The notes below the pieces were generated by a model. It was not told where the DNA came from and ran no database searches. It saw nothing but the letters and a program-made list of their open reading frames with translations. Shown here one piece after another: positions 1 to 64,000 of a stretch of DNA of 64,000 nucleotides (position 1 is the first letter of the stretch; the number at the start of each line of letters is the position of its first letter). Origin of the DNA: Planctomycetota bacterium (GTDB lineage Bacteria > Planctomycetota > UBA1135 > GCA-002748355); the NCBI GenBank assembly GCA_020426005.1, contig JAGQQW010000005.1:1-64000 (forward strand). Reading direction: 5' to 3'. The position numbers were made by a program, and so were the translations under genes.

Positions 1-1204
1 CAGTGTGAAGCGCTGGCGCGCCGTTCGGTTTGAACGTCTTCCCGGCATCCGTCGATACGAAGACCGGCACGGAAAGGACCCAGAGCTTGTTCTCGTTCTG
101 AGGGTCGACACGGACCTGTCCGTAGTAGTACGCCGGGGACCCGCCGACGGGCGTCCCATTGGTCTTGTCCCAGGTCTTGCCGCCATCGACCGATCGGTAG
201 ATCTCGCCGCCGACGGTCGTGCGCGCCTGCGGACGACGAGCTGCACCCTGCGCCGTCGGCGCTTCGCCATCGTATTCCGGATCACGATCGGCCTCGCGTT
301 CGGCATCGCCTTCGGTGCGTGCACGTTGCACGGGAGGTGCGACACGGTTCTCGTTCTCGATCGTCAAGTAGCAGACACCGGGCTTCGACGGCGCGAAGGC
401 GATTCCGATACGGCCGATCTCACCTGAAGGAAGCGCCTCGATCCGGCTCCACGTGTCGCCGCCATCCTCGCTTCGCCAGACACCGGAACCCGGACCTTGT
501 CCGTCGAAGTCCCAGGCACGTCGTCGCCGCTCGTAGGTCGCAGCGAGCAAGACGTCGGGATTGTCGGGCTGAAACGCGACATCGACGACGCCGACGTCAC
601 TGCCCGCGGCACCGTCGAGCCCGAGGACGCGATGCCAGGTCTTTCCGCCATCGGTCGTGCGATAGAGGCCGCGCATTTCGTTGGGCGAATACAGGTGCCC
701 GAGTGCCGCCACGAACACGCGATTCCCGTCGCGCGGATCGACGACGATGCGCCCGATGTGATGACTGTCACGCAAGCCGACGTTGTTCCAGGTCTTGCCA
801 CCGTCGACCGACTTGTAGACGCCATCGCCCCAGTAGGACGAACGCTGGTTGTTGGCTTCGCCGGTCCCGACCCAGAGGACATCGGCATTGCTCGGATCGA
901 CCGCGATGTCCCCGATCGACGTCGTCGCGTGCGAGTCGAAGATCGGCTCGAACGAGAGACCGCGCGTCGTCGTGCGGAACAAGCCACCGGATCCTGAAGC
1001 GATGTACCACGTCGAGCGGTCGGCCGGGCTGACCTCGATGTCGACGACACGACCCGAGAAGTGAATGGGGCCGACCGAGCGCCAGCTCACGGCCTCGACG
1101 AGTGAATCGCGACTCGAATAGACCGTGATCTGCGCCGTGGCGACCGATGCGAGCGCGGACACCGCAACGAGCAACGAACCGAACGAAAACGATTTGGGAT
1201 TCAT
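1..1204 (-). CDS. Secreted sortilin/BNR-repeat protein, 3' end cut by window edge
   Basis: The reading frame starts at ATG 1204 and stays open to the left edge, so the C-terminus is missing. The protein opens with a signal peptide (MNPKSFSFGSLLVAVSALASVATAQ). It continues with the hallmarks of a VPS10/sortilin-like beta-propeller: GRVVDIEVSP, WVGTGEANNQRSS, and repeated Asp-box motifs (SVDGGKTW, TTDGGKTW, SEDGGDTW, STDAGKTF). The start overlaps the stop of the upstream paralogue in an ATGA arrangement, so the two are probably translationally coupled. It is closely similar in order of motifs to that neighbour but lacks its PDZ-like insert in the part visible here. Such proteins are usually exported and of unknown substrate; sialidase-like or adhesive roles are only guesses. 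Confidence 0.9.
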   Translation of the reverse strand, partial: MNPKSFSFGSLLVAVSALASVATAQITVYSSRDSLVEAVSWRSVGPIHFSGRVVDIEVSPADRSTWYIASGSGGLFRTTTRGLSFEPIFDSHATTSIGDIAVDPSNADVLWVGTGEANNQRSSYWGDGVYKSVDGGKTWNNVGLRDSHHIGRIVVDPRDGNRVFVAALGHLYSPNEMRGLYRTTDGGKTWHRVLGLDGAAGSDVGVVDVAFQPDNPDVLLAATYERRRRAWDFDGQGPGSGVWRSEDGGDTWSRIEALPSGEIGRIGIAFAPSKPGVCYLTIENENRVAPPVQRARTEGDAEREADRDPEYDGEAPTAQGAARRPQARTTVGGEIYRSVDGGKTWDKTNGTPVGGSPAYYYGQVRVDPQNENKLWVLSVPVFVSTDAGKTFKPNGAPALHT

Positions 1205-4200
1205 CGGATCGACCCTCCGGTCACGGTCTTCGTGCTCTGTCCCTCGGCTTCCGCCTCGGCTTCGGATTCTGCATCCAGCAGGACCTCTTCGTCTGCGGGG
1301 ATTCCCTCGCCGATTCCGAGCGTCCGCGGCCACGCGATGTCGAGAGGTTGCTCGTGATCGACCACGTCGAACGACTTCGTCACCGTGTCCTCACCGACCT
1401 TCAATGTCACGGCGTAGGTGCCGGCGGACACGCGCCGGCCTCCGCGCATGCGAGCCCGGCCCCCACCTCCGGCAGTGTTGCGTGCTCGACTCTCGCGCAG
1501 ATTCCACTCGACGCGGTGAAGCCCAGCTCGTTGTTTGCCCTCGGTGCTGAAGACGGTGTTGCCGAGCACATCCGTCACGACCAACTCGACCTTCTTCTTG
1601 GTGTTGACGCCAAGGTGATAGTGAAGCTCGGCACGTTCCGGCGGATTCGCGAGCCTGAAGTAGCGATGTCCCTGACGAGCGACGCTGCGCCTCGCGAAGC
1701 GCGTCACCGTACCGGGTGCGATCAAGGCGAAGTCGCCCTTGCGCGCCTTGTCGGTCAGCTGTCGCAACGACCGCACGTCGATCGACCAAACACCACGGCC
1801 GTGCGTCGCGACGATGAGGTGCTGCTCGCGCTCTTGTTGATCGAAGTCGTGGACAGCGACCGACGGGAACCGATCGTCGAACTTCTTCCAGGACTTGCCA
1901 CGATCGAGACTGATCCACAGACCGGTCTCGGCGCCGAGATAGAGCAAGTCCTGGTTGACGTTGTCGTCACGGACGCAACGCGCCGAACCAGCTTCGACGG
2001 GAAGCTCGGCAGTCAACGACGTCCACTTGCCACCGAAGTCCTCCGTGACGAACACATACGGATCGCGCTTTCCACTGCGATGCCCATCGACCGTGACGTA
2101 GGCACGCCCATCGGCGTGCGGACTCGCGTGCACACTGCCGATCCAGAGCGGCTTCTTTTCGGGCAACAACTCCGCGATCTTGTTGGAGAGATCGTCCCAG
2201 TTCTTGCCGTCGTCCTGCGTCGACCAGAGCTTGCCGTCATCGGTACCGACCCAGAGGATGCCGGGCTTGCGCGGCGATTCGGCGATCGTCGAAAGACTCG
2301 GCGGGGAGGATCGCTCCTCGCCCTTGGGCACGTCCCGAATGAGTTGCGGACTGATCGTGAGCACGTCGCGGCCGCGATTCGGCGATTTGTACAGCTTGGA
2401 TCCACCGTAGTAGATCGTGGTGCCACCGAAGTTCGAGAGGATGAACGGCGTGTTCCAGTTCCAGTTGCGATCACGTTGCTTGTTGATCCGTCCACGGGCA
2501 CCGTGGATGACGTCGACCCAACCGATGTTGCCTCCCTGGCTCTCGCTGAACACGATGTCGGGGTTGTCGGGGTCGACGCGACAGACGAAACCATCGCCAC
2601 TACCGATCTTGAACGCATCGGCGTTGGTGATCCCCTCGGTCCGCATCGTCGCCGACGGCGACCCCCAGCTACCGTTGTCCTGGAACCCCGCGTAGATCCA
2701 ATAAGGCTGACGCGAATCCGCAACGGCGTGATACGCCTGACCGATGTTGATGTTCTCGAAGGTCTCCCAGTTCTGGCACTGGTCGTAGGTGATGTTGACC
2801 CCACCGTCACAACCGAGGATCAAGTGCTTGCCATTGCGCGGGTCGACCCAGAGAGCGTGATAGTCGACGTGCACGTTCGCCATCGTGATTTCGCGCGAGC
2901 GTGATCGGAAGGTCTCACCGCCATCGAAGCTCCAGTAGAACTGGATCCCGCAGACGTAGATGTTCTGCTCATTGCTCGGATCGACGCGAATCTGCGAGAA
3001 GTAGTACGGACGTGGATTGAGCGAGTTGATGCGCTCCCACGTTTCGCCTCGATCCTTGGACAAGTAGATGCCACCGCACTGGAAACCATCGGGCCCCTGC
3101 GACTTCTGGCGATTCTCGAGCTGACCACCGATTCGATCCGCGAACGGCGTGCGAGAGTTCCCTCCTCCCGCGCCCTGACTCCGATCTCCGAACGTGATCT
3201 CGAAGCGACGGATTGCACCGTCGCGTAGCACGACGACGGGTTGGGTGTCGTTGGCGCGTTGCGTCCCGAGGACTTCGAGCATCTCCGCGTACGAGGTCGT
3301 CCCTTCGCCCGCGATCGCGAGCACGATGTCGCCGCTCTCGAGACCGGCATCTGCGGCGGGTCCTTCCTCGGTCACGTCCCCGAGCTTGGCGCCGGCATGT
3401 TCGTCTCCGCCGTTCTGGCCAATGCCCATGAGTGCGGTGCCGGGTGCACCCGGTTCGAGCGCTGGCGCACCCTCGGGGCGCATCCCGATCTTCTCGGTCT
3501 CGATCAACGCGTAGATGTGCGAAGGATTCTTGCGATAGATGTCGAACGACACGCGTCCCATCGCGACCGTCGGGAGTCCCTTCGTGAGCTTCGACCACGT
3601 GGTACCGCCATCGACACTCTTGTAGATACCCGAGCCCGGTCCCCAGCGTTTGATCGGATGATTGCCATCGAAGGCGTCGCGCTGACGTTCATAGAGAGCG
3701 GCGTAGACGACCGAAGGATCTTCCGGATCGATGATCACGTCGGTCGCGCCGGTCTTGTCGTCGAGGCCGAGGACGAGCTTCCACGAGTCTCCTCCATCCG
3801 TCGTCCGATACACGCCACGCTCCGGGTTGGGTGCCCAGAGGTCGCCGCATGCGGCGACGAACACGGTTCGCGGCTCGTCGGGATGAATCGCGATGCGACC
3901 GATGTGCCGGGTCTTCTCGAGGCCCTTGTGCGCCCAAGTCTTGCCACCGTCGGCGCTGTAGTAGACGCCGTTTCCCCACGAGGTCGAGTTGCGATTGTTC
4001 GCTTCGCCGGTGCCGACCCAAACGTGATCGCTGTTCATCGGATCGATCGCAACGTCCCCGATCGACATCACGCTTTCGTTCTGGAAATGCGGGGTGAACG
4101 TCGTGCCGTTGTTGACCGTCTTCCAGAGCCCGCCCGATGCCGAGGCTACGTAGAACTTCGACGGGTTGCGCTCGTCGACGGCGAGATCGACGACGCGCCC

Positions 4201-4443
4201 GCCCATCGCCGCGGGCCCGAGCTCGCGCAACGAGAGTGCCGAAGTGTCGATCGCGACGGGGATGCGCTCGTTATCCGGCGCTTGGGCACGGGCGTCCTGG
4301 GACCTCGCGGGTCCCACAGCGACGCAGATCGCGGACGCGGCGAGGGTCAAGACGGCGAACGCGCGCCGCCGCAGCGGATCGCGCGAGGTTCGCGACCGAG
4401 CCCGGGGATTCGAGCCGGTCACCGAGGGAGAAACGTAGAGCAT
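1201..4443 (-). CDS. Large secreted sortilin/BNR-repeat protein with an internal PDZ-like domain
   Basis: This is a 1080-residue protein from ATG 4443. That start was chosen because it directly precedes a basic and then hydrophobic export signal (RDPLRRRAFAVLTLAASAIC); the open frame upstream reads as non-coding arginine-rich sequence. Asp boxes SADGGKTW (163-170), TTDGGDSW (214-221) and SVDGGTTW (276-283) and the motif VWVGTGEANN (141-150) identify a VPS10/sortilin-like propeller. Residues about 335-420 interrupt the propeller with a PDZ-like segment (GPAADAGLESGDIVLAIAGE). Propeller repeats resume afterwards, and the C-terminus carries a FlgD/Ig-like stretch (RAGLHRVEWNLRESRARN). Its stop overlaps the start of the paralogue downstream. 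It is divergent from the subtilase at 4627. Likely cell-surface or periplasmic; substrate unknown. Confidence 0.9.
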   Translation of the reverse strand: MLYVSPSVTGSNPRARSRTSRDPLRRRAFAVLTLAASAICVAVGPARSQDARAQAPDNERIPVAIDTSALSLRELGPAAMGGRVVDLAVDERNPSKFYVASASGGLWKTVNNGTTFTPHFQNESVMSIGDVAIDPMNSDHVWVGTGEANNRNSTSWGNGVYYSADGGKTWAHKGLEKTRHIGRIAIHPDEPRTVFVAACGDLWAPNPERGVYRTTDGGDSWKLVLGLDDKTGATDVIIDPEDPSVVYAALYERQRDAFDGNHPIKRWGPGSGIYKSVDGGTTWSKLTKGLPTVAMGRVSFDIYRKNPSHIYALIETEKIGMRPEGAPALEPGAPGTALMGIGQNGGDEHAGAKLGDVTEEGPAADAGLESGDIVLAIAGEGTTSYAEMLEVLGTQRANDTQPVVVLRDGAIRRFEITFGDRSQGAGGGNSRTPFADRIGGQLENRQKSQGPDGFQCGGIYLSKDRGETWERINSLNPRPYYFSQIRVDPSNEQNIYVCGIQFYWSFDGGETFRSRSREITMANVHVDYHALWVDPRNGKHLILGCDGGVNITYDQCQNWETFENINIGQAYHAVADSRQPYWIYAGFQDNGSWGSPSATMRTEGITNADAFKIGSGDGFVCRVDPDNPDIVFSESQGGNIGWVDVIHGARGRINKQRDRNWNWNTPFILSNFGGTTIYYGGSKLYKSPNRGRDVLTISPQLIRDVPKGEERSSPPSLSTIAESPRKPGILWVGTDDGKLWSTQDDGKNWDDLSNKIAELLPEKKPLWIGSVHASPHADGRAYVTVDGHRSGKRDPYVFVTEDFGGKWTSLTAELPVEAGSARCVRDDNVNQDLLYLGAETGLWISLDRGKSWKKFDDRFPSVAVHDFDQQEREQHLIVATHGRGVWSIDVRSLRQLTDKARKGDFALIAPGTVTRFARRSVARQGHRYFRLANPPERAELHYHLGVNTKKKVELVVTDVLGNTVFSTEGKQRAGLHRVEWNLRESRARNTAGGGGRARMRGGRRVSAGTYAVTLKVGEDTVTKSFDVVDHEQPLDIAWPRTLGIGEGIPADEEVLLDAESEAEAEAEGQSTKTVTGGSIR

Positions 4444-4553
4444 CGAGGCTTCGCCTTCCGTCAGGCTTTTTCGGGGGTCTCGCGGGGACGTGCCCAGAAC
4501 GCTTCCGAGCTCCGCGAATGGCGGAACATACGGCAGTCGTGGGGTCCGTGTTG

Positions 4554-4579
4554 GCACGGGCTGCGCGAACCGCCCGTGC
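4554..4579. promoter_or_regulatory. 8-bp inverted repeat in the divergent promoter region
   Basis: GCACGGGC at 4554-4561 and GCCCGTGC at 4572-4579 form a perfect 8-bp inverted repeat with a 10-nt spacer. It lies in the 183-bp gap between two divergently transcribed genes (starts at 4443 and 4627), about 48 bp upstream of the subtilase start. It may be an operator or an mRNA leader hairpin; no regulator can be assigned. Confidence 0.35.
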
Positions 4580-4626
4580 TTCGCTACCCTATGGGGCCGC
4601 CGGGAGCGCGACCTCGCCCAACGACG

Positions 4627-6543
4627 ATGCGCCGAATCAACGAACAACTCAGGCTATGCCTCTGCACGCTCATGGCCATTCTTCTGATGGCATGGCACTC
4701 TCACGGCCATCTTGCGGCGCAAGATCGGCCGCAAATCCCGCCACGGAAGGCGCCGTTCGAGGGGCACCCCAGGACGGTCGTGACGCCCCGACCCGAGCTC
4801 GAGGGCACGCTCGACCCCCGGAACTACTGGCAGGATCGGTTGATCGTCAAGTTCTCGGAGGACCGGGTCGTCCGATTGCCGGACTCGCGCCGGTCCGGGA
4901 CTGCCGACGAACTCGTCACGCGGTCCAGGGCGACCCATGCGGCGACGCAGTTCGCACGCAGCAGTGCCGGGCCACGCCTCGGCGGCCGCCGTGTCGAAAT
5001 GCTCTTCTCACGCTCTGCGGATGACCTCCAGCAAGAACGACGCGCCATCCTCGCGAAACGCCCCGACGCCGACCTCGCGGACCTCGCGAATTACTACCGT
5101 GTGTTCACTCGCGGCCGCCAGGACACCCTCGAGCTGATGCGGAGCCTGTCGGACGAAGCCAGCGTCGAGACCTGCTATCCGGAATTCCATCCGCGCGCGA
5201 TCGTGCCGGCGCAGACCGAAACCAAGCAGGGCAGCATCGTGGCGATCCGCACGCCACTCTTCGAAAGTCGTCAAGGTTGGCTCGCTCCAGCGCCGGACGG
5301 AATCGGCATGCTTCCGGCGAGCGATCTGCTCGGTGCACAGGGGCACAAAGGACAGACGATCGTCCAGATCGAAGCAGCATGGACGTTCGGACACGAGGAC
5401 ATCCCGCAGCTTCGGCGCGATCGCGTGCTCGGACCGACAGACTTCGGCGTGTGGAACATTCTCGCGTGGCGTGACCACGGAACCGCCGCGGTCGGAATCC
5501 TGACTTCGGCGCGCGACGAGCGGGGAGTTCGCGGTGTCGTCCCCGAGTCGTCGCTCTACGTATCGAGTGTCGTGCTGGGCAATGCCGACGCAGTGAGTCG
5601 CGCGACGAAGATCTCGGGACCTGGCGACGTGTTCTCGTCCTCACTCGTGCACGCGGTCGCGCTCGGCAATCAGGGTTTCCATGCGCCGTTCGATTTTCCG
5701 CAAGACGCGTACGACGCCGTTCGGATCGCGGTCGCGAAGGGAATCGTGATGACGGTTGCAGCGGGCAACACGGGGAACGACCTCGCCAACCCCTTGCTCT
5801 ACGGGTACCGCTACGCGTCGTCGGCAACACCTTCGGGAGCTTGGATCATCGGCGCGACGTACATGGGTGCGCGCAAGAAGGTCGCGTGGAGCAACTACGG
5901 CGACGTAGTGCGCTTCAGCTCATGGGGCGCGGGCGTGACGGCACCGGCGTACGGACAGCTGTTCAGCGATCCGAGCACACCCGAAACTCGCGCCTACACG
6001 GATGTCTTCGGTGGCACGTCCGCTGCGAGTCCCCAAGTTGCGGGAGCGGCAGCCGCCGTGCAATCCGCATCGTGGATGATGAAGCGTCGCTGGCTCGACG
6101 TCGATGCGCTCGCGAGCGCACTCGAACTCCATGGCACATCGATCCAAGGCCGTGTCGGTCCGCGACCCGACATCGCCGGCACCCTCGCCGGCCTCGGCTT
6201 GGTCGACGGCCTGCGGATCGGCGGCGAAACCAAGATCGGAGCCACGTTCGATCTCCAACTCGACCTCCGCGCGAGCGAGGTCTACGCGGTCCTCGCTTCC
6301 CTCGACACGACGTCGATCCGCCTGCCGGGCTTCACGTTCCCGCTCACCGTCGATCTCGGCCAGTCCTTCGGCATCGAACTCGGCACGATGCCCAAGTCCG
6401 GTCCGTATTCGATCCGACTGCAGGTGCCCGGGCGCGACTCACTCGCGGGAACCAAGCTGTTCATCCAGACCCTGCGCGTCGAACCGAAGTCCAAGAACAT
6501 CGACCTGACGAACCCGGTCGAGGTCTGGCTGCGCTCCCGCTGA
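4627..6543 (+). CDS. Secreted S8 (subtilisin-like) serine peptidase with Glu at the catalytic Asp position
   Basis: The protein has 638 residues from ATG 4627, which directly precedes a signal peptide (LCLCTLMAILLMAWHSHGHLAAQ). The longer upstream frame is antisense to the sortilin gene and is rejected. The subtilase core runs from about 235 to 480: IVQIEAAWTFGHEDI (244-258) at the catalytic Asp block, DHGTAAVGI with His284, AAGNTG with the oxyanion Asn381, and GGTSAASPQVAGA with Ser465. In the first block Glu249 occupies the position of the usual Asp. I recall some subtilase subgroups with this VxIE pattern, so activity may be kept. Residues before about 230 resemble a propeptide, and the last 130 residues form a beta-rich tail. 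Convergent with the selenoprotein gene. Confidence 0.88.
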   Translation: MRRINEQLRLCLCTLMAILLMAWHSHGHLAAQDRPQIPPRKAPFEGHPRTVVTPRPELEGTLDPRNYWQDRLIVKFSEDRVVRLPDSRRSGTADELVTRSRATHAATQFARSSAGPRLGGRRVEMLFSRSADDLQQERRAILAKRPDADLADLANYYRVFTRGRQDTLELMRSLSDEASVETCYPEFHPRAIVPAQTETKQGSIVAIRTPLFESRQGWLAPAPDGIGMLPASDLLGAQGHKGQTIVQIEAAWTFGHEDIPQLRRDRVLGPTDFGVWNILAWRDHGTAAVGILTSARDERGVRGVVPESSLYVSSVVLGNADAVSRATKISGPGDVFSSSLVHAVALGNQGFHAPFDFPQDAYDAVRIAVAKGIVMTVAAGNTGNDLANPLLYGYRYASSATPSGAWIIGATYMGARKKVAWSNYGDVVRFSSWGAGVTAPAYGQLFSDPSTPETRAYTDVFGGTSAASPQVAGAAAAVQSASWMMKRRWLDVDALASALELHGTSIQGRVGPRPDIAGTLAGLGLVDGLRIGGETKIGATFDLQLDLRASEVYAVLASLDTTSIRLPGFTFPLTVDLGQSFGIELGTMPKSGPYSIRLQVPGRDSLAGTKLFIQTLRVEPKSKNIDLTNPVEVWLRSR

Positions 6544-6571
6544 GCCGCGGCGCGCGAGCCGCGCTCATGGC

Positions 6572-6590
6572 GAACGTCCGCAACGTTCGA
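6572..6590. terminator. Possible bidirectional terminator hairpin
   Basis: CGAACGT and ACGTTCG form a 7-bp stem around a CCGCA loop, just after the subtilase stop and before the end of the convergent selenoprotein gene. There is only a short T-rich tail (ATTCCT), so the terminator call is tentative. Confidence 0.35.
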
Positions 6591-6628
6591 TTCCTGACGT
6601 CACGAACGTTAGGTCCGGATTGGTAGCG

Positions 6629-7768
6629 CTACTGCTTGCCTTCTTGTCCTGCGACGAGCTTCTCGACGAGCGCTTCGGCGACCTTGGTCGCTTTGTTGCC
6701 ATCGTGACCGCGGTAGTGGATGCGCATGTCGGCATCGAGCACGACGATCGTCGGCCAACCGGTCACACCCCATGCAGTCGGAATCGGGCCACGCGTTGCC
6801 TGAGGCCCTGCCCAGAAGTTGCGCCACTGCAGTTCGTTCTCGGCAACGGCCTTCTTCGCACGGTCGACCGGGTCACTGTTGACACCGATGAGGACGAAGG
6901 GCTTGCCGGTCATTTCTTCCACGAGCGACCGCTCGTGTGGGTACAGAGCCCGGCAAGGGCCTCACCAATCGCCCCAGAAGTCGAGGAAGATGACGCGCCC
7001 CTTGTAGTCGGACAGCTTGAACTCCTCGCCATCGAGATCGGTGCCGATGATGTCCTTGGCGATGACTCCGACGCCGTAGTGCTCGCGCACGTTGATCGCA
7101 GTGTCGACCTTCTTGCGGACGGCTTCGCTCGCTTCCTTGGCGGCTTCGAGCAATTCCTGCTTGGCGGCCGCGTACTTCGGGCTTTCGAGCGGCGCGCTGT
7201 CGATCGTCGTACCATGGCGAACGAGTAGCGCCGACGCACGAACGTCAGCATTCGAACTCGCGACGAACACGTCCATCGCTCGATCGCCGATATCCGCCGA
7301 GATCATGCGACCGAGGTACGGCAGCATCGGTGCGAGTGCAGCAACGCCGCTGCTGTTCGCGTGCGTCTCGAGGATCGTCTCGAGCGCGTCGCGCATCGCG
7401 TCCTTGTTCGGAGATCCGTTCTGCACGATCCAGACGAGGAACGGGACGGCGTCTTCGCTGTTCGCGAAGGTCTTGGCATAGTTCTGCGCCTTGCCGACCA
7501 GCGGACTGAGATCGGGACGCATCGGGAAGGCCTTGACCGGCTTCTTGCCGCCCTCTGGATCCTCCGCGGCCTCCTTCATCTGCTTCTGGATCGCCTGCAC
7601 TTCCTCACGCCACTTCGCGTAGATCTGCTGCTGTTCGTTGCGCAGATCGCGCATGGCTGCGGCGGGATCGTGCCTCGGAGCTTGGGGCTCGGCACCATCC
7701 TGCGTGACATCCTGCGCAAGGGCGGGCATCGCGAGGAGGGCGAGCGTGAACACTGGAATCAGACGCAT
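6629..7768 (-). CDS. Secreted TlpA/thioredoxin-like selenoprotein (Sec replaces first Cys of CxxC)
   Basis: One continuous frame of 379 residues runs from ATG 7768 (GAGGTG six bases upstream; signal peptide MRLIPVFTLALLAMPALA) to TAG 6629. It is interrupted only by TGA at 6964-6962, codon 269. The surrounding translation is FLDFWGDW-TGA-GPCRALYPHE, so the TGA sits exactly at the first Cys of the thioredoxin motif WCGPC. Downstream the fold is complete: FVLIGVNSD, the cis-Pro motif GWPTIVVLD (in VTGWPTI) and a final helix. Without readthrough the protein would lose its active site and the whole C-terminal half of the domain. A hairpin typical of bacterial SECIS elements follows the TGA. Residues about 20-235 are a helical, Glu/Lys-rich region. 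The gene lies 47 bp after the ECF sigma gene. Expected to act as a periplasmic or secreted thiol-disulfide oxidoreductase with selenocysteine at the nucleophilic site. Selenocysteine machinery genes are not in this window. Confidence 0.88.
6919..6939 (-). promoter_or_regulatory. Candidate bacterial SECIS hairpin
   Basis: In the mRNA, CACGAGC (6937-6931) pairs perfectly with GCTCGTG (6926-6920) around the tetraloop GGUC (6930-6927). A bulged A (6938) is followed by a further C-G pair (6939/6919). The loop begins 31 nt after the in-frame UGA, within the roughly 16-37 nt range known for bacterial SECIS elements. The GGUC apical loop and the 5'-side bulge resemble the E. coli fdhF element. A weaker competing hairpin (GCCC/GGGC) exists closer to the UGA. 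Confidence 0.75.
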
Positions 7769-7815
7769 GAAACACCTCGGTTCGGGGACTCGAGAACACG
7801 CGACGTCTTGCGCCA

Positions 7816-8409
7816 TCAGCGATCATCGACCGCGATCGCGAGACGAGCGAGGCCACGATACACGAGGTTGCGAACGGCGCCTTCGCTCTTTCCCATCCGC
7901 TCACTGATCTCCGGGTAGGAAAGCCCGACGATGCGATAGAGGGTGATCGCTTCGCGCTGGTCAGCCTGCAGATCGGCGAACGCGGCTTCGAAATGCTCGA
8001 GTGCTTCGCGACCCGACATCACGCGGCTCGGTGTGCAGAGCGTTCGATAGACATCGAAGACCGAGGGCGTGGACGCCTCGGCCTCACGGGCACTGTCACG
8101 GCACTGCGCCTTGTAGTAGCGCGCCTTGTCGATCACCTTGTGGCGCACGTGCATCGCGAGCCAGCAGCGGAACGCCGCCTCGCTCTGGAACTCGAACGTC
8201 GCGAGGTCCTTGACGACCTCGGCGCAGACCGACTGCACGACGTCGGTGATCGACTCGCGCTGCGCGACCGCAGGACCGGCGTCGAGTCGGACCATCGCTT
8301 CGAGACGCGGGAGGTTGCGCACGAGCAAGGCTTCGATCGCGACACGTTCGCCGGACCTTGCACGCTGCACGATGGAGTCGTCTCGTTCGCCGTTTGCGTC
8401 GTCGTTCAT
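7816..8409 (-). CDS. ECF-family RNA polymerase sigma factor
   Basis: A 197-residue protein with sigma region 2 at about 50-95 (ESITDVVQSVCAEVV, AAFRCWLAMHVRHKVIDKAR) and region 4 at about 140-190 (LQADQREAITLYRIVGLSYPEISERMGKSEGAVRNLVYRGLARL, with the helix-turn-helix at its end). Its ATG overlaps by 4 bp (ATGA) the stop of the full-length kinase-SUMF frame, implying translational coupling. No anti-sigma gene lies next to it; in Planctomycetota some ECF groups are thought to be controlled by Ser/Thr kinases, and the upstream membrane kinase would fit that role. The selenoprotein gene follows 47 bp downstream and could be in the same transcript. Target promoters are unknown. Confidence 0.9.
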   Translation of the reverse strand: MNDDANGERDDSIVQRARSGERVAIEALLVRNLPRLEAMVRLDAGPAVAQRESITDVVQSVCAEVVKDLATFEFQSEAAFRCWLAMHVRHKVIDKARYYKAQCRDSAREAEASTPSVFDVYRTLCTPSRVMSGREALEHFEAAFADLQADQREAITLYRIVGLSYPEISERMGKSEGAVRNLVYRGLARLAIAVDDR

Positions 8410-11045
8410 CGCGGCCTGCCCTCGTTGTTCGAGACGAGACGGCGCACGATGCGCAGGCCTCGGAGTTCATTCTGATTGTCGGGGGAGATCGACTGCCGGT
8501 ACGACACACTCGCGACACTCGGAGGTGAGCGCCACGAACCGCCGCGCATCATCGCGAGCGATGCATCCCCTTCGAGCAAACCATCGCCTTGTCCGTGTCA
8601 GGCGGCATCGGTCGGGTAGGCACTACAGTATGGATCGCGACACCACTCCCACACGTTGCCGAGCACGTGGTGGAGGCCGAAGCGGTTCGGCCGGAGCGCA
8701 TCGACACGGGCAGCGAGCGGCCAGCCATCTCGTTCGTCGATGCAGATGTCACTCGGGGCGGCACCGGTTTCTTCAGCGCACGCATCGGCGATGTTCGCTG
8801 CTGCATGACCGTTCGAGAGAACGAGATCGTCGACGCTGCGCCCGCTCCACCACGGCGTCGAAGTCCCTGCCCGCGCCGCGTACTCCCATTGGGCTTCGGT
8901 CGGCAAATCGAGACCGTATGCACGGACGGCACGAGCAGCGATGTTGCGACTCACGGTGTCGACCGGCCAACCTGAGTCGGCTCGCGCATAGGCGGCTGTC
9001 GGCGTGGAGTTGCGAGCCAACTCGAGCGCAAGCGCGTGCAATCGTGCTGGGTCGTAGTACGACGGATCGCTCCCGGCCCAGCGTCTCCACTGGGCTTGCG
9101 TGATCTCGTGCTTGCCAACGAAGAACGGATCGAGCCGGACGGAATGTGGAGGCACCTGATTCTCGAGCGCGGAAGCGTCGAAGTGCGGCCGACGGGCGTC
9201 GGAATACTGCGCACCGATCATCGCCTCCCCACCGGGAACGAGGACGACGACCGGATCTGCGACATGCATGTTGGGGACTCGCCCGTGCTCGTCGAACTCC
9301 GCTTCGACACCCCCGACTTGCCAGACACGAAACTCCCACAGCCCCGTCGAGGGATTGCGACGCAACGGGACGAGTCCGGGCTGCGGCTCGATCCGCAGAC
9401 CTCGATAGGCGGGGCACTCGACTTCGCTCGCGATCGATTCGATCGCAGTGCGCCATCGCTCGCCAGCTTCGCCAACCGTCACACGGTGCACATCGTGGGA
9501 CCATGCCAGGACGCGACGTACTCGATCGACCGTCGATCCGTCCGCCTCGAACTCGTCGAGGTCCCGAAGGAGTTCGTCGATGGAGTCGCGCAGCACGATG
9601 TCTTCGTTGCTCGGGTCGCGATCTGCGGTGGCAATCTCGGCGAGGAGTCTCTGCTTGTCGGGCCGCCGAGCAATCAAATCGCTCGCACTCGCCAGCCAGG
9701 ATTCGAGTTCCATGGCTGGAGGCACTTCACCCGCACCGACGCGGAGCAAGTCGCCGGCACGCGCTTCGAGCTTGCGCAGGACGACGACGTCCCCGAGTTC
9801 GTGGAAGCGCGCCAACTGCTCCGCGCTATTCGTGGCGTTTCGAAGCACCATCGTGACGATCGCTACGAACGCGACGGTGCTGATGAGACTGCCGACCGTG
9901 AGCGTCGGGTTGCGCCGCGCGAACTTCGCGAGACGGTAGAACACACTCGGCGCGCGAGCGACGATCGGCTCGTGGGCGAGGTAGCGACCGAGGTCCTCGG
10001 ACAAACTCGACACCGATGCATAGCGCCGCGTGCGATCGTGCTCGAGCGCGTGCAGAAGGATGCAGTCCAGATCACCACGCAACTGACGGCACAGCCGCTG
10101 ATTCTTCGAGGTCTGCTCGCCCACGTGCTCGCCGACACGGCTGCTCGGACGCTTCGCCTCGTGCGTCGCGATCGCTTCGAGCAGGCGTGCGAGCCCGCTC
10201 GAACGGACGTCGGGTAGGTCGATCGGATGAGCATGTGTGAGCAACTCGTAGAGCACGACTCCGAGCGAGTAGACATCGGTGCGCACGTCGAGATCGTCGT
10301 GTCCGGCATCCGCTTGTTCTGGACTCATGTACTGCGGCGTGCCGACGACCTGACCGACGAGCGTGTGCTGCGCACCGACGTCGAGCGAGGCTTCGATCGC
10401 CTTCGACAACCCGAAGTCGATGACCTTGGCCACGGGGCGCGGTTCACCATCGACGACGAGGATGTTGGTCGGCTTGAGATCGCGGTGGATCACGCCCTTC
10501 TGGTGAGCGTGCTGCACGGCATCACAGACCTGCAAGAAGAGCTCGATCCGTTCGCGCAGGCCCAAGTCGTGTGCGTCGCAGTACTCCGTGATCGGAATCC
10601 CATCGACGTACTCCATCGCGAGGTACGGGATGCCGTCCTGCGAGCCGACGTCGAAGACCTTGGCGATGCCATCGTGCTGCATCCGCGCGATCGCGCGCCG
10701 CTCGAGTTCGAAACGACGCAAGGCTTCGTCGAGCGCAACGCCCGTGCGCACGAACTTGATCGCGACTTCTTGGTCGATGTCCGTGCGACGTGCGTGCCAG
10801 ACCTCCCCCATACCGCCGCGGCCGAGCAAACGATCGAGTTCGTAGGCGCCGACCGCTCGAGGGGTCGCATTCGGGGGCTCGGGTGAGACATCGTTGACGT
10901 CGAGTCCCCAGGCCCCGAGTACCGCGACCTTGCGGCGCAGTTCGTCAGCGAGTCCGGGATGTTCGGCGCAGATCTGCTCGATGGCCGAAGGGCCGACCTC
11001 GTCGATCCGTTCGAGTGCGATCGCGACGAGGCTCTCGAGGTCCAC
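8406..11045 (-). CDS. Membrane Ser/Thr protein kinase fused to SUMF/FGE-like domain, with in-frame TGA at codon 816
   Basis: The frame from GTG 11045 (AGGGAG Shine-Dalgarno six bases upstream; GTG 11060 is an alternative) encodes a Hanks-type kinase at about 69-340: GRGGMGEV P-loop, VAIKF lysine, HRDLKPTN catalytic loop (187-194), DFGL (210-213). A transmembrane helix follows at about 384-403, then a linker and a sulfatase-modifying-factor domain from about 600 (VPGGEAMIGA, DLPTEAQWEYAARAG, LGNVWEWCRDPY). TGA at 8600-8598 interrupts this last domain, but the same frame continues for 64 codons with the conserved ending MRGGSW...YRQSISPDN...GLRIVRR. It stops at TGA 8408-8406, overlapping the sigma-factor ATG. 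The SUMF part lacks the catalytic Cys pair of true formylglycine-generating enzymes, so it is more likely a sensor or binding domain. Readthrough as selenocysteine, a recent nonsense mutation, or a sequencing error are all open; if termination occurs, the SUMF domain is truncated. Confidence 0.8.
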
Positions 11046-11056
11046 GTCGCTCTCCC

Positions 11057-12580
11057 TCACAGACGAATCCGCACCGGATAGCCGTACGCGAACTCGAAGC
11101 TGGTTCCCGAGGGCACGAGGGCGAGCCATGTGCTCCACACGTGCACGCAACGAGCCCCGGAAGGCGGTACGAGCACGGCCGGAATGTTGAGCAAGTCGGT
11201 GACGATTCCACCACCGTACGGCTGCATGCTCGTCCGAGGCTGCGTCGTGTTGAGGAGGTGGATCGATGGGAACAGGTGGTCGCCGAGCATCCACACGTGG
11301 ACGGCCAAGCCATCGGTGCGCCCGGATGCGGTCCAACCGGTCATCACGCCCTCGAGCGATGGATTCCCGCCAGGACACGTGCGATAGAGCGCGGTGAACA
11401 GCCGACGGTTGGGAGACGGGCCGGTCGGCACCGGCGTGCCGAAGACGTAGTTCCACACGAACGGAATCGCACACGTCTGTGTGCCGAACGTGGGATCCGT
11501 ATCACACGTGCTCTTGATGTTCGTCTTCTTCTTCCCGGTCGCAGCTGCGACATCCGTCGTCCCATCCTCGACCGGCGCCGGATCGCCGCCACTCGCTGGG
11601 CCGACGAACTCCGTATACACCAGGTCCGACGTGATCTTCCCCGCCGGTGCGGTCGTCGAGAACATCACGTAGAGCCCCTTGCCGGTCTTGTAGTCGTAGC
11701 GCACGGAGAGCGCATCGACGTCGTCGCCGACCGTAGCACCGAGTTCTCCGTACGTGACGACTGGCGTCGGTTCCGTCCATTCGGTCCCCGTCCACACGGT
11801 CATGAGGATGGTCGCGCCACTCGGTGTCGTACTTCCCCACCAGGCACCCGGCACGGCCGCCAGCGTCGCATTCGAGACCGAGAAGTAGACTCGCGGATTA
11901 CGCGGCAGGAGCGACACGACACCGGCGTCGAGCAGATAGGACGGCAAGTGGGCGTCGATCGCGGTGATCTCTCCCTTCGCGTAGCGCCCATCCGGATGGT
12001 TCAACCCGATTTCACCGCTGTCGCTCTCGCGCCTCGTCGAACACGCACCGAGGGCGCAGTTGAAATAACCGGCGGGCAGCACTTTGCGAGAGTCCGAGTA
12101 GAGGTAGCTGAAGATGTCGGCACCCGCACCATCGGTCCGCCCTTGTTCCCGACCGATCACGCCGGTCGCACCCGTGGCGCCACGTTCGACGCCGAAGAGA
12201 AGCGCTCCCCAACGATCCGCAGGCAGCATCACCTGTGCACGCGGGATGGGTCCCGCGGTGTAAGTGATGTTGAGCGCATCCAAGCCACCGGAGATCGCAT
12301 CGACCTGGATCGCCGGAACGAGGTTGGTCACACGGTCGTGGAACATCTTCTCGAAGCGAAGATCCGGCCTTCCAGCGAGCGGTTCGGCAGCAGCCAAGAT
12401 CCCGCCCTTCTTGACGTAGATCTTCGTCGTCGAGAGGGCTGCACCGCTTCGGTCGACAGTCCCAGGACCGACGATGCACAAGACCTGGCTGGTCATCATC
12501 GGGCCGTTGTCCATCGGCTCTTGTGCCGGAAGACCGAGCGAAGCGGTCAGCGCGATCAGCGCGAGAGAGGCGTTCTTCAT
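11057..12580 (-). CDS. Secreted protein of unknown function
   Basis: A 507-residue protein from ATG 12580, chosen for a GGGAG Shine-Dalgarno and an immediate signal peptide (MKNASLALIALTASLGLPAQ). The mature part is rich in beta-type segments with aromatic and Gly residues. It contains an acidic/Thr-rich insert followed by GKKKTNIKSTCDTDPTFG and scattered paired Cys (for example TQTCAIPFVW, TCPGGNP). I recognise no domain. It sits between a secreted cysteine-peptidase homologue and the kinase-SUMF gene, on the same strand with short spacing. Its stop lies 12 bp upstream of the preferred kinase start and overlaps the alternative GTG by 4 bp. Probably an extracellular or surface protein of the same expression unit. 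Confidence 0.8.
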   Translation of the reverse strand: MKNASLALIALTASLGLPAQEPMDNGPMMTSQVLCIVGPGTVDRSGAALSTTKIYVKKGGILAAAEPLAGRPDLRFEKMFHDRVTNLVPAIQVDAISGGLDALNITYTAGPIPRAQVMLPADRWGALLFGVERGATGATGVIGREQGRTDGAGADIFSYLYSDSRKVLPAGYFNCALGACSTRRESDSGEIGLNHPDGRYAKGEITAIDAHLPSYLLDAGVVSLLPRNPRVYFSVSNATLAAVPGAWWGSTTPSGATILMTVWTGTEWTEPTPVVTYGELGATVGDDVDALSVRYDYKTGKGLYVMFSTTAPAGKITSDLVYTEFVGPASGGDPAPVEDGTTDVAAATGKKKTNIKSTCDTDPTFGTQTCAIPFVWNYVFGTPVPTGPSPNRRLFTALYRTCPGGNPSLEGVMTGWTASGRTDGLAVHVWMLGDHLFPSIHLLNTTQPRTSMQPYGGGIVTDLLNIPAVLVPPSGARCVHVWSTWLALVPSGTSFEFAYGYPVRIRL

Positions 12581-12710
12581 CTGGTGACTCCCGAGGTAGA
12601 ACGCGCGAGATCGTAGCAAGAACGCAGTGACCCGAGATGCAACCACTTGGTCACATCTCGGGTCGTCCGAAGATCAGGCTCGCCCGATCTCGATCGTGCA
12701 CCTCAGTGGA

Positions 12711-14309
12711 TCACGGATAGAGAACGCCGTAGACGAAGGTCCCTGCCTCGACCCATTCGAACGTGGACGTCGAGCCCCAACCGTTGTTGACGTAGAACTC
12801 GCGGTCGTAGACGGTCGAGAAGAGCACCTTCTTCGTGCGGTAGCGATACTTGTAGGCGACGGGGTAGTGGCTGAGGAAGCCGGTCCCGACGACGCCCGGA
12901 GTGTCGCGATCGCGGATCGAGCTCGAGATTTCGTCGCGGTAGCTCGCGAGATTGACGCCGACATCGCTGCCCTTGGAGTCACACGTCGCTCCAGTGCGAC
13001 CGACGAGATATCCGTCCGCGTCGTCCATCCGCGAGGGCCACGTCGCTCCGGATCCGGAGATGCACCAGGTGCCGAGGCGACCGTTGAGTTCTTCGGTCAC
13101 GTTCTTGACGCCCGAGTCGAGGTAGAGCGGCGCCTTCGTCGCGGATCCCGAGTAACCACCGTCGGTGCGATACAGACCGGTGCGTGCCGACCAGACCGGG
13201 TTGCCTTCGTGGGCCTGACGATCGCCCCAGCAGAACAAGATGGCCCACGCGACCGGACCGCAGCCGACGTAGCAACTGCCGTAGGTGTGCTGGTAGTAGA
13301 GCGGCTGCGCCGACGTGCCGCCATCGGCGAGATAGGTCGTCCACGCGCTCCAACCGAGCGGACCGACGACGGCAGCGCGCTCCGACCGCCAGAGATCGGC
13401 GCAGTTGTCGCGGAGTTGACGCACGAAGGGGCGGTAGTTGTCCGCATACGCGGTCTTGAGTTCGGACCAGGTCCGCCAGCCCGTGCGATCGAAGCTCGCC
13501 GGTGTCGGTGTGCCTTCGCGCAGCACGGCCGGCAGGTTGATCATGCGATCGGGCAGGTTGCCGACGCGCGTGATCATCGCGCCCATCGCGTTCTCGGCGA
13601 CGTAGCAGAGGGCATCGAGCTTGTAGACCTTGTGGATCGTCTCGGCGCCGGCGCGCTCCTCGAGCTGCGCCATCTTGCTCTGACCGACCGAGCTCCAGTT
13701 GGTGATCGGACGATCGTGCTCGCCTGTCGACGCGACCAGGAAGCCGCCGAGGTCCATTTCGTATTCGTAGTAAGCGACACCCTGGACGTCAGGACGATAC
13801 ATCGGCGTGACGCGAACGATGCTCGGGACAGCGTCCCAGCCTTCTGCCATCTCGGTGTTGACGACTTCGGCGATCCGCTGCAGGACGCGATTGCGGCACG
13901 TCGCTTCGCTGTCGATCTGACGGAACTGGAGCGACGGATCGTTGCCGAACTCCTGCAGGCGCGAGATGCGACCGTTGCCGGCCTCGTCGAACGTCACGAC
14001 TTGGAAGAACGTGTGCGCGTTCGCGTTCGTGCGCAGCTTCATCGCGGTTTCGAAGGCCGCGTTGCTCACGAGCGGCAACGTCTGCATGCGCGTCGTGTCG
14101 AGTTGAAGCACGCCGGTCATTCCGGGGACTTCGCGATTGTCGCCGAGCTGGTCGGCCGCGAGGAGCACGACCGGGGCTGCCGGAGCCGGCAACGCGATCG
14201 GCGTCACGCCGCGCATGAGTTGGGCCTGGGTCGGCATCGCGACCTGGGCGAGGATCGGGGAGGACAGCGTCAGAAGAGCGGCCGTCAGCTTGCTCGTGTT
14301 GGTCTTCAT
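12711..14309 (-). CDS. Secreted C39/papain-like cysteine peptidase homologue
   Basis: A 532-residue protein from ATG 14309 with signal peptide MKTNTSKLTAALLTLSSPILAQ. A longer frame upstream runs antisense to the Lhr gene and is rejected. The C-terminal half carries a papain-type triad pattern: SCYVGCGPVAWAILFCW (active Cys in CGPVA), HYPVAYKYRYR (His) and FYVNNGWG (Asn). This matches the C39/C10-like bacterial fold. The N-terminal half contains a region that could be a propeptide (VQGVAYYEYEMDLGGFLVAS resembles streptopain-type 'G-x-x-V' segments only loosely). Many Cys residues suggest disulfides and an extracytoplasmic location. Likely a secreted peptidase; substrate unknown. Confidence 0.78.
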   Translation of the reverse strand: MKTNTSKLTAALLTLSSPILAQVAMPTQAQLMRGVTPIALPAPAAPVVLLAADQLGDNREVPGMTGVLQLDTTRMQTLPLVSNAAFETAMKLRTNANAHTFFQVVTFDEAGNGRISRLQEFGNDPSLQFRQIDSEATCRNRVLQRIAEVVNTEMAEGWDAVPSIVRVTPMYRPDVQGVAYYEYEMDLGGFLVASTGEHDRPITNWSSVGQSKMAQLEERAGAETIHKVYKLDALCYVAENAMGAMITRVGNLPDRMINLPAVLREGTPTPASFDRTGWRTWSELKTAYADNYRPFVRQLRDNCADLWRSERAAVVGPLGWSAWTTYLADGGTSAQPLYYQHTYGSCYVGCGPVAWAILFCWGDRQAHEGNPVWSARTGLYRTDGGYSGSATKAPLYLDSGVKNVTEELNGRLGTWCISGSGATWPSRMDDADGYLVGRTGATCDSKGSDVGVNLASYRDEISSSIRDRDTPGVVGTGFLSHYPVAYKYRYRTKKVLFSTVYDREFYVNNGWGSTSTFEWVEAGTFVYGVLYP

Positions 14310-14507
14310 GGTGAAGCTCACTTGGTTTCTCGGTTCGGAGAGTCGAGGTGTGACTTGCGAGCGCCTGTCGCCCGCATGACTCGAGGAGCGAAGGGGGCGG
14401 ACGCCTGTCACAGCCGATTTCGAACTTTTCCGGCGACGCGCGCTCGCGGCCTCCCGGCATCCATGTTCGGCATTTGTAAGGAAGCCGTTCCGGCTTAGAA
14501 TCGCGCC

Positions 14508-17500
14508 GTGCCGCTGTCCCACTTCCTTCCCACCGTCCGTGACTGGTTCTCCGAACGCATCGGGACTCCGAGCGCACCGCAGGAGCGCGGCTGGCCCGTC
14601 ATCGCGAGCGGCGCCCACACGCTGATCGCCGCGCCGACCGGCTCGGGCAAGACGCTCGCTGCCTTCCTCCACGCGATCGACTCGCTGCTGCGACTCGGGC
14701 AGGACATCCCGGACGAGACGCGCGTGCTCTACGTGAGTCCGCTCCGCGCACTCGGCAACGACATCCGCGACAACCTCGAGGTGCCGCTGCGCGAGATCAC
14801 GGAGCGCAACTTCTTCTTGCCCGAGCTTCGGGTGCAGGTGCGCAGCAGCGATACGTCGCCGAGCGAGCGACAGAAGATGCGGCGCAAGAGTCCGCACATC
14901 CTCGTCACGACTCCGGAGTCGCTCTACATCCTGCTCACGACGCCGAGTGGGCGCGCGATGCTCGAGACCGTGCGCACGGTCATCATCGACGAGATCCACG
15001 CACTCGTGCGTGACAAGCGCGGTTCGCACCTCGCGCTCTCGCTCGAACGCCTCGAGACACTGACCGGCGGGTTCCAGCGCATCGGTCTCTCGGCGACGCA
15101 AAAGCCGCTGTCGGACGTTGGCAACTTCCTCGGCGGTGTCGTCCACGATGAGTCGGGCACACGCACGCGCGACGTCCAACTCATCGACGCCGGTCACCGT
15201 CGCGAACTCGACCTCGCGATCGAAGTCCCGGGCACACCGCTCTCGACCGTCTGCTCGAACGAAACGTGGGACGAGATCTACGCGCGCATCGTCGAGCTCG
15301 TGGAGGCACACACGACGACGTTGATCTTCGTCAACACGCGCAAGATGTCCGAGCGCGTGGCGGCAAGACTGTCCGACCTCCTCGGCGACGATGTCGTCGC
15401 GAGCCATCACGGGAGTCTCTCGAAGGACGTGAGACTCGAGGCCGAACGCAAGCTCAAGAACGGCGAGCTCCGCGCACTCGTCGCGACCGCATCGCTCGAA
15501 CTCGGCATCGACGTCGGCGATATCGATCTAGTGATCCAGATCGCGCCGACGGCGTCGATCGCGACGTTCTTACAACGCGTCGGACGCGCGGGTCACAGCC
15601 TCGGCAAGACGCCCAAGGGCAGGCTCTTCCCGCTCACGATCGACGAACTCGTGTGGGCAGCAGCGACCGTGTCGTGCGTGCGACGCGGCGATCTGGATCG
15701 CACGCCGCAGCCACCCGAACCCCTCGACATCCTCGCCCAGCAGATCGTCGCGGCCTGCGTGACCGAGGACTGGCAGCTCGACGAGCTGTTCGACGTCCTC
15801 CGCCGCTCGTGGCCGTATCGCAATCTCACGCGCGAGGACTTCGACGCGACGATCGAACTGCACACGAAGGGACGCAACTGCCTGCTCCATCGCGACACCG
15901 TGCTCGGCAAGCTGCGTGCAACCAAGCGCGCACGCCTCACGGCGGTGATGTCCGGCGGCGCGATCCCCGACCTCGGACAGTACCGCGTCATCCTCGAACC
16001 CGACGGGACGCTGATCGGCACGCTCGACGAGGACTTCTCGATCGACTCGAGCGTCGGCGACATCTTCCAACTCGGCAACGCTTCGTGGCGCATCCTGCGC
16101 ATCGAACGCGGCGTATTGCGCGTCGCCGACGCGCGTGGTGCGCCACCGACGATCCCGTTCTGGTTCGGCGAAGCGCCTGCTCGAACGATCGAACTGTCGG
16201 CCGAGATCGCGGCGCTGCGCGAAGAACTCGTCGACGCCGAATGGTGCGCCGAGCGCTGTGGGATCAGTCTCGCGGCAGCCGATCAGATCGCGGACTTCGT
16301 TCTCGAGGGCCGCCGCGCACTCGGGACCGTCCCAACACAACAGCGCATCATCGCCGAACGCTTCTTCGACGAGAGCGGTGGACAACAACTCGTGATCCAC
16401 GCACCGTTCGGTGGCCGCATCCTGCGCGCTTGGGGGCTCGCGCTGCGCAAGCGCTTCTGCAAGGGCTTCGGCTTCGAACTGCAAGCTGCGGCAGGCGAAG
16501 ACTCGTTCTTGATCTCGCTCGGGCCGATGCACAGCTTCAAACTCGACGAGGTGTTCGCGTTCCTCAAGAGTGCGACCGCGCGCGACGTCTTGATCCAGGC
16601 GTGTCTCGGCTCGCCGATGTTCGAGAGTCGTTGGCGTTGGAACACGACGCGCTCGCTCCTCGTCGAGCGGATGCGCAACGGCACGCGCGTACCGACACCT
16701 CTGCAGCGCTTCCGTGCCGACGACTTGCTCGCCGAGGCGTTCCCGCAGGTCGCCGCATGCCCCGAGACGCTGCCGGGCGGCGATCTCCCGGTGCCGATGG
16801 AGCACCCGCTCGTCCGCCAGACGATCCTCGACTGCCTCCACGAAGCGATGGACGTCGACGGCATGCTCGACATCTTGCGTGGCCTCGAGACCGGCGCGAT
16901 CGAAACTGTCGCCGTCGACCTCTCCGAGCCCTCGCCGTTCGCGCGCGGCATCCTCGCCGCGCAGCCGTACGCGTTCCTCGACGATGCACCGCTCGAAGAG
17001 CGTCGGACCCAGGCGGTGATCACGCGCCGCAGCCTCGAACCTCGACTCGCCGACGAGATCGGTGCACTCGACCCCGATGCCGTCGCACGCGTGCGTGGCG
17101 AGGCTTGGCCCGCCCCGTCTTCGGCCGAAGAACTGCACGAAGCCCTGCAGTGGATGGGCTACGTGTCGCGAGACGAAGCGGTGCGTTCCGAATGGACGGG
17201 ATACCTCGCGATTCTCGAGGGAGCGGGACGCATCGAGTGGGATGGCGACCGGTGCTTCGCCGTCGGCGCGCCACGCGACGACAAGACCGTGTGGCGCGGC
17301 CGTCTCGAGGCGCTCGGTCCCTGCTTCTCGGACGACCACGCGCTCCTCGTTCTCGAGAGCGAAGGAATCGCGATGCGCTGCCGTCTCGAGGGTCGCGAGG
17401 CCTGGTGCGACCGTCGGCTGCTCGCGCGCATCCATCGCTACACCGTCGATCGGTTGCGCGCCGAGATCGCACCGGTCACGGCCTCGGAGTTCTTGCGCTT

Positions 17501-18440
17501 CTTGGCGCGCTGGCAACACGTCGAAGACACGTGCCGTCTCCATGGACCGAATGGTGTGCGCGAAGTGCTGACCCAGTTGCAGGGCTTCGAAGCCCCTGCC
17601 GCAGCGTGGGAAGGCAAGATCCTGCCGATGCGCGTGCGCGGCTATCGCCGTGAATGGCTCGACGAAGCCACGCTGTCGGGCGCCTTCGTCTGGGGACGCT
17701 TTTGGAGCGCAGGCAACGGGCCGATCAAGACGACTCCGCTCGCCTTCGTCCCGCGCGAAGAACTCGACGCGTGGACCTCGCTCGCGGGACCGAGCGCAAT
17801 CGACGATGGCTCGTCCCACGCGACCAAGGTGTTGGAGCTACTCTCGTCGCGCGGAGCGGTGTTCCCGCAAGAACTCGAGCGCATCGCCGGCCTCGCAAGC
17901 GGCGATCTCGAGAGTGCGCTCGCAGAACTCATCGCGCGTGGCCTCGTCACGTGCGACTCTTGGGGTGGCCTACGCTCGTTGATCGTGCCCCCTTCGCGTC
18001 GCAAGTACGCGATGTCCACGATCGGACGTTGGAGCCCGCTGCGCGCCGCACACGAGGGCGAAGCCGACGAAACCGATCTGCGCACGCGCGCCGAACCGCA
18101 CGCCGAACACCTCGTGCGCATCTTGCTCGCGCGCTGGGGAGTCGTCTTTCGTCGGGTTCTTCAACGCGAACGACTACCGATCCCGTGGCGCGAAATGTTG
18201 CGCGTCCTCCGCCGTCTCGAACTCCGCGGCGACGTCCGCGGCGGTCGCTTCGTCGCCGGCTTCGACGGCGAGCAGTTCGCGTTGCCCGGCGTGATCCGAG
18301 AACTGCGTCAGGTCAGGCGTGACCACGGACAATCCGAGTTCGAAGTCGGTGCCGCGGATCCACTCAACCTAGCCGGGATCTTGACGCCGGACGCACGAGT
18401 CTCCCGTGCACGACGCGGTGTCGTCTCGATGCTGGGCTGA
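14508..18440 (+). CDS. lhr: Lhr-type ATP-dependent DNA helicase
   Basis: A 1310-residue superfamily 2 helicase starting with GTG 14508. Motif I is APTGSGKT (42-49), Ia VSPLRALGND, motif II DEIH (161-164), motif III LSATQKPL, and the C-terminal RecA domain has SHHGSLS, TASLELGIDVGDIDLV and QRVGRAGH. The distinctive Lhr-core winged-helix and beta-barrel region follows, and a further C-terminal part (residues about 880-1300) resembles the extended Lhr of E. coli and actinobacteria. Lhr acts in DNA repair, including of crosslinks and nucleotide damage, and some homologues work with nucleases; no such partner is adjacent here. The gene is divergent from the cysteine-peptidase gene and convergent with a small membrane protein gene. 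It is complete and intact. Confidence 0.96.
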   Translation: MPLSHFLPTVRDWFSERIGTPSAPQERGWPVIASGAHTLIAAPTGSGKTLAAFLHAIDSLLRLGQDIPDETRVLYVSPLRALGNDIRDNLEVPLREITERNFFLPELRVQVRSSDTSPSERQKMRRKSPHILVTTPESLYILLTTPSGRAMLETVRTVIIDEIHALVRDKRGSHLALSLERLETLTGGFQRIGLSATQKPLSDVGNFLGGVVHDESGTRTRDVQLIDAGHRRELDLAIEVPGTPLSTVCSNETWDEIYARIVELVEAHTTTLIFVNTRKMSERVAARLSDLLGDDVVASHHGSLSKDVRLEAERKLKNGELRALVATASLELGIDVGDIDLVIQIAPTASIATFLQRVGRAGHSLGKTPKGRLFPLTIDELVWAAATVSCVRRGDLDRTPQPPEPLDILAQQIVAACVTEDWQLDELFDVLRRSWPYRNLTREDFDATIELHTKGRNCLLHRDTVLGKLRATKRARLTAVMSGGAIPDLGQYRVILEPDGTLIGTLDEDFSIDSSVGDIFQLGNASWRILRIERGVLRVADARGAPPTIPFWFGEAPARTIELSAEIAALREELVDAEWCAERCGISLAAADQIADFVLEGRRALGTVPTQQRIIAERFFDESGGQQLVIHAPFGGRILRAWGLALRKRFCKGFGFELQAAAGEDSFLISLGPMHSFKLDEVFAFLKSATARDVLIQACLGSPMFESRWRWNTTRSLLVERMRNGTRVPTPLQRFRADDLLAEAFPQVAACPETLPGGDLPVPMEHPLVRQTILDCLHEAMDVDGMLDILRGLETGAIETVAVDLSEPSPFARGILAAQPYAFLDDAPLEERRTQAVITRRSLEPRLADEIGALDPDAVARVRGEAWPAPSSAEELHEALQWMGYVSRDEAVRSEWTGYLAILEGAGRIEWDGDRCFAVGAPRDDKTVWRGRLEALGPCFSDDHALLVLESEGIAMRCRLEGREAWCDRRLLARIHRYTVDRLRAEIAPVTASEFLRFLARWQHVEDTCRLHGPNGVREVLTQLQGFEAPAAAWEGKILPMRVRGYRREWLDEATLSGAFVWGRFWSAGNGPIKTTPLAFVPREELDAWTSLAGPSAIDDGSSHATKVLELLSSRGAVFPQELERIAGLASGDLESALAELIARGLVTCDSWGGLRSLIVPPSRRKYAMSTIGRWSPLRAAHEGEADETDLRTRAEPHAEHLVRILLARWGVVFRRVLQRERLPIPWREMLRVLRRLELRGDVRGGRFVAGFDGEQFALPGVIRELRQVRRDHGQSEFEVGAADPLNLAGILTPDARVSRARRGVVSMLG

Positions 18441-18473
18441 TCACCCCGTTCGGTCGAAGCAGCAGCGAACCCG

Positions 18474-18719
18474 TCATTCGCGCCGTTGTTGCGCCATGCG
18501 TAACGCGTGACGCCGCGCGACGAACTCGTACATGAAATACGACCAGAGCACACCGATCGGAATCAGCACCGCGAGTCCGATCAAGAACGTCGAGAACCAC
18601 TCCGCTTGCTCGAAGATCATGTTCATCGCGATCGTGAAGACGACCGACAAGCCCACGCCGTACATGAGCACTCCCTGCACGAGGACGAAACGGCTGCGAG
18701 TGGGGAGCGTGTTGGCCAT
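18474..18719 (-). CDS. Small two-helix membrane protein
   Basis: An 81-residue protein from ATG 18719. It contains two clear hydrophobic helices, about 12-33 (FVLVQGVLMYGVGLSVVFTI) and 43-67 (FSTFLIGLAVLIPIGVLWSYFM), with a charged C-terminal tail (ARRHALRMAQQRRE). The upstream extension of the frame lacks membrane character and is excluded. No conserved catalytic motif is visible. It converges with the Lhr gene end and is divergent from the ECF operon; its role is unknown, and it might be a small membrane regulator or subunit. Confidence 0.75.
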   Translation of the reverse strand: MANTLPTRSRFVLVQGVLMYGVGLSVVFTIAMNMIFEQAEWFSTFLIGLAVLIPIGVLWSYFMYEFVARRHALRMAQQRRE

Positions 18720-18827
18720 GGCCGTGCAAGATAGCAGAGAAAATCCCCGTTTCGATGTCGGGAGCCAGGGTCTCGTGCGTCTTGCAGCGGGAGACACTCG
18801 TACAACGCCCCTGTGCGCGAAGACCGC

Positions 18828-19451
18828 ATGTCCCACGATCGTGGATCCGAAACCCACCGCCGCAGCACGTTCCGAGCCCGAGTCAGCCCGCGACTCGAGG
18901 CCCTTTGGCTCGAGCATCGTACCTGGATTTCCGCACTGGCCGCGACCCTGCGCCCTCGCGGCACCGAACTCGAGGACTTACTCCAGGAAGTCGCCCTGAA
19001 AGTCCTTCGAGGCTTCGACGATCTCCGTGATGACGTTGCGGTTCGGGCATGGCTGCGGAGCATCACCAAGAACGTATGCACCGACGCCGGTCGCCGGCAG
19101 CGTCTTCGCACGACAGAGTCTTGCGAACTGACGGCAATCGCCGTGAACGGAGATCGCGAACTCGAGCGCGTCGAACAACGCGACGAGGTCGAACGTGTCC
19201 AACTCGCTCTCGCGACGCTTCCTGAGAGCGCCCGCGAATTGCTCGCACTGCGTGCGATCCGCGGACTGACCCAACGTCAAATCGCCGAGACACTCGAGCT
19301 CACCGAAACCGCCGTCGAACAGCGCCTCGTTCGTGCACGTCGCGCACTGCGGCGTGCGCTCGAGCAGCCCATCGACACCGCAAGACGAACCACTCACGAC
19401 CACGGCGAGACCAACGGCATCGTCGGTCGTGTTCCGAGGGAACGACCATGA
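18828..19451 (+). CDS. ECF-family sigma factor, second copy
   Basis: A protein of 207 residues from ATG 18828 (GTG 18813 is also possible). Region 2 is visible as LEDLLQEVALKVLRGFDDLRDDVAVRAWL and SITKNVCTDAGRRQR. Region 4 is LATLPESARELLALRAIRGLTQRQIAETLELTETAVEQRLVRARRALRRAL, with the DNA-binding helix in its second half. Its stop overlaps the ATG of the next gene (ATGA at 19448-19451), and that gene encodes a single-pass membrane protein, the classic sigma/anti-sigma layout. The sequence differs clearly from the other sigma factor in this window, so it is not a recent duplicate. The DNA upstream (18720-18827) is the divergent promoter region shared with the small membrane protein. Confidence 0.92.
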   Translation: MSHDRGSETHRRSTFRARVSPRLEALWLEHRTWISALAATLRPRGTELEDLLQEVALKVLRGFDDLRDDVAVRAWLRSITKNVCTDAGRRQRLRTTESCELTAIAVNGDRELERVEQRDEVERVQLALATLPESARELLALRAIRGLTQRQIAETLELTETAVEQRLVRARRALRRALEQPIDTARRTTHDHGETNGIVGRVPRERP

Positions 19452-20119
19452 ACGAACACGTCGAATCCGCGCTGCATCGCGTCGTCGATCGATGCGCGAC
19501 GCGCGAAGACTGGAGATTGCTGCAGGGCCAGCGAACATCGCCTTCTGCCCGAACGGGATCCCCACCACAATCGGTCGAGGGCGAACTATTCGATCTCATG
19601 CGTGAGGACGACATGCTCCGCCTCGCGTTCGAGCCGACGATCCGAATTGCGAGCCACGTCGAACTCCCTGCTGCACGACATGACCTCGGTGAGATTCGTG
19701 CTTCCGCGCCGCACATGCACGAGCGACCCAGTCTCGAGCGTCCGCGATCGCACGCGTTGCGCCCCTTCTTAGCCGGCAGCCTCAGCGCTGCTGTGGTGTT
19801 CGCGATCGGGTGTCTCGCGCTTTGGCCGCGCGCGGACTCTGTCCATGAGGAGCGTCTATCAGCATCCCCGAGCAAGCTACTCGAACGCTACGTCGAAGCT
19901 GGTCGAGGGGCGGGCACGTTCATCGAAGAGCTGCCCAGGATTCCGATCGGTTTCGAATCGAGCACGGCGGATGACGCCAAGCCACACGTCTTGTTCATCA
20001 GGCGCTTCATCGAACGCGCCGAAGTCGAGGGTGCGTATCGCCTCGCGAACAACGAGCACGGCGACGTCATCCCGGTCCAGCTCCCGCACGCCACGATTCC
20101 AGTCGCGCGCAAACTCTGA
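19448..20119 (+). CDS. Putative anti-sigma factor, single-pass membrane protein
   Basis: A 223-residue protein whose ATG overlaps the sigma-factor stop by 4 bp. The N-terminal 105 residues are hydrophilic and cytoplasmic in character, without a visible zinc-binding HxxxCxxC motif. A transmembrane helix spans about 110-130 (FLAGSLSAAVVFAIGCLALW). The remaining 90 residues would be extracytoplasmic. Function is inferred from position and topology: it should bind and hold the upstream sigma factor until a periplasmic signal is received. The lack of a ZAS motif makes this an untypical anti-sigma protein, and the identification is moderate. Confidence 0.65.
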   Translation: MNEHVESALHRVVDRCATREDWRLLQGQRTSPSARTGSPPQSVEGELFDLMREDDMLRLAFEPTIRIASHVELPAARHDLGEIRASAPHMHERPSLERPRSHALRPFLAGSLSAAVVFAIGCLALWPRADSVHEERLSASPSKLLERYVEAGRGAGTFIEELPRIPIGFESSTADDAKPHVLFIRRFIERAEVEGAYRLANNEHGDVIPVQLPHATIPVARKL

Positions 20120-20135
20120 ACGAAGGTCCGTATCC

Positions 20136-21092
20136 ATGAGCAATCTCTGCAGGAAACTCCTCTTCGCTGCACTCGTGCTTTCGCCAATGTCCTTGGGTGT
20201 CACCGCACAGAGCAAGACCGTCGATCCGCGGTTCCCGCAGACGTCCCCACTGGATTATTGGACCGTGCAATTCACGAACTCCATGCGACCACTGTCGCTC
20301 ATCACCATCGGTGAAGGTGATCAGGCGATCGAGCTCGAGAGCTTCGCGAGCGGTCTCGTGCGCCTCCGCACCAAGGACAACAGCTTCTCGATGACGGCGC
20401 CGCCGGGCGGCACGATCCAATGCACGCCCGATGGCAAGACGAAGGTGCAAGTGACGCGCCCCCAAAAGGCACGACAAGTCACGATCAAGCGTGCGAATCT
20501 CGGCATCGCGGTCGACGAAGTGCCCGAAGCCCTCGCCGCGCAAATCGATGTCGATTGCACGGACATGGTGCTCGTACTCGACGTCACGGACGGCGGAGCA
20601 GCCCACAAAGCCGGAGTCCGCAAACACGACATCCTCTACGAACTCGATGGCGAATCGAAGCTCAGCCCGACGAGCCTCGCGAAGATCCTCGAGCATCACA
20701 AGCCGGGTGACGTCGTCTCCCTCGGCATCCTGCGTCGCGGCGAGAAGAAAACGATCGACGTCGAGCTCGACGAGAAATCCGAATCGATTCGATATCTCGA
20801 GCCTTCGAGCTTCTACTTCGACAAACTCGACACCGCGAAAGGCGCCACGGAGTACGCGAAGAACCTGGCGTACAACTATTGGATGTATCGCGACGAAAAG
20901 GGACGGCAGCGCGTCGTCGACCCGCTGATCAGCACGCAACTGAACACCGCAAGCACTCCGACTCCACGGGACGCGTCGATCGAGGAACTACTCGACGAAC
21001 TGCGTGCACAACGCAAGCGCGTAGACCGAATCCTCGAACGTCTCGATTTGTTCGACAAGAACTCGAAGCGGAAGAACAACGAAATCAGATAG
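20136..21092 (+). CDS. Secreted PDZ-domain protein
   Basis: A 318-residue protein from ATG 20136, 16 bp after the anti-sigma-like gene, with signal peptide MSNLCRKLLFAALVLSPMSLGVTAQ. A PDZ domain occupies about 125-210 (LGIAVDEVPEALAAQI, DVTDGGAAHKAGVRKHDILYELDG, LEHHKPGDVVSLGILRRGEKK). The C-terminus is a charged coiled-coil-like helix (SIEELLDELRAQRKRVDRILERLDLF). No protease triad is present, so it is probably a binding or sensing partner; placement in a sigma/anti-sigma operon suggests a role in envelope-stress signal detection, as PDZ proteins have in the RseP/DegS pathway. The gene end overlaps the end of the convergent EboE-like gene by 8 bp. Confidence 0.85.
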   Translation: MSNLCRKLLFAALVLSPMSLGVTAQSKTVDPRFPQTSPLDYWTVQFTNSMRPLSLITIGEGDQAIELESFASGLVRLRTKDNSFSMTAPPGGTIQCTPDGKTKVQVTRPQKARQVTIKRANLGIAVDEVPEALAAQIDVDCTDMVLVLDVTDGGAAHKAGVRKHDILYELDGESKLSPTSLAKILEHHKPGDVVSLGILRRGEKKTIDVELDEKSESIRYLEPSSFYFDKLDTAKGATEYAKNLAYNYWMYRDEKGRQRVVDPLISTQLNTASTPTPRDASIEELLDELRAQRKRVDRILERLDLFDKNSKRKNNEIR

Positions 21093-22245
21093 CGCCCTGC
21101 AGGGTGTCGACGACGAACGCGAGTTCGTCCTCGATCTTCGGATTCGTGTAGGTCTCGACTTCGAGCGGAACGCTCGCATCGAGCAAGTCCGGCTCGGCGA
21201 CGATCGCCTGCAAGAACGCGATCACCATGTCCTGCGTCGTCTCGACCATCGCGTCGCCGCGCCAGTGCAAGGGCATGTGGTAGTGACACAGGAATACATC
21301 GGTGTCGACGGGACTCGCCGCCCCGAACACCTCTGCGTCGAGATCCACGAACGGGCCGACGCGCCCCGTCGCCTCGAAGGTCTGATGTAGGTAGACCGGG
21401 TCCCGGTACTGCGTCGCGAGTGCCTCGTGACCGCGGACTCCTCGAGCGACGAGGGCCGAACTCAGCTGCACCTTGCCGACTCGGATCCCTGCACGCGCGA
21501 GTCGACGCAAGCACTCGATCGGGTCTTCGCCGACGACCGCAGCGTGGCACAGATCGAGGCAGACGCCGACGTGCTTGCGCATCGCCGCCTCGTTGCCCTG
21601 CCCCGCAGCGAACGGAAGAGCGACGTCGTCGAACCAAGCGATCGCTTCGGCAATGGACTCGAGCATGCACCACGGCTCCGGCTCGAGTGCGAGGATGACT
21701 TCGACGCCCGTGCGCTCGTGCAGCTCGTCGAGTGCGAGAGCTGCGCGAAAAACGTTGTGCACGTGATCGACCGTTGGCGCGCGTTCTCGCATTTGCCCGC
21801 GAAACCCCAATGGCACCGAGCTCAGCACTGCGCGATCTGCACGTGCGTGAGTGAGGAACTCGGCACAGACCTCGGCTGCACGAAGCGTGTATTCGAGACG
21901 CTCCGTGGTCGACCAGTCGGGCTCGTAGACGCTTTCTTTGACTCCTGGACCGTGGAAGCGACCCGCGGGAAACACGTTGAGACTCGCTGGAATCAGGCCC
22001 AACTCGTCGAGCACGCGTGCATGCTGTTCGCGACGCTCCGATCGCACCGCGAGTTCGTCGACGATGTCGCGCGGCCACCACGCACCGAGCAACAACGGCG
22101 CATTGCGACCGAGACGCCTCTCGAGCAGCGGTGCGACGATTTCGCGCAGAACTCGCTCGAATGCGTCGAGATTCGCAGCAGCATGTACATTCGTGCAATA
22201 GGTCAGCGGACGCGTGCCGCTCGCCGCTGATCGAAAATCCGACAT
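21085..22245 (-). CDS. eboE: EboE-like TIM-barrel protein (metabolite traffic family)
   Basis: A 386-residue protein from ATG 22245. The beginning, LTYCTNVHAA, and the xylose-isomerase-type TIM barrel (ILALEPEPWCML; GVCLDLCHAAV with metal-ligand-like Asp and His; GKVQLSSAL; FLCHYHMPLHW) match the EboE family. That family is known from the ebo cluster needed for export or trafficking of certain precursors such as scytonemin monomers and myxobacterial eustifolines. Here no other ebo genes flank it, so this is an isolated member. The barrel is predicted to be cytoplasmic, with no signal peptide. It overlaps the PDZ-protein gene tail-to-tail and is divergent from the next large secreted protein gene. 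Confidence 0.75.
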   Translation of the reverse strand: MSDFRSAASGTRPLTYCTNVHAAANLDAFERVLREIVAPLLERRLGRNAPLLLGAWWPRDIVDELAVRSERREQHARVLDELGLIPASLNVFPAGRFHGPGVKESVYEPDWSTTERLEYTLRAAEVCAEFLTHARADRAVLSSVPLGFRGQMRERAPTVDHVHNVFRAALALDELHERTGVEVILALEPEPWCMLESIAEAIAWFDDVALPFAAGQGNEAAMRKHVGVCLDLCHAAVVGEDPIECLRRLARAGIRVGKVQLSSALVARGVRGHEALATQYRDPVYLHQTFEATGRVGPFVDLDAEVFGAASPVDTDVFLCHYHMPLHWRGDAMVETTQDMVIAFLQAIVAEPDLLDASVPLEVETYTNPKIEDELAFVVDTLQGAI

Positions 22246-22490
22246 CTCGAAGATCGTCCGCCCTTCGCAACCCGAATGCGAGCCTGACGTTGGCGAAGAC
22301 GGCGGCCTCAACGGGGATTTCGCGGGATTCGGTGGCCATTTTCGTCGGCCCACCGTGCATCCCTCTACGTAGACCAAAACAACTCCGAACGAGGGACAGC
22401 TCTCTTTCTCGGACCACTGCCCCCTCTGCCACGGGTCGGTCCGGTACCTGCGCGGTGCCGGTCTGCCCGACACCGACTTACGCACCGATC

Positions 22491-24719
22491 ATGATCCAAC
22501 GTCTCGCTCGAGACGCGCGCCGTGCCTGCGCGTCGTGCGTTCTACTGCTTTCCGCGACGTCGTTCGTCATCGCGCAGCAGTCGACCGTCACCGTCGTCAA
22601 CTCATCGCACATGCCCCGCGTCGAGTGGGCGCGCGCGTCGGTGCCGTTCGCCCAGGGTCAGATCAAGAAGAACGATCCGATTCCGTTCAACGTCGACTGG
22701 AAGGCCACGGAGTGGCGGCCGCTCCAGTACTGGCCGGACGGCACGCTCAAGAGCGCGCAGGCGCAATGGCTCGAAGTCCTGGGTGGCGGTGAAAAGGCAG
22801 TCCGAAAGATTCGCCCGGGCACCGTGCGCGCCAAGCCGTTCGCTCTTCACCCTGCGATCAGCGATGCAGCTCCGCTCTTTCGCATCTTCACCAGCGTGAC
22901 GGATCGCGATGGCGTCCCTTACATCGCGGAGTCGCGCCCGTTCGACAAGCCGGGCAACCACCTCACGGTGTTGCACGGCAACCACGCGACGTACAGCGTT
23001 CGAACGCGCTCGTACCACGTCAATCCGCAGAACAAGGGCATCGGTCGCGACTACTTCAGTCAAACCTGCTACTTCACGTTCTTCAGCGAGATCCCGATCG
23101 CGGTCGTCGACGTCGTTGTTGCCAACGATTACCTCGGATCGGACAACCCGAAGTCGAACGATCCCAACATGCACCCGCTCGGCGACATCGGTTTCAAGTC
23201 GCTCGATCTCTTCGTAGCGGGTGCACGCGGTGTCGTGCGGTATCCCGACAAGAACGACGTCGGTGTGCACATGGTCGACACGTTCATGTCGCCATCGACG
23301 CAAGTGAACCTGCTGAAGGATGATTACCTCGGCGATGCACAAGGCAAGCGATGGCGCGTGATCGTCGTCTTCGATTCACCGCGCTACACGCCCGGTGAAC
23401 GATCGGCGTGGGCGAACGTCGCGGCATCGTGGTTCACGCACTCGATGATCCCGACCGTCGACCTCGCGACGTGGCAACGAACGAAGGCCTTCGGGCTCTA
23501 CGGAGGACCTGTCGATCCTTCGACGTGGGGACCGGTCCAGATTCGCGAAGACTACGACCTGTGGCTGCAACAGCCGCACTTCGGCGCATGGGCGGACTGG
23601 GGTGATTACACACACACCTGGGTGACGGGCACGCACCGGAACGGCCCATCGACGGAACACAAGATCCTCGCGGTGCAGCATCAGGATCCGCGTCCGCTCT
23701 ACATGCTCGAAGGAAAGGCTTGGCAGCAAACCGCGCGGCCCTACCAGATCTGGGACATCCGGATCGAGCCTGACGACGACATCTACATGTGGGACGGCTT
23801 GCCGTACACCCTCGCGAGCACTCGTCGAATCAGTGCCGAAACGCTCGGTCGCTACGACTTGCGGCAGAACGATCCGTACAGCTACTACAGGAAGGACGTC
23901 CCCATCGGCTACAACCACCGATGGAACGCCTACGAGCCAGAGCACTTCTCGACCGAACTCCTCTTCGACTACTTCTCGATGACGGGCGACTGGCGCTGCC
24001 TCGACGAGATGCGAATGCTCGGTGAGTGCTACATGGGATGCTTCCGCCATCAGAAGTATCAGATCTCGTACGGCCCGCTATCCGCACGTGGCGAAGGCTG
24101 GCCTGCACAGGCAGCGATCAAGATCTGGTTCGCGACTGGCGATGATCGCTTGATCCAACATTTGCAGCGTCGCATCCGCGAGATCATCGAGCCCAAGCGT
24201 GAGAAGAACCACCCGAGCAAGGCCATCAGCTTTGCGCCGCAACATCCGCTCACGCTGTTCCCGACGCCGAACACCGCGCTGCTCCCGTGGCAGCACGCGG
24301 CCATCATCTACGGCTATTACCCGCTGTGGCAGTATTGGGGGGACAAGACCGCTCGCCAGATCGCACACGACATGGTCAGCGTCGTCGAGTATTCGTGGGT
24401 CTTCAACTACAACGACCCGGTGCTCGGCTTCTTGCCCGACGTGATGCGCTACTACGTCCCGATCACCTACCAGAACAAGCTGTGTCCGCCCGATATCTGG
24501 GACAACACCCAAGGGATCGGTGTGCGCTATGGCGACCTTCCTCTCGGTGGTGCGCACACGTTCTTCGCTGCAGCCCTGGACGTCCTCGCGGAGGACACGA
24601 CGGATCCGATCGAACTCGCGAAAAACCAGTACGCGCGCAAGCACTTGATGCACGACAAGCCCAACACCGACCGTTGGCGTTACAGCCGTTGGTTCAGCTT
24701 GCGCGAACCGCCGAAGTGA
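22491..24719 (+). CDS. Large secreted protein, possibly polysaccharide-active
   Basis: A 742-residue protein from ATG 22491 with a signal peptide (CASCVLLLSATSFVIAQ). The frame continues upstream but without coding character. The N-terminal part has a beta-sandwich-like segment (RVEWARASVPFAQGQ, WPDGTLKSAQAQWLEVL), a wording typical of rhamnogalacturonan-lyase-related (PcRGLX/YetA-like) proteins. The C-terminal half looks like an alpha/alpha barrel rich in Trp, Tyr and His (YNHRWNAYEPEHFS, YFSMTGDWRCLDEM, ARGEGWPAQAAIKIWFATGDD, LLPWQHAAIIYGYYPLW), as in many glycoside-degrading enzymes. The catalytic residues cannot be assigned by eye. A secreted carbohydrate-degrading role is an inference; it overlaps the GT4 gene end by 26 bp. 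Confidence 0.75.
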   Translation: MIQRLARDARRACASCVLLLSATSFVIAQQSTVTVVNSSHMPRVEWARASVPFAQGQIKKNDPIPFNVDWKATEWRPLQYWPDGTLKSAQAQWLEVLGGGEKAVRKIRPGTVRAKPFALHPAISDAAPLFRIFTSVTDRDGVPYIAESRPFDKPGNHLTVLHGNHATYSVRTRSYHVNPQNKGIGRDYFSQTCYFTFFSEIPIAVVDVVVANDYLGSDNPKSNDPNMHPLGDIGFKSLDLFVAGARGVVRYPDKNDVGVHMVDTFMSPSTQVNLLKDDYLGDAQGKRWRVIVVFDSPRYTPGERSAWANVAASWFTHSMIPTVDLATWQRTKAFGLYGGPVDPSTWGPVQIREDYDLWLQQPHFGAWADWGDYTHTWVTGTHRNGPSTEHKILAVQHQDPRPLYMLEGKAWQQTARPYQIWDIRIEPDDDIYMWDGLPYTLASTRRISAETLGRYDLRQNDPYSYYRKDVPIGYNHRWNAYEPEHFSTELLFDYFSMTGDWRCLDEMRMLGECYMGCFRHQKYQISYGPLSARGEGWPAQAAIKIWFATGDDRLIQHLQRRIREIIEPKREKNHPSKAISFAPQHPLTLFPTPNTALLPWQHAAIIYGYYPLWQYWGDKTARQIAHDMVSVVEYSWVFNYNDPVLGFLPDVMRYYVPITYQNKLCPPDIWDNTQGIGVRYGDLPLGGAHTFFAAALDVLAEDTTDPIELAKNQYARKHLMHDKPNTDRWRYSRWFSLREPPK

Positions 24720-25899
24720 TCGCTTCGAACTCGACGAGCCGCTGCTCGACGAGGTCGAAGTGCCGGTGATCGGCACAAGGTTCGATCGCCTCGCGCCGCT
24801 CTCGGCGTAGCTCCGCACTGAGAGCGCCTCTCCCCAACATCGCGAGCGTCGCCGCATCCAAGTCGGGAACCGACTTCGGATCCTGGACGACGCGAGCGAT
24901 TCGGCTCGCGGTGGAGCTGCCTTCTGGGGCCAACCACGCCGCGACGCCATTGCAGCGAGTCGTCACGACAGGCAGCCCGGTCGAGAGCGCTTCGAGCGCG
25001 CAATAGCTCAGGTTGTCCTCGAGGCTCGGAGCAAGCAAGACGTCACACGCGTGATACACGCGGAGCATGTCCTCGACGAACCCGAGCCCGATGACCCCTC
25101 GCTCCGAGTCACGGAAGCGCTCGGTCCCGCGTCCAGCGAGCACGAGCCGCGCATCGACGCGACGTGCGCGGATCCTACGTAGGACGGCCTTCGCAGCGGC
25201 AAGCCCCTTGCGTTTCTCGTCGTGCCCGACGAACAAGATCGCTGGACCACCGCAGAGCCTGAGGGCCGATCGAGCCGCCTCACGACGAGCACCATCCGGT
25301 GGATGAAACCGGACCATGTCGACCGGCAGCCCGACGACATCCAACTTCCCGGCGAAGGCCGGATGCCGGGATGCCACATCGCTCGCCACGAGCGGTGAGT
25401 TACAGAGGCAGAGACGTGGGACGGACGCACCGTCCCGAAAGAATCGATCCTCGCGCTCGAGGTAGACCCGAGTTCGTGACGACATGCGTCGCGCGAGGGC
25501 CCGCGCCGGCCTCATGAGCGCGTTCTCGGAGCGACGCCTCGCCGCCAGGCTCGAGACGAGCAGCCCCCCGAGAGGCAAGAACACGTTCGCAGGTCCGGGA
25601 TGCCGAAACGCGACGGTCAGGAACCCCGCGCTCTCGAGTCGAGGCAGCAACTCGTCTGATTCTTCGTAAAAGCGAACCCCTTGGCCCCGGACCGATTCGA
25701 CGGTCACACGCCGGGCAAGGTCGTCGTCCATCACGACTCGGTCGTTCGCGGTTCCGGTCACGATCACGACTCGATGGCCACGCCGAGCCAAAGCAGTGCA
25801 CAGGGAATCTGCGTAGGCCTCCAACCCACCACGCTTCGGCTCCCACCGATCCAGAATCAGCGCGATGTCGAGCGCGGTGTCGCTCGTGGTCTCGCTCAC
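24694..25899 (-). CDS. GT4-family glycosyltransferase
   Basis: A 401-residue protein with GTG 25899 chosen as start. This GTG overlaps the stop of the MEMO-like gene (GTGA), and the protein then begins directly with the Rossmann-like DIALILDRWEPKRGGLEAYADSLCTALARRGHRVVIVTG. The C-terminal GT-B half has ILFVGHDEKRKGL, ARLVLAGRG and the nucleotide-sugar-binding EX7E-like block APSLEDNLSYCALEALSTGLPVVTT. These are features of retaining GT4 transferases such as WaaG-type lipopolysaccharide enzymes. It probably adds a sugar to a lipid or polysaccharide on the cytoplasmic face of the membrane. It is translationally coupled to the upstream gene; no other glycan genes surround it. Confidence 0.92.
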   Translation of the reverse strand: MSETTSDTALDIALILDRWEPKRGGLEAYADSLCTALARRGHRVVIVTGTANDRVVMDDDLARRVTVESVRGQGVRFYEESDELLPRLESAGFLTVAFRHPGPANVFLPLGGLLVSSLAARRRSENALMRPARALARRMSSRTRVYLEREDRFFRDGASVPRLCLCNSPLVASDVASRHPAFAGKLDVVGLPVDMVRFHPPDGARREAARSALRLCGGPAILFVGHDEKRKGLAAAKAVLRRIRARRVDARLVLAGRGTERFRDSERGVIGLGFVEDMLRVYHACDVLLAPSLEDNLSYCALEALSTGLPVVTTRCNGVAAWLAPEGSSTASRIARVVQDPKSVPDLDAATLAMLGRGALSAELRRERREAIEPCADHRHFDLVEQRLVEFEAITSAVRAS

Positions 25900-27158
25900 A
25901 CCGCGATCCGTGGCCGATCGAAGGCCAAGGCGGCAAAGGTCACGCACTGCGATCGATCATCCGCCACTGCTTGGCCGTAGTGCAACGTGCGCCCACCTTC
26001 CCCCCCGAGAGCACTCACGAGCTTGCTCACGAACCACACGGGCGTCGTTCCACACACGCGTCGTGCATTCCCGTCGCCTTCGATCCCCTGCAAGAAATCC
26101 ACGTCGTTGCCAGAACAGACCGCAGCGAGACTCGACAAGTCGGCAGCGCGCACCCGCTCGAGCGAGGCATCGTCAATGCGTGCAGGATCACCGAAGAACG
26201 GTCCGATATGCGCGAAGTCCGCGCCAGCGACGAACATGACACGCGACGGACCGAACTCACGGCACGTCTCGAGGATGGCATCGACGTGAGCGTTCGACCG
26301 GGTCGATTTCGTTGCCGGAGGTCCACCCGTCAAGAACGGCACGATTCGGAAGTCAGGCCGTCGATCTCGCAGGACATGCCGAAGGAACAGGACCTGGAAC
26401 TCGAGGGAATGCTCGTCGCGATGCAGGATTTCCTCGGACTCCCAAGCGTCGAGGCTGCCAGGATCGTTCGACGCGAGGCGAGACCGAACACTCTCCAAGA
26501 AGTCACGATCGCAGGCGACGTCCCCCCACGGTGTCGCGAATCGTTTCGCTGTCGGCACGAGGAGAGAACTCGGGCCTCGATGACCGGTCCCGAACACGAC
26601 CACGATCTCCGCCGGCTCGGGGTCGCCTGCGAGAGCACCGTAGGCCGACGCATAACCAGCTTCGCCACGCGTCAGATCGATGTGCGGGGCGATCAATCCG
26701 AGCAACCGAGCCCCAGACCCGACTCGGTCCTCCGTACGCCCGGAACTCAAGACTGCGTCGAGCCGCTCCCGACACGCGGAAGGATCCGAGGGATAGCCTC
26801 CTGAATCTGCGTGCCGCAGCGGTCGCACCGCGAGATCCGCGAACTCACGTCGCTCGCTCTCACGACGGGACTCGACTCGCTCACCCTCGAGACAGAGTCG
26901 CTCGTCGAGATCCGCCGCGATCCGAAGGACGTCGCTTCCCGCGACGGGTTGGCGAAACTGCCGTTCCAACAACCCGGCGATCTCGTCGCAGGTTCGCTCG
27001 CCGTCGAAGAGAGCCAGCACCGGCATCAATCCTTGCGGCACGAACACGGTGTCTCGGAAAAGCCCTTCCGGATCGGTGAGAAGGACACCATGCATCGATG
27101 GATCGACGGACTCGCGTAGCTCGAGAGCCCGCAATCGCGGGCGTTCTGCCGTAGTCAT
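25896..27158 (-). CDS. MEMO-like protein (AmmeMemoRadiSam system protein B family)
   Basis: A 420-residue protein from ATG 27158 (ATG 27182 is an alternative). The MEMO1 fold is recognisable from LLGLIAPHIDLTRGEAGYASAYGAL, IVVVFGTGHRG, HRDEHSLEFQVLFLRHVL, VMFVAGADFAHIGPFFGD and DFLQGIEGDGNARRVCG. These include the conserved His and Asp metal-type residues. An N-terminal extension of about 120 residues precedes it (LLTDPEGLFRDTVFVPQGLMPVLALFDGERT), which has a winged-helix-like pattern and may be an added regulatory domain. The radical-SAM and AMMECR1 partners expected in an AmmeMemoRadiSam locus are not in this window. It is coupled to the GT4 gene and divergent from the sigma-54 activator. 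Confidence 0.85.
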   Translation of the reverse strand: MTTAERPRLRALELRESVDPSMHGVLLTDPEGLFRDTVFVPQGLMPVLALFDGERTCDEIAGLLERQFRQPVAGSDVLRIAADLDERLCLEGERVESRRESERREFADLAVRPLRHADSGGYPSDPSACRERLDAVLSSGRTEDRVGSGARLLGLIAPHIDLTRGEAGYASAYGALAGDPEPAEIVVVFGTGHRGPSSLLVPTAKRFATPWGDVACDRDFLESVRSRLASNDPGSLDAWESEEILHRDEHSLEFQVLFLRHVLRDRRPDFRIVPFLTGGPPATKSTRSNAHVDAILETCREFGPSRVMFVAGADFAHIGPFFGDPARIDDASLERVRAADLSSLAAVCSGNDVDFLQGIEGDGNARRVCGTTPVWFVSKLVSALGGEGGRTLHYGQAVADDRSQCVTFAALAFDRPRIAV

Positions 27159-27265
27159 CGAGAGAACCCCGTGTTCGTCCATTGGCCTGACAGCAGAAAA
27201 CCTACGACCGAAACCGGGACAAGTCACCGGCGTTCCCTTGGACAATCCCCGGACTATCCGAAAGC

Positions 27266-29350
27266 ATGGAGTCCATGTCGTTGCAAAACCGCACCAACAC
27301 GGCTGGAGACGTGTGCCCACCGTTCTTCCTCCACGTCCAACGTGACGGGGAACGAACGACGCATCGCTTCTCCAAGCGCGAGATCACGCTCGGCAGGTCT
27401 CGCGAGCGCGACGTTCCGCTCAGCGAGAAGAGCATCTCCCGCCATCACGTCACGATCGAGATCCGTGACCGCAAGGTGGTCGTGATCGACGAAGGCAGTC
27501 AAAACGGGACGTGGATCCAGGGCATTCGTGTCGAGCAGGGCACCGAGGCCGAACTGAGACCAGGCGACGTCCTGCGCATCGGCAGCTTCGAGATCACGGT
27601 GCAATTCCTCGCGGATACGGCGGACGCGGGCGACACGCACACGGCTGAAGAAACCGGTCATTCGGACGGCGGACTCGACACGAGCACGTTCGCTCGTCTG
27701 ATTCAGGCGCTCAACGAAGAACTCGATCCCGATCGGCTCCTGACCATCATTGTCGACGCGGCAATCCGCACGACCGAGGCGGAACGCGGTTTTCTGGTTC
27801 TGGATTCACAAGACAACGCACCTTCGCGCGATCGCACTCGATCCCAGTACGAAGTGCGTGTGGGGCGCAACTTCGTCGGCGAAACCGTCAGCGACCCACT
27901 GACTGCGATCAGTAAAACGATCGTCGGAGAATGCCTCGGCGATGGCGAGCCACGACTGACCGTCAATGCGCAGGACGACGAGCGTTTTTCGGCGTTGCAG
28001 AGCGTCGAAGACTTGAGACTGCGCTCGGTGCTCTGCGTGCCGTTGCGCGTTGCCGGCAACATCGAAGGAGTCCTGTACCTCGATAACAGGCTCCAGCATC
28101 ACGCATTCGACGAACACGACAAACAACTCCTCGTCGTCGTATCCGACATCTCCGGCGTGGCGATTCGAAACGTACGCCTCATGCAGGATTTGACCGCCAA
28201 GAACGAAGCACTCGTCGAAGCGCACGACCGCGTCGCCGACCTCGCGGCGAAGCTCGAAGGACGCGTTCGCAAACAAGCCGACGAACTCTCCGAGGTCCGC
28301 CAAGAACTCGCAGCCTCACGACGCGCGCTCGGACTGCGACATGACTACAGATCGATCGTCGGAGAATCCGAAGCGATGCAAGACGTCTTCCGGCTCTTGG
28401 ATCGTTATGTCGATTCTCAGGATCCGGTTCTCGTCCTCGGTGAATCCGGCACCGGCAAAGAACTGATCGCCAAAGCCCTGCACGAGCAAGGACCGCGCGC
28501 AGAGGGTCCATTCGTCAGCGAGAATTGCGCAGCATTGCCGGCATCCTTGCTCGAGAGCGAACTCTTCGGATACGTGAAGGGAGCATTCACCGGCGCCGTC
28601 CGCGATCACAAGGGCCTGTTCGAGCAAGCCAAGGGTGGCACGTTGTTCCTCGATGAAGTCGGCGACATGTCCGCCGATCTACAATCGAAACTGCTGCGCG
28701 TTCTTCAAGAACGCGAGATTCGGCCAGTCGGCTCGAGCCACACGATCCCGATCGATGTCCGCCTCGTGACCGCTACGCATCGAGATGTCGCCGCTCTCGT
28801 CAAGTCAGGCGAGTTTCGCGAGGACCTGTTCTACAGGCTCCACGTCTTGCCCCTGCGCCTACCGCCGTTGCGCGAGCGCATCGGAGATGTGCCGCTTCTC
28901 GTGCAGTCGATCCTCTCGAAAGCCTGCGTCGAGGCCCGGCGACCGGTCCCGAGGATCTCATCGAAAGCGCTCGATTTGTTGGCAGCACACTCGTGGCCAG
29001 GCAACGTTCGTGAACTCGAGAACGAGATTCGCCGCGCGCTGTTGCTTGCCGAGGGTGTCATCGATGCAGAGCAACTCAGCGAACACATCCAAAACCCTTC
29101 GATGCAACTGCACGATCGATCACCATTGCCTGCCGAGTCCGGCACGACTCTGCCTCGTATGGTGAGACTGCTCGAGGAGAGCGAAATTCGCCGCTCCCTC
29201 AAGCGAGCCGAGGGCAACAAATCGAAGGCCGGTGAGTTGCTCGGGATCTCGCGCTTCGCGCTCCAACGCAAGCTCGACAAGTACGGCCTCGATGACGACG
29301 GCAATGCCGCGTCGTCTGCGTCGGACGACAAAAGCGCCGAAGAAGAGTAG
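27266..29350 (+). CDS. Sigma-54-dependent transcriptional activator with FHA and GAF domains
   Basis: A 694-residue protein. The FHA domain lies at about 30-115 (ITLGRSRERDV, SRHHVTIE, GSQNGTWI), reading phosphothreonine, followed by a GAF domain (about 145-300), a coiled coil (310-355) and an AAA+ domain (about 360-600). The AAA+ part has Walker A GESGTGKE (392-399), the sigma-54-contacting GAFTGA loop (439-444), Walker B GGTLFLDEVGDM and the arginine-finger region REDLFYRLHVLPLRLPPLRERIGD. A Fis-type helix-turn-helix ends the protein (GNKSKAGELLGISRFALQRKLDKYG). The FHA domain makes it a plausible readout for Ser/Thr kinases such as the one in this window. A start at ATG 27275 is also possible. 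It is divergent from the MEMO-like gene. Confidence 0.95.
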   Translation: MESMSLQNRTNTAGDVCPPFFLHVQRDGERTTHRFSKREITLGRSRERDVPLSEKSISRHHVTIEIRDRKVVVIDEGSQNGTWIQGIRVEQGTEAELRPGDVLRIGSFEITVQFLADTADAGDTHTAEETGHSDGGLDTSTFARLIQALNEELDPDRLLTIIVDAAIRTTEAERGFLVLDSQDNAPSRDRTRSQYEVRVGRNFVGETVSDPLTAISKTIVGECLGDGEPRLTVNAQDDERFSALQSVEDLRLRSVLCVPLRVAGNIEGVLYLDNRLQHHAFDEHDKQLLVVVSDISGVAIRNVRLMQDLTAKNEALVEAHDRVADLAAKLEGRVRKQADELSEVRQELAASRRALGLRHDYRSIVGESEAMQDVFRLLDRYVDSQDPVLVLGESGTGKELIAKALHEQGPRAEGPFVSENCAALPASLLESELFGYVKGAFTGAVRDHKGLFEQAKGGTLFLDEVGDMSADLQSKLLRVLQEREIRPVGSSHTIPIDVRLVTATHRDVAALVKSGEFREDLFYRLHVLPLRLPPLRERIGDVPLLVQSILSKACVEARRPVPRISSKALDLLAAHSWPGNVRELENEIRRALLLAEGVIDAEQLSEHIQNPSMQLHDRSPLPAESGTTLPRMVRLLEESEIRRSLKRAEGNKSKAGELLGISRFALQRKLDKYGLDDDGNAASSASDDKSAEEE

Positions 29351-29361
29351 CGACTACTCGC

Positions 29362-29676
29362 TCAGCCGAGGACGCGGTTGAGCACGTCGCGGATGTTCTC
29401 GAGCGCCTTGCGGAGCTGATCGCGCTCAGCTTGGATGCTGCGCACACCCGAAAGCAAATCGTCGAGGCTCCCCGCAGACACGTTGACGTTGCGCGACGCC
29501 TTGGATGTCGATCCCTTCGGTCGGCCAGGACCGCGACGCTTGCCGCCCGTCTTACCCGCCTTGGACTTGACGATATAGACGAGGTTTCGCGAGCAACCGA
29601 CTTTCTTCGCGATATCGGCATCGGACATACCGGTGCTCAGCAGTTCGCGGATTTGATCTGATTTGGTTCCAGCCAT
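29362..29676 (-). CDS. Small HTH DNA-binding protein with AT-hook-like motif
   Basis: A 104-residue protein. Residues 9-36 read as a resolvase/Hin-type helix-turn-helix (IRELLSTGMSDADIAKKVGCSRNLVYIVKSK). A basic stretch containing GPGRPKGS (about 49-56) resembles an AT-hook, which binds the minor groove of A/T tracts. Residues 70-104 form a heptad-like helix suitable for dimerisation (VRSIQAERDQLRKALENIRDVLNRVL). This layout resembles small planctomycete nucleoid or regulatory proteins, though the family is not certain. An AT-rich 22-bp palindrome lies 67 bp upstream of the start and could be its own operator. The gene converges with the sigma-54 activator gene, with stops 12 bp apart. Confidence 0.82.
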   Translation of the reverse strand: MAGTKSDQIRELLSTGMSDADIAKKVGCSRNLVYIVKSKAGKTGGKRRGPGRPKGSTSKASRNVNVSAGSLDDLLSGVRSIQAERDQLRKALENIRDVLNRVLG

Positions 29677-29742
29677 GAATGATCCCGTTTATTGGCGAAC
29701 ATCATTGTTCGCGGGCGAAGACTCTAAGATCGGCGCTCTGCA

Positions 29743-29764
29743 ATATCGATAGTTTTATCGATAT
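29743..29764. promoter_or_regulatory. AT-rich perfect 9-bp inverted repeat, candidate operator
   Basis: ATATCGATA (29743-29751) and TATCGATAT (29756-29764) form a perfect 9-bp inverted repeat around GTTT, in a 120-bp gap between two minus-strand genes. The A/T content is striking for this GC-rich region. The position is 67-88 bp upstream of the HTH/AT-hook gene and 33 bp after the asparaginase stop. It could be an operator, a terminator of the asparaginase transcript, or both. Confidence 0.5.
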
Positions 29765-29796
29765 GAAGGCAATAGACGCATGTGGATAAACTCGCC

Positions 29797-30843
29797 CTAT
29801 TGGTTCGCGTACTTCACGGGAACACTCGACAGCTCCCCACGCAAGTCGCGCTGCATCTCCGCACGCACGCGTTCAGAGCTGAGCCCCAGCCCGAACAAAT
29901 AGCTGAGCTTGGTCAGAGCAGCTTCCGGGGTCATATCGAACCCGTTGATCATCCCAGCGGCCGCCATACCACGTCCGGTTTCGTAATCGTCATCCGAGAC
30001 ACGACCGGCCAAACACTGCGTGCAGTTGACGAGAACGACTCCACGCTCCGTCGCTTCTCGCAAAGCGTCCGTGAAGCCTCGACTCGAGGTCGGGCCATTG
30101 CCCAGGCCATAGGATTGAATGACCGCCCCCTTCAGCGGCGGTCTCAAGAAGTTCCGAAGGAACTCTTCACGAATACCCGGAAACAGCCACAGGACGCCGA
30201 CATTCGAGTCCATGCGCTCGTGCAACCGGATGGCGCGTTCTCCCGCTGGCGCGATTCGGACGTGCTTCCAATCGACTTCGATCGAAACTCCAGCCTCGGC
30301 GAGCGGCGGATAGTTGGGGGACGAGAACGCAGCAAAGCTGTCGCAATCGACCTTTCGGGTCCGACATCCCCGGTACAGCTTGTCATCGAAGAAGACACAG
30401 ACTTCGGGAATCGGCTCATTGGCCGCGATCATCATCGACGTCATGACGTTGAGCCACGCGTCGTTCCTCGGCAAACACAACGGCACCTGAGAACCGGTCA
30501 ACACCACTGGGCGTCTCAGGTTCTCGAGCATGAACGCGAGCGCCGACGCCGTGTATGCCATCGTGTCGGTGCCGTGCAGAATCACGATACCGTCGTAATC
30601 CGGCAGCTTTGCCTCGATGCGCCGGCCGATCCTCAGCCAGTCATCCGGCACCATCTCTGCCGAATCGAGTAGCGGCTCGAACTCCTCGAGGTCGTAGTCG
30701 GGCAGTCCCGGCCGATGGAGGAACTGCGCGTTGTCGAGCGCCGTACGGATGGCACCCCGTTTCGGGGCCCATCCGTGATTGCCGGGCTGCATTCCGATCG
30801 TGCCGCCAGTGTGGGCGATATAGACCTTCTTGGTCGGATGCAT
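29797..30843 (-). CDS. ansA: Type I L-asparaginase
   Basis: A 348-residue enzyme from ATG 30843 (the frame upstream lacks the family's usual N-terminus). The two catalytic threonine motifs are present: HTGGTIG (11-17) and HGTDTMAYTASALAF (90-104), together with LTGSQVPLCLPRNDAWLNVM and the C-terminal VLVNCTQCLAGRV and YGLGNGP segments. It hydrolyses asparagine to aspartate and ammonia. No signal peptide is visible, which points to a cytoplasmic type I enzyme. The short MHPTKKVYIAHTGG beginning fits well. It lies 13 bp after the end of a small lipoprotein gene on the same strand. Confidence 0.95.
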   Translation of the reverse strand: MHPTKKVYIAHTGGTIGMQPGNHGWAPKRGAIRTALDNAQFLHRPGLPDYDLEEFEPLLDSAEMVPDDWLRIGRRIEAKLPDYDGIVILHGTDTMAYTASALAFMLENLRRPVVLTGSQVPLCLPRNDAWLNVMTSMMIAANEPIPEVCVFFDDKLYRGCRTRKVDCDSFAAFSSPNYPPLAEAGVSIEVDWKHVRIAPAGERAIRLHERMDSNVGVLWLFPGIREEFLRNFLRPPLKGAVIQSYGLGNGPTSSRGFTDALREATERGVVLVNCTQCLAGRVSDDDYETGRGMAAAGMINGFDMTPEAALTKLSYLFGLGLSSERVRAEMQRDLRGELSSVPVKYANQ

Positions 30844-30856
30844 CCCGGATACGTGA

Positions 30857-31264
30857 TCAGAAGAACGACTTGAACTTGCTGAGCATGTCGATCGCACCTT
30901 GTGCGGTCGAGGCGATCTGCGGCTCGCGCATGGCGGCATCCTCGAGGCTGCCGGTCGTCGTCGTGATCGGCCCGCTCAGCTTTTGCTGGAGCATATCGCG
31001 AATCGCCTGATCGGGCTTCGCCAACGCGCTCATCTTGTCGTGGAGACCACCAAGGGTCCCGGTCGCCTTTTCGATAGCGCTCTTCGCGTCCGCGAGCATC
31101 GTGCCACCGAGACCGACCTTGCTCGCGATGTCGCCGAGCCCCGTCACCGAGCTCGCGACTTGTCCAGCGAGGCCCTTGAAGGTGTCCATATTGCTCATGA
31201 TCGCGTTGCAAGAACCGAGTGCGAGCAGGACTGACGAAGCGATGAACAGGCGTGCTTTGTGCAT
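30857..31264 (-). CDS. Small lipoprotein of unknown function
   Basis: A 135-residue protein from ATG 31264. The N-terminus MHKARLFIASSVLLALGSC is a typical lipoprotein signal with a LGSC lipobox, so the mature protein would be anchored to a membrane by its Cys. The rest is helical and low in aromatic residues (VASSVTGLGDIASKVGLGG, AKSAIEKATGTLGGLHDKMSALAKP). It resembles small tail-fibre-like or coiled-coil lipoproteins but matches no family I know. It precedes asparaginase by 13 bp on the same strand. A 15-bp palindrome lies 122 bp upstream. Confidence 0.8.
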   Translation of the reverse strand: MHKARLFIASSVLLALGSCNAIMSNMDTFKGLAGQVASSVTGLGDIASKVGLGGTMLADAKSAIEKATGTLGGLHDKMSALAKPDQAIRDMLQQKLSGPITTTTGSLEDAAMREPQIASTAQGAIDMLSKFKSFF

Positions 31265-31385
31265 GGTGAGGAAACCTCTCGTGTGCGAGACGTAGTGCGG
31301 TGTCAATCGACCGATCGCCTGCACGATGCAGCCGTCGGGGGCGCGATTAGAACCCCGCGAACGCCGGGATTCAAAGGTGTGCGGT

Positions 31386-31400
31386 TTTGCCATTGGCAAA
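31386..31400. promoter_or_regulatory. 15-bp palindrome, candidate operator
   Basis: TTTGCCA (31386-31392) and TGGCAAA (31394-31400) form a perfect 7-bp inverted repeat with a single central base. It lies in the 173-bp gap between the GIDE-LemA gene and the lipoprotein gene, about 120 bp upstream of the latter. The one-base centre suits a dimeric repressor better than an RNA hairpin. The regulator is unknown. Confidence 0.4.
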
Positions 31401-31437
31401 GCCCCATCCGGCACGATGTCGCGCAAGCGACTCTCCC

Positions 31438-32754
31438 TCACAGCACGACTTTCGTCGCGTCCCTCTCTCGTTCCATCGCACCGAAATACTCGCGACGTTC
31501 GAACCTGAAGAGCTTCGCGACGATCATGCTCGGAAACCCTTCGACCAGGCGATTCCACTCGAGCGCGGTGCGGTCGTAGAACGACCTGCTAGCAGCGATC
31601 TTCTCTTCGAGGGCCCACAGCTTCTCGTGCAACTTGGTGAACAATTCATTGGCACGGAGTTTCGGATAGCGCTCGGACAACGCGAGGAGCCGCCGGACCG
31701 CCCGACTCCGGACACGTTCGTCGCGGATGGTCTCCTCGCGTGATTGTGACGCAGCGTTGCGAAGTCGCGCGAGCGCTTCGAACAGCTCTTGCTCGTGCTC
31801 CGCATACGCTCTCGCGACTTCGACGACCTTGGGTACGACTTGATACCTCACGTCGAGATCGACGTCGATCTGTCGCCACGCAGCCTCCGTCGTCTCACGC
31901 TGACGCACGAAGCGGTTGTAGCTGGACCAGAGCCACAACGGTAACCACACGACTACGCCAATCGGGATTCCGCGGTACCAATTCGCCTGCTGCCACGTAG
32001 GCACTCCGATCATCGACGCGGCGATGGCGAGCGCGAGCAAGCCGGCGAACAAACCGAACCATCGCATGACGGCCTCGGACCGGTCCCCGCCTCGGACGTA
32101 GTCGTCGGACGTTATGGTCGTGATGATCAGCGGAACGCGATCGAGCGGAGCGAATCGGCCACCTTCGACTTTGACGCCGAGAGCGTGGACCTCGATACCG
32201 ACCGGAAGCATCGTCGCTACGTGCCGCCGCGAGAAACCCGCATAGTCGTAACCGGTACTCGGCAAGCGCTCGAACGTGGCTTCGCGTGCTGTGATCGCAA
32301 TCGATCCCGTGTCGTCGCGAATCGCGAAGTCGCATGAATCGCGCTCCGCGTATTCCGTCTCCCAACTCGTGACGGTTCGCGTACGCCCTTTCGAATCACG
32401 AACGACTCGCGTCACGAGACGTTCGATTCGATACTTGTAGTAGACACACGGCGTCCCGAACCAAGGGCATGCGAGCGGCGCATCGTGCACGACAGTGCCA
32501 GCGATCCAAGCGTCGTCGTGCTCGGACAGTGCACGGATCGGTAGTCGAGGCGCCCTCGCGGCGACGAAGTTGGCGAGCTCCTGCCGTTTGGTCGCGTAGA
32601 GCAGGATCGCGGCTAGGACCGCGAGGACGAGCGCGACGAGCAGACCGGGCCCCGTCGTGTCGGCGAAATCCTGCCGTACGAAACCCTGCAGTACGACGTC
32701 CTGCCATGCGCTCGCGGACGGAAATACGAGGATCGATGGACCTGCAGCAACCAT
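31438..32754 (-). CDS. GIDE-like and LemA-like fusion membrane protein
   Basis: A 438-residue protein. The first part has one transmembrane helix (LLVALVLAVLAAILLYAT, about 38-55) and then a domain resembling the bacterial GIDE/MULAN-type E3-like family (DAWIAGTVVHDAPLACPWFGTPCVYYKYRIER...SWETEYAERDSCDFAIRDDTGSIAI). A second membrane stretch follows at about 225-270. The C-terminal 170 residues are LemA-like: YNRFVRQRETTEAAWRQIDVDLDVRYQVVPKVVEVARAYAEHEQELFEALARLR and FYDRTALEWNRLVEGFPSMIVAKLFRF. LemA proteins are membrane-linked helical bundles of uncertain role. This domain order is consistent across one frame without gaps, so it is a fusion and not an artefact. Start choice at ATG 32754 is reasonable but not proven. 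Confidence 0.82.
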   Translation of the reverse strand: MVAAGPSILVFPSASAWQDVVLQGFVRQDFADTTGPGLLVALVLAVLAAILLYATKRQELANFVAARAPRLPIRALSEHDDAWIAGTVVHDAPLACPWFGTPCVYYKYRIERLVTRVVRDSKGRTRTVTSWETEYAERDSCDFAIRDDTGSIAITAREATFERLPSTGYDYAGFSRRHVATMLPVGIEVHALGVKVEGGRFAPLDRVPLIITTITSDDYVRGGDRSEAVMRWFGLFAGLLALAIAASMIGVPTWQQANWYRGIPIGVVVWLPLWLWSSYNRFVRQRETTEAAWRQIDVDLDVRYQVVPKVVEVARAYAEHEQELFEALARLRNAASQSREETIRDERVRSRAVRRLLALSERYPKLRANELFTKLHEKLWALEEKIAASRSFYDRTALEWNRLVEGFPSMIVAKLFRFERREYFGAMERERDATKVVL

Positions 32755-32802
32755 TGCTGCGCGCGATTCTGGCGGCAGGATGCGATCCCGTCCTCGCCTT
32801 TT

Positions 32803-32832
32803 CGGAGGATGGCGCTGCGGAGGATGGCGCTG
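32803..32832. repeat. Two tandem 15-bp direct repeats
   Basis: The 15-mer CGGAGGATGGCGCTG occurs at 32803-32817 and again immediately at 32818-32832, in the gap after the coiled-coil protein gene. It is a local tandem duplication in non-coding DNA. Confidence 0.7.
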
Positions 32833-32843
32833 CGGTCAGCGCC
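32826..32843 (-). terminator. Candidate terminator hairpin of the coiled-coil gene
   Basis: GGCGCTG (32826-32832) and CAGCGCC (32837-32843) form a 7-bp stem with a 4-nt loop, 8 bp beyond the stop codon at 32851. No T-tract follows, so factor-independent termination is uncertain. Confidence 0.35.
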
Positions 32844-32850
32844 GCGGACC

Positions 32851-33921
32851 TCAGCGCTTCGAAGGGCCGCTCTCGACCTTCTCGGTCGTCTCGGTCGCCG
32901 GGTCGGTGCCTTCGGTCTTGCCTGGCTCGGTGCCCGCACCGCTCGGCGACTTGCCACCTTCGGCGCTATCGCCCTTCTGCGCGGAGTCGTGCTTGTCAGT
33001 GAGGTCCTTGGACTTCTTGGCAAGCCAGAGATCGCGCCCCTTCTTCCATTCGTCGAAGACCTCGATGAAGCGCCGTTCTTTCGCGTTGGGGAAGACCCGG
33101 ACGGTCAGCCGGCGAATGTTGATCTGATTGATGCGCTCTTCGCCCCAACCTTCGTCCGGCGGGAACTCCTCGATGAGGGCGAGCTTCGCCGCATCTTCCT
33201 CGGCCTTCTTCTTCTTCGCGGCAATCTCGGCCGCGAGTTCACCGACTTTCTCTGCCGCGTTCTCGCCGTGCTTCATCGCATCGGCCTTGTCCGCGAGCAG
33301 CTTGTTGCGTTCATCGCCCGCGGCACGCGCGAGGCGCTCGGCTTCCTTGATCTCGTCGTGGATGACCTTGATCTCGTTGTCCGTCAGGCGCTTCAACACC
33401 TTGTACGTCTCGATCATCGTGTACGGCAGGAAGATGTAACCGTCCGTGCGGTTGTAGTACCACAGCCGCAATCCAGCATCCTTCTGCGTCATCTCGGCAC
33501 GCACGAACTCGAGTCCACCCGATGGGCGCTCGACGAAGTTGCCGTCCTTGACGATGCCCTGGAGTCGCTCGCCGTTGCGCAAGCGAACGCGAACCGACAC
33601 GTGCGTCCGGACAACGGTCGTCGCGAGCCGCCGAGCCCGTTCGCGCTGGATGCGCTGCCTGATCGCTTCGCGACGCTGCAGGGTCCTGGGGTCGGTCGAT
33701 TCTCCGTCGTCTCGGGCTTCTTTCGCCTCGGTCCCGGCGCCTCGCTTCGTCGTGTCGGGTTTCTCACTCTTGCCGTTCCCGGAACCCGGCGTCTCTGGCG
33801 CGGGCGACCCACCCGATCGGTCAGGCCCTGCTGGCGGCTGCTTGTCCTGGGCAGCGGTCAACGGGGTCGCCAGAAAGGCGGTCAGGAAGATGCTGGCGAT
33901 GGCGATTCGTGCAGTGAGCAT
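32851..33921 (-). CDS. Secreted coiled-coil protein of unknown function
   Basis: A 356-residue protein from ATG 33921, chosen for its signal peptide (MLTARIAIASIFLTAFLATPLTAAQ). A Pro/Gly/Lys/Glu-rich low-complexity segment follows (to about 75). Then comes a compact domain with VRLRNGERLQGIVKDGNFVE and YIFLPYTMIETYKVLKRL, then a long Ala/Glu/Lys coiled coil (about 190-260: NKLLADKADAMKHGENAAEKVGELAAEIAAKKKKAEED). The tail is again low-complexity and acidic. The small beta domain in front of the coiled coil resembles an RNA-binding-like or SH3-like fold only weakly. Function unknown; likely periplasmic. Confidence 0.8.
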   Translation of the reverse strand: MLTARIAIASIFLTAFLATPLTAAQDKQPPAGPDRSGGSPAPETPGSGNGKSEKPDTTKRGAGTEAKEARDDGESTDPRTLQRREAIRQRIQRERARRLATTVVRTHVSVRVRLRNGERLQGIVKDGNFVERPSGGLEFVRAEMTQKDAGLRLWYYNRTDGYIFLPYTMIETYKVLKRLTDNEIKVIHDEIKEAERLARAAGDERNKLLADKADAMKHGENAAEKVGELAAEIAAKKKKAEEDAAKLALIEEFPPDEGWGEERINQINIRRLTVRVFPNAKERRFIEVFDEWKKGRDLWLAKKSKDLTDKHDSAQKGDSAEGGKSPSGAGTEPGKTEGTDPATETTEKVESGPSKR

Positions 33922-34223
33922 GGCGTCTCCAGTCTCCGCGAGCCGGCGGCGGAATCTCGCTATCTCTCCCCTATCGGCACGATCGGCCCATGGAACGAGC
34001 GATTCGTGCAATCGCTCCCGGATCGCCAACTACGACACGGCCGGAAAAGAGGACGGGCCCCCCGTCCGCGAGGACGAGCGGCCCGTGCCAGGATCGGGTC
34101 AGAGACGATGGCCGTGGCAGATATGCCACTGGATAGAACGTGAGCGGGGCCCTCGGACCTGACGGTCTCGAAAAAAAAAGTTCTTTTGAGCATCCTGCCG
34201 CCCCCGCTGCCGACCATGGAGCC
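33922..34223. other. 302-bp intergenic region with several hairpins, no gene seen
   Basis: This divergent gap lies between the coiled-coil gene and the CCA-like gene. It holds GTGGCA-GATA-TGCCAC (34114-34129), a GGACGGG/CCCGTCC hairpin near 34051-34067 followed on the minus strand by TCTTTTCC, and a 9-base A run near 34171-34180. Short ORFs here have no coding character. A small RNA or attenuator is possible but unproven. Confidence 0.4.
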
Positions 34224-35606
34224 ATGTCGTCGGTCCGTGACCTCGTGCTCCGCTGCCTGCCCTTTGCGGCAGATCCCGCACTGGAGGTCTGCATCGTCGG
34301 ATCTCTCGCCCTGGCCGAGGCCTGTGCGCGCAGTGGGATCTCGGAGCGCCCAGTAACGCGCGACATCGACCTGGCATGGCGCCTCTCCGTCCCGGAGGCA
34401 CTGCGCGTCCTCAAAAACGCCGGCCTCGAGGTCACACAGACGAAAGGGGCACTCGACCGGGGCACGATCGGCGTCCGGACTCCGGGCCAGCGCTTCGAAA
34501 TCACGTCGTTCCGGGGCGGCGGATCGGATCCGGAACTGCGCCTCGCACAAGACGCGCTGCGTCGCGACATGACGATCGGAGCCATCCTCTGGCGCCTCCA
34601 CGACGACTCCATCCACGATCCCCTCGGCGGCCTCGAAGATTGGAAGCACGGGATCATCCGCGCGTGTGGTGACGCCGGCGAACGCCTCGCAGAACACGCG
34701 ATTCGCGCCCTGCGCTACGTCCGTCGCGGCGCCGAACTCGGCTTTGCGCTCGACGAAAGAACGCGAAAAGCGATTCGGACGCACGCCGAGACCGTGTGCG
34801 AGAGCCTGACCCCCGAAGCAGTCGCCGAAGAGCTCCGGCGCGTTCTGGCCGGGCACAGCCCAGGGTTGTTCTTCGCCCTTGCCAGCGAAGAAGGGCTGCT
34901 CGAGCAGCTCATGCCGGAGGTCTCCCCGCTCTTCGACGGTCGCGCAGCAGGCCGGATCCGCTGGCATCCCGAGATGTCACAGGGCCTGCATACCGTGCTG
35001 ACGCTCCGCGCCGCTGCCATGCTCGCGGAACGCGATCGCCTCGACGACGCCGCGCGACTCCGCCTGCTGCTCGGCGTCCTGTGTCACGATCTCGGGAAGG
35101 GACGGACTCGACCGGGCGAGCTGCCCTCCCATCCCGGTCACGACATGGCTGGGACGCCCCTGATCGACTCGCTGTTCGACCGCTTTCCGGGGCTCGGGGA
35201 CAGGCGCGCCCGCCGGTTTTGCCACGTCGTCGCTCGAACCCACGTCTTGCTCCTGCGGCTCGACGAGCTGCGCGTCGGGACCCTCGTCGACCTCTGGGAG
35301 CGCGAATTCTCGCCGATACGGGACGACTTGCCCCTGCTCGCTGCCGCTGTCCGCGCGGACCACGACGGCAGACTCGCTCCCGAGTGGATCGGGCTGCGGC
35401 GGCGCACGAACGACCAGGATGTCGGTTGGCAGTTGGAACGCAGGGTCCTGCGCTCGCTGCAACGGCTCGACGGCATCCTCCGCGAGGTGCGAGGCGACGA
35501 GGTCGCCGAGCGGTTTGCGGACGAACCGCAGAAGATCCGTGCCGCTCTCCACGAACTCCGCTGCCGCGCAATTCACGCCGCCGATCCACGTAACGACGCG
35601 ACATGA
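34224..35606 (+). CDS. tRNA nucleotidyltransferase/poly(A) polymerase family protein with HD domain
   Basis: A 460-residue protein from ATG 34224. The nucleotidyltransferase core is VGSLALAEACARSG...RPVTRDIDLAW (DxD metal-binding pair in RDIDLAW), followed by FEITSFRGGGSDPELRLAQDALRRDMTIGAILW, with conserved RRD-like and helical 'FTxNA'-type positions much altered. A head-and-neck helical region and a C-terminal HD domain follow (CHDLGKGRTRPGE...HDMAGTPLID...RRARRFCHVVARTHV). This architecture matches CCA-adding or poly(A) polymerase-type class II enzymes that carry an HD hydrolase domain, as in E. coli Cca. Substrate cannot be decided from sequence alone. Its stop overlaps the next ATG by 4 bp, starting a coupled three-gene unit. 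Confidence 0.85.
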   Translation: MSSVRDLVLRCLPFAADPALEVCIVGSLALAEACARSGISERPVTRDIDLAWRLSVPEALRVLKNAGLEVTQTKGALDRGTIGVRTPGQRFEITSFRGGGSDPELRLAQDALRRDMTIGAILWRLHDDSIHDPLGGLEDWKHGIIRACGDAGERLAEHAIRALRYVRRGAELGFALDERTRKAIRTHAETVCESLTPEAVAEELRRVLAGHSPGLFFALASEEGLLEQLMPEVSPLFDGRAAGRIRWHPEMSQGLHTVLTLRAAAMLAERDRLDDAARLRLLLGVLCHDLGKGRTRPGELPSHPGHDMAGTPLIDSLFDRFPGLGDRRARRFCHVVARTHVLLLRLDELRVGTLVDLWEREFSPIRDDLPLLAAAVRADHDGRLAPEWIGLRRRTNDQDVGWQLERRVLRSLQRLDGILREVRGDEVAERFADEPQKIRAALHELRCRAIHAADPRNDAT

Positions 35607-37342
35607 CGCGACGGCTCTCGCTCCAGCGCTTCGTCAAGCGATTGATCGTCTTCATCGGGCTCGGAGGTTTGTTGGTCTTCGCGCTCGTATGGGGATTCCG
35701 CAGATCCTTGCTCAACCCGGCGCTCGCGCGCGAGATCGCTTCGCAACTCGCGACCATGCTCGACGCCACCGTCGAGACGAACGGAATCGACGGGGATCCC
35801 TTCGGCGAGGTGACACTGCGAGATGTCAGGGTCACGGGCGCACGGTGCCTGAGCGGAGTCGCGCTCGATTGCACCGCGTCGACACTCCGCGTCAGCCTCG
35901 ACCCGTTGGCCGTGGGATCGACCACGGGCACTCATCTCGTGACGAGCATCGCGTGGGACATCCAGGTCGCGAAACTCTGCCGCGCTCCGGCTGCATCGCC
36001 CACGAAATCTCCTCAGAGAACCGAGGTCGCCAGCGAGATCGGAGCGAACGCGACGACACTCGACGATCTACGTGCGGCGCTGCCGGGAGGACTCGAAGCA
36101 ACGATCGATCGCTTGGAATTCGAGAGCTACGCAATCGAGAGGATCCGAGGCTCGGTTCGTGCCCGTAGCGCCAGCATCACGATCGACGAAATCCACGGTC
36201 CGAGCTGGGCCTGCAAGGGCGTCGAGGTTCGTTGGGACACAGCCACGCTCCGCAGCACCCTCGAAGACGCGTCCTTCGACGCACTGCTCACGTTCGGTGA
36301 GCTTCGCACGCCGTTCGGATCCGTGTCCGAAGGACAAGCTCGACTCCGTCTCGACAACGCCGAACTCCTGATCGAAGACGTTCGGACGGGACCATGCTCT
36401 GCCGTTCGCGACAGGGCTCTGCCCGGCAACAGCAGCGGCGGACTTCACGGAAGCGGCAGAATCGACTTTCCGCGCGGGACGGCTCGCGACGTGTTTCGCG
36501 TGTATTGGGCACTGTCCGGGACGGTTGCCGATGACCTCGTCTCTGCCGCGATCGAGCGATCGTTCGACATCGAGAACGTGCAATCTCGCTCGAGCATCGG
36601 GCAATGTCCGCTCACGACATCCGGGAGCATCAAGCTCCCGATCTCGAGCAGCGACGAAGAAGAGTATCTGGCCGGCCAGGCCCAGCTCGATCTCGGCTCC
36701 TTCGAACTGCCTGCGCAACTCGGACGCGCAACGAGCCTGGGCTCCACAGTCGAAATCGACGGACTCGGAGCGCTGATCTTCGAAGACACCGTCCTGCGTG
36801 CTGCCGATCGAGACTTGCTGGTCGTGCGGGGACGCTATCCACTTCACAAGTACGGCAGGCCCGACATCCGCGTTACGTTCGACCTACCCGGAAGCGGCAG
36901 CTTGGGGACCTTGCTCGGTCTCGACGTGACTGGAGCCCTTCGCGGTGAGCTCAAACTCCGCGGCGACAAGCGGAATCCGCAGGTGCGGTTCGACGGACGA
37001 CTCGTAGGACCGTTCGGAAGCACGCATCTTCGGTGCAATGGCACTGCGCACGCCCCCAACGTGACGCATCTCGAACACGTCGGACCCGATGTCGCTTGGG
37101 TCGGATTCGGTTCGAGTCCGATCGCGATCGTTCCGGGCATCAACTGGGGAGAACCGTTCGCTCGATCGAAGCCGAACACGGACCTGCGCGGGCTCAGTAT
37201 CGTGCTGCTTCGGCGAAGCGCCGGGCGCGTCGTACTCGAAGCCGGCAGAGCCCGACCCGGACCTCGCCCCTTCGCCATCGACACCTCGCTCGCTCAGATC
37301 GGGAACGCGTGGCTTGCGACACCGTGGTCCACTCCCCGATGA
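35603..37342 (+). CDS. TamB/AsmA-like membrane-anchored protein
   Basis: A 579-residue protein whose ATG overlaps the CCA-like stop (ATGA). It has a basic N-terminus and one transmembrane helix (VKRLIVFIGLGGLLVFALVWGF, about 11-32), then a long beta-rich periplasmic region: repeated short strands such as VTLRDVRVTGA, ATIDRLEFESYAIERIRGSVRARSASITIDEI and VEIDGLGALIFEDTVLRAADRDLLVVRGRY. This is the pattern of AsmA/TamB/VPS13-like bridge proteins that move lipids or assist outer-membrane protein insertion. It is followed, again with a 4-bp overlap, by a POTRA/barrel protein, which is the expected partner (TamA with TamB). The C-terminal TamB domain is not clearly recognisable, so a shorter, divergent variant is likely. 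Confidence 0.75.
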   Translation: MTRRLSLQRFVKRLIVFIGLGGLLVFALVWGFRRSLLNPALAREIASQLATMLDATVETNGIDGDPFGEVTLRDVRVTGARCLSGVALDCTASTLRVSLDPLAVGSTTGTHLVTSIAWDIQVAKLCRAPAASPTKSPQRTEVASEIGANATTLDDLRAALPGGLEATIDRLEFESYAIERIRGSVRARSASITIDEIHGPSWACKGVEVRWDTATLRSTLEDASFDALLTFGELRTPFGSVSEGQARLRLDNAELLIEDVRTGPCSAVRDRALPGNSSGGLHGSGRIDFPRGTARDVFRVYWALSGTVADDLVSAAIERSFDIENVQSRSSIGQCPLTTSGSIKLPISSSDEEEYLAGQAQLDLGSFELPAQLGRATSLGSTVEIDGLGALIFEDTVLRAADRDLLVVRGRYPLHKYGRPDIRVTFDLPGSGSLGTLLGLDVTGALRGELKLRGDKRNPQVRFDGRLVGPFGSTHLRCNGTAHAPNVTHLEHVGPDVAWVGFGSSPIAIVPGINWGEPFARSKPNTDLRGLSIVLLRRSAGRVVLEAGRARPGPRPFAIDTSLAQIGNAWLATPWSTPR

Positions 37343-39480
37343 TCGCCTCGACGATGAGACGGCACGTGAGGACAAGAGGGCGGAAGCAGCACGTTGGGCG
37401 AAGGGAACTCATCGCGGGAATCGGCCTGACCATTCTCGCCTCGTGCCAGAGCACGAAGATCGAGGTCTTGGGCGAGGGCCCGGACGCGCGGCCTGTCAAA
37501 GCCGTCTTCGAGGGTTTGGAGAGCTTCGACGCGCGCGTGTTCGCGAAGCCGTTGCGGCCCGAACTCGCACGACTGTCGCAACTCGTCGGCGACGCGAACG
37601 AACGCGAGCGTATCGACGAAATCGTCGAAGTCGCACGCCGCACCGTGCAGACGATCATCGTCGAATCGGGGTATCCCGACGCAGTCGTCTCGGCGAAGCT
37701 CGAGTCCGAGACAGCAACCGACGATAGCAGTGAGCGAACGTCGACCCTCCGCATCGTCGTCGCCGAAGGTCCGTTCGTGACGATCGAGTCCATCGAGCTC
37801 GACGGGAATCACAGTCTGACGTCGGCCGAGCTGCTCGGGCGACGTTTCGGTGCGACTCGCAGCCTGACGAACATCGAAGGCATCCCATTCGTGCGTGCCG
37901 ACGTCGACGCGTTGCGCGAGGAGATCACTGCACGCTACCAAGGTGCGGGCTACCTCGAGGCGCGGGTCACCGAGCCGAGTATCGAGCTCACGCAGGATCA
38001 CACGGCGCGCGTGCGCTTCGAGATTCGCGAGGGACCGCTCTACACCGTCTTGCGCATGCGCATCGACCGAGCGCTCGCAGACACATTGGGCACGCTTCCC
38101 GGCGGTGTGCCGAAGGGATTCGAAGGGAAGCCCTTCTCTGCCGCCGAAATCGAAGCGTATTGCCGCGAGATCGTGCGCGGCCTGCGCGAAGCCGGCCATC
38201 CCGATCCGGACATCCGACCCTTGATCGGTGCAGTCGTCGAGGAGAAAGGCGTCGACGTTCTGATCCGTGGCGAACCTGGCCCGCTCCAAGTGGTGGGCGA
38301 AGTCGTCGTGGTCGGTAACGACGTCATCAGGCAGGACAACATCCGGTCGATGCTCGAACTCGAGCCGGGAGATCGCTTCCGAGGCAGTCTCGAAGACCGA
38401 TCGATTCGCCGGCTGTACGCGACCGGGGACTTCGCCAAGGTACAAGCGAAGCACGAGACGCTTCCGGATGGCCGGCTGCGCATCCTTCTCGAAGTGATCG
38501 AGAACAAGCGTCCGCCCGTCGACCTCGAAGTCGGCTATGGAAGCTACGTGCGCGTGCGCGCGGGTCTTCGGTTTGGGATCGAGGACGTTCTGGGCACCGG
38601 CCTCGACTTGAAAGCTGCTGCCGAACTGAATGCCAAAGGGCACATGATGTCGGCCTCACTCGGACGTGCGGACGTCTTGCCCGGAACCGATGCGACGATC
38701 GGCATCGCTGGCGTGCACCGACGGCAGCCGTCCTATTCGGACAAACAGCTCGCGGTCGAAGCGGCGTTGCGTCACGAGCTGACCGATACCACGCACGCGC
38801 GTTTCGGCTATCGGTTCGAGGATCATGGAGGGTCCTGGTCCGACACACGGATGCCAGAATTGGATAACGCAGATCACGAGCGCAGTGTGCTGTTCGCACA
38901 GCTCCTGTCGCAGGACCGCGATCATCCGATTCGCACCTTCGATGGTCACGCAGCCAACCTGACTCTCGATTGGAGTGATGCATCCCTCGGTGGGGACGTC
39001 GACCTCTTGCATCTCGGTATCGATGGCGCGAAGTGGCTCCGCGTGTCGGACGGCGTCGCTCTGTCAGCGCGCGTGCGCAGCGGGCTCGTTTGGACGACAC
39101 GATCCTCGACGAGGATTCCGATTCAACATCGCATGTTCACGGGCGGTGAGAATACGGTTCGTTCGTTCCGCGAGGATCGCGTCGGGCCGAAGGATGCGAA
39201 TGGCGAATCTCTCGGCGGCGAATTCCGCAATGTGATCAACCTCGAGAGTCGATTCGTCATCGAGGACCCGCTCGACTTCGTGCTCTTCGCCGACGCCGGC
39301 AACGTAGGTCGACGCATCGAAGATTTCGGACTCGACGACATGCGGTATGCGATCGGACTCGGTTTGCAGTACGCGATTCCCGTCCAAATTCCGATCCGAT
39401 TCGATTTCGCGATCAACCCCGATCGACGCTCGGGTGAAGAGAAGTGGGTCATGCACCTGAGAATCGGCGTGCTGGACTGA
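37339..39480 (+). CDS. TamA/BamA-like outer-membrane barrel protein with POTRA domains and lipobox
   Basis: A 713-residue protein with ATG 37339 overlapping the previous stop (ATGA). The N-terminus has a paired-arginine motif and hydrophobic stretch ending in LASC (GRRELIAGIGLTILASC), which reads as a Tat-like lipoprotein signal. POTRA-like repeats follow at about 140-210 (VAEGPFVTIESIELDGNHSLTSAELLGRRFG), 220-270 and 310-390 (GEVVVVGNDVIRQDNIRSMLELEPGDRF...RRLYATGDFAKVQ). The C-terminal half is a surface-antigen-type barrel with YGSYVRVRAGLRFGIEDVLGTGLDLKAAA, FTGGENTVRSFREDRVGP and the final GLQYAIPVQIPIRFDFA. It should insert proteins or help export surface material together with the upstream TamB-like protein. 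A lipid-anchored barrel would be unusual. Confidence 0.88.
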   Translation: MIASTMRRHVRTRGRKQHVGRRELIAGIGLTILASCQSTKIEVLGEGPDARPVKAVFEGLESFDARVFAKPLRPELARLSQLVGDANERERIDEIVEVARRTVQTIIVESGYPDAVVSAKLESETATDDSSERTSTLRIVVAEGPFVTIESIELDGNHSLTSAELLGRRFGATRSLTNIEGIPFVRADVDALREEITARYQGAGYLEARVTEPSIELTQDHTARVRFEIREGPLYTVLRMRIDRALADTLGTLPGGVPKGFEGKPFSAAEIEAYCREIVRGLREAGHPDPDIRPLIGAVVEEKGVDVLIRGEPGPLQVVGEVVVVGNDVIRQDNIRSMLELEPGDRFRGSLEDRSIRRLYATGDFAKVQAKHETLPDGRLRILLEVIENKRPPVDLEVGYGSYVRVRAGLRFGIEDVLGTGLDLKAAAELNAKGHMMSASLGRADVLPGTDATIGIAGVHRRQPSYSDKQLAVEAALRHELTDTTHARFGYRFEDHGGSWSDTRMPELDNADHERSVLFAQLLSQDRDHPIRTFDGHAANLTLDWSDASLGGDVDLLHLGIDGAKWLRVSDGVALSARVRSGLVWTTRSSTRIPIQHRMFTGGENTVRSFREDRVGPKDANGESLGGEFRNVINLESRFVIEDPLDFVLFADAGNVGRRIEDFGLDDMRYAIGLGLQYAIPVQIPIRFDFAINPDRRSGEEKWVMHLRIGVLD

Positions 39481-39570
39481 GACAACGTCTGCGCGTTTTC
39501 ACCTTCCTCGTTGCATTGAAAGCGGTGCGCCACGACGGCGCACGACATTCGATACGACGAAGGAGGAACC

Positions 39571-40359
39571 ATGGCTCACCAATTCAAGGCCACGATGCTC
39601 GGTCTGGCTCTCGCGACGCTCAGTTCGTGCGTCGCACACCACGATCGATTCACGAGCAACGGGAAAAACGTCGACGTCAAGTGTTCGAGTGTGACGCTTC
39701 GCAGTGACAAGCTCGGAACTTCGATCGACCTCACGAACATCTCGGTTCGGCCACGTGGCGGCAAGCGACCCTGCGATGTTTCGATCTGCATCCAGGCTGA
39801 CGCGAACGGTGACGGGAAGATCGACGCGAACGAGAAGCGCTGTATCTACGACAAGCCAGGTGAGTTCGTGGGATTCTCACGACAGCGATTGACGATGGCC
39901 GTCCAAGGCGAAGTGGAATCGGCGGCGATCGTCGTCGAGTCCTCGGACTGCGACAACCCGAACGATCCACCCGATCGACACATCATCTCGATCGATCGGG
40001 ATGGTGTGCACCGACTCACGAAGGACAGGCCTGTCTGTGTCGCATTCGCAGGCGGTGCAAGCCGGACGCACTACGTCGAACTCTGTCCCGGCTACCGCGG
40101 CTCGACGATTCTGACAGTCGGTGACGTCGCCTCGCGAGGTGGAATGCTCGCGAAGCTCGGACGTCAGGGGGCGCCAGATTTCTTGGCAGCGGCGGTTTTC
40201 GTCGACGATGTCATCGTGTCGGTCCTGGTTGGCCCGAAGCCCGCGTCCATGACGTTGCCACCGATCGAAAACCGACTCGGGAAGGTGCGCGTCCTCACGT
40301 TCACTCGAGCCCTCGAACGTTGTGCGGACTTCGAGATCGCGAGCACGACGGTGCGCTGA
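39571..40359 (+). CDS. Lipoprotein with EF-hand-like calcium-binding loop
   Basis: A 262-residue protein from ATG 39571 (GAAGGAGG Shine-Dalgarno just upstream). Signal sequence and lipobox ALATLSSC place it on a membrane. Residues 77-88, DANGDGKIDANE, fit the EF-hand or dockerin calcium loop (Asp, Asn, Asp, Gly, Ile, Glu at the right spacing). Several Cys residues (CDVSICIQ, KRCIYD, DCDNP, VCVAF) may form disulfides. The rest is beta-rich and unfamiliar. It follows the TamA-like gene by 90 bp on the same strand and may be an associated surface protein. Confidence 0.8.
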   Translation: MAHQFKATMLGLALATLSSCVAHHDRFTSNGKNVDVKCSSVTLRSDKLGTSIDLTNISVRPRGGKRPCDVSICIQADANGDGKIDANEKRCIYDKPGEFVGFSRQRLTMAVQGEVESAAIVVESSDCDNPNDPPDRHIISIDRDGVHRLTKDRPVCVAFAGGASRTHYVELCPGYRGSTILTVGDVASRGGMLAKLGRQGAPDFLAAAVFVDDVIVSVLVGPKPASMTLPPIENRLGKVRVLTFTRALERCADFEIASTTVR

Positions 40360-40404
40360 GCGCCATCGTTTCGACACGTCATCGACGCAGTGATCTGCGG
40401 ATTC

Positions 40405-42078
40405 TCAGAGGCGAAGCCCGAACGCCGCAGTCTTTGCGAACGCGACGACGACATCGGAAGCGAAGAACAACGTGACGGAAGCGATCGCGAGGATGACCGC
40501 GAATCCAGTCGTGGCAAACTCGGTGGATCGCCCCGCGTTCGACGCGACCGGTGTCGTTCGATTCTCGTTCTCGAAGGCGGCAAAGCAGCTCGATGCCAGG
40601 GCAAGAGCCGCAAGTCCGCCTACCCAAGTCGGAATCGCCGACCCGATTCCGAGCCGAGCGATCCACACGAGGGCGACGAACCCGACACTGAGCGGGAGAG
40701 CGCCGATCGATGCCGACAGATACGCGACGACATGGCGACGGGTATTCGAGAGTACGGCATTCAGCTCACGACACAGGAGCAGACCACCGATAGCGATCAC
40801 CCAAGCCACGAGTTGGATCAAGACGGCGATCGTCGCGGTATCGCGCGCATGGCTCGAATCGATCGTTCCGTCGGACGACGTGGTGAACTCGAAGAAACCA
40901 CTCATCGCGAAGAAAACGAGGCCGAGGCACAAGCTCTTCCTTGCGAACCAGACGGCGTCCTGCCGGACCGGAACTGCGCGCGAGACGCGCAACACGAACG
41001 CGGTACTGGCGAGGCCAAGGGCGCTCGCGGCAATGAGACAGAATGCTTCGTGCGCAAACGGGGCGACGACGATCGTGCCACTCATTGCCAGCGCGATCCG
41101 CAGAGTCAGCGCGCTGAAGACGATCGGCGAAAGGATCATCGCGAGACCTGCCGAGCTCCGCTGGTCGTTCCGCGCGCGCACTCTCCCACCACCGCACAAC
41201 GTCAACCAAACGACGCCGATTCCGCCAATCACGATCGATGACTTGAAGCTTGCCGGCAGCTCACCTGCGAGCGCTGCTCGATCCCAAGCGAACGCGATCT
41301 CGTCGTAGCTGTAGGCTTCGGCAAAGTCTGCGATTCCGACGATCGCGAACACCACTGCTGCACTCGCCACGACACGCGTCACGAGTGCGACGCGCCCAGA
41401 CGACCGCGATGAGAATCCCAATGCGATGACAGCGGATCCCGCCACGACCGCGTGCTCGGTAGCAACGATCGTCATTGCCGCCGCGTGCGCCGAGAGGATC
41501 CGCGCCACCGACGACAATCGCACAGTCGTCGAGTCGTCGAGCGATCGACTGGCCCTGACGGCTGCAGGCCGTGTGAGTTCGACGAACACGCATAGAGCGC
41601 TGCTCGAGACGAGCAACAAGCGGCAGTACGTCGTGAACGCGTCGATGCGCATCAACCGCCCCTCACCGTCCGCGTCAGCGAAGAGCGATTGCACGATCCC
41701 GGCATCGAACGCTCGTGGATTGTCGAATACGCGATACGTCACGAGCGCGATGCCGACGATTGCCAACATCACCGGCATGGGACTCGAAGTCGTGGACTCC
41801 TTCGAGCTCCACAGGATCCAAACCGCGGCGGCCACGAGGGCGGCCATTTCGGGCAACACGGGGTTGCCCCCTTCGAAGTACGTACCGCCCTCGAGCCACG
41901 AGGTGGACAACTCCGCGACGCAGGCGAGCACGACCACGACAGCGATCGTGAGCCCGATGCGAACACGCGTGGCATGCCGGTTCTTCCAAATCAGGCTCGC
42001 GAGTCCGGCGAGCAGCGACGCCGCCAGCATGTCGATTTCCGGTGCAAGACGGATGGCGGCAGCCAGAAGCTCGTTCAT
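40405..42078 (-). CDS. Divergent complex-I antiporter-like subunit (NuoN-like)
   Basis: A 557-residue polytopic membrane protein with roughly 14 hydrophobic segments. It is the third of three consecutive antiporter-like genes with 4-bp overlaps, and its ATG overlaps the NuoM-like stop. The segment AAAMTIVATEHAVVAGSAVIALGF places a Glu at the position of the conserved TM5 Glu of NuoN/L/M, but most other family signatures are lost, and the sequence is rich in Ala, Ser and Val. Probable role: membrane ion-translocation subunit of an unusual complex-I or Mrp-like assembly. Identification rests largely on position and topology. It could also be a non-proton-pumping relic. Confidence 0.6.
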   Translation of the reverse strand: MNELLAAAIRLAPEIDMLAASLLAGLASLIWKNRHATRVRIGLTIAVVVVLACVAELSTSWLEGGTYFEGGNPVLPEMAALVAAAVWILWSSKESTTSSPMPVMLAIVGIALVTYRVFDNPRAFDAGIVQSLFADADGEGRLMRIDAFTTYCRLLLVSSSALCVFVELTRPAAVRASRSLDDSTTVRLSSVARILSAHAAAMTIVATEHAVVAGSAVIALGFSSRSSGRVALVTRVVASAAVVFAIVGIADFAEAYSYDEIAFAWDRAALAGELPASFKSSIVIGGIGVVWLTLCGGGRVRARNDQRSSAGLAMILSPIVFSALTLRIALAMSGTIVVAPFAHEAFCLIAASALGLASTAFVLRVSRAVPVRQDAVWFARKSLCLGLVFFAMSGFFEFTTSSDGTIDSSHARDTATIAVLIQLVAWVIAIGGLLLCRELNAVLSNTRRHVVAYLSASIGALPLSVGFVALVWIARLGIGSAIPTWVGGLAALALASSCFAAFENENRTTPVASNAGRSTEFATTGFAVILAIASVTLFFASDVVVAFAKTAAFGLRL

Positions 42079-43550
42079 CGGATCCGCATCCCGACTGCGT
42101 GAAGGATCGATGGACAGAGCCCGAACACCACAACGGTCGCTGCAAGCAGAAGCGCTGCGAGAGGCACGCCGGGCAATGTTCGACTCGGCGCGGCTTTCTC
42201 GAAGGACTCAGTACGCTCGCGACGCCTGCGCATGGTCCCGATGAAGAGCAACCCGAGCGCGATCTGCAAGGCTGCGACACCCGCGAAGGCGATGACGGTG
42301 AACGGCACGCCATCGCCAATCGGTAGATCGACCGCACGGTTGCGCAGAATAGCCGCGATACGCGGTATCGCTGCCATCGTGCCAGGAATGCCAGCGACCG
42401 CGAAGCAGCCGAGAGCCATCAGCCAGCTTCCGAGACGAGTTCGCCCGCCCGTGGTCAGCGCGACCGTCAATAGACACGAGCTCGCGGCTTGCGCCACGAT
42501 CAACAAGACGCATTGCACCGTCTCACCGTGCACATCCGAAGTGGCGGTGGAATCCGCGGACACGTCAATCATGCCGGACACGGTCGGCACGCATGCAGCA
42601 ATCACGAAACCGGTCTGTGCGGCGACCACGCTCGACAAGCGCCAAACGGGCGAAGATCGCATCCACGCAAGAACTCCGAAAGCCACGACGCATGCGACGC
42701 CGCCTATCGCACCCACCCGAGAGATCGACGCGGCGAAGTCCGGTGATACGTCGAAGTGCGCCATCGTTCTCGCCAAGGCGAGTTGCGAGGTCGGGATCAT
42801 GATCCCGTACGTGAGGAGTCGGCTCCGGTCGACATGTCCGCCATCGCGCCCGATCGCAAAAGCAAGAACGACTGGTAACGGCGCAACCGGCGAAGCGAAC
42901 ATCAACAACCGACTCGCATCGATTTCGGCATGTGAGGAAGGCTCGTCGCCGGCAAGCATGGCAATCGAGTACGCGACGGCGAGCATGACGGGCGCGACGG
43001 CTTTGATTCCGCAACGCCAACTGTGCCGCGTGTCCAGTGGACCGACCAGGAACCTCAACGCACCCACCGAAGCGAGCAAACCCATGGCGCCGAGTGCCAT
43101 CTCGCGAGCGATCACACAGGTCACGGCTCCGGTCATGGCGAGACTCGCTGCTCCCCACGGGTAAGGCGACGACATCGTCTCGCCTTCACTCTCGCTTGGG
43201 CCACCGCTCTCGTGAACCAAGGCCAGGGCGAGTCCAACCAAACCGATCAAGCCGAGCATCAACGCAGTCACACCGTCGATACCGACCTTCCATGCGACTC
43301 CAGCGAGTTCACTCACCGAGCTGTCGTTCGGCACTGCGGGAGAGGTGCTGGCACCCCCGGAACTCACAGTGGCTCCATGGACCGCGAACCAAACTGCGAA
43401 TGCGAACACCAACGCGGAAGTGAAACCGAAAACGCCTCGGCGCAGGGGATCCACAGAAGCAGCACTTCGCCCCATCAGGGAGACGACGATGCACGCGCAC
43501 GTCGCGAGTGCGGGCACGGCGGCGATGGCGGATACGAGATCCGCGCTCAC
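42075..43550 (-). CDS. Divergent complex-I antiporter-like subunit (NuoM-like)
   Basis: A 491-residue polytopic protein in the middle of the trio, overlapping both neighbours by 4 bp. The N-terminal motif AWKVGIDGVTALMLGLIGLVGLA corresponds to the NuoM GxDGLSxxLLLLT block, and VIAREMALGAMGLLASVGALRF carries a Glu matching the TM5 catalytic Glu (usually in a WExMLxPMYFL context). Later segments are divergent: GAIGGVACVVAFGVLAWM, and a loss of the conserved lysine pattern around TM7 and TM8 is likely, though I cannot align it reliably. Its best function guess is a proton- or sodium-translocating membrane subunit. No hydrophilic complex-I subunits are encoded nearby. Confidence 0.68.
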   Translation of the reverse strand: MSADLVSAIAAVPALATCACIVVSLMGRSAASVDPLRRGVFGFTSALVFAFAVWFAVHGATVSSGGASTSPAVPNDSSVSELAGVAWKVGIDGVTALMLGLIGLVGLALALVHESGGPSESEGETMSSPYPWGAASLAMTGAVTCVIAREMALGAMGLLASVGALRFLVGPLDTRHSWRCGIKAVAPVMLAVAYSIAMLAGDEPSSHAEIDASRLLMFASPVAPLPVVLAFAIGRDGGHVDRSRLLTYGIMIPTSQLALARTMAHFDVSPDFAASISRVGAIGGVACVVAFGVLAWMRSSPVWRLSSVVAAQTGFVIAACVPTVSGMIDVSADSTATSDVHGETVQCVLLIVAQAASSCLLTVALTTGGRTRLGSWLMALGCFAVAGIPGTMAAIPRIAAILRNRAVDLPIGDGVPFTVIAFAGVAALQIALGLLFIGTMRRRRERTESFEKAAPSRTLPGVPLAALLLAATVVVFGLCPSILHAVGMRIR

Positions 43551-44575
43551 GATGGCACCTCGGGACTCGCTCCAGCATCGTTGGACCCGGGCATCGTCTT
43601 ACGACGCCGACTCATGAGAACGACGGCAACGATGGCGAAGAACGTACCGGATGCCACCGCATGGACGATCGCCAGATCCGCGATGCTCCACTCAGAGACG
43701 ATATGGAGAGTGCCGTAGTCACTGAGGCCAGAAATACGCACGAAGATCGCGACGCTCGCACTCGCCATCACGAGTATGCGGAGTGGAACGACCGAGCCGA
43801 GTTCGAAGAAGGAGCTGCCACGAACGCACGGTGCGATGCTCGCGGCCCACGATCCAACGATGACGATGGCGCCGCTCAGGATCGCCAACGGTTCCCAGAA
43901 TGACGCTGCCGTGTCTGTTTCCGTAGTGGTGAGATCGAATCCGGAGTTGCGCCCCGCTCGTGCGACGAGCCCGATCTGGAGCAGCACGACACCGATTCCC
44001 GCAGCGATGAGCACATGCGCGGCCCGACGCGCGCGAGCCGCACTCGCGAAGGTGATCGACAACCATGTGAGCAATACGGCGAACCAGAGACCATTCGAGA
44101 CCGTGGCGACGAACCCACCGAGGGATACGGCGATCGCGACACGGAGGACGTCCCGCTCACCTGCAGGTGACGATGCCAACGGACTGGAAGCAGAATCGTC
44201 GCGGCGGGCCAACATGCCAACCAACGGCAAGGCGCTCATGGTGACCAGCAAGGCGAGCGCCTGCACGTCGATGAGCAACGCGAAATCGAAGCGTCGATCC
44301 TCGCCCATGATCGAGAGGCGCCATCCATCCACGATCGAAGGCGCGTCCTGCGGACGACCGGTGTGCATCCGGATCGGTCCATCCTGAAGGACAACGATCG
44401 CGAGGACGGCGAGCGCGATCATGACTGGTACTCCGAGGACCACCACGATCGCCTTCCGCGTCACGCGCTGCTTCCAGAAGCACGCCGTGCAGACGGCCAG
44501 CACCGTCGGCAGCACGATTGCCGAAAGCGTGGCGAACACCACGCGATCATCGAGGGTCCCCCATTCCATAGGCAT
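43547..44575 (-). CDS. Short divergent complex-I antiporter-like subunit (NuoL-like)
   Basis: A 342-residue membrane protein, much shorter than the usual 600-plus residues of NuoL. The block RRFDFALLIDVQALALLVTMSALPLVGML resembles the NuoL signature (LLIDGLSxxM), but the TM5 region NGLWFAVLLTWLSITFASAARARR lacks the conserved Glu, so full proton pumping is doubtful. It is the first of three coupled membrane genes: its stop overlaps the NuoM-like ATG by 4 bp, and its start lies 15 bp after the stop of the large regulatory-domain-repeat gene. The protein may be a degenerate subunit or belong to a different antiporter-like family. Confidence 0.6.
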   Translation of the reverse strand: MPMEWGTLDDRVVFATLSAIVLPTVLAVCTACFWKQRVTRKAIVVVLGVPVMIALAVLAIVVLQDGPIRMHTGRPQDAPSIVDGWRLSIMGEDRRFDFALLIDVQALALLVTMSALPLVGMLARRDDSASSPLASSPAGERDVLRVAIAVSLGGFVATVSNGLWFAVLLTWLSITFASAARARRAAHVLIAAGIGVVLLQIGLVARAGRNSGFDLTTTETDTAASFWEPLAILSGAIVIVGSWAASIAPCVRGSSFFELGSVVPLRILVMASASVAIFVRISGLSDYGTLHIVSEWSIADLAIVHAVASGTFFAIVAVVLMSRRRKTMPGSNDAGASPEVPS

Positions 44576-44590
44576 CGAAGCGTTGCCTCG

Positions 44591-47500
44591 TCAGCGAATG
44601 GACCGACCGTCGACCTCGAAGCTCCAGAGATTCGGCTGACCCGCCGAAACCTCGCGTTCGGCCCACACCGCGCCCAGCGCGAAGGATTCGAGGCGTGCCC
44701 GATACCGTCCCGGCCGAAGTCGACCGAGGTCGACAGTCTGGGAAACAGTCGACTCCGACTTCCACTCGGGCACCGTCACGAATCCACCGCGAACGAATCG
44801 TTCGCGATCGTCCCAAAGCGCATACGCGATTCGCTGTCCAACGAGTGTCGGGTCGGGCTTTCCTTCGAAACGCACACGCACGGGCACCCCATGTTCGAGG
44901 CGCACGAGAGACGAAACGTCGTCGCCCTGAATCACGATGGCGTCCGAAATCTCCGGCGCATGCCCATCCGCTTCGACGAGTACTCGGTAGGCACCTGGAG
45001 CCAGTCCGTTGACGGATGCTTGTCCAGCCTCATCGGTCGTCGCGGTCTCGACACCACGCAACGGCAAGCCAGCAGCATCGAGTATGCGGACCTTCGCACC
45101 GCGCGCCGAACTCGCATCTGCGTTCTTGACGGAGACTCGAAGCGTCAGCCCGTCCTCGACGACGAGTTCGAGATCTTCGCGGTGCTGCCCTGCAGCCAGT
45201 TCGATCCCGGTCAAGCGCATGACACGCGGACCATCGCGCGCGTCGACTTGCCTCGCAGTGATTGCATAAACACCGCCAACGAGCCCTTCGAACGAGAACC
45301 GCCCGTCGCTGTCCGTCACCGAGACTCCGTTGCCGATATCGATGGCCTGGTTGTGAACAGCGGCTCGAAGATCCTCGTCGCGGGTCAAACGCACGAGAAC
45401 GAATGGCAAGGCTTTGCCTTCTCGAGACGTCACTCGCCCTGCGATTTTTCCGCCCGGCAATTCGAGGTCGACCCTCGTCACTCGAGGCTCGGCAGAAACC
45501 TGGACGACGTCGCCGCTCGAAGCTCCGGCTTGGAGCAATCCGGTACGAACTCGCGCTCGATAGGAACCAGGTTCTAGATTCCGAATCTCGTACTGTCCCT
45601 GTTCGACCGTCGCAAACAGGTGCTTCATCGAACCGACTGCCTCGAATTCGACCAGGCCACCTTCGAGAGGCTTCGATCCGATCGTGACTCGCCCTTCGAC
45701 GCGCACGGTGCGCGCGCTCGAGGCTCCCTCGCCCGCGGCTACGAGTCGGAACTCTCCACGTCCATCCTTCGGGACATCGACCTGCCCCACGACGACGGTC
45801 CGCATCGTCTCTCCGATGACGGCGCCGATGTCGGGCATGCGCCCGCTTCGAGTGCGTGCCATCGACGAGCGCCCGAGCTTCGTCATGAAGTCACCGGGCA
45901 AGGCTTCGATGTGGAACGAACCTTCGGGCACGCCTTCGAAATGAACCGCCCCTCGCGCATCGCTCCGACGACTGACTTGCACGCCGAGCGACATCGACTT
46001 GAGGGAGACGAGCCAGCCTTCGAGCGGCTCCTCGTCGGCATCGACGATCATGCCGTCGACCGTCGAACCACGGCTCAAGACGATTCGCACCGGACCGACG
46101 CGCTTGCCCTTTTCGATCGAGATCGTCGAGCTCTTCGTCGGGGCGAATCCCGGCTTCTCGAGACGCAACCGCAATCGGCGCGAAGGCAGGCCCACGAGTT
46201 CGAACTCGCCGTCTCCGTTCGTCTTGGTCCCTTCGTCACCTCGCATCATCGCGAGCATCGCCATGTCGGCCATGCCGCCGCGGGAGACACGAACCGTCAC
46301 TCCTTCGATCGGCTTGTCGGCCGGATCGACGACGACTCCGAACAGGCCCGAAGGCGGCGCGAGCTCGATCGTGCCGATATCGACCGGCGCGTCGGCATCG
46401 ACCAGATCGACCGACACGGTACGCGGCGCTCGACCCTCCGCTTCGATCTCGATGGAGTGGCTCCCTTGCGGGAGATTCGAGAGTGTGAAGTGCCCGTTCT
46501 CCCCCGTCTCCTGCTTGCCGCGCTTCGACTCCAGGACGAGCATGGCGCGGGACACGGAACGCGCCGTGAACTCCGTGACGGGTTTGCCGTCCTCTTCGCG
46601 AACGACGACACCGGTAACCGATCCGAGTCGAGACAACACGAACTCGACATCGGTGCTCCCGACCTTGATGACTTCCGAAACCGGAGTGTGCCCGGTCAGC
46701 GACGCGATGACCCGCGCGTTCTCTTCGTCGTCGAGTCCGCTCAGGACGAACGTGCCATCCGCGTTCGTCGAAATCGCACGCTCGAGCGACATCGCGACCA
46801 TGGCTGTTTCGGGAACGAAGCTCGTGAGGTCGAACCCCATGATCTTCTCGCCGAGCAGGGGGGCCACACCGACTCGAACGCCCTCGAGTGGCCTGTGGCG
46901 ATCATCGACGACAACACCCCTGATGGACCGACCTCGATCGAGTAGGAACTCGCGTTCGACACTTCGTCCCTCTTCGAGTCTCACTTCGGCATCGAGCGGT
47001 CGAAAGCCCGTCGCACGCACACGAACAGAGCATGCTCCGGCTGGAAGTGATCGCAGACTCGCGTGCCCATCGTCACCCGATTGGACACGGCTCGGTCGTC
47101 GGTCGACTCCGCTCAGAGGGAGCCCCAACGAATCGTCCGAAATCGGCTCGACGGCAACGGACGCATCCGCGACCGGCTTGCGTGCAGCATCGAGGACCAC
47201 GACATCGAGTCGAGCAGCCTCCGGCAACTTCACTCGGAGATAAAGGCGCCGACCCGTCACGAGATGCGCCATCGCGCTGGCCGGACCATGGCCATCTGCA
47301 CGCACTTCGATCCTGGTAGGACCGACATCGTCGATGGCCTCGAGCGTCGCGATTCCCTGGTCGTTGGTCTTTGCCTCGATCCGCCGGATGATGTGCTCCA
47401 TACGGCTGAAGTCAGGCATGTTGGTCTCGAAGTTGACGAACGACATCGGATCGAACGGACGCACGACTCGGACGGTCGCACCACGGATTGCACGCCCGCC

Positions 47501-48160
47501 AGCGTCCTCCACCGAGACGAGCAGAGATGCAGCGAGTGAACACTTCAATTCACCGACATCGATCGAGTCCGTATCGCTGACGTTCGACAGGTCGACCTTC
47601 GCGGCTTCGTCGAGTCGTGCGATTGGATGCTTCAGCACGAGCTGTAGCGGTTCGTGACGCGACGTGACGAGTTCGAACGAACCGTCGGCACGAATCCTCG
47701 CAGAACCGAGCGTGTCGGGATCGTGCTTCATCCGGCGCAGGCGCTGAACACGCTCGGAATTCTCGATGTCGTTCCACGCGCTACGCATGACTTCGAACAT
47801 CGCCGCCTGCATGTCCGGCGTGGCCTCTTGGAGCACGATCGTCCCCTTCGACAAGTCGTTCGTGACCCCCACGAGTCGACCGCGAAGCGTCACGCCCTGG
47901 ACCTTCCGACTCGCGACCTCGCTGTCCGCCTCGTTCAGACGATCGGTCGAGCCGGTCACGACCGCGCCGAGTGGGCCCCCCTCATCTGTCGCCGGATCCC
48001 CGGTTCCCCCGGCAGTCCCATTCGATACCGGTCCGGTCCCGCCGGTCGTCAGAGTCTTCGAACCACCCGACGCGAAGAGCCACCAAGCGAGGCCCACGGT
48101 GACGACGAGCAACAGAACGACGGGGGTTCGACGCATGCAAGTTCCGATGGTCTGGGGCAC
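44591..48160 (-). CDS. Very large exported protein with repeated carboxypeptidase-regulatory-like domains
   Basis: A 1189-residue protein from GTG 48160, selected because GGAGG lies seven bases upstream; ATG 48136 is an alternative. A transmembrane or signal helix follows the basic start (RRTPVVLLLVVTVGLAWWLFASGG). The rest is many repeats of the carboxypeptidase regulatory-like (Ig-like) fold with the recurring pattern ...GVVVxxxxxPLEGVRVxV...T..DGxFxLxGLP.G...V.A.G: examples are RGVVVDDRHRPLEGVRVGVAP, SGLFGVVVDPADKPIEGVTVRVSRG and LVGGVYAITARQVDA. I count about eight to ten repeats by eye. It probably lies in the periplasm or on the surface, binding carbohydrates or proteins. It leads the operon with the three antiporter-like subunits, which is an odd association. 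Confidence 0.82.
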   Translation of the reverse strand: MPQTIGTCMRRTPVVLLLVVTVGLAWWLFASGGSKTLTTGGTGPVSNGTAGGTGDPATDEGGPLGAVVTGSTDRLNEADSEVASRKVQGVTLRGRLVGVTNDLSKGTIVLQEATPDMQAAMFEVMRSAWNDIENSERVQRLRRMKHDPDTLGSARIRADGSFELVTSRHEPLQLVLKHPIARLDEAAKVDLSNVSDTDSIDVGELKCSLAASLLVSVEDAGGRAIRGATVRVVRPFDPMSFVNFETNMPDFSRMEHIIRRIEAKTNDQGIATLEAIDDVGPTRIEVRADGHGPASAMAHLVTGRRLYLRVKLPEAARLDVVVLDAARKPVADASVAVEPISDDSLGLPLSGVDRRPSRVQSGDDGHASLRSLPAGACSVRVRATGFRPLDAEVRLEEGRSVEREFLLDRGRSIRGVVVDDRHRPLEGVRVGVAPLLGEKIMGFDLTSFVPETAMVAMSLERAISTNADGTFVLSGLDDEENARVIASLTGHTPVSEVIKVGSTDVEFVLSRLGSVTGVVVREEDGKPVTEFTARSVSRAMLVLESKRGKQETGENGHFTLSNLPQGSHSIEIEAEGRAPRTVSVDLVDADAPVDIGTIELAPPSGLFGVVVDPADKPIEGVTVRVSRGGMADMAMLAMMRGDEGTKTNGDGEFELVGLPSRRLRLRLEKPGFAPTKSSTISIEKGKRVGPVRIVLSRGSTVDGMIVDADEEPLEGWLVSLKSMSLGVQVSRRSDARGAVHFEGVPEGSFHIEALPGDFMTKLGRSSMARTRSGRMPDIGAVIGETMRTVVVGQVDVPKDGRGEFRLVAAGEGASSARTVRVEGRVTIGSKPLEGGLVEFEAVGSMKHLFATVEQGQYEIRNLEPGSYRARVRTGLLQAGASSGDVVQVSAEPRVTRVDLELPGGKIAGRVTSREGKALPFVLVRLTRDEDLRAAVHNQAIDIGNGVSVTDSDGRFSFEGLVGGVYAITARQVDARDGPRVMRLTGIELAAGQHREDLELVVEDGLTLRVSVKNADASSARGAKVRILDAAGLPLRGVETATTDEAGQASVNGLAPGAYRVLVEADGHAPEISDAIVIQGDDVSSLVRLEHGVPVRVRFEGKPDPTLVGQRIAYALWDDRERFVRGGFVTVPEWKSESTVSQTVDLGRLRPGRYRARLESFALGAVWAEREVSAGQPNLWSFEVDGRSIR

Positions 48161-48368
48161 GCTCGTGCCTCCGGGAAGGCGTAGGCGACCGAACGCCATG
48201 GTGGCGCGCACTCGCGGATCCTTCGAAAATCGGCAAAGGTATTCGCGGTCAGCGCGGACTATTTGCAGATCGACCGAAGTTTTATCCTGTAGCAGCGAGT
48301 TGGACTTACGCGCACCACGGCTCTGTGACCGCAGCTTCCCGGCGTATCGCTTCGTGCCGGGGACGGGG

Positions 48369-48854
48369 ATGCCGCATCCGATCTGCAGTCCAGCGGGCCA
48401 CAGCTACTTGCCCAGGAATCTCCGTCTACCCTATCGAGCCGAGTTCGACCCACCGCGGTTCGCCGAATCGACCGACTACTTGTTCGGGGTCGATTGCTAC
48501 AACCACGGCTACTTCTGGGAAGCCGAGGCGGCGTTCGAGGCCTGCGTCCGCACGATCGAGGGGCAGCGCGACCAAGAGCGCTTCTTCCGTGCACTCATGC
48601 AAGCGGCCGCTTGCCACCTGAAGATCCTCGTGCATCACGTCGATGGCGCAACGGCTCTCGGCAATCGCGCAGCGCTGCTCCTGCGAGCCGCCGCCAGCGA
48701 ACTCGGCGACCGCATCAATGGCGTGGACGCCAAGAGCTACGCCAAGAGCATCGAGCGCTACCTAGACTCGGTGCTCGACACCGATCCGCCGGTGCACGAC
48801 CCGAAGTGCTTTCCGTACCTCGAGGTCGCGACCGGGCCCCGCCGCCTGCATTGA
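48369..48854 (+). CDS. DUF309-like small protein
   Basis: A 161-residue protein from ATG 48369; the frame stays open upstream but is antisense to the large repeat gene. The central motif LFGVDCYNHGYFWEAEAAFEACVRTIEG...ERFFRALMQAAACHLKIL matches the DUF309 pattern (FNxGxYFEAHEVWE..W). The family is small, helical and of unknown function, often found in cyanobacteria, Bacillus and Planctomycetota. Typical length is about 120-170 residues, so this is full length. It is divergent from the large repeat gene and converges with the HtrA gene (stops 9 bp apart). Confidence 0.75.
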   Translation: MPHPICSPAGHSYLPRNLRLPYRAEFDPPRFAESTDYLFGVDCYNHGYFWEAEAAFEACVRTIEGQRDQERFFRALMQAAACHLKILVHHVDGATALGNRAALLLRAAASELGDRINGVDAKSYAKSIERYLDSVLDTDPPVHDPKCFPYLEVATGPRRLH

Positions 48855-48862
48855 GTCCGTAA

Positions 48863-49954
48863 CTACCGGCCGACCTGGACGGCGGGCTCTTCGGGGCGGC
48901 TCTCGACCTTCGCTTCGAGCTTCTGGGTGGACCCACCGCGGGCGATCTCCAGGGTGACCGACTTTCGGGCGGGTAGATCCGCGACCAGGAAGATCAGGGA
49001 TCGCGAGTCCTTCACCGCGTGCCCATCGACCCCGAGAATCACATCTCCCGGCTGGATGCCTGCGCGTTGCGCCGGACCACCTGGAACGAGCCTCTCGACG
49101 AACGCGCCGTCGCCGTCCTGCCCTCGATCCCGAACGTAGAAGCCGAGCCAACCGCGTTCGACACGCCCCGTATCGACGATCGACTCCAGCACACGGACTG
49201 CGATCTTCGTCGGGATCGCGAAGCTGATTCCGTTGTAGGCACCGGTTCGCGACGCGATCGCAGTGTTGATCCCGATGATCTCACCATCGAGATTCACGAG
49301 CGGTCCACCGCTGTTCCCCGGGTTGACCGCGGCATCGGTCTGGATGAAGTCCTCGTAGGTCGCGACGCGCACGCCCGACCGCCCGAACGCACTCACGATG
49401 CCTGCGGACACCGACTGCTCGAGACCGAACGGGCTGCCGACGGCGAGCACCCAATCTCCGACCTCGAGCGCCGTCGAATCACCGAGCTTCGCCGGAATGA
49501 TCCCGTCCGCATCGATGTCGAGCACCGCGAGGTCGGTCGCCCGATCGGTCCCGAGGACCTTGGCTTCGAACACACGCCCGTCCGCGAGCTTGACCTCGAC
49601 TGCCGACGCACCGCGCACGACGTGGTTGTTGGTGAGGATGTACCCCTTGCTGGAAACGATCACGCCCGACCCGATCCCCGCGGGCTGCATGACGCCGCCC
49701 CAGTCGTTCCACGTGCGCACGTATTTCTTGGGCGTCACCTGAACGACAGAAGGGCGCATGATGCGCGCGACATCACGGATGCGCGTCTCGAAGGCACCTC
49801 GCGGCGTCGCAGCGAGCTCCTCGCGCACGGCTGCGATGCGGCCCTCCTCCATCGACTTCCCGAGGCCGTTCGCGATGGTCGGCGCCAAAGTGACTCCCGC
49901 GCCGACAAATCCGAGACCCGCTGCCAGAGAGACCAAATGCCTGGTTGAACTCAT
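48863..49954 (-). CDS. HtrA/DegP-type serine protease with one PDZ domain
   Basis: A 363-residue S1C protease from ATG 49954 (GAGGAAG Shine-Dalgarno). An N-terminal hydrophobic segment ([23 protein letters not shown]) serves as signal or membrane anchor. The catalytic triad is His111 (TNNHVV), Asp141 (TDLAVLDID) and Ser215 (NPGNSGGPL). A single PDZ domain occupies about 262-345 ([29 protein letters not shown]). It should be a periplasmic quality-control protease. With one PDZ it resembles DegS or the HtrA of many non-enteric bacteria. The typical HtrA operon partner (a two-component system) is absent. Confidence 0.95.
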
Positions 49955-50052
49955 GATGCTTCCTCTTGGAACTCGGAGCACTACGAGCCTGCAGAGGAAA
50001 AGCTCCCGCTCGGATGCGAACCCGACTCCAACTCCCGTAATCTGCGCCCCTC

Positions 50053-50736
50053 ATGCGAACTCGCGAGAGCATCGTTTCTTGGTATGGCCCGAAGCATCCG
50101 GACTTCGCCTCGTGGATCACTGGCGTGCAGGACCAGTGTGCGCTGCTCCTGGGTGACCTGTTCGCACCGTACGAACCCGAACGAGTCCACGCGACGCTGT
50201 TCGACGTCAGCACGAAGGATGGCCTCTGCGTGGCGTATCGTGACCTACGCGACACAGCCGTCGTCGCGAACCTGCCTGCCGCCGAAGCATGGTTGGCTCG
50301 CGAAATCGCGCACCATCCACTGCAGATCCACTTCGGTGGCGACCACGCAGACGACCGACGCCTGACCAGTCGAGGCGAACTCAGGCGTGAACGCCGCTTT
50401 TCCATCCAAGGCGACAAAGTCGTCGTGCTCGGTTGGAGTGCGGACCATGGTGCGCTGAGCAACCTGAGGAAGGGCGCCGAAGCCTTCGGTTTTCTTCACC
50501 GATATCACGCGATGCCGAGTGACGCGGACGACGATTGCTATATGCGTATCGGCCTGCTGGCACCAGCAAAGTCAAGAGGACTCGACGTCGACGAGATCGA
50601 ACGTCTCGTGCACATGCACCTCGACGATCACGACGTGACGGTCGAACTGCGTCCGGATGATGTCCGTGTCGTCACATACGAAGACGAATCGCTACCGCTC
50701 GCGACGACGTCGTTCCGTCAGTTGGATGGAGCGTAA
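50053..50736 (+). CDS. Uncharacterised cytoplasmic protein, possibly 2H-phosphoesterase-like
   Basis: A 227-residue protein from ATG 50053 without signal peptide or membrane segment. ERVHATLFDV (42-51) contains an HxT-like signature as in the first motif of 2H phosphoesterases (2'-5' RNA ligase and relatives), but the second HxT motif is not evident. The C-terminus is rich in Asp and His (LVHMHLDDHDVTVELRPDDVRVV). The function is unknown. Its stop overlaps the tail of the convergent Nfu-type gene by 19 bp. Confidence 0.65.
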   Translation: MRTRESIVSWYGPKHPDFASWITGVQDQCALLLGDLFAPYEPERVHATLFDVSTKDGLCVAYRDLRDTAVVANLPAAEAWLAREIAHHPLQIHFGGDHADDRRLTSRGELRRERRFSIQGDKVVVLGWSADHGALSNLRKGAEAFGFLHRYHAMPSDADDDCYMRIGLLAPAKSRGLDVDEIERLVHMHLDDHDVTVELRPDDVRVVTYEDESLPLATTSFRQLDGA

Positions 50737-51317
50737 TACGGGTTGGTACCCGCCTGATGATCGGTCGCATCGACGATACGTTCGACCTCGGGGATCGCAT
50801 CGCGGATCAAGCGCTCGACTCCCTGCGTCATCGTCGCAGCAGCAGAACCACAGCCCTGGCACCCACCGCCCATGCGAACCCAGATGTCCTTGCCCTGGAC
50901 GTCGACGACGTTCACGTAGCCACCGTGCGCGGCGATCTGCGGGTTGATCTCCTGGTCCAGGATCTTTTCGACCTTGAGCCGCAGCGCTTCCTCGGCGGGG
51001 AGCTCCGGAGCCCGCCCTTCATGGACGACCGGCTCACCCGCCTGCATGTGCGCCCGAATCGTCGCACCGACTTGCTTGGCGATCATCATCCACTCGAACT
51101 CACCGTTCTGCGTGATCTTGACGAACCGGCCGTCGAATTCGACACGCGTCACTCCGTCGATCTCGAAGAGCTTCGCTGCGAGCGGTGACGCATCCGAGGC
51201 CGCCGCGGCATCCACGAACACGACGTGTTGTGGCCAGACTTCGCGATCGACGAGGAACCGAAAGCGGTTCGGAATGGTGTCGGGCTGCGCTTGGATTCGA
51301 ATCTCGTCGTTGGTCAC
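50718..51317 (-). CDS. NfuA/NifU-like iron-sulfur cluster scaffold protein
   Basis: A 199-residue protein with two domains: an N-terminal Nfu-N-like domain (about 10-95: NRFRFLVDREVW, SPLAAKLFEIDGVTRVEFDGRFVKITQN, WMMIAKQVGATIRAHM) and a C-terminal NifU-type domain (about 108-185: VEKILDQEINPQIAAHGGYVNVVDVQGKDIWVRMGGGCQGCGSA) with the cluster-binding pair Cys153 and Cys156. It should carry Fe-S clusters to target apoproteins in the cytoplasm. The domain order and length agree with mitochondrial and bacterial Nfu proteins. It is convergent with the unknown gene to its left. Confidence 0.94.
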   Translation of the reverse strand: MTNDEIRIQAQPDTIPNRFRFLVDREVWPQHVVFVDAAAASDASPLAAKLFEIDGVTRVEFDGRFVKITQNGEFEWMMIAKQVGATIRAHMQAGEPVVHEGRAPELPAEEALRLKVEKILDQEINPQIAAHGGYVNVVDVQGKDIWVRMGGGCQGCGSAAATMTQGVERLIRDAIPEVERIVDATDHQAGTNPYYAPSN

Positions 51318-51410
51318 GTCCGCTCTCCGGCAGATGCTCGGCTGGAATGTCAGCCGAGGGCATAGTCTATCGAGGCTGCCGGTCCAAGCCCGTGATGTCC
51401 TTTTCGGACG

Positions 51411-52844
51411 TCAATCGATCGGCACGACGAGGGCCTCGAGCCAAGGCCTCGTGCCATCGGGGAGACCGCGGAGCGTGATGCGCTCCTGGAAGTACGGTAG
51501 CCCGCGCAGCTGCGTCACGTCCTCCGTGAAGGCGCTGGCACCGGTGCCCTGCGAGTCGAGAGCTTCTCTCAACTCGACCGAGATGCTGGTGCCGGGCGGG
51601 AGTGACGCGGCGAGGACCGGCTTGCGGTAGATGGGCACTTGGCGTCCACTCGATCGCCACGGAGACACGACGACACTCGTCGCGTCGACCAGATCGACTT
51701 GGAGTACGAAGAGTGAGTTGTCCCCATCCTGTGCGAGCGCGAGCGGTGCGTTGAACGGGTCGTAGGGCAACGCGCTCGTCCCTTGACGGAAGATCCGCGC
51801 ATTCGGACGTGCGCTCGACTGGATCGCCAATCGAATCGTGTGCCCGAACCCCGCGGGCAGCGTACTCACCGGCGCCACTCGGAAGTCGATCAGCAAGCTG
51901 TCCGCCCCGTTGTAGCGGAACACACCGGAGGGTGTCGGATACGCGAGGAACCCGTCCTTGGTCAGGTTCTTGGGATCGATAGCCCAAGGACCGTTGAAGA
52001 CTCGCTGCGGTGTCGCGCCAGCTTTCACGTTCTTGGAGTACGTCACTTGCAGACCACTCGCCGGGTACTTCGGAAGTGCCGAGAACGCGTCGACCGTGAA
52101 ATCCGGGGAGACCCCCGAGTGCGACATGTCGATTGCAAGACGCCCGACGACGCCTGTTCCGAACGATCCGAAAGGACGCATGCGGATCGCCGTGACGATC
52201 TCTTCGTCACCCTGCGACGCGAGATCGACGGGACGCAAGACGACCTGTTGATGCGCTCCGTAGGGGCTCAGCTCACCCACGACCGGTTGCCCGAACGCGT
52301 AGCCACGTGTCGAGTCCACGGTCAGGACCGTACGCGATTTCGGCGCGACACCGATCAAGCGCCCGTCCTTCGTGCTCTCGAATTCACCTTGGTAGCCAGA
52401 GGCTCGCGGATCGTCGAAACGTTCGATGACCGAGTACTTGGACGCGTGGAAGGACAGACTCTCGCCATTGCTCGCGCGGAAGACGCCGTTGCTCGACGTG
52501 TTGTCGAGAACGAACGCCTGGAGAAACGCGCTCGCACCGACGAGCGCAGGCTGATTCGGCAACCGAATCGACCCACTGTCCGTGCCGGTCGTGGCAATCA
52601 CGCTCGCGACGAGCACGACCTGCGGACTCCCGATGCGGAGAATCTGACCGAAGAACGGATCATGACGAGGGACCGGATCGACGAAGATCGCGTACGCGGC
52701 GTTCGTCCGCGCCCTGGTGATGTATCCGACCGAATCCCCCGGCCTTGCCGCCGCGGGGTAGATCGTCAACGACGGATCTTGGGAGATCGCTGGCGTGGCC
52801 AGTAGGGCGGCAACAAGCCATGGCTGGAACGGTTTCGTGTTCAT
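51411..52844 (-). CDS. Secreted protein of unknown function
   Basis: A 477-residue protein from ATG 52844, chosen for the signal peptide MNTKPFQPWLVAALLATPAISQ; the longer frame upstream is unlikely. The mature protein is beta-rich with alternating Gly, Ser and Thr segments (DSVGYITRARTNAAYAIFVDP, ASQGDEEIVTAIRMRPFGSFGTGV, LPAGFGHTIRLAIQSSARPNARIF). It has no motif I recognise and contains no Cys that would point to an active site. It resembles other planctomycete exported proteins of unknown role. It lies next to a secreted regulatory-domain protein with 77 bp between them. Confidence 0.8.
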   Translation of the reverse strand: MNTKPFQPWLVAALLATPAISQDPSLTIYPAAARPGDSVGYITRARTNAAYAIFVDPVPRHDPFFGQILRIGSPQVVLVASVIATTGTDSGSIRLPNQPALVGASAFLQAFVLDNTSSNGVFRASNGESLSFHASKYSVIERFDDPRASGYQGEFESTKDGRLIGVAPKSRTVLTVDSTRGYAFGQPVVGELSPYGAHQQVVLRPVDLASQGDEEIVTAIRMRPFGSFGTGVVGRLAIDMSHSGVSPDFTVDAFSALPKYPASGLQVTYSKNVKAGATPQRVFNGPWAIDPKNLTKDGFLAYPTPSGVFRYNGADSLLIDFRVAPVSTLPAGFGHTIRLAIQSSARPNARIFRQGTSALPYDPFNAPLALAQDGDNSLFVLQVDLVDATSVVVSPWRSSGRQVPIYRKPVLAASLPPGTSISVELREALDSQGTGASAFTEDVTQLRGLPYFQERITLRGLPDGTRPWLEALVVPID

Positions 52845-52921
52845 GGTGATCGAGACCTGCCTGTGGGAGACGTGCTCTGTAGGCACGCCTCTCGTTCGCG
52901 TAACGGGCCGACGGCACCGCG

Positions 52922-54886
52922 TCACTTGATCTCCCTCGGTCTCTGGCGGATTTCCGCATCCAGGACGGGAATCTCCAGCTCGATCTCGCTGGGATCGACC
53001 GAACGTTCCGCTGCGTGAACGAGGATTCGCCCCTGAGTCGTCCACGCCGCGGTTTCGCCTTCGTAGCGCGCGTAGACGAAGTAGTTCGACTTCAGGAACG
53101 GTAGGCCGACTTCGAACCGTCCTTCTCGATCGGCCATCTCGAACGACCGGTCGAGCAGGGCAGCGATCGAGGGATCCACCCCGGATGGCACAGGGTTCGG
53201 CATGGCCATGACGCGTGATCGCGGGAGTGGCAATCCACTGCGGTTCTTGACGGTTCCACGAAGGACGAGGACCTCGGGGAGCTCGATGCGAACGATCGTG
53301 GTTCGTCGATCCTGATCGGCGAGCAACAGCGGCGACGAGACGAACGCACCTCGTTGCAACGCGACCGCGGTGAACGCATCGCTCGCAGGCAACCGGATCG
53401 AAGCGCGGCCCCTTCGATCCGTTCGCAGCACGATCGGGAACTGGGTCGTGACTTTCGTCGGCTTCTCGTTCGCATCCACCCCACCTGTGATGTCGAGCAT
53501 CGCCGAATACTCGCCAACGAAGACTCGTGCATCTTCTGCCGGGAAGCCATCCGACCGGAGCACATGGAAGTCCACGTTTCGCAGCTCACTCCTCACGAGG
53601 TCGCCGAGGTCCGAATCGCGCTCGACGACGACGAGCGATACGACTTCGGCGACAGTTCCGCCGCTTCCGCTGGCATCGACCACCGCGACCTCGGCCATGA
53701 TTCGGAGCGCCGAACGACTCGCGAGTCCGTCGATCCGGAACGCACCACGTTCGTCGGTTTCGATCACGATCGGATCGACCGCGAGCGTGAACGCGACACC
53801 TCGCCCGACTCCAATGGACGCAAAGGCGAGGAGTCGAGCGTGCGAGCACGGCGTCGCCTGATCCTCGAGGACGCGCCCTTTCACGGTCACGGCATCCAAG
53901 TGACTTCTCAGTTCGAAAACGGGAGCACGCGCTTCCCTCGCCTTCGCGACATCGTGATCCTCGTCGAACGCGACTTGGGTTCCGGTCTGCACGAACCCGA
54001 AACTCGGCCCTCGCGCTTTGAAGATGACGTAGCCCTTCGGCAAGCCTCCCGGGAACTCGATCCGCGCGAGTCGCGCATCGATCATGCCGCTCGCATCGGA
54101 CGTACCGACGTGACACCAAACGATCCGGTCTCGGTGCACGCCGATCCGCTGCCACACGTCGACATTGCCACAAGGTGTCGGCGGTTTTTCTTTCGTGGAG
54201 AGCGTGCGAATCGGAAACGAGAACGGTGGCGCGACCACGACCTCGAACACGCTGCCCTCGTCCCGAACCAACGGAACTCGCGTGAAGTGGATCACCGAAC
54301 CAGGGGCGGTTTCGACGAAGAGCGTGCAAGCGTCTCCAGGAACGAAGGGCAGCGAGAACGAACCGTCAGCACCAGGGTGTACGACTTGGGAATGCGCCGA
54401 ACGACCTTCGCACTCGACGCGCACGCTCGGATTGCCCCAGGCGTCGAGCCCCTTCACCACCACGCGACGGCGAGTGACCAGGGAGGTCGCACGAACGATC
54501 GCCGTCGTGCCGGCGACGCACGTCGTGTGCGCATCGCTGATCTTGGCTGTCTCGACGCCTTTGCCGAGTTTCGGCATGGGTTCGTAAGCCCAGACGTCGT
54601 AAGCGCGATCTCGAATCAGGTCGACGATCGCGCGCCCATCGACGTCTGGCTGGACTTCGAGCGTGTGTACCGAACTCGCGGGCTCGCCTTCGATGGCTCG
54701 GCCGGCGAGGACGATCGTCGCACCGAACCATGGGCGGCCATCGACATCGACGACACGGATCACCGTGCGCTTCGTGATGGATGCATCACCTTGTGAGATA
54801 CACGACGCCGCATTCGCAAAACGAGATACTGGCGCTGCACAGAGCGCCAAGATCCACGCGAGCAGAGCGATCGACGTTGCGTTCAA
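52922..54886 (-). CDS. Secreted carboxypeptidase-regulatory-like repeat protein
   Basis: A 654-residue protein beginning at TTG 54886 (MNATSIALLAWILALCAAPVSRFANA reads as a signal peptide). Several Ig-like regulatory-domain segments follow: VVDVDGRPWFGATIVLAGRAIEG, VTVKGRVLEDQATPCSHARLLAFASIGVG, TVKNRSGLPLPRSRVMAMPNP. It is built from the same kind of repeat as the 1189-residue protein at 44.6-48.2 kb, but shorter and with more Cys residues. Located 22 bp after the end of the His-rich membrane protein gene on the same strand, so possibly in one transcript. Substrate and partners unknown. Confidence 0.8.
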   Translation of the reverse strand: MNATSIALLAWILALCAAPVSRFANAASCISQGDASITKRTVIRVVDVDGRPWFGATIVLAGRAIEGEPASSVHTLEVQPDVDGRAIVDLIRDRAYDVWAYEPMPKLGKGVETAKISDAHTTCVAGTTAIVRATSLVTRRRVVVKGLDAWGNPSVRVECEGRSAHSQVVHPGADGSFSLPFVPGDACTLFVETAPGSVIHFTRVPLVRDEGSVFEVVVAPPFSFPIRTLSTKEKPPTPCGNVDVWQRIGVHRDRIVWCHVGTSDASGMIDARLARIEFPGGLPKGYVIFKARGPSFGFVQTGTQVAFDEDHDVAKAREARAPVFELRSHLDAVTVKGRVLEDQATPCSHARLLAFASIGVGRGVAFTLAVDPIVIETDERGAFRIDGLASRSALRIMAEVAVVDASGSGGTVAEVVSLVVVERDSDLGDLVRSELRNVDFHVLRSDGFPAEDARVFVGEYSAMLDITGGVDANEKPTKVTTQFPIVLRTDRRGRASIRLPASDAFTAVALQRGAFVSSPLLLADQDRRTTIVRIELPEVLVLRGTVKNRSGLPLPRSRVMAMPNPVPSGVDPSIAALLDRSFEMADREGRFEVGLPFLKSNYFVYARYEGETAAWTTQGRILVHAAERSVDPSEIELEIPVLDAEIRQRPREIK

Positions 54887-54908
54887 CGGTTCGTCTGGTC
54901 CACCGCCA

Positions 54909-56132
54909 TCAACTGTCCGCAGGAGGCGCAGGTGGTGGATCCGGGAACCCGAGAACCCGTCGCAGATCGGCGTCCTCTCGAACGTGCCAGATCTTCGCGT
55001 CGACCCAATAGTGCAAGAACGACCAACCCCAGATCGCCGCCGCGATCAGGAGCGCCAGATTTCGACTCGCCTCCGAATCCGTCGCACCCGGTTGCAGGAA
55101 CTTGATGTCGTAGTACTGGAAGCCGATCGTGACACACGTGTACACGATGCCGAGCACGAGGTACACGAGGAGGTTCTTGTTGGCGATCGCGGCCAGGCCG
55201 TAGCGTTCTCTTGCACCCTCGGTGTGGTACTTGGTTCGGTTGTAGAACCACAGGAGCGCGTGGTACTGGAGGTTGTGATACGTCGTGAGCAAGGCAGTCA
55301 TCACGCCTAGCTCGGCAGCGAACTTCGCCAAGCCGGGAGTTCTCGACGCGACGACGAAGTGGTAGACCACCGTCCAGTGCAGCCCGACGCTCGCGAGTAC
55401 GATCAGCGTCTCGGGCAGGTTGATGCCCCGACCTCGCTGCACTCTCCGGGCGAGATGCAGAAGGTAGACAGCCTGCAGTAAGACGAAGCCCCATGGCCCA
55501 TACGTACCCACGGCTTCGGAGAAGCGCAGCATCGCGTTCACGCCGAACCACTCCGTGGACCACTGTGCGAAGGGCACACCAGGGAGCGCGGCGGTGCAGA
55601 GCCATATGAGCAACGGAATCCACAACGACGCGATCAAGTAGCGTCGGTGGAACATCATCTCGGCACGATCGAACTCGCGATGCTTGGCGCGATACAACGC
55701 CATGAAGCCGAAGTGCTGCTTGACGACGTGATGATACGCCCACATCCCCGCCAAGAAATTGAACAGCAGCCAGAAGTCCGGCCGACCGGTCCACGCTTCG
55801 AGTGCGAGGCCGACACCGACGAACACGGGACCGACGACGAAGAGAAGCAAGCTGCGCCAGAGTTCTGGACCACGGCGTGCGAGCTCGGTCTTGTCGAGAT
55901 AGGTCCGGCTGATCTGCCCCCAGAAGTGCGGGCCATGGAACACGAAGATCCAGACCAGGATGATCATCTCGGCAGTGAAGTAGCCAAGACGCCATCCTGC
56001 GTACATGGCGAGGCTGACGAAGACCCCGCCGAACAAGAACACGAGATCGACGGGTTTGCTGATCAGCCAGCGTGGTTCGAGGAAGACCCGTCGTCGAGAT
56101 TCGTCGTGGATTGTCGGCGCGGTAGTCGTCAT
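54909..56132 (-). CDS. Polytopic membrane protein with diiron-like histidine motifs
   Basis: A 407-residue protein from ATG 56132 with about nine or ten membrane segments. Its notable feature is a set of conserved-looking histidines at helix ends: FHGPHFWGQ, YHHVVKQHFGF, TYHNLQYHALLWFYNR and LHYWVDAKIWH. Such HxxH and HH clusters are typical of membrane-bound diiron enzymes (desaturases, hydroxylases, carotenoid-cleaving Brp/Blh-like oxygenases), though I could not place it in one of these families with certainty. A long cytoplasmic-looking N-terminal stretch precedes the first helix. It may act on lipids or terpenoids. Confidence 0.7.
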   Translation of the reverse strand: MTTTAPTIHDESRRRVFLEPRWLISKPVDLVFLFGGVFVSLAMYAGWRLGYFTAEMIILVWIFVFHGPHFWGQISRTYLDKTELARRGPELWRSLLLFVVGPVFVGVGLALEAWTGRPDFWLLFNFLAGMWAYHHVVKQHFGFMALYRAKHREFDRAEMMFHRRYLIASLWIPLLIWLCTAALPGVPFAQWSTEWFGVNAMLRFSEAVGTYGPWGFVLLQAVYLLHLARRVQRGRGINLPETLIVLASVGLHWTVVYHFVVASRTPGLAKFAAELGVMTALLTTYHNLQYHALLWFYNRTKYHTEGARERYGLAAIANKNLLVYLVLGIVYTCVTIGFQYYDIKFLQPGATDSEASRNLALLIAAAIWGWSFLHYWVDAKIWHVREDADLRRVLGFPDPPPAPPADS

Positions 56133-56187
56133 TCGCGGCTGACTATATCAGTCGAGCTGCCAGACAGATGACGGACCGCAGCGCGAT

Positions 56188-56808
56188 TCAGCGCATGCAG
56201 TCAGTCAGGTTCTGGCGCGCGTCTGCGTTCGCCGGATCGAGACTGAGGGAGCGCTCGAAACACGCCTTCGCTTCGTGGATTCGGCCGTTGTGGAAGCGAG
56301 CGACCCCGAGGTTGTTCCAGGTTTCGGCGTCGTTCGGCATGAGTTCTGCCGCACGTGCGAATGCGCGCTCTGCCTCCCCAAATTGGTTCTGACCGAAGCG
56401 AACCATCCCGAGGTTGTACCAGGCGTCACCATTGCGGGGATCGGCACGCAGGACGTTCTCGAACGCCGTCACTGCAGTTTCGTCACCACTCAAGTAGCGC
56501 AGGTAGCCGAGCTGGTTCTGGTATTCGACGGCGGACGGCATGAGCCGCACCGCGGACTCCTGGTGAGCGAGGGCGCTTTCGAAACGCCCTTGCGTGCAGT
56601 ACGCCTCGGCGCAGATCCGGTGGAACTGCGCCGACTGCGCATCGAGTTCGGCGAGACGATCGATGACCGCCTGGATCTCGTTCGGGCTGCCCTGTGCATC
56701 GGTTGGCGATGCGATCCGGGTCGGCAGCTTCGCGAACGAATCACTCGCTGCGCTCAGGAGGCTCGATCCCGGGTTGGAGGGGGAATGGGGAATGGTCGTC
56801 ACACTCAT
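56188..56808 (-). CDS. TPR-repeat protein
   Basis: A 206-residue protein from ATG 56808 (AAGGAG Shine-Dalgarno). About four to five tetratricopeptide repeats fill residues 65-200: AYCTQGRFESALAHQESAVRLMP, LGYLRYLSGDETAVTAFENVLRADPRNGDAWYNLGMVRFGQNQFGEAERAFARAAELMPNDAETWNNLGVARFHNGRIHEAKACFERSLSLDP. These are protein-binding scaffolds. Its ATG overlaps the stop of the GT2-TPR glycosyltransferase gene (ATGA), so it probably works with that enzyme, for example in glycan or protein-glycosylation assembly. Confidence 0.9.
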   Translation of the reverse strand: MSVTTIPHSPSNPGSSLLSAASDSFAKLPTRIASPTDAQGSPNEIQAVIDRLAELDAQSAQFHRICAEAYCTQGRFESALAHQESAVRLMPSAVEYQNQLGYLRYLSGDETAVTAFENVLRADPRNGDAWYNLGMVRFGQNQFGEAERAFARAAELMPNDAETWNNLGVARFHNGRIHEAKACFERSLSLDPANADARQNLTDCMR

Positions 56809-59309
56809 GGTCTTGCTCCTTCGGGAACACCGGCACCAACGAGGCCCGGAAGGCTCTTCGAGCATTCAGTCGAAGTTCTGGTCGTGCGACTCGCGGCGGC
56901 ATCGAGCTTCGAAGCTCCTGCACACTGCGATCGCCATAGGGGAATGCGTGTCGCCAATCCGACACGCGTGAGGATCGATTCACCGAGGCGAACCATCGCC
57001 TCGCTCGAGGCGATGTGCGACGCACCGGCGGCGAGCAGTTCGAGCGCTCGACTCGGGTCGTTGTCCTGCATCGCGACCGACGCGGAGTGGAGCCAGACAG
57101 GCTCCCAATCCGGATGTTCGTGGCGGATCGCACGCAAGATCGCCTCGGCACGATCGGTTCGTCCGAGAGCACTGAGACTCATTGCGATCCCTGCCCGTGC
57201 GACGTAGTCCGTGACACCGTCCTGAATCGGCACGACGACGGCCTTGTCACCGAACTGCAGCAGTCGCTCGAAGAGCTCGAGCGCATCGACATGAAGGCCG
57301 AAGTGCTGCGCGAGACAGGCAGCGACATACGTGATGTTGGGCGTCGGCATGAAGCGCGCGAGCGCCGTGTCGACGACGTTGCGCGCTTCGTCGTGGCGAT
57401 CGGACTTGGACAGCTCGAGCGCCAGCACGGATGCGACTTCGGCCGCGAACGGCGCTTGCTTCGATGGGTCCGAGTGGCGAACCGACAGGATCTCGAACGA
57501 CCGAGTCAAGAGCTCGATCACACGATCGCGTGGCTCGTTGATCGACCTGAGGAAGTCACCGTATTTGTACAGGCAGTACGGATCGTTCGGAGTGAGCGCG
57601 AGTTGCTTCTCGAAGATCCTGCGATTGCGCTCCGTCTTCCCGCGCGAAGCGATGACCGCGTCTTCGTATCCGCTGTGCACCGCACGCAAGTCGCTCGGGA
57701 AGATGCCGAGCCCACGTTCGAGCGCTGCTTGTTGCAGGGACTCCGTGACCTGTTCGTGGATCGCTCCGACGTAGCGCAAAGAGTCGAAGTTGCGGAAGAA
57801 CCGCAGCATGAGCAGTCCGCGACTCGTACTTCCGTTGTTCGTCGACACGAAGTGCAGGAGGAAGGCCGCTGCACGCTCGCTCGTCGCGAGCGTCTCGAGA
57901 GCCTGGGCGGACGCTTCGTCGAGGATCTCGTCCGCGTCGAGGACGAGGATCCAATCCGACGTCGCCGCTGCAAGAGAGACGTTGCGCGCTTCCGCGAAAT
58001 CGTCGTTCCACACGTGAGTCAGAACACGCGCCCCGTGCTGCGCGGCGATCTCCACCGTGCGATCCGTCGAACCGGTATCCACGACGATGATCTCGTCGAC
58101 GACCGGAGCGACTCGCGCCAGGCAACGATCGAGACTGGCTTCTTCGTCACGCACGATCATGCAGAGGCTGATCGTCGGTTTACGCTGCTCTCGTCGCCAA
58201 GGCGCGACGTCGCGCGCAGGCGTCGCGTTATCCGTGGCGACAGGAACCACGCGATCGGACCAACGGCACACGAGGTCCCGAACTGCGTCGGGAGCCACCA
58301 GGGACTGAGTCACCGTGATGCCGTCGCCGTCTTCGATCCTCGTGTACCCGATCGCGGCGCCCGTCGCGGTCGCGCGGAGGCGCCATTCCTCGGCAGCAAC
58401 GGCTGGACAAGGGACCTCGTGCACGAACGGACCAACCTCGAACAAGAGGCTTCGATCGAGCATGGATCCCGCGAGTCCGTGTGTTCGACCCGGCGCCTCG
58501 ACGAGTGTCGATGTCGGCCAGGACTCCAACCGTTCGAAGAACGTGCGTGACGGACGGTCGTGAGACCCGAGGACCCAGATGCGGTCGCCGCGACTCTCCG
58601 GGACGACCGAGTTCCACGAATCGGACTCGTTCGCCGACGGCTCCCCGACGAGAACTTGCCACGAGTCGGGCAAGACCGTCTGGAGATGCACCCGTGCTGC
58701 GTCGATCGTGCGCGCGTCGTCGCCGGGCAGTCTCGCGATGAGCACGCTTCCACTGCATCGCTGGCCACTCCGAGCTCGGACGAAGTAGCGCTCCGGCTGG
58801 CGGCCGAGCGCGCTCGGCCGTAGGAGGATGTCGTTGCTTCGAAGCGCCGCTCGCGCCGATTCGTCGAGGCGACACGTGTCGGTTCCGGGGGACGGTTGCA
58901 CGTCGTCCACGACGAAGCCGAGTGCCGCGAAGGCACGAAGCACACGCCCCAAGGCGAATCCGGTCTCGAGACGGGACAACGCGGGGCGCGCATGCGGCCC
59001 ATGCAGGCCACCTTCTAGCAACTCACGCAATCTGGATGGCGCGGAGCGATTCGCGAACGACATCGCGACCAACACGGAGCCGCAGGCATGCTGCTCGAGC
59101 GTCGCGCGAAGCGCGTCGAGCTGCTCTTCGAGGCCCCCGTGAGATTCGTGCCAGGAGGGCACGAAGACGCCGTCCACGCGGGGCCGCTGGGCCGGCCAGG
59201 GGCCCGGCCACTGGACATGATGCGAGCAGCCCGCGATCCAATCGCGCGGGTCGTCGATGCTGGGCGTGAACCCACATCGCATGTCGGCAGCAAAACGCTC
59301 TGGCTGCAC
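56805..59309 (-). CDS. GT2 glycosyltransferase with C-terminal TPR-like region
   Basis: An 834-residue protein starting at GTG 59309 (ATG 59282 is an alternative). The N-terminal 370 residues form an unknown domain with no clear family. Residues about 380-490 are a GT2 catalytic domain: ISLCMIVRDEEASLDRCLARVAPVVDEIIVVDTGSTDRTVEIAAQHGARVLTHVWNDDFAEARNVSLAAATSDWILVLDADEIL, containing the DAD metal-binding motif. The C-terminal half is TPR-like, with repeats separated by helices (YKYGDFLRSINEPRDRVIELLTRSFEILS, YVAACLAQHFGLHVDALELFERLLQFGD). The protein thus joins a glycosyltransferase and TPR like O-GlcNAc-type or SPY-type fusions in general layout, but with a different GT fold. Downstream TPR gene is coupled. 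Confidence 0.9.
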   Translation of the reverse strand: MQPERFAADMRCGFTPSIDDPRDWIAGCSHHVQWPGPWPAQRPRVDGVFVPSWHESHGGLEEQLDALRATLEQHACGSVLVAMSFANRSAPSRLRELLEGGLHGPHARPALSRLETGFALGRVLRAFAALGFVVDDVQPSPGTDTCRLDESARAALRSNDILLRPSALGRQPERYFVRARSGQRCSGSVLIARLPGDDARTIDAARVHLQTVLPDSWQVLVGEPSANESDSWNSVVPESRGDRIWVLGSHDRPSRTFFERLESWPTSTLVEAPGRTHGLAGSMLDRSLLFEVGPFVHEVPCPAVAAEEWRLRATATGAAIGYTRIEDGDGITVTQSLVAPDAVRDLVCRWSDRVVPVATDNATPARDVAPWRREQRKPTISLCMIVRDEEASLDRCLARVAPVVDEIIVVDTGSTDRTVEIAAQHGARVLTHVWNDDFAEARNVSLAAATSDWILVLDADEILDEASAQALETLATSERAAAFLLHFVSTNNGSTSRGLLMLRFFRNFDSLRYVGAIHEQVTESLQQAALERGLGIFPSDLRAVHSGYEDAVIASRGKTERNRRIFEKQLALTPNDPYCLYKYGDFLRSINEPRDRVIELLTRSFEILSVRHSDPSKQAPFAAEVASVLALELSKSDRHDEARNVVDTALARFMPTPNITYVAACLAQHFGLHVDALELFERLLQFGDKAVVVPIQDGVTDYVARAGIAMSLSALGRTDRAEAILRAIRHEHPDWEPVWLHSASVAMQDNDPSRALELLAAGASHIASSEAMVRLGESILTRVGLATRIPLWRSQCAGASKLDAAASRTTRTSTECSKSLPGLVGAGVPEGARP

Positions 59310-59417
59310 TGGAGAACTCGGACTGCTCGGTTCGGGGGGAATGACCAGGCTCTCCGGCAGTCGTGCCGGAGACCTCGACGGTTCTTGTCGGCAATCACCC
59401 CTGCGGTTCTGAAGCCC

Positions 59418-60284
59418 ATGCCGTTGGATCGTTCGCGCTGCTATCGTCCGGGCGTGAACTACGCGCCTGCTGAGGTGTCGAGAATCCGTACGGCTTGGGA
59501 GAGCGTCTCCTCCGGTCGTGTCAGTGGCGGCTCACCACGCTGTTTCGTCGTCGACACGACGACCTCCACGCAGGACGACGTCAAAGCACATCTCGACGCC
59601 GAGGCCGAAGCGACCGGAGGCGAACGCGATGGGACGCCCGTCCTCGTCGTCGCAGCCGTGCAGACGCGGGCGCGCGGGACTCGCGGCCGCGTGTGGGATC
59701 ACGACGCGCAGGGCGACATCGGCATGAGCTTTTCGATCGAACCCGACTTCGATCCGCGCCTGTTGCCGATGCTGATTCCGGTCGCAATGCGACACGCCCT
59801 TCTCGAATCGATGCGAGACCAGGGGGCAGACTTCGATCCCGACCGCCTGCGGGCCAAGTGGCCCAACGATCTGCTCCTGGACGGCGCCAAGCTCGCGGGA
59901 ATCCTGATCGAGAGCCACGGCAAGGGACGCTGGATCGTCGGCATCGGAATCAACGTCGGGCGACGGGACTTCCCCCGTGAACTCGACGCGATCGCCACGA
60001 GCCTCAGGAAGACGACGGGCACGGACTTCGACCGATGCGCGATCCTCTGCTGCGTGATCCTGTGGATCGGTCGCTTGATCCAACGCGCCGCGACGTCGCC
60101 CGATGCAATCCTGACACTCTACGAGTCCGCACTCGACCTCGTGGGACGCGAGGTCGAAGTGCGCGTTCGCGAGCGCGCTCACACGGGCAGGCTCGCACGC
60201 ATCGACCTGACGCACGCGACGCTCGAGGACGGCCGACGATTCGCTTGTGGCGAGATCGAGAGCCTCAGTTGCGCCAAGGAATGA
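59418..60284 (+). CDS. birA: Biotin--protein ligase (BirA-like, no HTH domain)
   Basis: A 288-residue enzyme from ATG 59418 (GTG 59454 is also possible). The catalytic part shows the biotin-binding segment TTTSTQDDVKAHL, the GRGRxxR-type loop QTRARGTRGRVWDHDAQGDIGMSFS, the Lys-containing AKWPNDLLLDGAKLAGILIESHG and IVGIGINVGR. It ends with a small SH3-like domain (VGREVEVRVRERAHTGRLARIDLTHATLEDGR). It attaches biotin to carrier proteins such as acetyl-CoA carboxylase. It lacks the N-terminal DNA-binding domain of E. coli BirA and is therefore a ligase only. Its end overlaps the convergent subtilase gene end by 20 bp. Confidence 0.93.
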   Translation: MPLDRSRCYRPGVNYAPAEVSRIRTAWESVSSGRVSGGSPRCFVVDTTTSTQDDVKAHLDAEAEATGGERDGTPVLVVAAVQTRARGTRGRVWDHDAQGDIGMSFSIEPDFDPRLLPMLIPVAMRHALLESMRDQGADFDPDRLRAKWPNDLLLDGAKLAGILIESHGKGRWIVGIGINVGRRDFPRELDAIATSLRKTTGTDFDRCAILCCVILWIGRLIQRAATSPDAILTLYESALDLVGREVEVRVRERAHTGRLARIDLTHATLEDGRRFACGEIESLSCAKE

Positions 60285-62745
60285 CGCCGCCGAGTTCTCC
60301 ACTCGTGGTTTCGTCGACGATGATCTTGCGCGACAGGTACCACTCCTGTGGATCGCCGAGCCTGCCGTTCTGATCGCGGTCCACTCCCGCTTCGAGGAAG
60401 TACTCGCCCCCAGCGAGCCCGGTGAACGAAAAGCTGCCGTCCGCCGCGCTGCGAGTCTGTCGGACGAGTCGCCCATCGAACGACAACCACACTTCGAATC
60501 CCGCGGGTGAAGGCGGTATCGGACGTCGCCACGCGACGTCGAAGGTCAGGGAACCACCATTGGAGTCCAGACGGAACGTCTCTTGATGATTCCCGACCAA
60601 TGACGACTGACGGTCGAGCGTCATGACCAGATCACCGGGTGCGTACTCGGGCACGAAGAACGAAAGGGCACCAGAACTCGACCCGACGGACTGAACCGCG
60701 AAATCGCCGAGTAGGCGTCCTCCGAGATTGCTGATCGACAACTTGTCGACGTTGACAGCGTCATCGAAACGGAACGACTGCGGCGTGAGGCCGAGCAATG
60801 GCGCTTTGTCGAGTTCGATCGCTCGCTGGACCGCGAGGTCCACCTGCAACAAGCCATGACCGTAGTAGCGATCCTTCCCGACGGGGCCGAGATCCTTGCA
60901 CGTTTCTGCGAGGATGCGGCGCGCGAGTTCGGGTGCGAGGTCGGCGTGTACGGACTCCATCAGGGCGAGACCTGCCGAGATCGCGGGCGTCGCGACCGAT
61001 GTGCCCAAGAAGCTGTTGTAGAGGTAGGTGAGCTTGCCGTTGAGGCGAAGCGCCCAGGTCGAGATCACGCCCTTGGGGCCTGCGATCTCCGTGCCTCCCG
61101 GGGCGCAAATGTCGACGTAGTCCGCGGCGTTGGAATACGTCGTGCGGACGAGATTCTCATCGACTGCCGCACAACAAAGCACCTCGGGCCAAGCGGCCGG
61201 ATACAGCGCCGGCGCTGGGTCGTAGCCCTGGTTGTCGATCGCCGCGACCATCTTGACGTTCTGCGCGTAGAGCCGCTGGATCTCGACATGCTCCGCCGTC
61301 GTCGGTACGCGAATCGCGAAGCTCAGGTTGATGACTTTCGGGCGCTCCGCCTCGGGCAGGATCCGGCCACTGTCGTTGGTCTGGCCAGCGAGGTAGCGAT
61401 ACGCCTGCACGCGGTCGTAGCTCGCGCCTCCGAGACGGCCGAATACGCGAATCGGAAGGACCTTGCCCTTCCACGTTCCGCCGGCAACACCGATCGTGTT
61501 GTTCGTGACGGCCGCGGCAACACCGCCGACGTACGTGCCGTGATAGAAGTAGATATCGAACTCGGGCGGCTCGCTGGGATCCGAGTCGATACCGTCGCCG
61601 TCACCCGCGCTGTCCTTGTCGGCGATGAAGTCGTATCCGTACGTCGAGACGCGCGGTGCGAGGTCCGGGTGCTCGATCATCATTCCGGTATCGACGATCG
61701 CGATGTGCACGGAATCACTGCCCGTCGTCGTCTGCCACGCTTGTGGGAAGTTCGTGAGCGCGAGATTGAACTGCTCGTTCTTCTTCCAGTATTCGTCGTT
61801 CGGATCGAGGGGAGGAAGCGGCGGACTCGCGGGCATTCCAGCGAGCGCTTCGGCGAGCGGCGTGATGATGTTGGGACTGACGTATTGCGCCTCCGGGAGC
61901 GTGCGCCGCACTTCGCGCAGGAGATCCGACTGCGCCCACTGCCCGGCGTCACGGTCCAGCGGCAGGCTGAAGCCATCGCGCACGTAGCGACCGACGTCGA
62001 CGGAGCCCGAAACGCGCCGGAATCCGAGCGCGCGGAGGCGCTCGGCCGCATCCGGACAGTGCACGAGAACTTCGCCAGCGGCGAACCGGAAGGCATCGCC
62101 GCCGAGCATGGCTTCTCGCTTTTCGGCCGCGACGGGAGGTTCGAGGAAGCTTGCGGGCGCTTCACGCACCGAAGATCCGTCCGACAGCGTGCAATCGAGC
62201 TGCCACGCACCACGCAACGAACCGACGGGCTCGAGCACGATCACGAGTTCTTGCCCGGCCTCGAGCGTGACGGAGGTGATCGCACCGTTCGCGACGCTGC
62301 GCGCAGGCGAACCGCGACCGTCTTCGACGTGCAGCGTCCCGACAACCGTGTCGCCCGACAGGTCGATCTCGAGACGTCGGCCGGCAAGCGCGCTATCGAC
62401 CGGTCCGATGCGAAGCACGTCGCGTGGATCGATCGCGCCACCGACCTCGCCGCTGACGACACGGTGCGCGGGGAACGAGGCATCGAGGTCACCCAAATCG
62501 ATCGCCGAAAACAGGTGATCGTTGGGCTCGAAATCGCGCCCGCAGCGCTCGCCGACCGTCAAACCGAGGCCTGCGAGCGACGGACTACTCGGCTCCTGCT
62601 CGAGGCTGAGTTTGCCGTTGAGGACGAAGGTCGGCGCCGCGCCTCCGCCACCACCACAACTCGTGAATCCGAAGAGGATCATCGAGCCGAAGGTGGCTAG
62701 TGCAATGCGCCGCGGTGCGGCGAAGACGTCATGGGCTCTTGCCAT
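60265..62745 (-). CDS. Subtilisin-like S8 peptidase lipoprotein
   Basis: An 826-residue protein. The signal MARAHDVFAAPRRIALATFGSMILFGFTSC ends in a TSC lipobox (Cys30) followed by a Gly run, so it is a membrane-anchored lipoprotein. The catalytic triad is Asp352 (HIAIVDTG), His402 (YYHGTYVGG) and Ser583 (GTSVATPAISAG), and the oxyanion Asn is in AAIDNQG (505). Residues 30-330 look like a prodomain-like and binding region. The C-terminal 200 residues are beta-rich and contain DAVNVDKLSISNLGG and a regulatory-like segment (FEVWLSFDGRLVRQTRSAADGSFSFTGLAGGEYFLEAGVDRDQNGRLGDP) with a possible calcium site. Classic Asp-His-Ser, unlike the Glu variant at 4.6-6.5 kb. Confidence 0.92.
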   Translation of the reverse strand: MARAHDVFAAPRRIALATFGSMILFGFTSCGGGGGAAPTFVLNGKLSLEQEPSSPSLAGLGLTVGERCGRDFEPNDHLFSAIDLGDLDASFPAHRVVSGEVGGAIDPRDVLRIGPVDSALAGRRLEIDLSGDTVVGTLHVEDGRGSPARSVANGAITSVTLEAGQELVIVLEPVGSLRGAWQLDCTLSDGSSVREAPASFLEPPVAAEKREAMLGGDAFRFAAGEVLVHCPDAAERLRALGFRRVSGSVDVGRYVRDGFSLPLDRDAGQWAQSDLLREVRRTLPEAQYVSPNIITPLAEALAGMPASPPLPPLDPNDEYWKKNEQFNLALTNFPQAWQTTTGSDSVHIAIVDTGMMIEHPDLAPRVSTYGYDFIADKDSAGDGDGIDSDPSEPPEFDIYFYHGTYVGGVAAAVTNNTIGVAGGTWKGKVLPIRVFGRLGGASYDRVQAYRYLAGQTNDSGRILPEAERPKVINLSFAIRVPTTAEHVEIQRLYAQNVKMVAAIDNQGYDPAPALYPAAWPEVLCCAAVDENLVRTTYSNAADYVDICAPGGTEIAGPKGVISTWALRLNGKLTYLYNSFLGTSVATPAISAGLALMESVHADLAPELARRILAETCKDLGPVGKDRYYGHGLLQVDLAVQRAIELDKAPLLGLTPQSFRFDDAVNVDKLSISNLGGRLLGDFAVQSVGSSSGALSFFVPEYAPGDLVMTLDRQSSLVGNHQETFRLDSNGGSLTFDVAWRRPIPPSPAGFEVWLSFDGRLVRQTRSAADGSFSFTGLAGGEYFLEAGVDRDQNGRLGDPQEWYLSRKIIVDETTSGELGGVIPWRN

Positions 62746-62846
62746 GGCGATCAGGATCCCTCGGGGTGATCGAATCGGTCGCTCCGGCCTCTAACCGCGC
62801 GTACCTCCACGATCAGTCTACCCCGTGGATTCCGCGGACCACGCCG

Positions 62847-63773
62847 TCACTTCGACGACTTGGCTTCCGCGAAGTACTTCTCGAGGCACTTGCGATAGTG
62901 CGGGTCGTCGATGCCGAGGCCGTTTTCTTCGGACGGCTGCGGCGTGGAAGCGACCTGCTCCTGGGTGACCTCGAGTTTCAGCTCGACGCGACGGCTGTCG
63001 TTCCACGCGGGATTCGCGGTCGAATACGGCACGTAGTTGATGACGTCTTGCACGCGGATGCCGATGTAGGCGATGCGTCGTTGCCCGAGGTCGAGGATGA
63101 GTTTGCGCGCACGTCCGACGACAGCGTCATCCTCGGTACGAATGTCGTATCCCATGACCGTGCTGAGCGTTGCGAGGATCGGCAGCGGCTTCGCCTTCGG
63201 CTTGGCCTCGCCGTCCTCGTCCTGCTTCGACTCGTCCTGCTTCGACTCGTCCGGGGCACCTTTGTCCTGGACCTTCTCCTCCGGCTCGCCGCCCGCGCCG
63301 TCGCTGTCCTTCTTGGAGGAAGCCTCGGTCGTGTCGACCTTCTTCAGGTGCGCGGGGACGAGAGACTCGAGTCGACTCGGATCGAACATCGGCATCGCTT
63401 GGAGTTCGTCGGTCGTGAGATTGCTCGTGAAGACCTTCTCGGTTTCGTGCCACGTGAGCTTCGATGCATCGATCGCCGTCGAACGGCCTCCGGTCGAACT
63501 CACGACGAAGTGCGTCACGTGGCCGGTCTGGTTGACGAAGACCATGTCGAGCACACGTCCGAGGACTTCGGTCTGCGTCTTCGCATCCTTGACGACACGA
63601 ACGCCGAGCAAGACCGTCGCGTCCTTGAAGCCCGACGACGGAACCTCCTGTGCGGGACGAGCAGGAGCGACTTCGATGGCCTCGACTTCGTCCTGGGAAT
63701 ACAACGGCGCACACGTCGTTGCGAAAATGGAGATCGCCATGAAGGCACGCATGGGCGTAATTGATTGGAACAT
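62847..63773 (-). CDS. Secreted protein with two PRC-barrel-like domains
   Basis: A 308-residue protein from ATG 63773, placed by a strong GGAGGAACG Shine-Dalgarno just upstream. A short signal peptide precedes it (MRAFMAISIFATTCAPLYSQ). Two PRC-barrel-like domains are visible, about 50-120 (ATVLLGVRVVKDAKTQTEVLGRVLDMVFVNQTGHVTHFVVSSTG) and 205-260 (LSTVMGYDIRTEDDAVVGRARKLILDLGQRRIAYIGIRV), separated by an acidic/Lys-rich linker with the repeated unit DESKQ. PRC barrels are small beta domains found in photosynthetic reaction centre H and RimM-like proteins. An exported copy is notable; its function is unknown. Confidence 0.82.
   Translation of the reverse strand: MFQSITPMRAFMAISIFATTCAPLYSQDEVEAIEVAPARPAQEVPSSGFKDATVLLGVRVVKDAKTQTEVLGRVLDMVFVNQTGHVTHFVVSSTGGRSTAIDASKLTWHETEKVFTSNLTTDELQAMPMFDPSRLESLVPAHLKKVDTTEASSKKDSDGAGGEPEEKVQDKGAPDESKQDESKQDEDGEAKPKAKPLPILATLSTVMGYDIRTEDDAVVGRARKLILDLGQRRIAYIGIRVQDVINYVPYSTANPAWNDSRRVELKLEVTQEQVASTPQPSEENGLGIDDPHYRKCLEKYFAEAKSSK
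63216..63245. repeat. 15-bp tandem repeat inside the PRC-barrel gene
   Basis: The 15-bp unit CTCGTCCTGCTTCGA occurs at 63216-63230 and 63231-63245, in frame, encoding repeated DESKQ on the minus strand in the linker between the two PRC-like domains. It is a microduplication and may be length-variable between strains. Confidence 0.7.
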
Positions 63774-63890
63774 CGTTCCTCCTGGAAAACCGCTTGGTGC
63801 GGGATTACCGATTGCGAGCGCATCTACGCGAGCCGTCTTCGAGACGGACTGAAATCGATGGAAATCGTTCGGGTGTCGACACCGTTGTCC

Positions 63891-64000
63891 TCACGGTCGT
63901 CGAACTGGAATCCGAGCGAGGCCATCGGTCACGTTGACACGTATTCCGCCGCCATCGAAGATCCATGGAATGAACAGCGTGCACGGAACTCTGGCCGTCT
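63891..64000 (-). CDS. Possible 3' end of another gene
   Basis: In one minus-strand frame the 110 bases at the right edge read TARVPCTLFIPWIFDGGGIRVNV... and end at TGA (63893-63891), giving about 36 residues. The amino acid composition is plausible for a protein C-terminus, but with no start or domain visible and high GC it may be chance. Confidence 0.3.
   Translation of the reverse strand, partial: TARVPCTLFIPWIFDGGGIRVNVTDGLARIPVRRP

Follow-up and report, generated by a model that had tools for sequence, protein, structure and literature searches.

A predicted secreted TlpA-like selenoprotein with a UGPC active site and a conserved SECIS hairpin in Planctomycetota

In the window, the whole 64,000-nucleotide stretch of planctomycete DNA analyzed here, a gene for a thioredoxin-fold protein contains an in-frame TGA, and the question is whether this codon ends the gene or encodes selenocysteine (Sec). 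By the standard code, the open reading frame stops at WGDW; the gene terminates at UGA, and the catalytic half of the protein is lost. The sequence-only reading had proposed a new selenoprotein at this locus. Its features, as annotated in the present analysis, are as follows:

6629..7768, minus: predicted selenoprotein gene of 379 codons before the TAG stop, the UGA at residue 269 being read as Sec; homologues across Planctomycetota
7712..7768, minus: predicted signal peptide, MRLIPVFTLALLAMPALAQ, end approximate; by sequence, with a similar hydrophobic leader in most relatives
7076..7666, minus: N-terminal ten-helix domain, residues 35–231; AlphaFold2, pLDDT mostly ≥90, no Pfam match
6635..7072, minus: thioredoxin-fold domain, ResA/TlpA-like, residues about 233–378; Pfam, structure matches and model
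6962..6964, minus: in-frame TGA, putative Sec269, first position of UGPC; sequence, motif scan and codons of homologues
6953..6955, minus: Cys272 of UGPC, putative resolving residue; invariant among the aligned members
6920..6937, minus: predicted bacterial SECIS upper hairpin of 7 bp, apical loop GGUC at 6930–6927; overlaps the HERSLV codons
6752..6754, minus: Pro339 of GWPT; invariant in the alignment

The in-frame TGA and its homologues

The coordinates 6629–7768 of the sequence-only reading were correct; the strand, which it had left out, is minus. The gene starts with ATG at 7768 and ends with the stop codon TAG at 6629. The TGA (6964–6962) does occupy the first Cys position of a WCGPC-type motif, FWGDW-U-GPC, in the context FLDFWGDW-U-GPCRALYPHERSLV. 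The remainder of a thioredoxin fold, described earlier as following the TGA, was found in the same frame, including GWPTIVVLD, and the fold matches Pfam and the structure model.

The expectation that homologues would carry either Cys or TGA at this codon was borne out. Among 126 homologues from Planctomycetota, the codon aligned to residue 269 is TGA in 104, TGC in 19 and TGT in 3, while TAA, TAG and TGG were not found in any of them. In a motif scan for W-x-x-W-TNN-G-P-C-R in the same class, the 150 sites listed comprised 117 with TGA, 31 with TGC or TGT and 2 off-frame TCN sites, with no TAA and no TAG; this tally was counted by hand from the listed rows, and at least one of the TGA rows (L054) matched by chance, out of frame. 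The presence of TGA at this motif is more than chance.

Homologues were found in all 151 genomes searched of the order, and most of those listed contain exactly one TGA. In the phylum-wide sample, the strongest matches (to about E = 1e-35) all carry TGA, and forms devoid of TGA are present only among the weaker ones. Adjacent copies of the family on one contig were seen in several genomes. By these sequence comparisons, the family is distributed order- and phylum-wide in planctomycetes, is usually represented by multiple copies per genome and is mainly of the predicted Sec form. One family member (L155) contains UAAC in place of UGPC, with the SECIS block unchanged.

The gene of an ECF sigma factor (7816–8409, minus) lies immediately upstream in the same orientation, with 47 bases separating it from the start of the selenoprotein gene. 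In the short flanks examined beside relatives, no ECF sigma factor was found, with the exception of a weak 24% match at one locus (L087); accordingly, the gene context, as far as these flanks extend, offers no clue to function.

SECIS hairpin and selenocysteine machinery

The hairpin with a GGUC apical loop reported at 31 nt past the UGA is real. It has the form CACGAGC-GGUC-GCUCGUG, with a stem of 7 bp, a loop of 4 nt and 31 nt from UGA to the loop; the local fold of this segment is −12.1 kcal/mol, and the 72-nt fold gives z = −2.71. The published bSECIS model (loop of 3–9 nt with an early G followed by G or U, stem of 4–16 bp, distance of 16–37 nt from UGA, MFE ≤ −7.5) is satisfied in loop size, G position, stem, distance and energy. 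Folding the sequence past the UGA, as had been proposed, thus gives a canonical bacterial hairpin, and selection on it is visible at synonymous sites. An Rfam search of the window gave no match.

Codons +10 to +13 (E-R-S-L) were compared in 50 genes: GAG was found in 50/50, CGG in 50/50, TCG in 50/50 and CTC in 49/50, against a background usage of 17% for CGG, 25% for TCG and 48% for CTC. Nearby codons for Ser, Gly, Pro and Leu, equally conserved as amino acids, vary normally in the same 50 genes, which indicates that selection acts on the RNA. The GGUC loop and six stem pairs are retained in 60 of 60 distinct blocks. Compensatory changes in the stem were found at two loci, namely, C-G to A-U in L043 and G-C to A-U in L166, where GAG/CTC became GAA/TTC and Leu was also replaced by Phe. 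The six nearest Cys homologues (L175–L180) are devoid of the SECIS block.

In relatives of the HEK type (L057, L059, L080 and L081, with HERT in L134), the GGUC hairpin is absent, and a GUGCG/CGCAC hairpin lies directly past the UGPC codons. Since these relatives fold other hairpins, closer to the UGA, the family contains more than one SECIS solution, and the position of the SECIS may differ between subfamilies. A second, UGA-proximal hairpin, GGCCC/GGGCC, was considered and rejected: it is mostly kept in the HERSLV types, but several of its pairs break, and RNAalifold omits it.

A search of the host genome for the genes selA, selB, selC and selD had been suggested, with the lack of any selenocysteine machinery as grounds for abandoning the proposal. 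The host assembly (6.0 Mb, 634 contigs, 67% complete) contains selA (460 bits, over the curated cut-off, with a Pfam SelA match too); immediately after it, a Sec-type selD that likewise exceeds the cut-off and itself contains an in-frame TGA (in SAAGU); and tRNA-Sec with the anticodon UCA (71.6 bits). Only selB is incomplete: its C-terminal half (SelB-wing_3 and the SelB beta-barrel) is located at a contig edge, and the N-terminal half was not found, a result compatible with, though no proof of, a gene cut off by the contig boundary in a 67% complete assembly. SelA scored over the cut-off in 33 of the 34 genomes of the class checked, the only exception being a fragmented MAG of 84% completeness.

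Predicted function and alternative readings

Analysis of the protein points to an extracytoplasmic redox enzyme. The AlphaFold2 model has an overall pLDDT of 93.1, with the thioredoxin fold placed at residues 241–378. The Pfam families AhpC-TSA, Redoxin and Thioredoxin_8 match over the cut-off, with PF08534 at 1.3e-12; the best Foldseek matches are ResA-like (TM by target about 0.8), and the nearest solved structures are those of ResA, BVU-2223 and the TlpA-like proteins of Geobacter and Chlorobium. In the NCBIfam search no model reached its cut-off on the selenoprotein, and the ResA, StoA and DsbE models were all far below. The protein does not have a CxxC motif with two cysteines, since the first residue is encoded by UGA (Sec); the second, Cys272, is present. 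Trp268, position 269, Pro271, Cys272 and Pro339 are invariant in the alignment of 38 members; Pro339 lies where thioredoxin folds have their conserved cis-proline.

The gene very probably encodes a secreted ResA/TlpA-like thiol-disulfide oxidoreductase with the active site Sec269-Gly-Pro-Cys272, the Sec of which is directed by the SECIS. SelB with Sec-tRNA(UCA) would bind the hairpin 31 nt past the UGA and insert Sec, in competition with release factor 2. In the exported enzyme, Sec269 would attack a disulfide of a partner protein (or oxidized sulfur), Cys272 would resolve the mixed selenenylsulfide, and the Se-S bond would be re-reduced, most likely by electrons brought across the membrane by a DsbD-family carrier. 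The gene of a DsbD-family transmembrane electron carrier was found in six of six genomes tested, including that of the host. The N-terminal helical domain would probably serve for docking of the partner or substrate. The likely role of the selenoprotein is extracytoplasmic disulfide reduction or shuffling, with Sec as the attacking and Cys272 as the resolving residue.

Three other readings of the TGA were weighed. The gene could be an ordinary Cys-type TlpA gene with a nonsense mutation or an assembly error; the data come from a MAG, and such stop events do occur here, since a neighboring gene carries an unconserved in-frame TGA. This neighbor (8598–11474, minus) encodes a Ser/Thr kinase with an FGE domain, and its TGA (8598–8600) lies inside the FGE-sulfatase domain, the score of which increases from 95 to 116 bits on reading through the TGA, with the domain then running to the end of the model. 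Almost all relatives of this gene have no stop at that position, and the codon is probably a nonsense mutation or an assembly error, making it a useful negative control for the conserved UGA of the selenoprotein gene. In the latter, about a hundred homologues, drawn from many different genomes and families, share the TGA at this codon, and the SECIS is conserved, whereas the random FGE stop is absent from nearly all relatives; a mutation or error, already refuted by this conservation, is practically out of the question. Genome-wide reassignment of UGA to Cys or Trp, which the alignment of TGA with Cys in homologues might seem to favor, is just as implausible: 31 of the window's 37 long ORFs (a crude, greedy choice of ORFs, one of which is the truncated form of the gene itself) terminate with TGA, which is thus a normal stop there, as the sequence-only reading had held, and reassignment would leave both the UGA-specific conservation of the SECIS and the full Sec machinery unnecessary.

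The UGA could also act mainly as a regulatory switch, by which cells short of selenium make a protein of the helical domain only, and cells supplied with it the full selenoprotein. Truncation would leave the secreted helical domain complete, followed by a fragment of the thioredoxin fold, and RF2 and SelB compete at Sec codons in general. The cut would, however, fall midway through the core of the thioredoxin domain, and the data give no sign of a separate role for the truncated form, which makes a switch unlikely, if less so than mutation or reassignment. The selenocysteine reading of the internal UGA, with Sec presumably inserted in vivo, is very strongly supported by the sequence comparisons.

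Known selenoproteins and selenium use in planctomycetes

Several described selenoproteins resemble the predicted protein. The thiol-disulfide isomerase-like selenoprotein of the Sargasso Sea set (cd02966, UxxC; PMC1088965; PMC13188914 Table 1) shares the TlpA-like thioredoxin superfamily domain and Sec as the first residue of UxxC, but that set comprises only four sequences, with no planctomycete assignment found in the text (PMC1088965). The Redoxin family selenoprotein (PMC13188914 Table 1) shares PF08534 and UxxC; compared by description only, it may or may not belong to the same subfamily (representative HEU0032618.1). The NCBIfam model NF041054 for a ResA-like, WAxxUGC motif-containing selenoprotein gave a weak local match of 26.3 bits, nowhere near the 300 bits that it requires, and its motif is UGC as opposed to UGPC here. 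The oxidoreductases ResA, TlpA and CcmG (PDB 1st9, 4nmu, 1jfu and 2b1k) have the same fold, position of CxxC and secretion, but contain Cys in place of Sec, and the matches to them leave the ten-helix N-terminal domain uncovered.

Within the phylum, full Sec machinery is described for the planctomycetes P1 and P2 from Porphyra, with fdhA and fmdB as the selenoproteins named in the main text (PMC4807772). The literature search for planctomycete TlpA selenoproteins returned this work and general papers, and no description of the family was found. A 2026 review names Thermodesulfobacteriota, Synergistota and Clostridia as the most selenoprotein-rich; Planctomycetota are unmentioned (PMC13188914), yet every one of the 151 genomes of one order contains homologues. 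The claim of a new selenoprotein therefore holds in part: selenoproteins of the UxxC thioredoxin/TlpA-like kind have been described before (PMC13188914 Table 1), and the gene represents a new member of this group, arguably of a new subfamily, because no NCBIfam cut-off was reached and no planctomycete TlpA family was found described. What is unexpected is the scale of the family and its Sec-first distribution.

In the host genome (67% complete), 10 of 17 AhpC/TSA-type domains contain one in-frame TGA. In a tree of 101 domains, obtained by a quick search on few alignment columns, Cys forms are placed at several points inside the Sec family, with at least six label changes, which suggests, with modest support, that Sec was replaced by Cys and that the Cys forms are derived. 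This direction is opposite to that reported as more frequent in other redox families, from Cys to Sec (PMC1794560).

A wider interpretation, which we consider evenly balanced between true and false, is that the large, secreted TlpA-like family of planctomycetes uses Sec by default and Cys secondarily, that the SECIS has frozen the nucleotides and the HERSLV residues of the active-site helix phylum-wide, with RNA dictating protein, and that in many of these bacteria much of the extracytoplasmic thiol chemistry depends on selenium. If true, selenium would be a major factor in the secreted redox chemistry of a phylum widespread in the environment, and the family would be a clean example of an RNA element restricting protein sequence.

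Other candidates were also annotated in the host genome. The gene of a predicted secreted protein (L129:880–2364, minus, contig C90; similar in L131), a candidate double selenoprotein, contains two in-frame TGAs, each standing for the leading Cys of a thioredoxin motif, namely, UGPC in an AhpC/TSA domain and UGWC in a Thioredoxin_7 domain. Peroxiredoxin-type candidates in L122 (contig C88) and L126 (contig C60) contain TGA at DYTFV-U-ATEF and LTGG-U-TAEVC, and L122 has an additional adjacent UPPC frame.

Follow-up and report, generated by a model that had tools for sequence, protein, structure and literature searches.

A TGA codon within the FGE domain of a planctomycete kinase gene is best read as a nonsense mutation in a genome that decodes selenocysteine

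Serine/threonine kinases with a C-terminal FGE-sulfatase (SUMF) domain of family PF03781 occur in planctomycetes, and the kinase gene described here has both this architecture and the motifs GNVWEWCRD and RGGSW in common with them. It lies in a window of 64,000 nt, the whole stretch of DNA that was analysed (positions 1 to 64,000 of contig JAGQQW010000005.1 of a Planctomycetota bacterium). Its best homologues among the planctomycete kinase-FGE proteins are about 41–45% identical to it over most of the protein, and several of their genes adjoin ECF sigma genes. True formylglycine-generating enzyme (FGE) carries a catalytic pair of cysteines, SYLCHDSYC, behind the motif RGGS(Y/W); in contrast, the corresponding stretch of the window gene, RGGSWRSPPSVASVSYRQ, has no cysteine there. 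A first-pass annotation had pointed to an in-frame TGA within the SUMF domain of this gene, and had offered a second selenocysteine (Sec) codon, a recent nonsense mutation or an error as its explanation.

The kinase frame starts with the GTG at 11045-11043 on the minus strand and meets the TGA at 8600-8598. The features of the region are the following:

8598..11045, minus strand: kinase-FGE gene up to the in-frame TGA (815 codons from GTG, plus the stop)
10197..10844, minus strand: protein kinase domain PF00069, residues 68-283, intact (143.3 bits, cut-off 31.7)
8442..9251, minus strand: FGE-sulfatase/SUMF domain PF03781, residues 599-868, across the TGA (113-117 bits, cut-off 23.3)
8598..8600, minus strand: in-frame TGA (codon 816); variable loop flanked by GNVWEWCRD and RGGSW (frame reading and alignment)
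8557..8588, minus strand: hairpin after TGA 816, arms GGCGAUG/CAUCGCU, loop GAAG (no evidence of function)
8406..8597, minus strand: frame after the TGA, 63 sense codons for the C-terminal quarter of the FGE domain, followed by the ancestral TGA
7816..8409, minus strand: ECF-type sigma factor gene, with an ATGA overlap with the ancestral kinase stop (PF08281, 54.3 bits; PF07638, 33.2 bits)
6629..7768, minus strand: TlpA/thioredoxin-like selenoprotein gene, DFWGDWUGPC (PF00578, 51.9 bits; one TGA in most relatives of the order)
6962..6964, minus strand: Sec TGA of the TlpA-like gene, motif UGPC
6920..6937, minus strand: bSECIS hairpin of the TlpA-like gene, CACGAGC-GGUC-GCUCGUG (GGUC loop, equally spaced in all 34 relatives)

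The match to PF03781 crosses the TGA, which places the codon inside the SUMF domain, as annotated. It scores 113.2 bits when the stop is read through and 95.7 bits when the protein is cut there (cut-off 23.3), and the match of the truncated protein to the FGE-sulfatase profile stops at position 196 of 255. The frame after the TGA continues as the end of the SUMF domain: the profile match spans the stop, and the tail retains all eight invariant or near-invariant residues (R834, G835, G836, R846, R850, G863, R865 and R868, from 39 homologues). The 64 codons originally counted in it are 63 sense codons plus the stop. Its codon score is 0.13 per codon, a value below which 19% of gene stretches fall and which tops 94% of out-of-frame stretches. 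The reported ATGA overlap is likewise present, TGA 8408-8406 of the kinase frame overlapping the sigma ATG at 8409-8407.

Among 118 distinct homologous frames, drawn from the host genome, its relatives and GTDB species, the window gene alone has a stop between GNVWEWC and RGGS; the other 117 read on. Because only the window gene ends at TGA 816, the longer frame is the ancestral gene. A paralogue in the host genome (C222) is followed 16 nt after its stop by an ECF sigma gene on the same strand, and a homologue from the same genus (in G001) by one about 26 nt after its stop, as one would expect if the overlap marks the original end of the gene. The initial view of the longer frame as the original gene is thus upheld by homologues that cross codon 816, by the conserved FGE end and by relatives with adjoining ECF sigma genes. 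A naturally shorter form of the family was also considered; homologues ending naturally at codon 816 were sought, none was found among the 117 others, and this possibility was rejected.

A model of the FGE region with the stop read through (mean pLDDT 88.7, pTM 0.87) matched formylglycine-generating enzyme (2q17, 6muj) and PvdO (5hha) in Foldseek, with E values of 1e-17 to 4e-16 and TM scores of 0.64-0.66. Codon 816 corresponds to residue 240 of this model, in a loop between strands 223-229 and 255-258, and strands 255-258, 274-277 and 291-293 fall after it. In the alignment of 39 homologues, the codon belongs to a small insertion that is specific to this lineage and sits in a variable loop.

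Decoding of UGA as Sec is real in this host. Its bin contains a tRNA-Sec (71.6 bits; anticodon tca according to ARAGORN), a SelA gene adjoining a Sec-type SelD gene with a TGA of its own (motif GUAAK), and a match to the C-terminal part of SelB at a contig end, so the genome does not argue against the Sec idea. The TlpA-like gene, next but one from the kinase gene after the sigma gene, served as a positive control for such decoding, and on sequence grounds makes a convincing selenoprotein gene. The first Sec codon implied by the first-pass annotation, which we took to be TGA 6964-6962, is genuine, both the TGA and the hairpin being conserved in relatives. These Sec-TlpA relatives form a large group in the order; a genome often has several members, and almost every member carries one TGA. 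The core of their hairpin, ACGARCGGUCGYUCGU, keeps a constant spacing in 34 of 34 copies, in proteins down to about 33% identical. Tandem Sec-TlpA pairs in several relatives (loci L171, L176, L178 and L181) suggest local duplication of the selenoprotein. SelD with Sec in the GUAAK motif was seen in almost every one of about 60 relatives (loci L151, that is G000:C165, and L184-L211), and the loop of its hairpin is mostly CGkGm, unlike the GGUC of the TlpA genes.

For codon 816 itself, the Sec reading would have tRNA-Sec and SelB decode the UGA and the hairpin at 8588-8557 act as bSECIS. In its favour are the machinery listed above (tRNA-Sec, SelA, Sec-type SelD and the SelB match), the Sec-TlpA gene two genes downstream of the kinase gene, and the hairpin, which exists as described, with its arms and a GAAG loop beginning 25 nt behind the TGA, at about -12.4 kcal/mol. 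The homologues argue otherwise: at the place of codon 816, 36 of 39 have a gap, the other three have A, R and G, and none has Cys, which bears out the earlier remark on how unusual Sec would be here; moreover, none of the 117 other frames has a TGA there. The FGE domain lacks the cysteine pair of true FGE, so that no redox partner is in sight. As to the hairpin, one at least as strong follows 30% of 400 random codons from window genes. The rules described for bSECIS elements are a loop of 3-9 nt, a stem of 4-16 bp, a G at the first or second loop position, a spacing of 16-37 nt and an energy of at most -7.5 kcal/mol (PMC13188914). They let through a variant with a 9-nt loop behind codon 816 (-9.3 kcal/mol), but in this GC-rich DNA they also let through 51% of 3000 random codon sites. 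The hairpin does not have the more specific G(G/U) loop pattern, and it resembles neither the 34 TlpA hairpins (all GGUC) nor the 27 SelD hairpins (mostly CGkGm) of the clade. In the SECIS check proposed at the outset the hairpin thus did not stand out: about a third of ordinary codons are followed by one that matches or beats it, and it lacks the loops of the clade's SECIS elements. A strict hairpin script, which needs four contiguous base pairs, misses the host's own SelD hairpin and is not sensitive; for this reason the case against Sec rests on the homologue evidence and on the random-codon rate. Sec at codon 816 was rejected on the alignment, the unshared TGA, the hairpin energy relative to random codons and the clade comparison, and we regard it as extremely improbable. 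Decoding of UGA 816 by any route, Sec or readthrough, without Cys ancestry has a very slim chance; with Sec, a signalling kinase from a planctomycete rich in selenoproteins would have gained this residue in a variable loop and, if true, Sec would have arisen without a Cys ancestor.

Of the explanations offered for the TGA, a nonsense mutation at codon 816, recent or polymorphic, is the best and probably the right one; an error comes second, and readthrough and Sec are improbable. The gene has intact homology on both sides of a stop that is absent from its homologues, as expected of a nonsense-interrupted gene. Also in favour of this reading are the TAA and TAG stops of homologues, described below, and the use of TGA as the normal stop in the window. 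In divergence, the tail (rank 8 of 40) does not exceed the blocks that precede the TGA (ranks 4-8 of 40). Decay of the tail was sought in its agreement with the majority residue, which is lowish (13/25, rank 5/40), and in a likelihood measure, which is ordinary (rank 17/40), and no decay is claimed from either. Since the tail residues are kept and its divergence is like that of earlier blocks, the break would be young: judging from the sequence, the interruption is most simply taken as recent, polymorphic or an error. A search of the bin at the DNA level for another copy of the locus, as a strain variant would provide, found none. Counting against the nonsense mutation, an undecayed tail is compatible with readthrough too, and UGA does not always mean termination here, since the host decodes some UGA as Sec. 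A sequencing or assembly error, in which one consensus base is wrong and the real gene uninterrupted, would also fit the intact remaining frame and undecayed tail, and the bin is a fragmented metagenome assembly (634 contigs, 67% complete, 3.3% contaminated). Yet single substitution errors seldom occur in a consensus and the adjoining genes are intact. The host bin has about two dozen FGE-domain genes, and in-frame stops were found in 1 of 24 FGE matches and in 0 of 91 kinase-domain matches; the latter figure argues that the bin is not error-ridden, and such an error is unlikely. Leaky or programmed readthrough would have a near-cognate tRNA sometimes misread the TGA, giving two forms of the kinase with the full FGE domain still in use. 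The conserved tail is in keeping with this, as is the C that follows TGA 816, C after a stop being a leaky context in bacteria. However, no homologue has any stop at codon 816, so that no selected programme is visible, and a recent stop accounts for the undecayed tail equally well; we consider readthrough quite improbable. Reassignment of TGA to an amino acid throughout the genome has the open frame in its favour and nothing else. TGA terminates most window genes, with in-frame continuations that look non-coding, as well as the kinase gene at its ancestral end. TGA being an ordinary stop in the window, reassignment was rejected, and has virtually no chance of being correct. A second TGA-split frame, at 22542-24050 (minus strand), looks non-coding.

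On the preferred reading of a nonsense mutation, a single-base change would have created TGA at codon 816, in the small insertion within a variable surface loop. Translation would end there, yielding a protein of 815 residues with its kinase domain intact, and the FGE domain would lose its last quarter, including three strands and the RGGSW motif, so that the truncated domain probably neither folds nor works. With the new stop about 190 nt upstream of the sigma ATG, translational coupling of kinase and sigma factor would be lost, and the sigma gene would then have to rely on a weak ribosome-binding site of its own. Ahead of the sigma ATG stands a modest purine-rich stretch, GAGGG, which may allow independent translation starts; promoter and terminator scans found nothing. 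The undecayed tail implies that the change would be recent or still segregating in the population.

The interruption of the kinase gene is an ordinary event, and one nonsense-interrupted paralogue carries little weight alone. It does hold a caution: in a GC-rich genome that uses Sec, an in-frame TGA with a hairpin behind it is not evidence of selenocysteine, because the general hairpin rule is satisfied by half of ordinary codons. The Sec-TlpA gene is the more interesting object nearby. Premature stops were also seen elsewhere among relatives. The kinase-FGE homologue L143 (G001:C83, same genus) has an in-frame TAA in its FGE domain at locus position 3256, and two FGE-domain homologues from groundwater planctomycete bins have in-frame TAG codons, L095 at positions 3241 and 3742 and L096 at position 3637. 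Being TAA or TAG, none of these can encode Sec; the TAG pair of L095 might reflect decay or reassignment of TAG in its bin.

Compared with known systems, the FGE domain of the window gene is predicted to share its fold with formylglycine-generating enzyme and PvdO, and differs from them in having three strands beyond the stop. Unlike its planctomycete kinase-FGE homologues, the gene has a TGA at codon 816, in a lineage-specific insertion. With the bacterial selenoproteins Sec-TlpA (UGPC) and Sec-SelD it shares an in-frame TGA and the same genome, and with TlpA also the gene cluster, but codon 816 has no Cys or Sec counterpart, no shared TGA and no matching SECIS. It resembles L143, L095 and L096, paralogues of the kinase with a premature stop in or near the FGE domain, from which it differs in the position of the stop and in the stop codon used. 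Interrupted paralogues recur, and nonsense interruption is ordinary in the kinase-FGE family.
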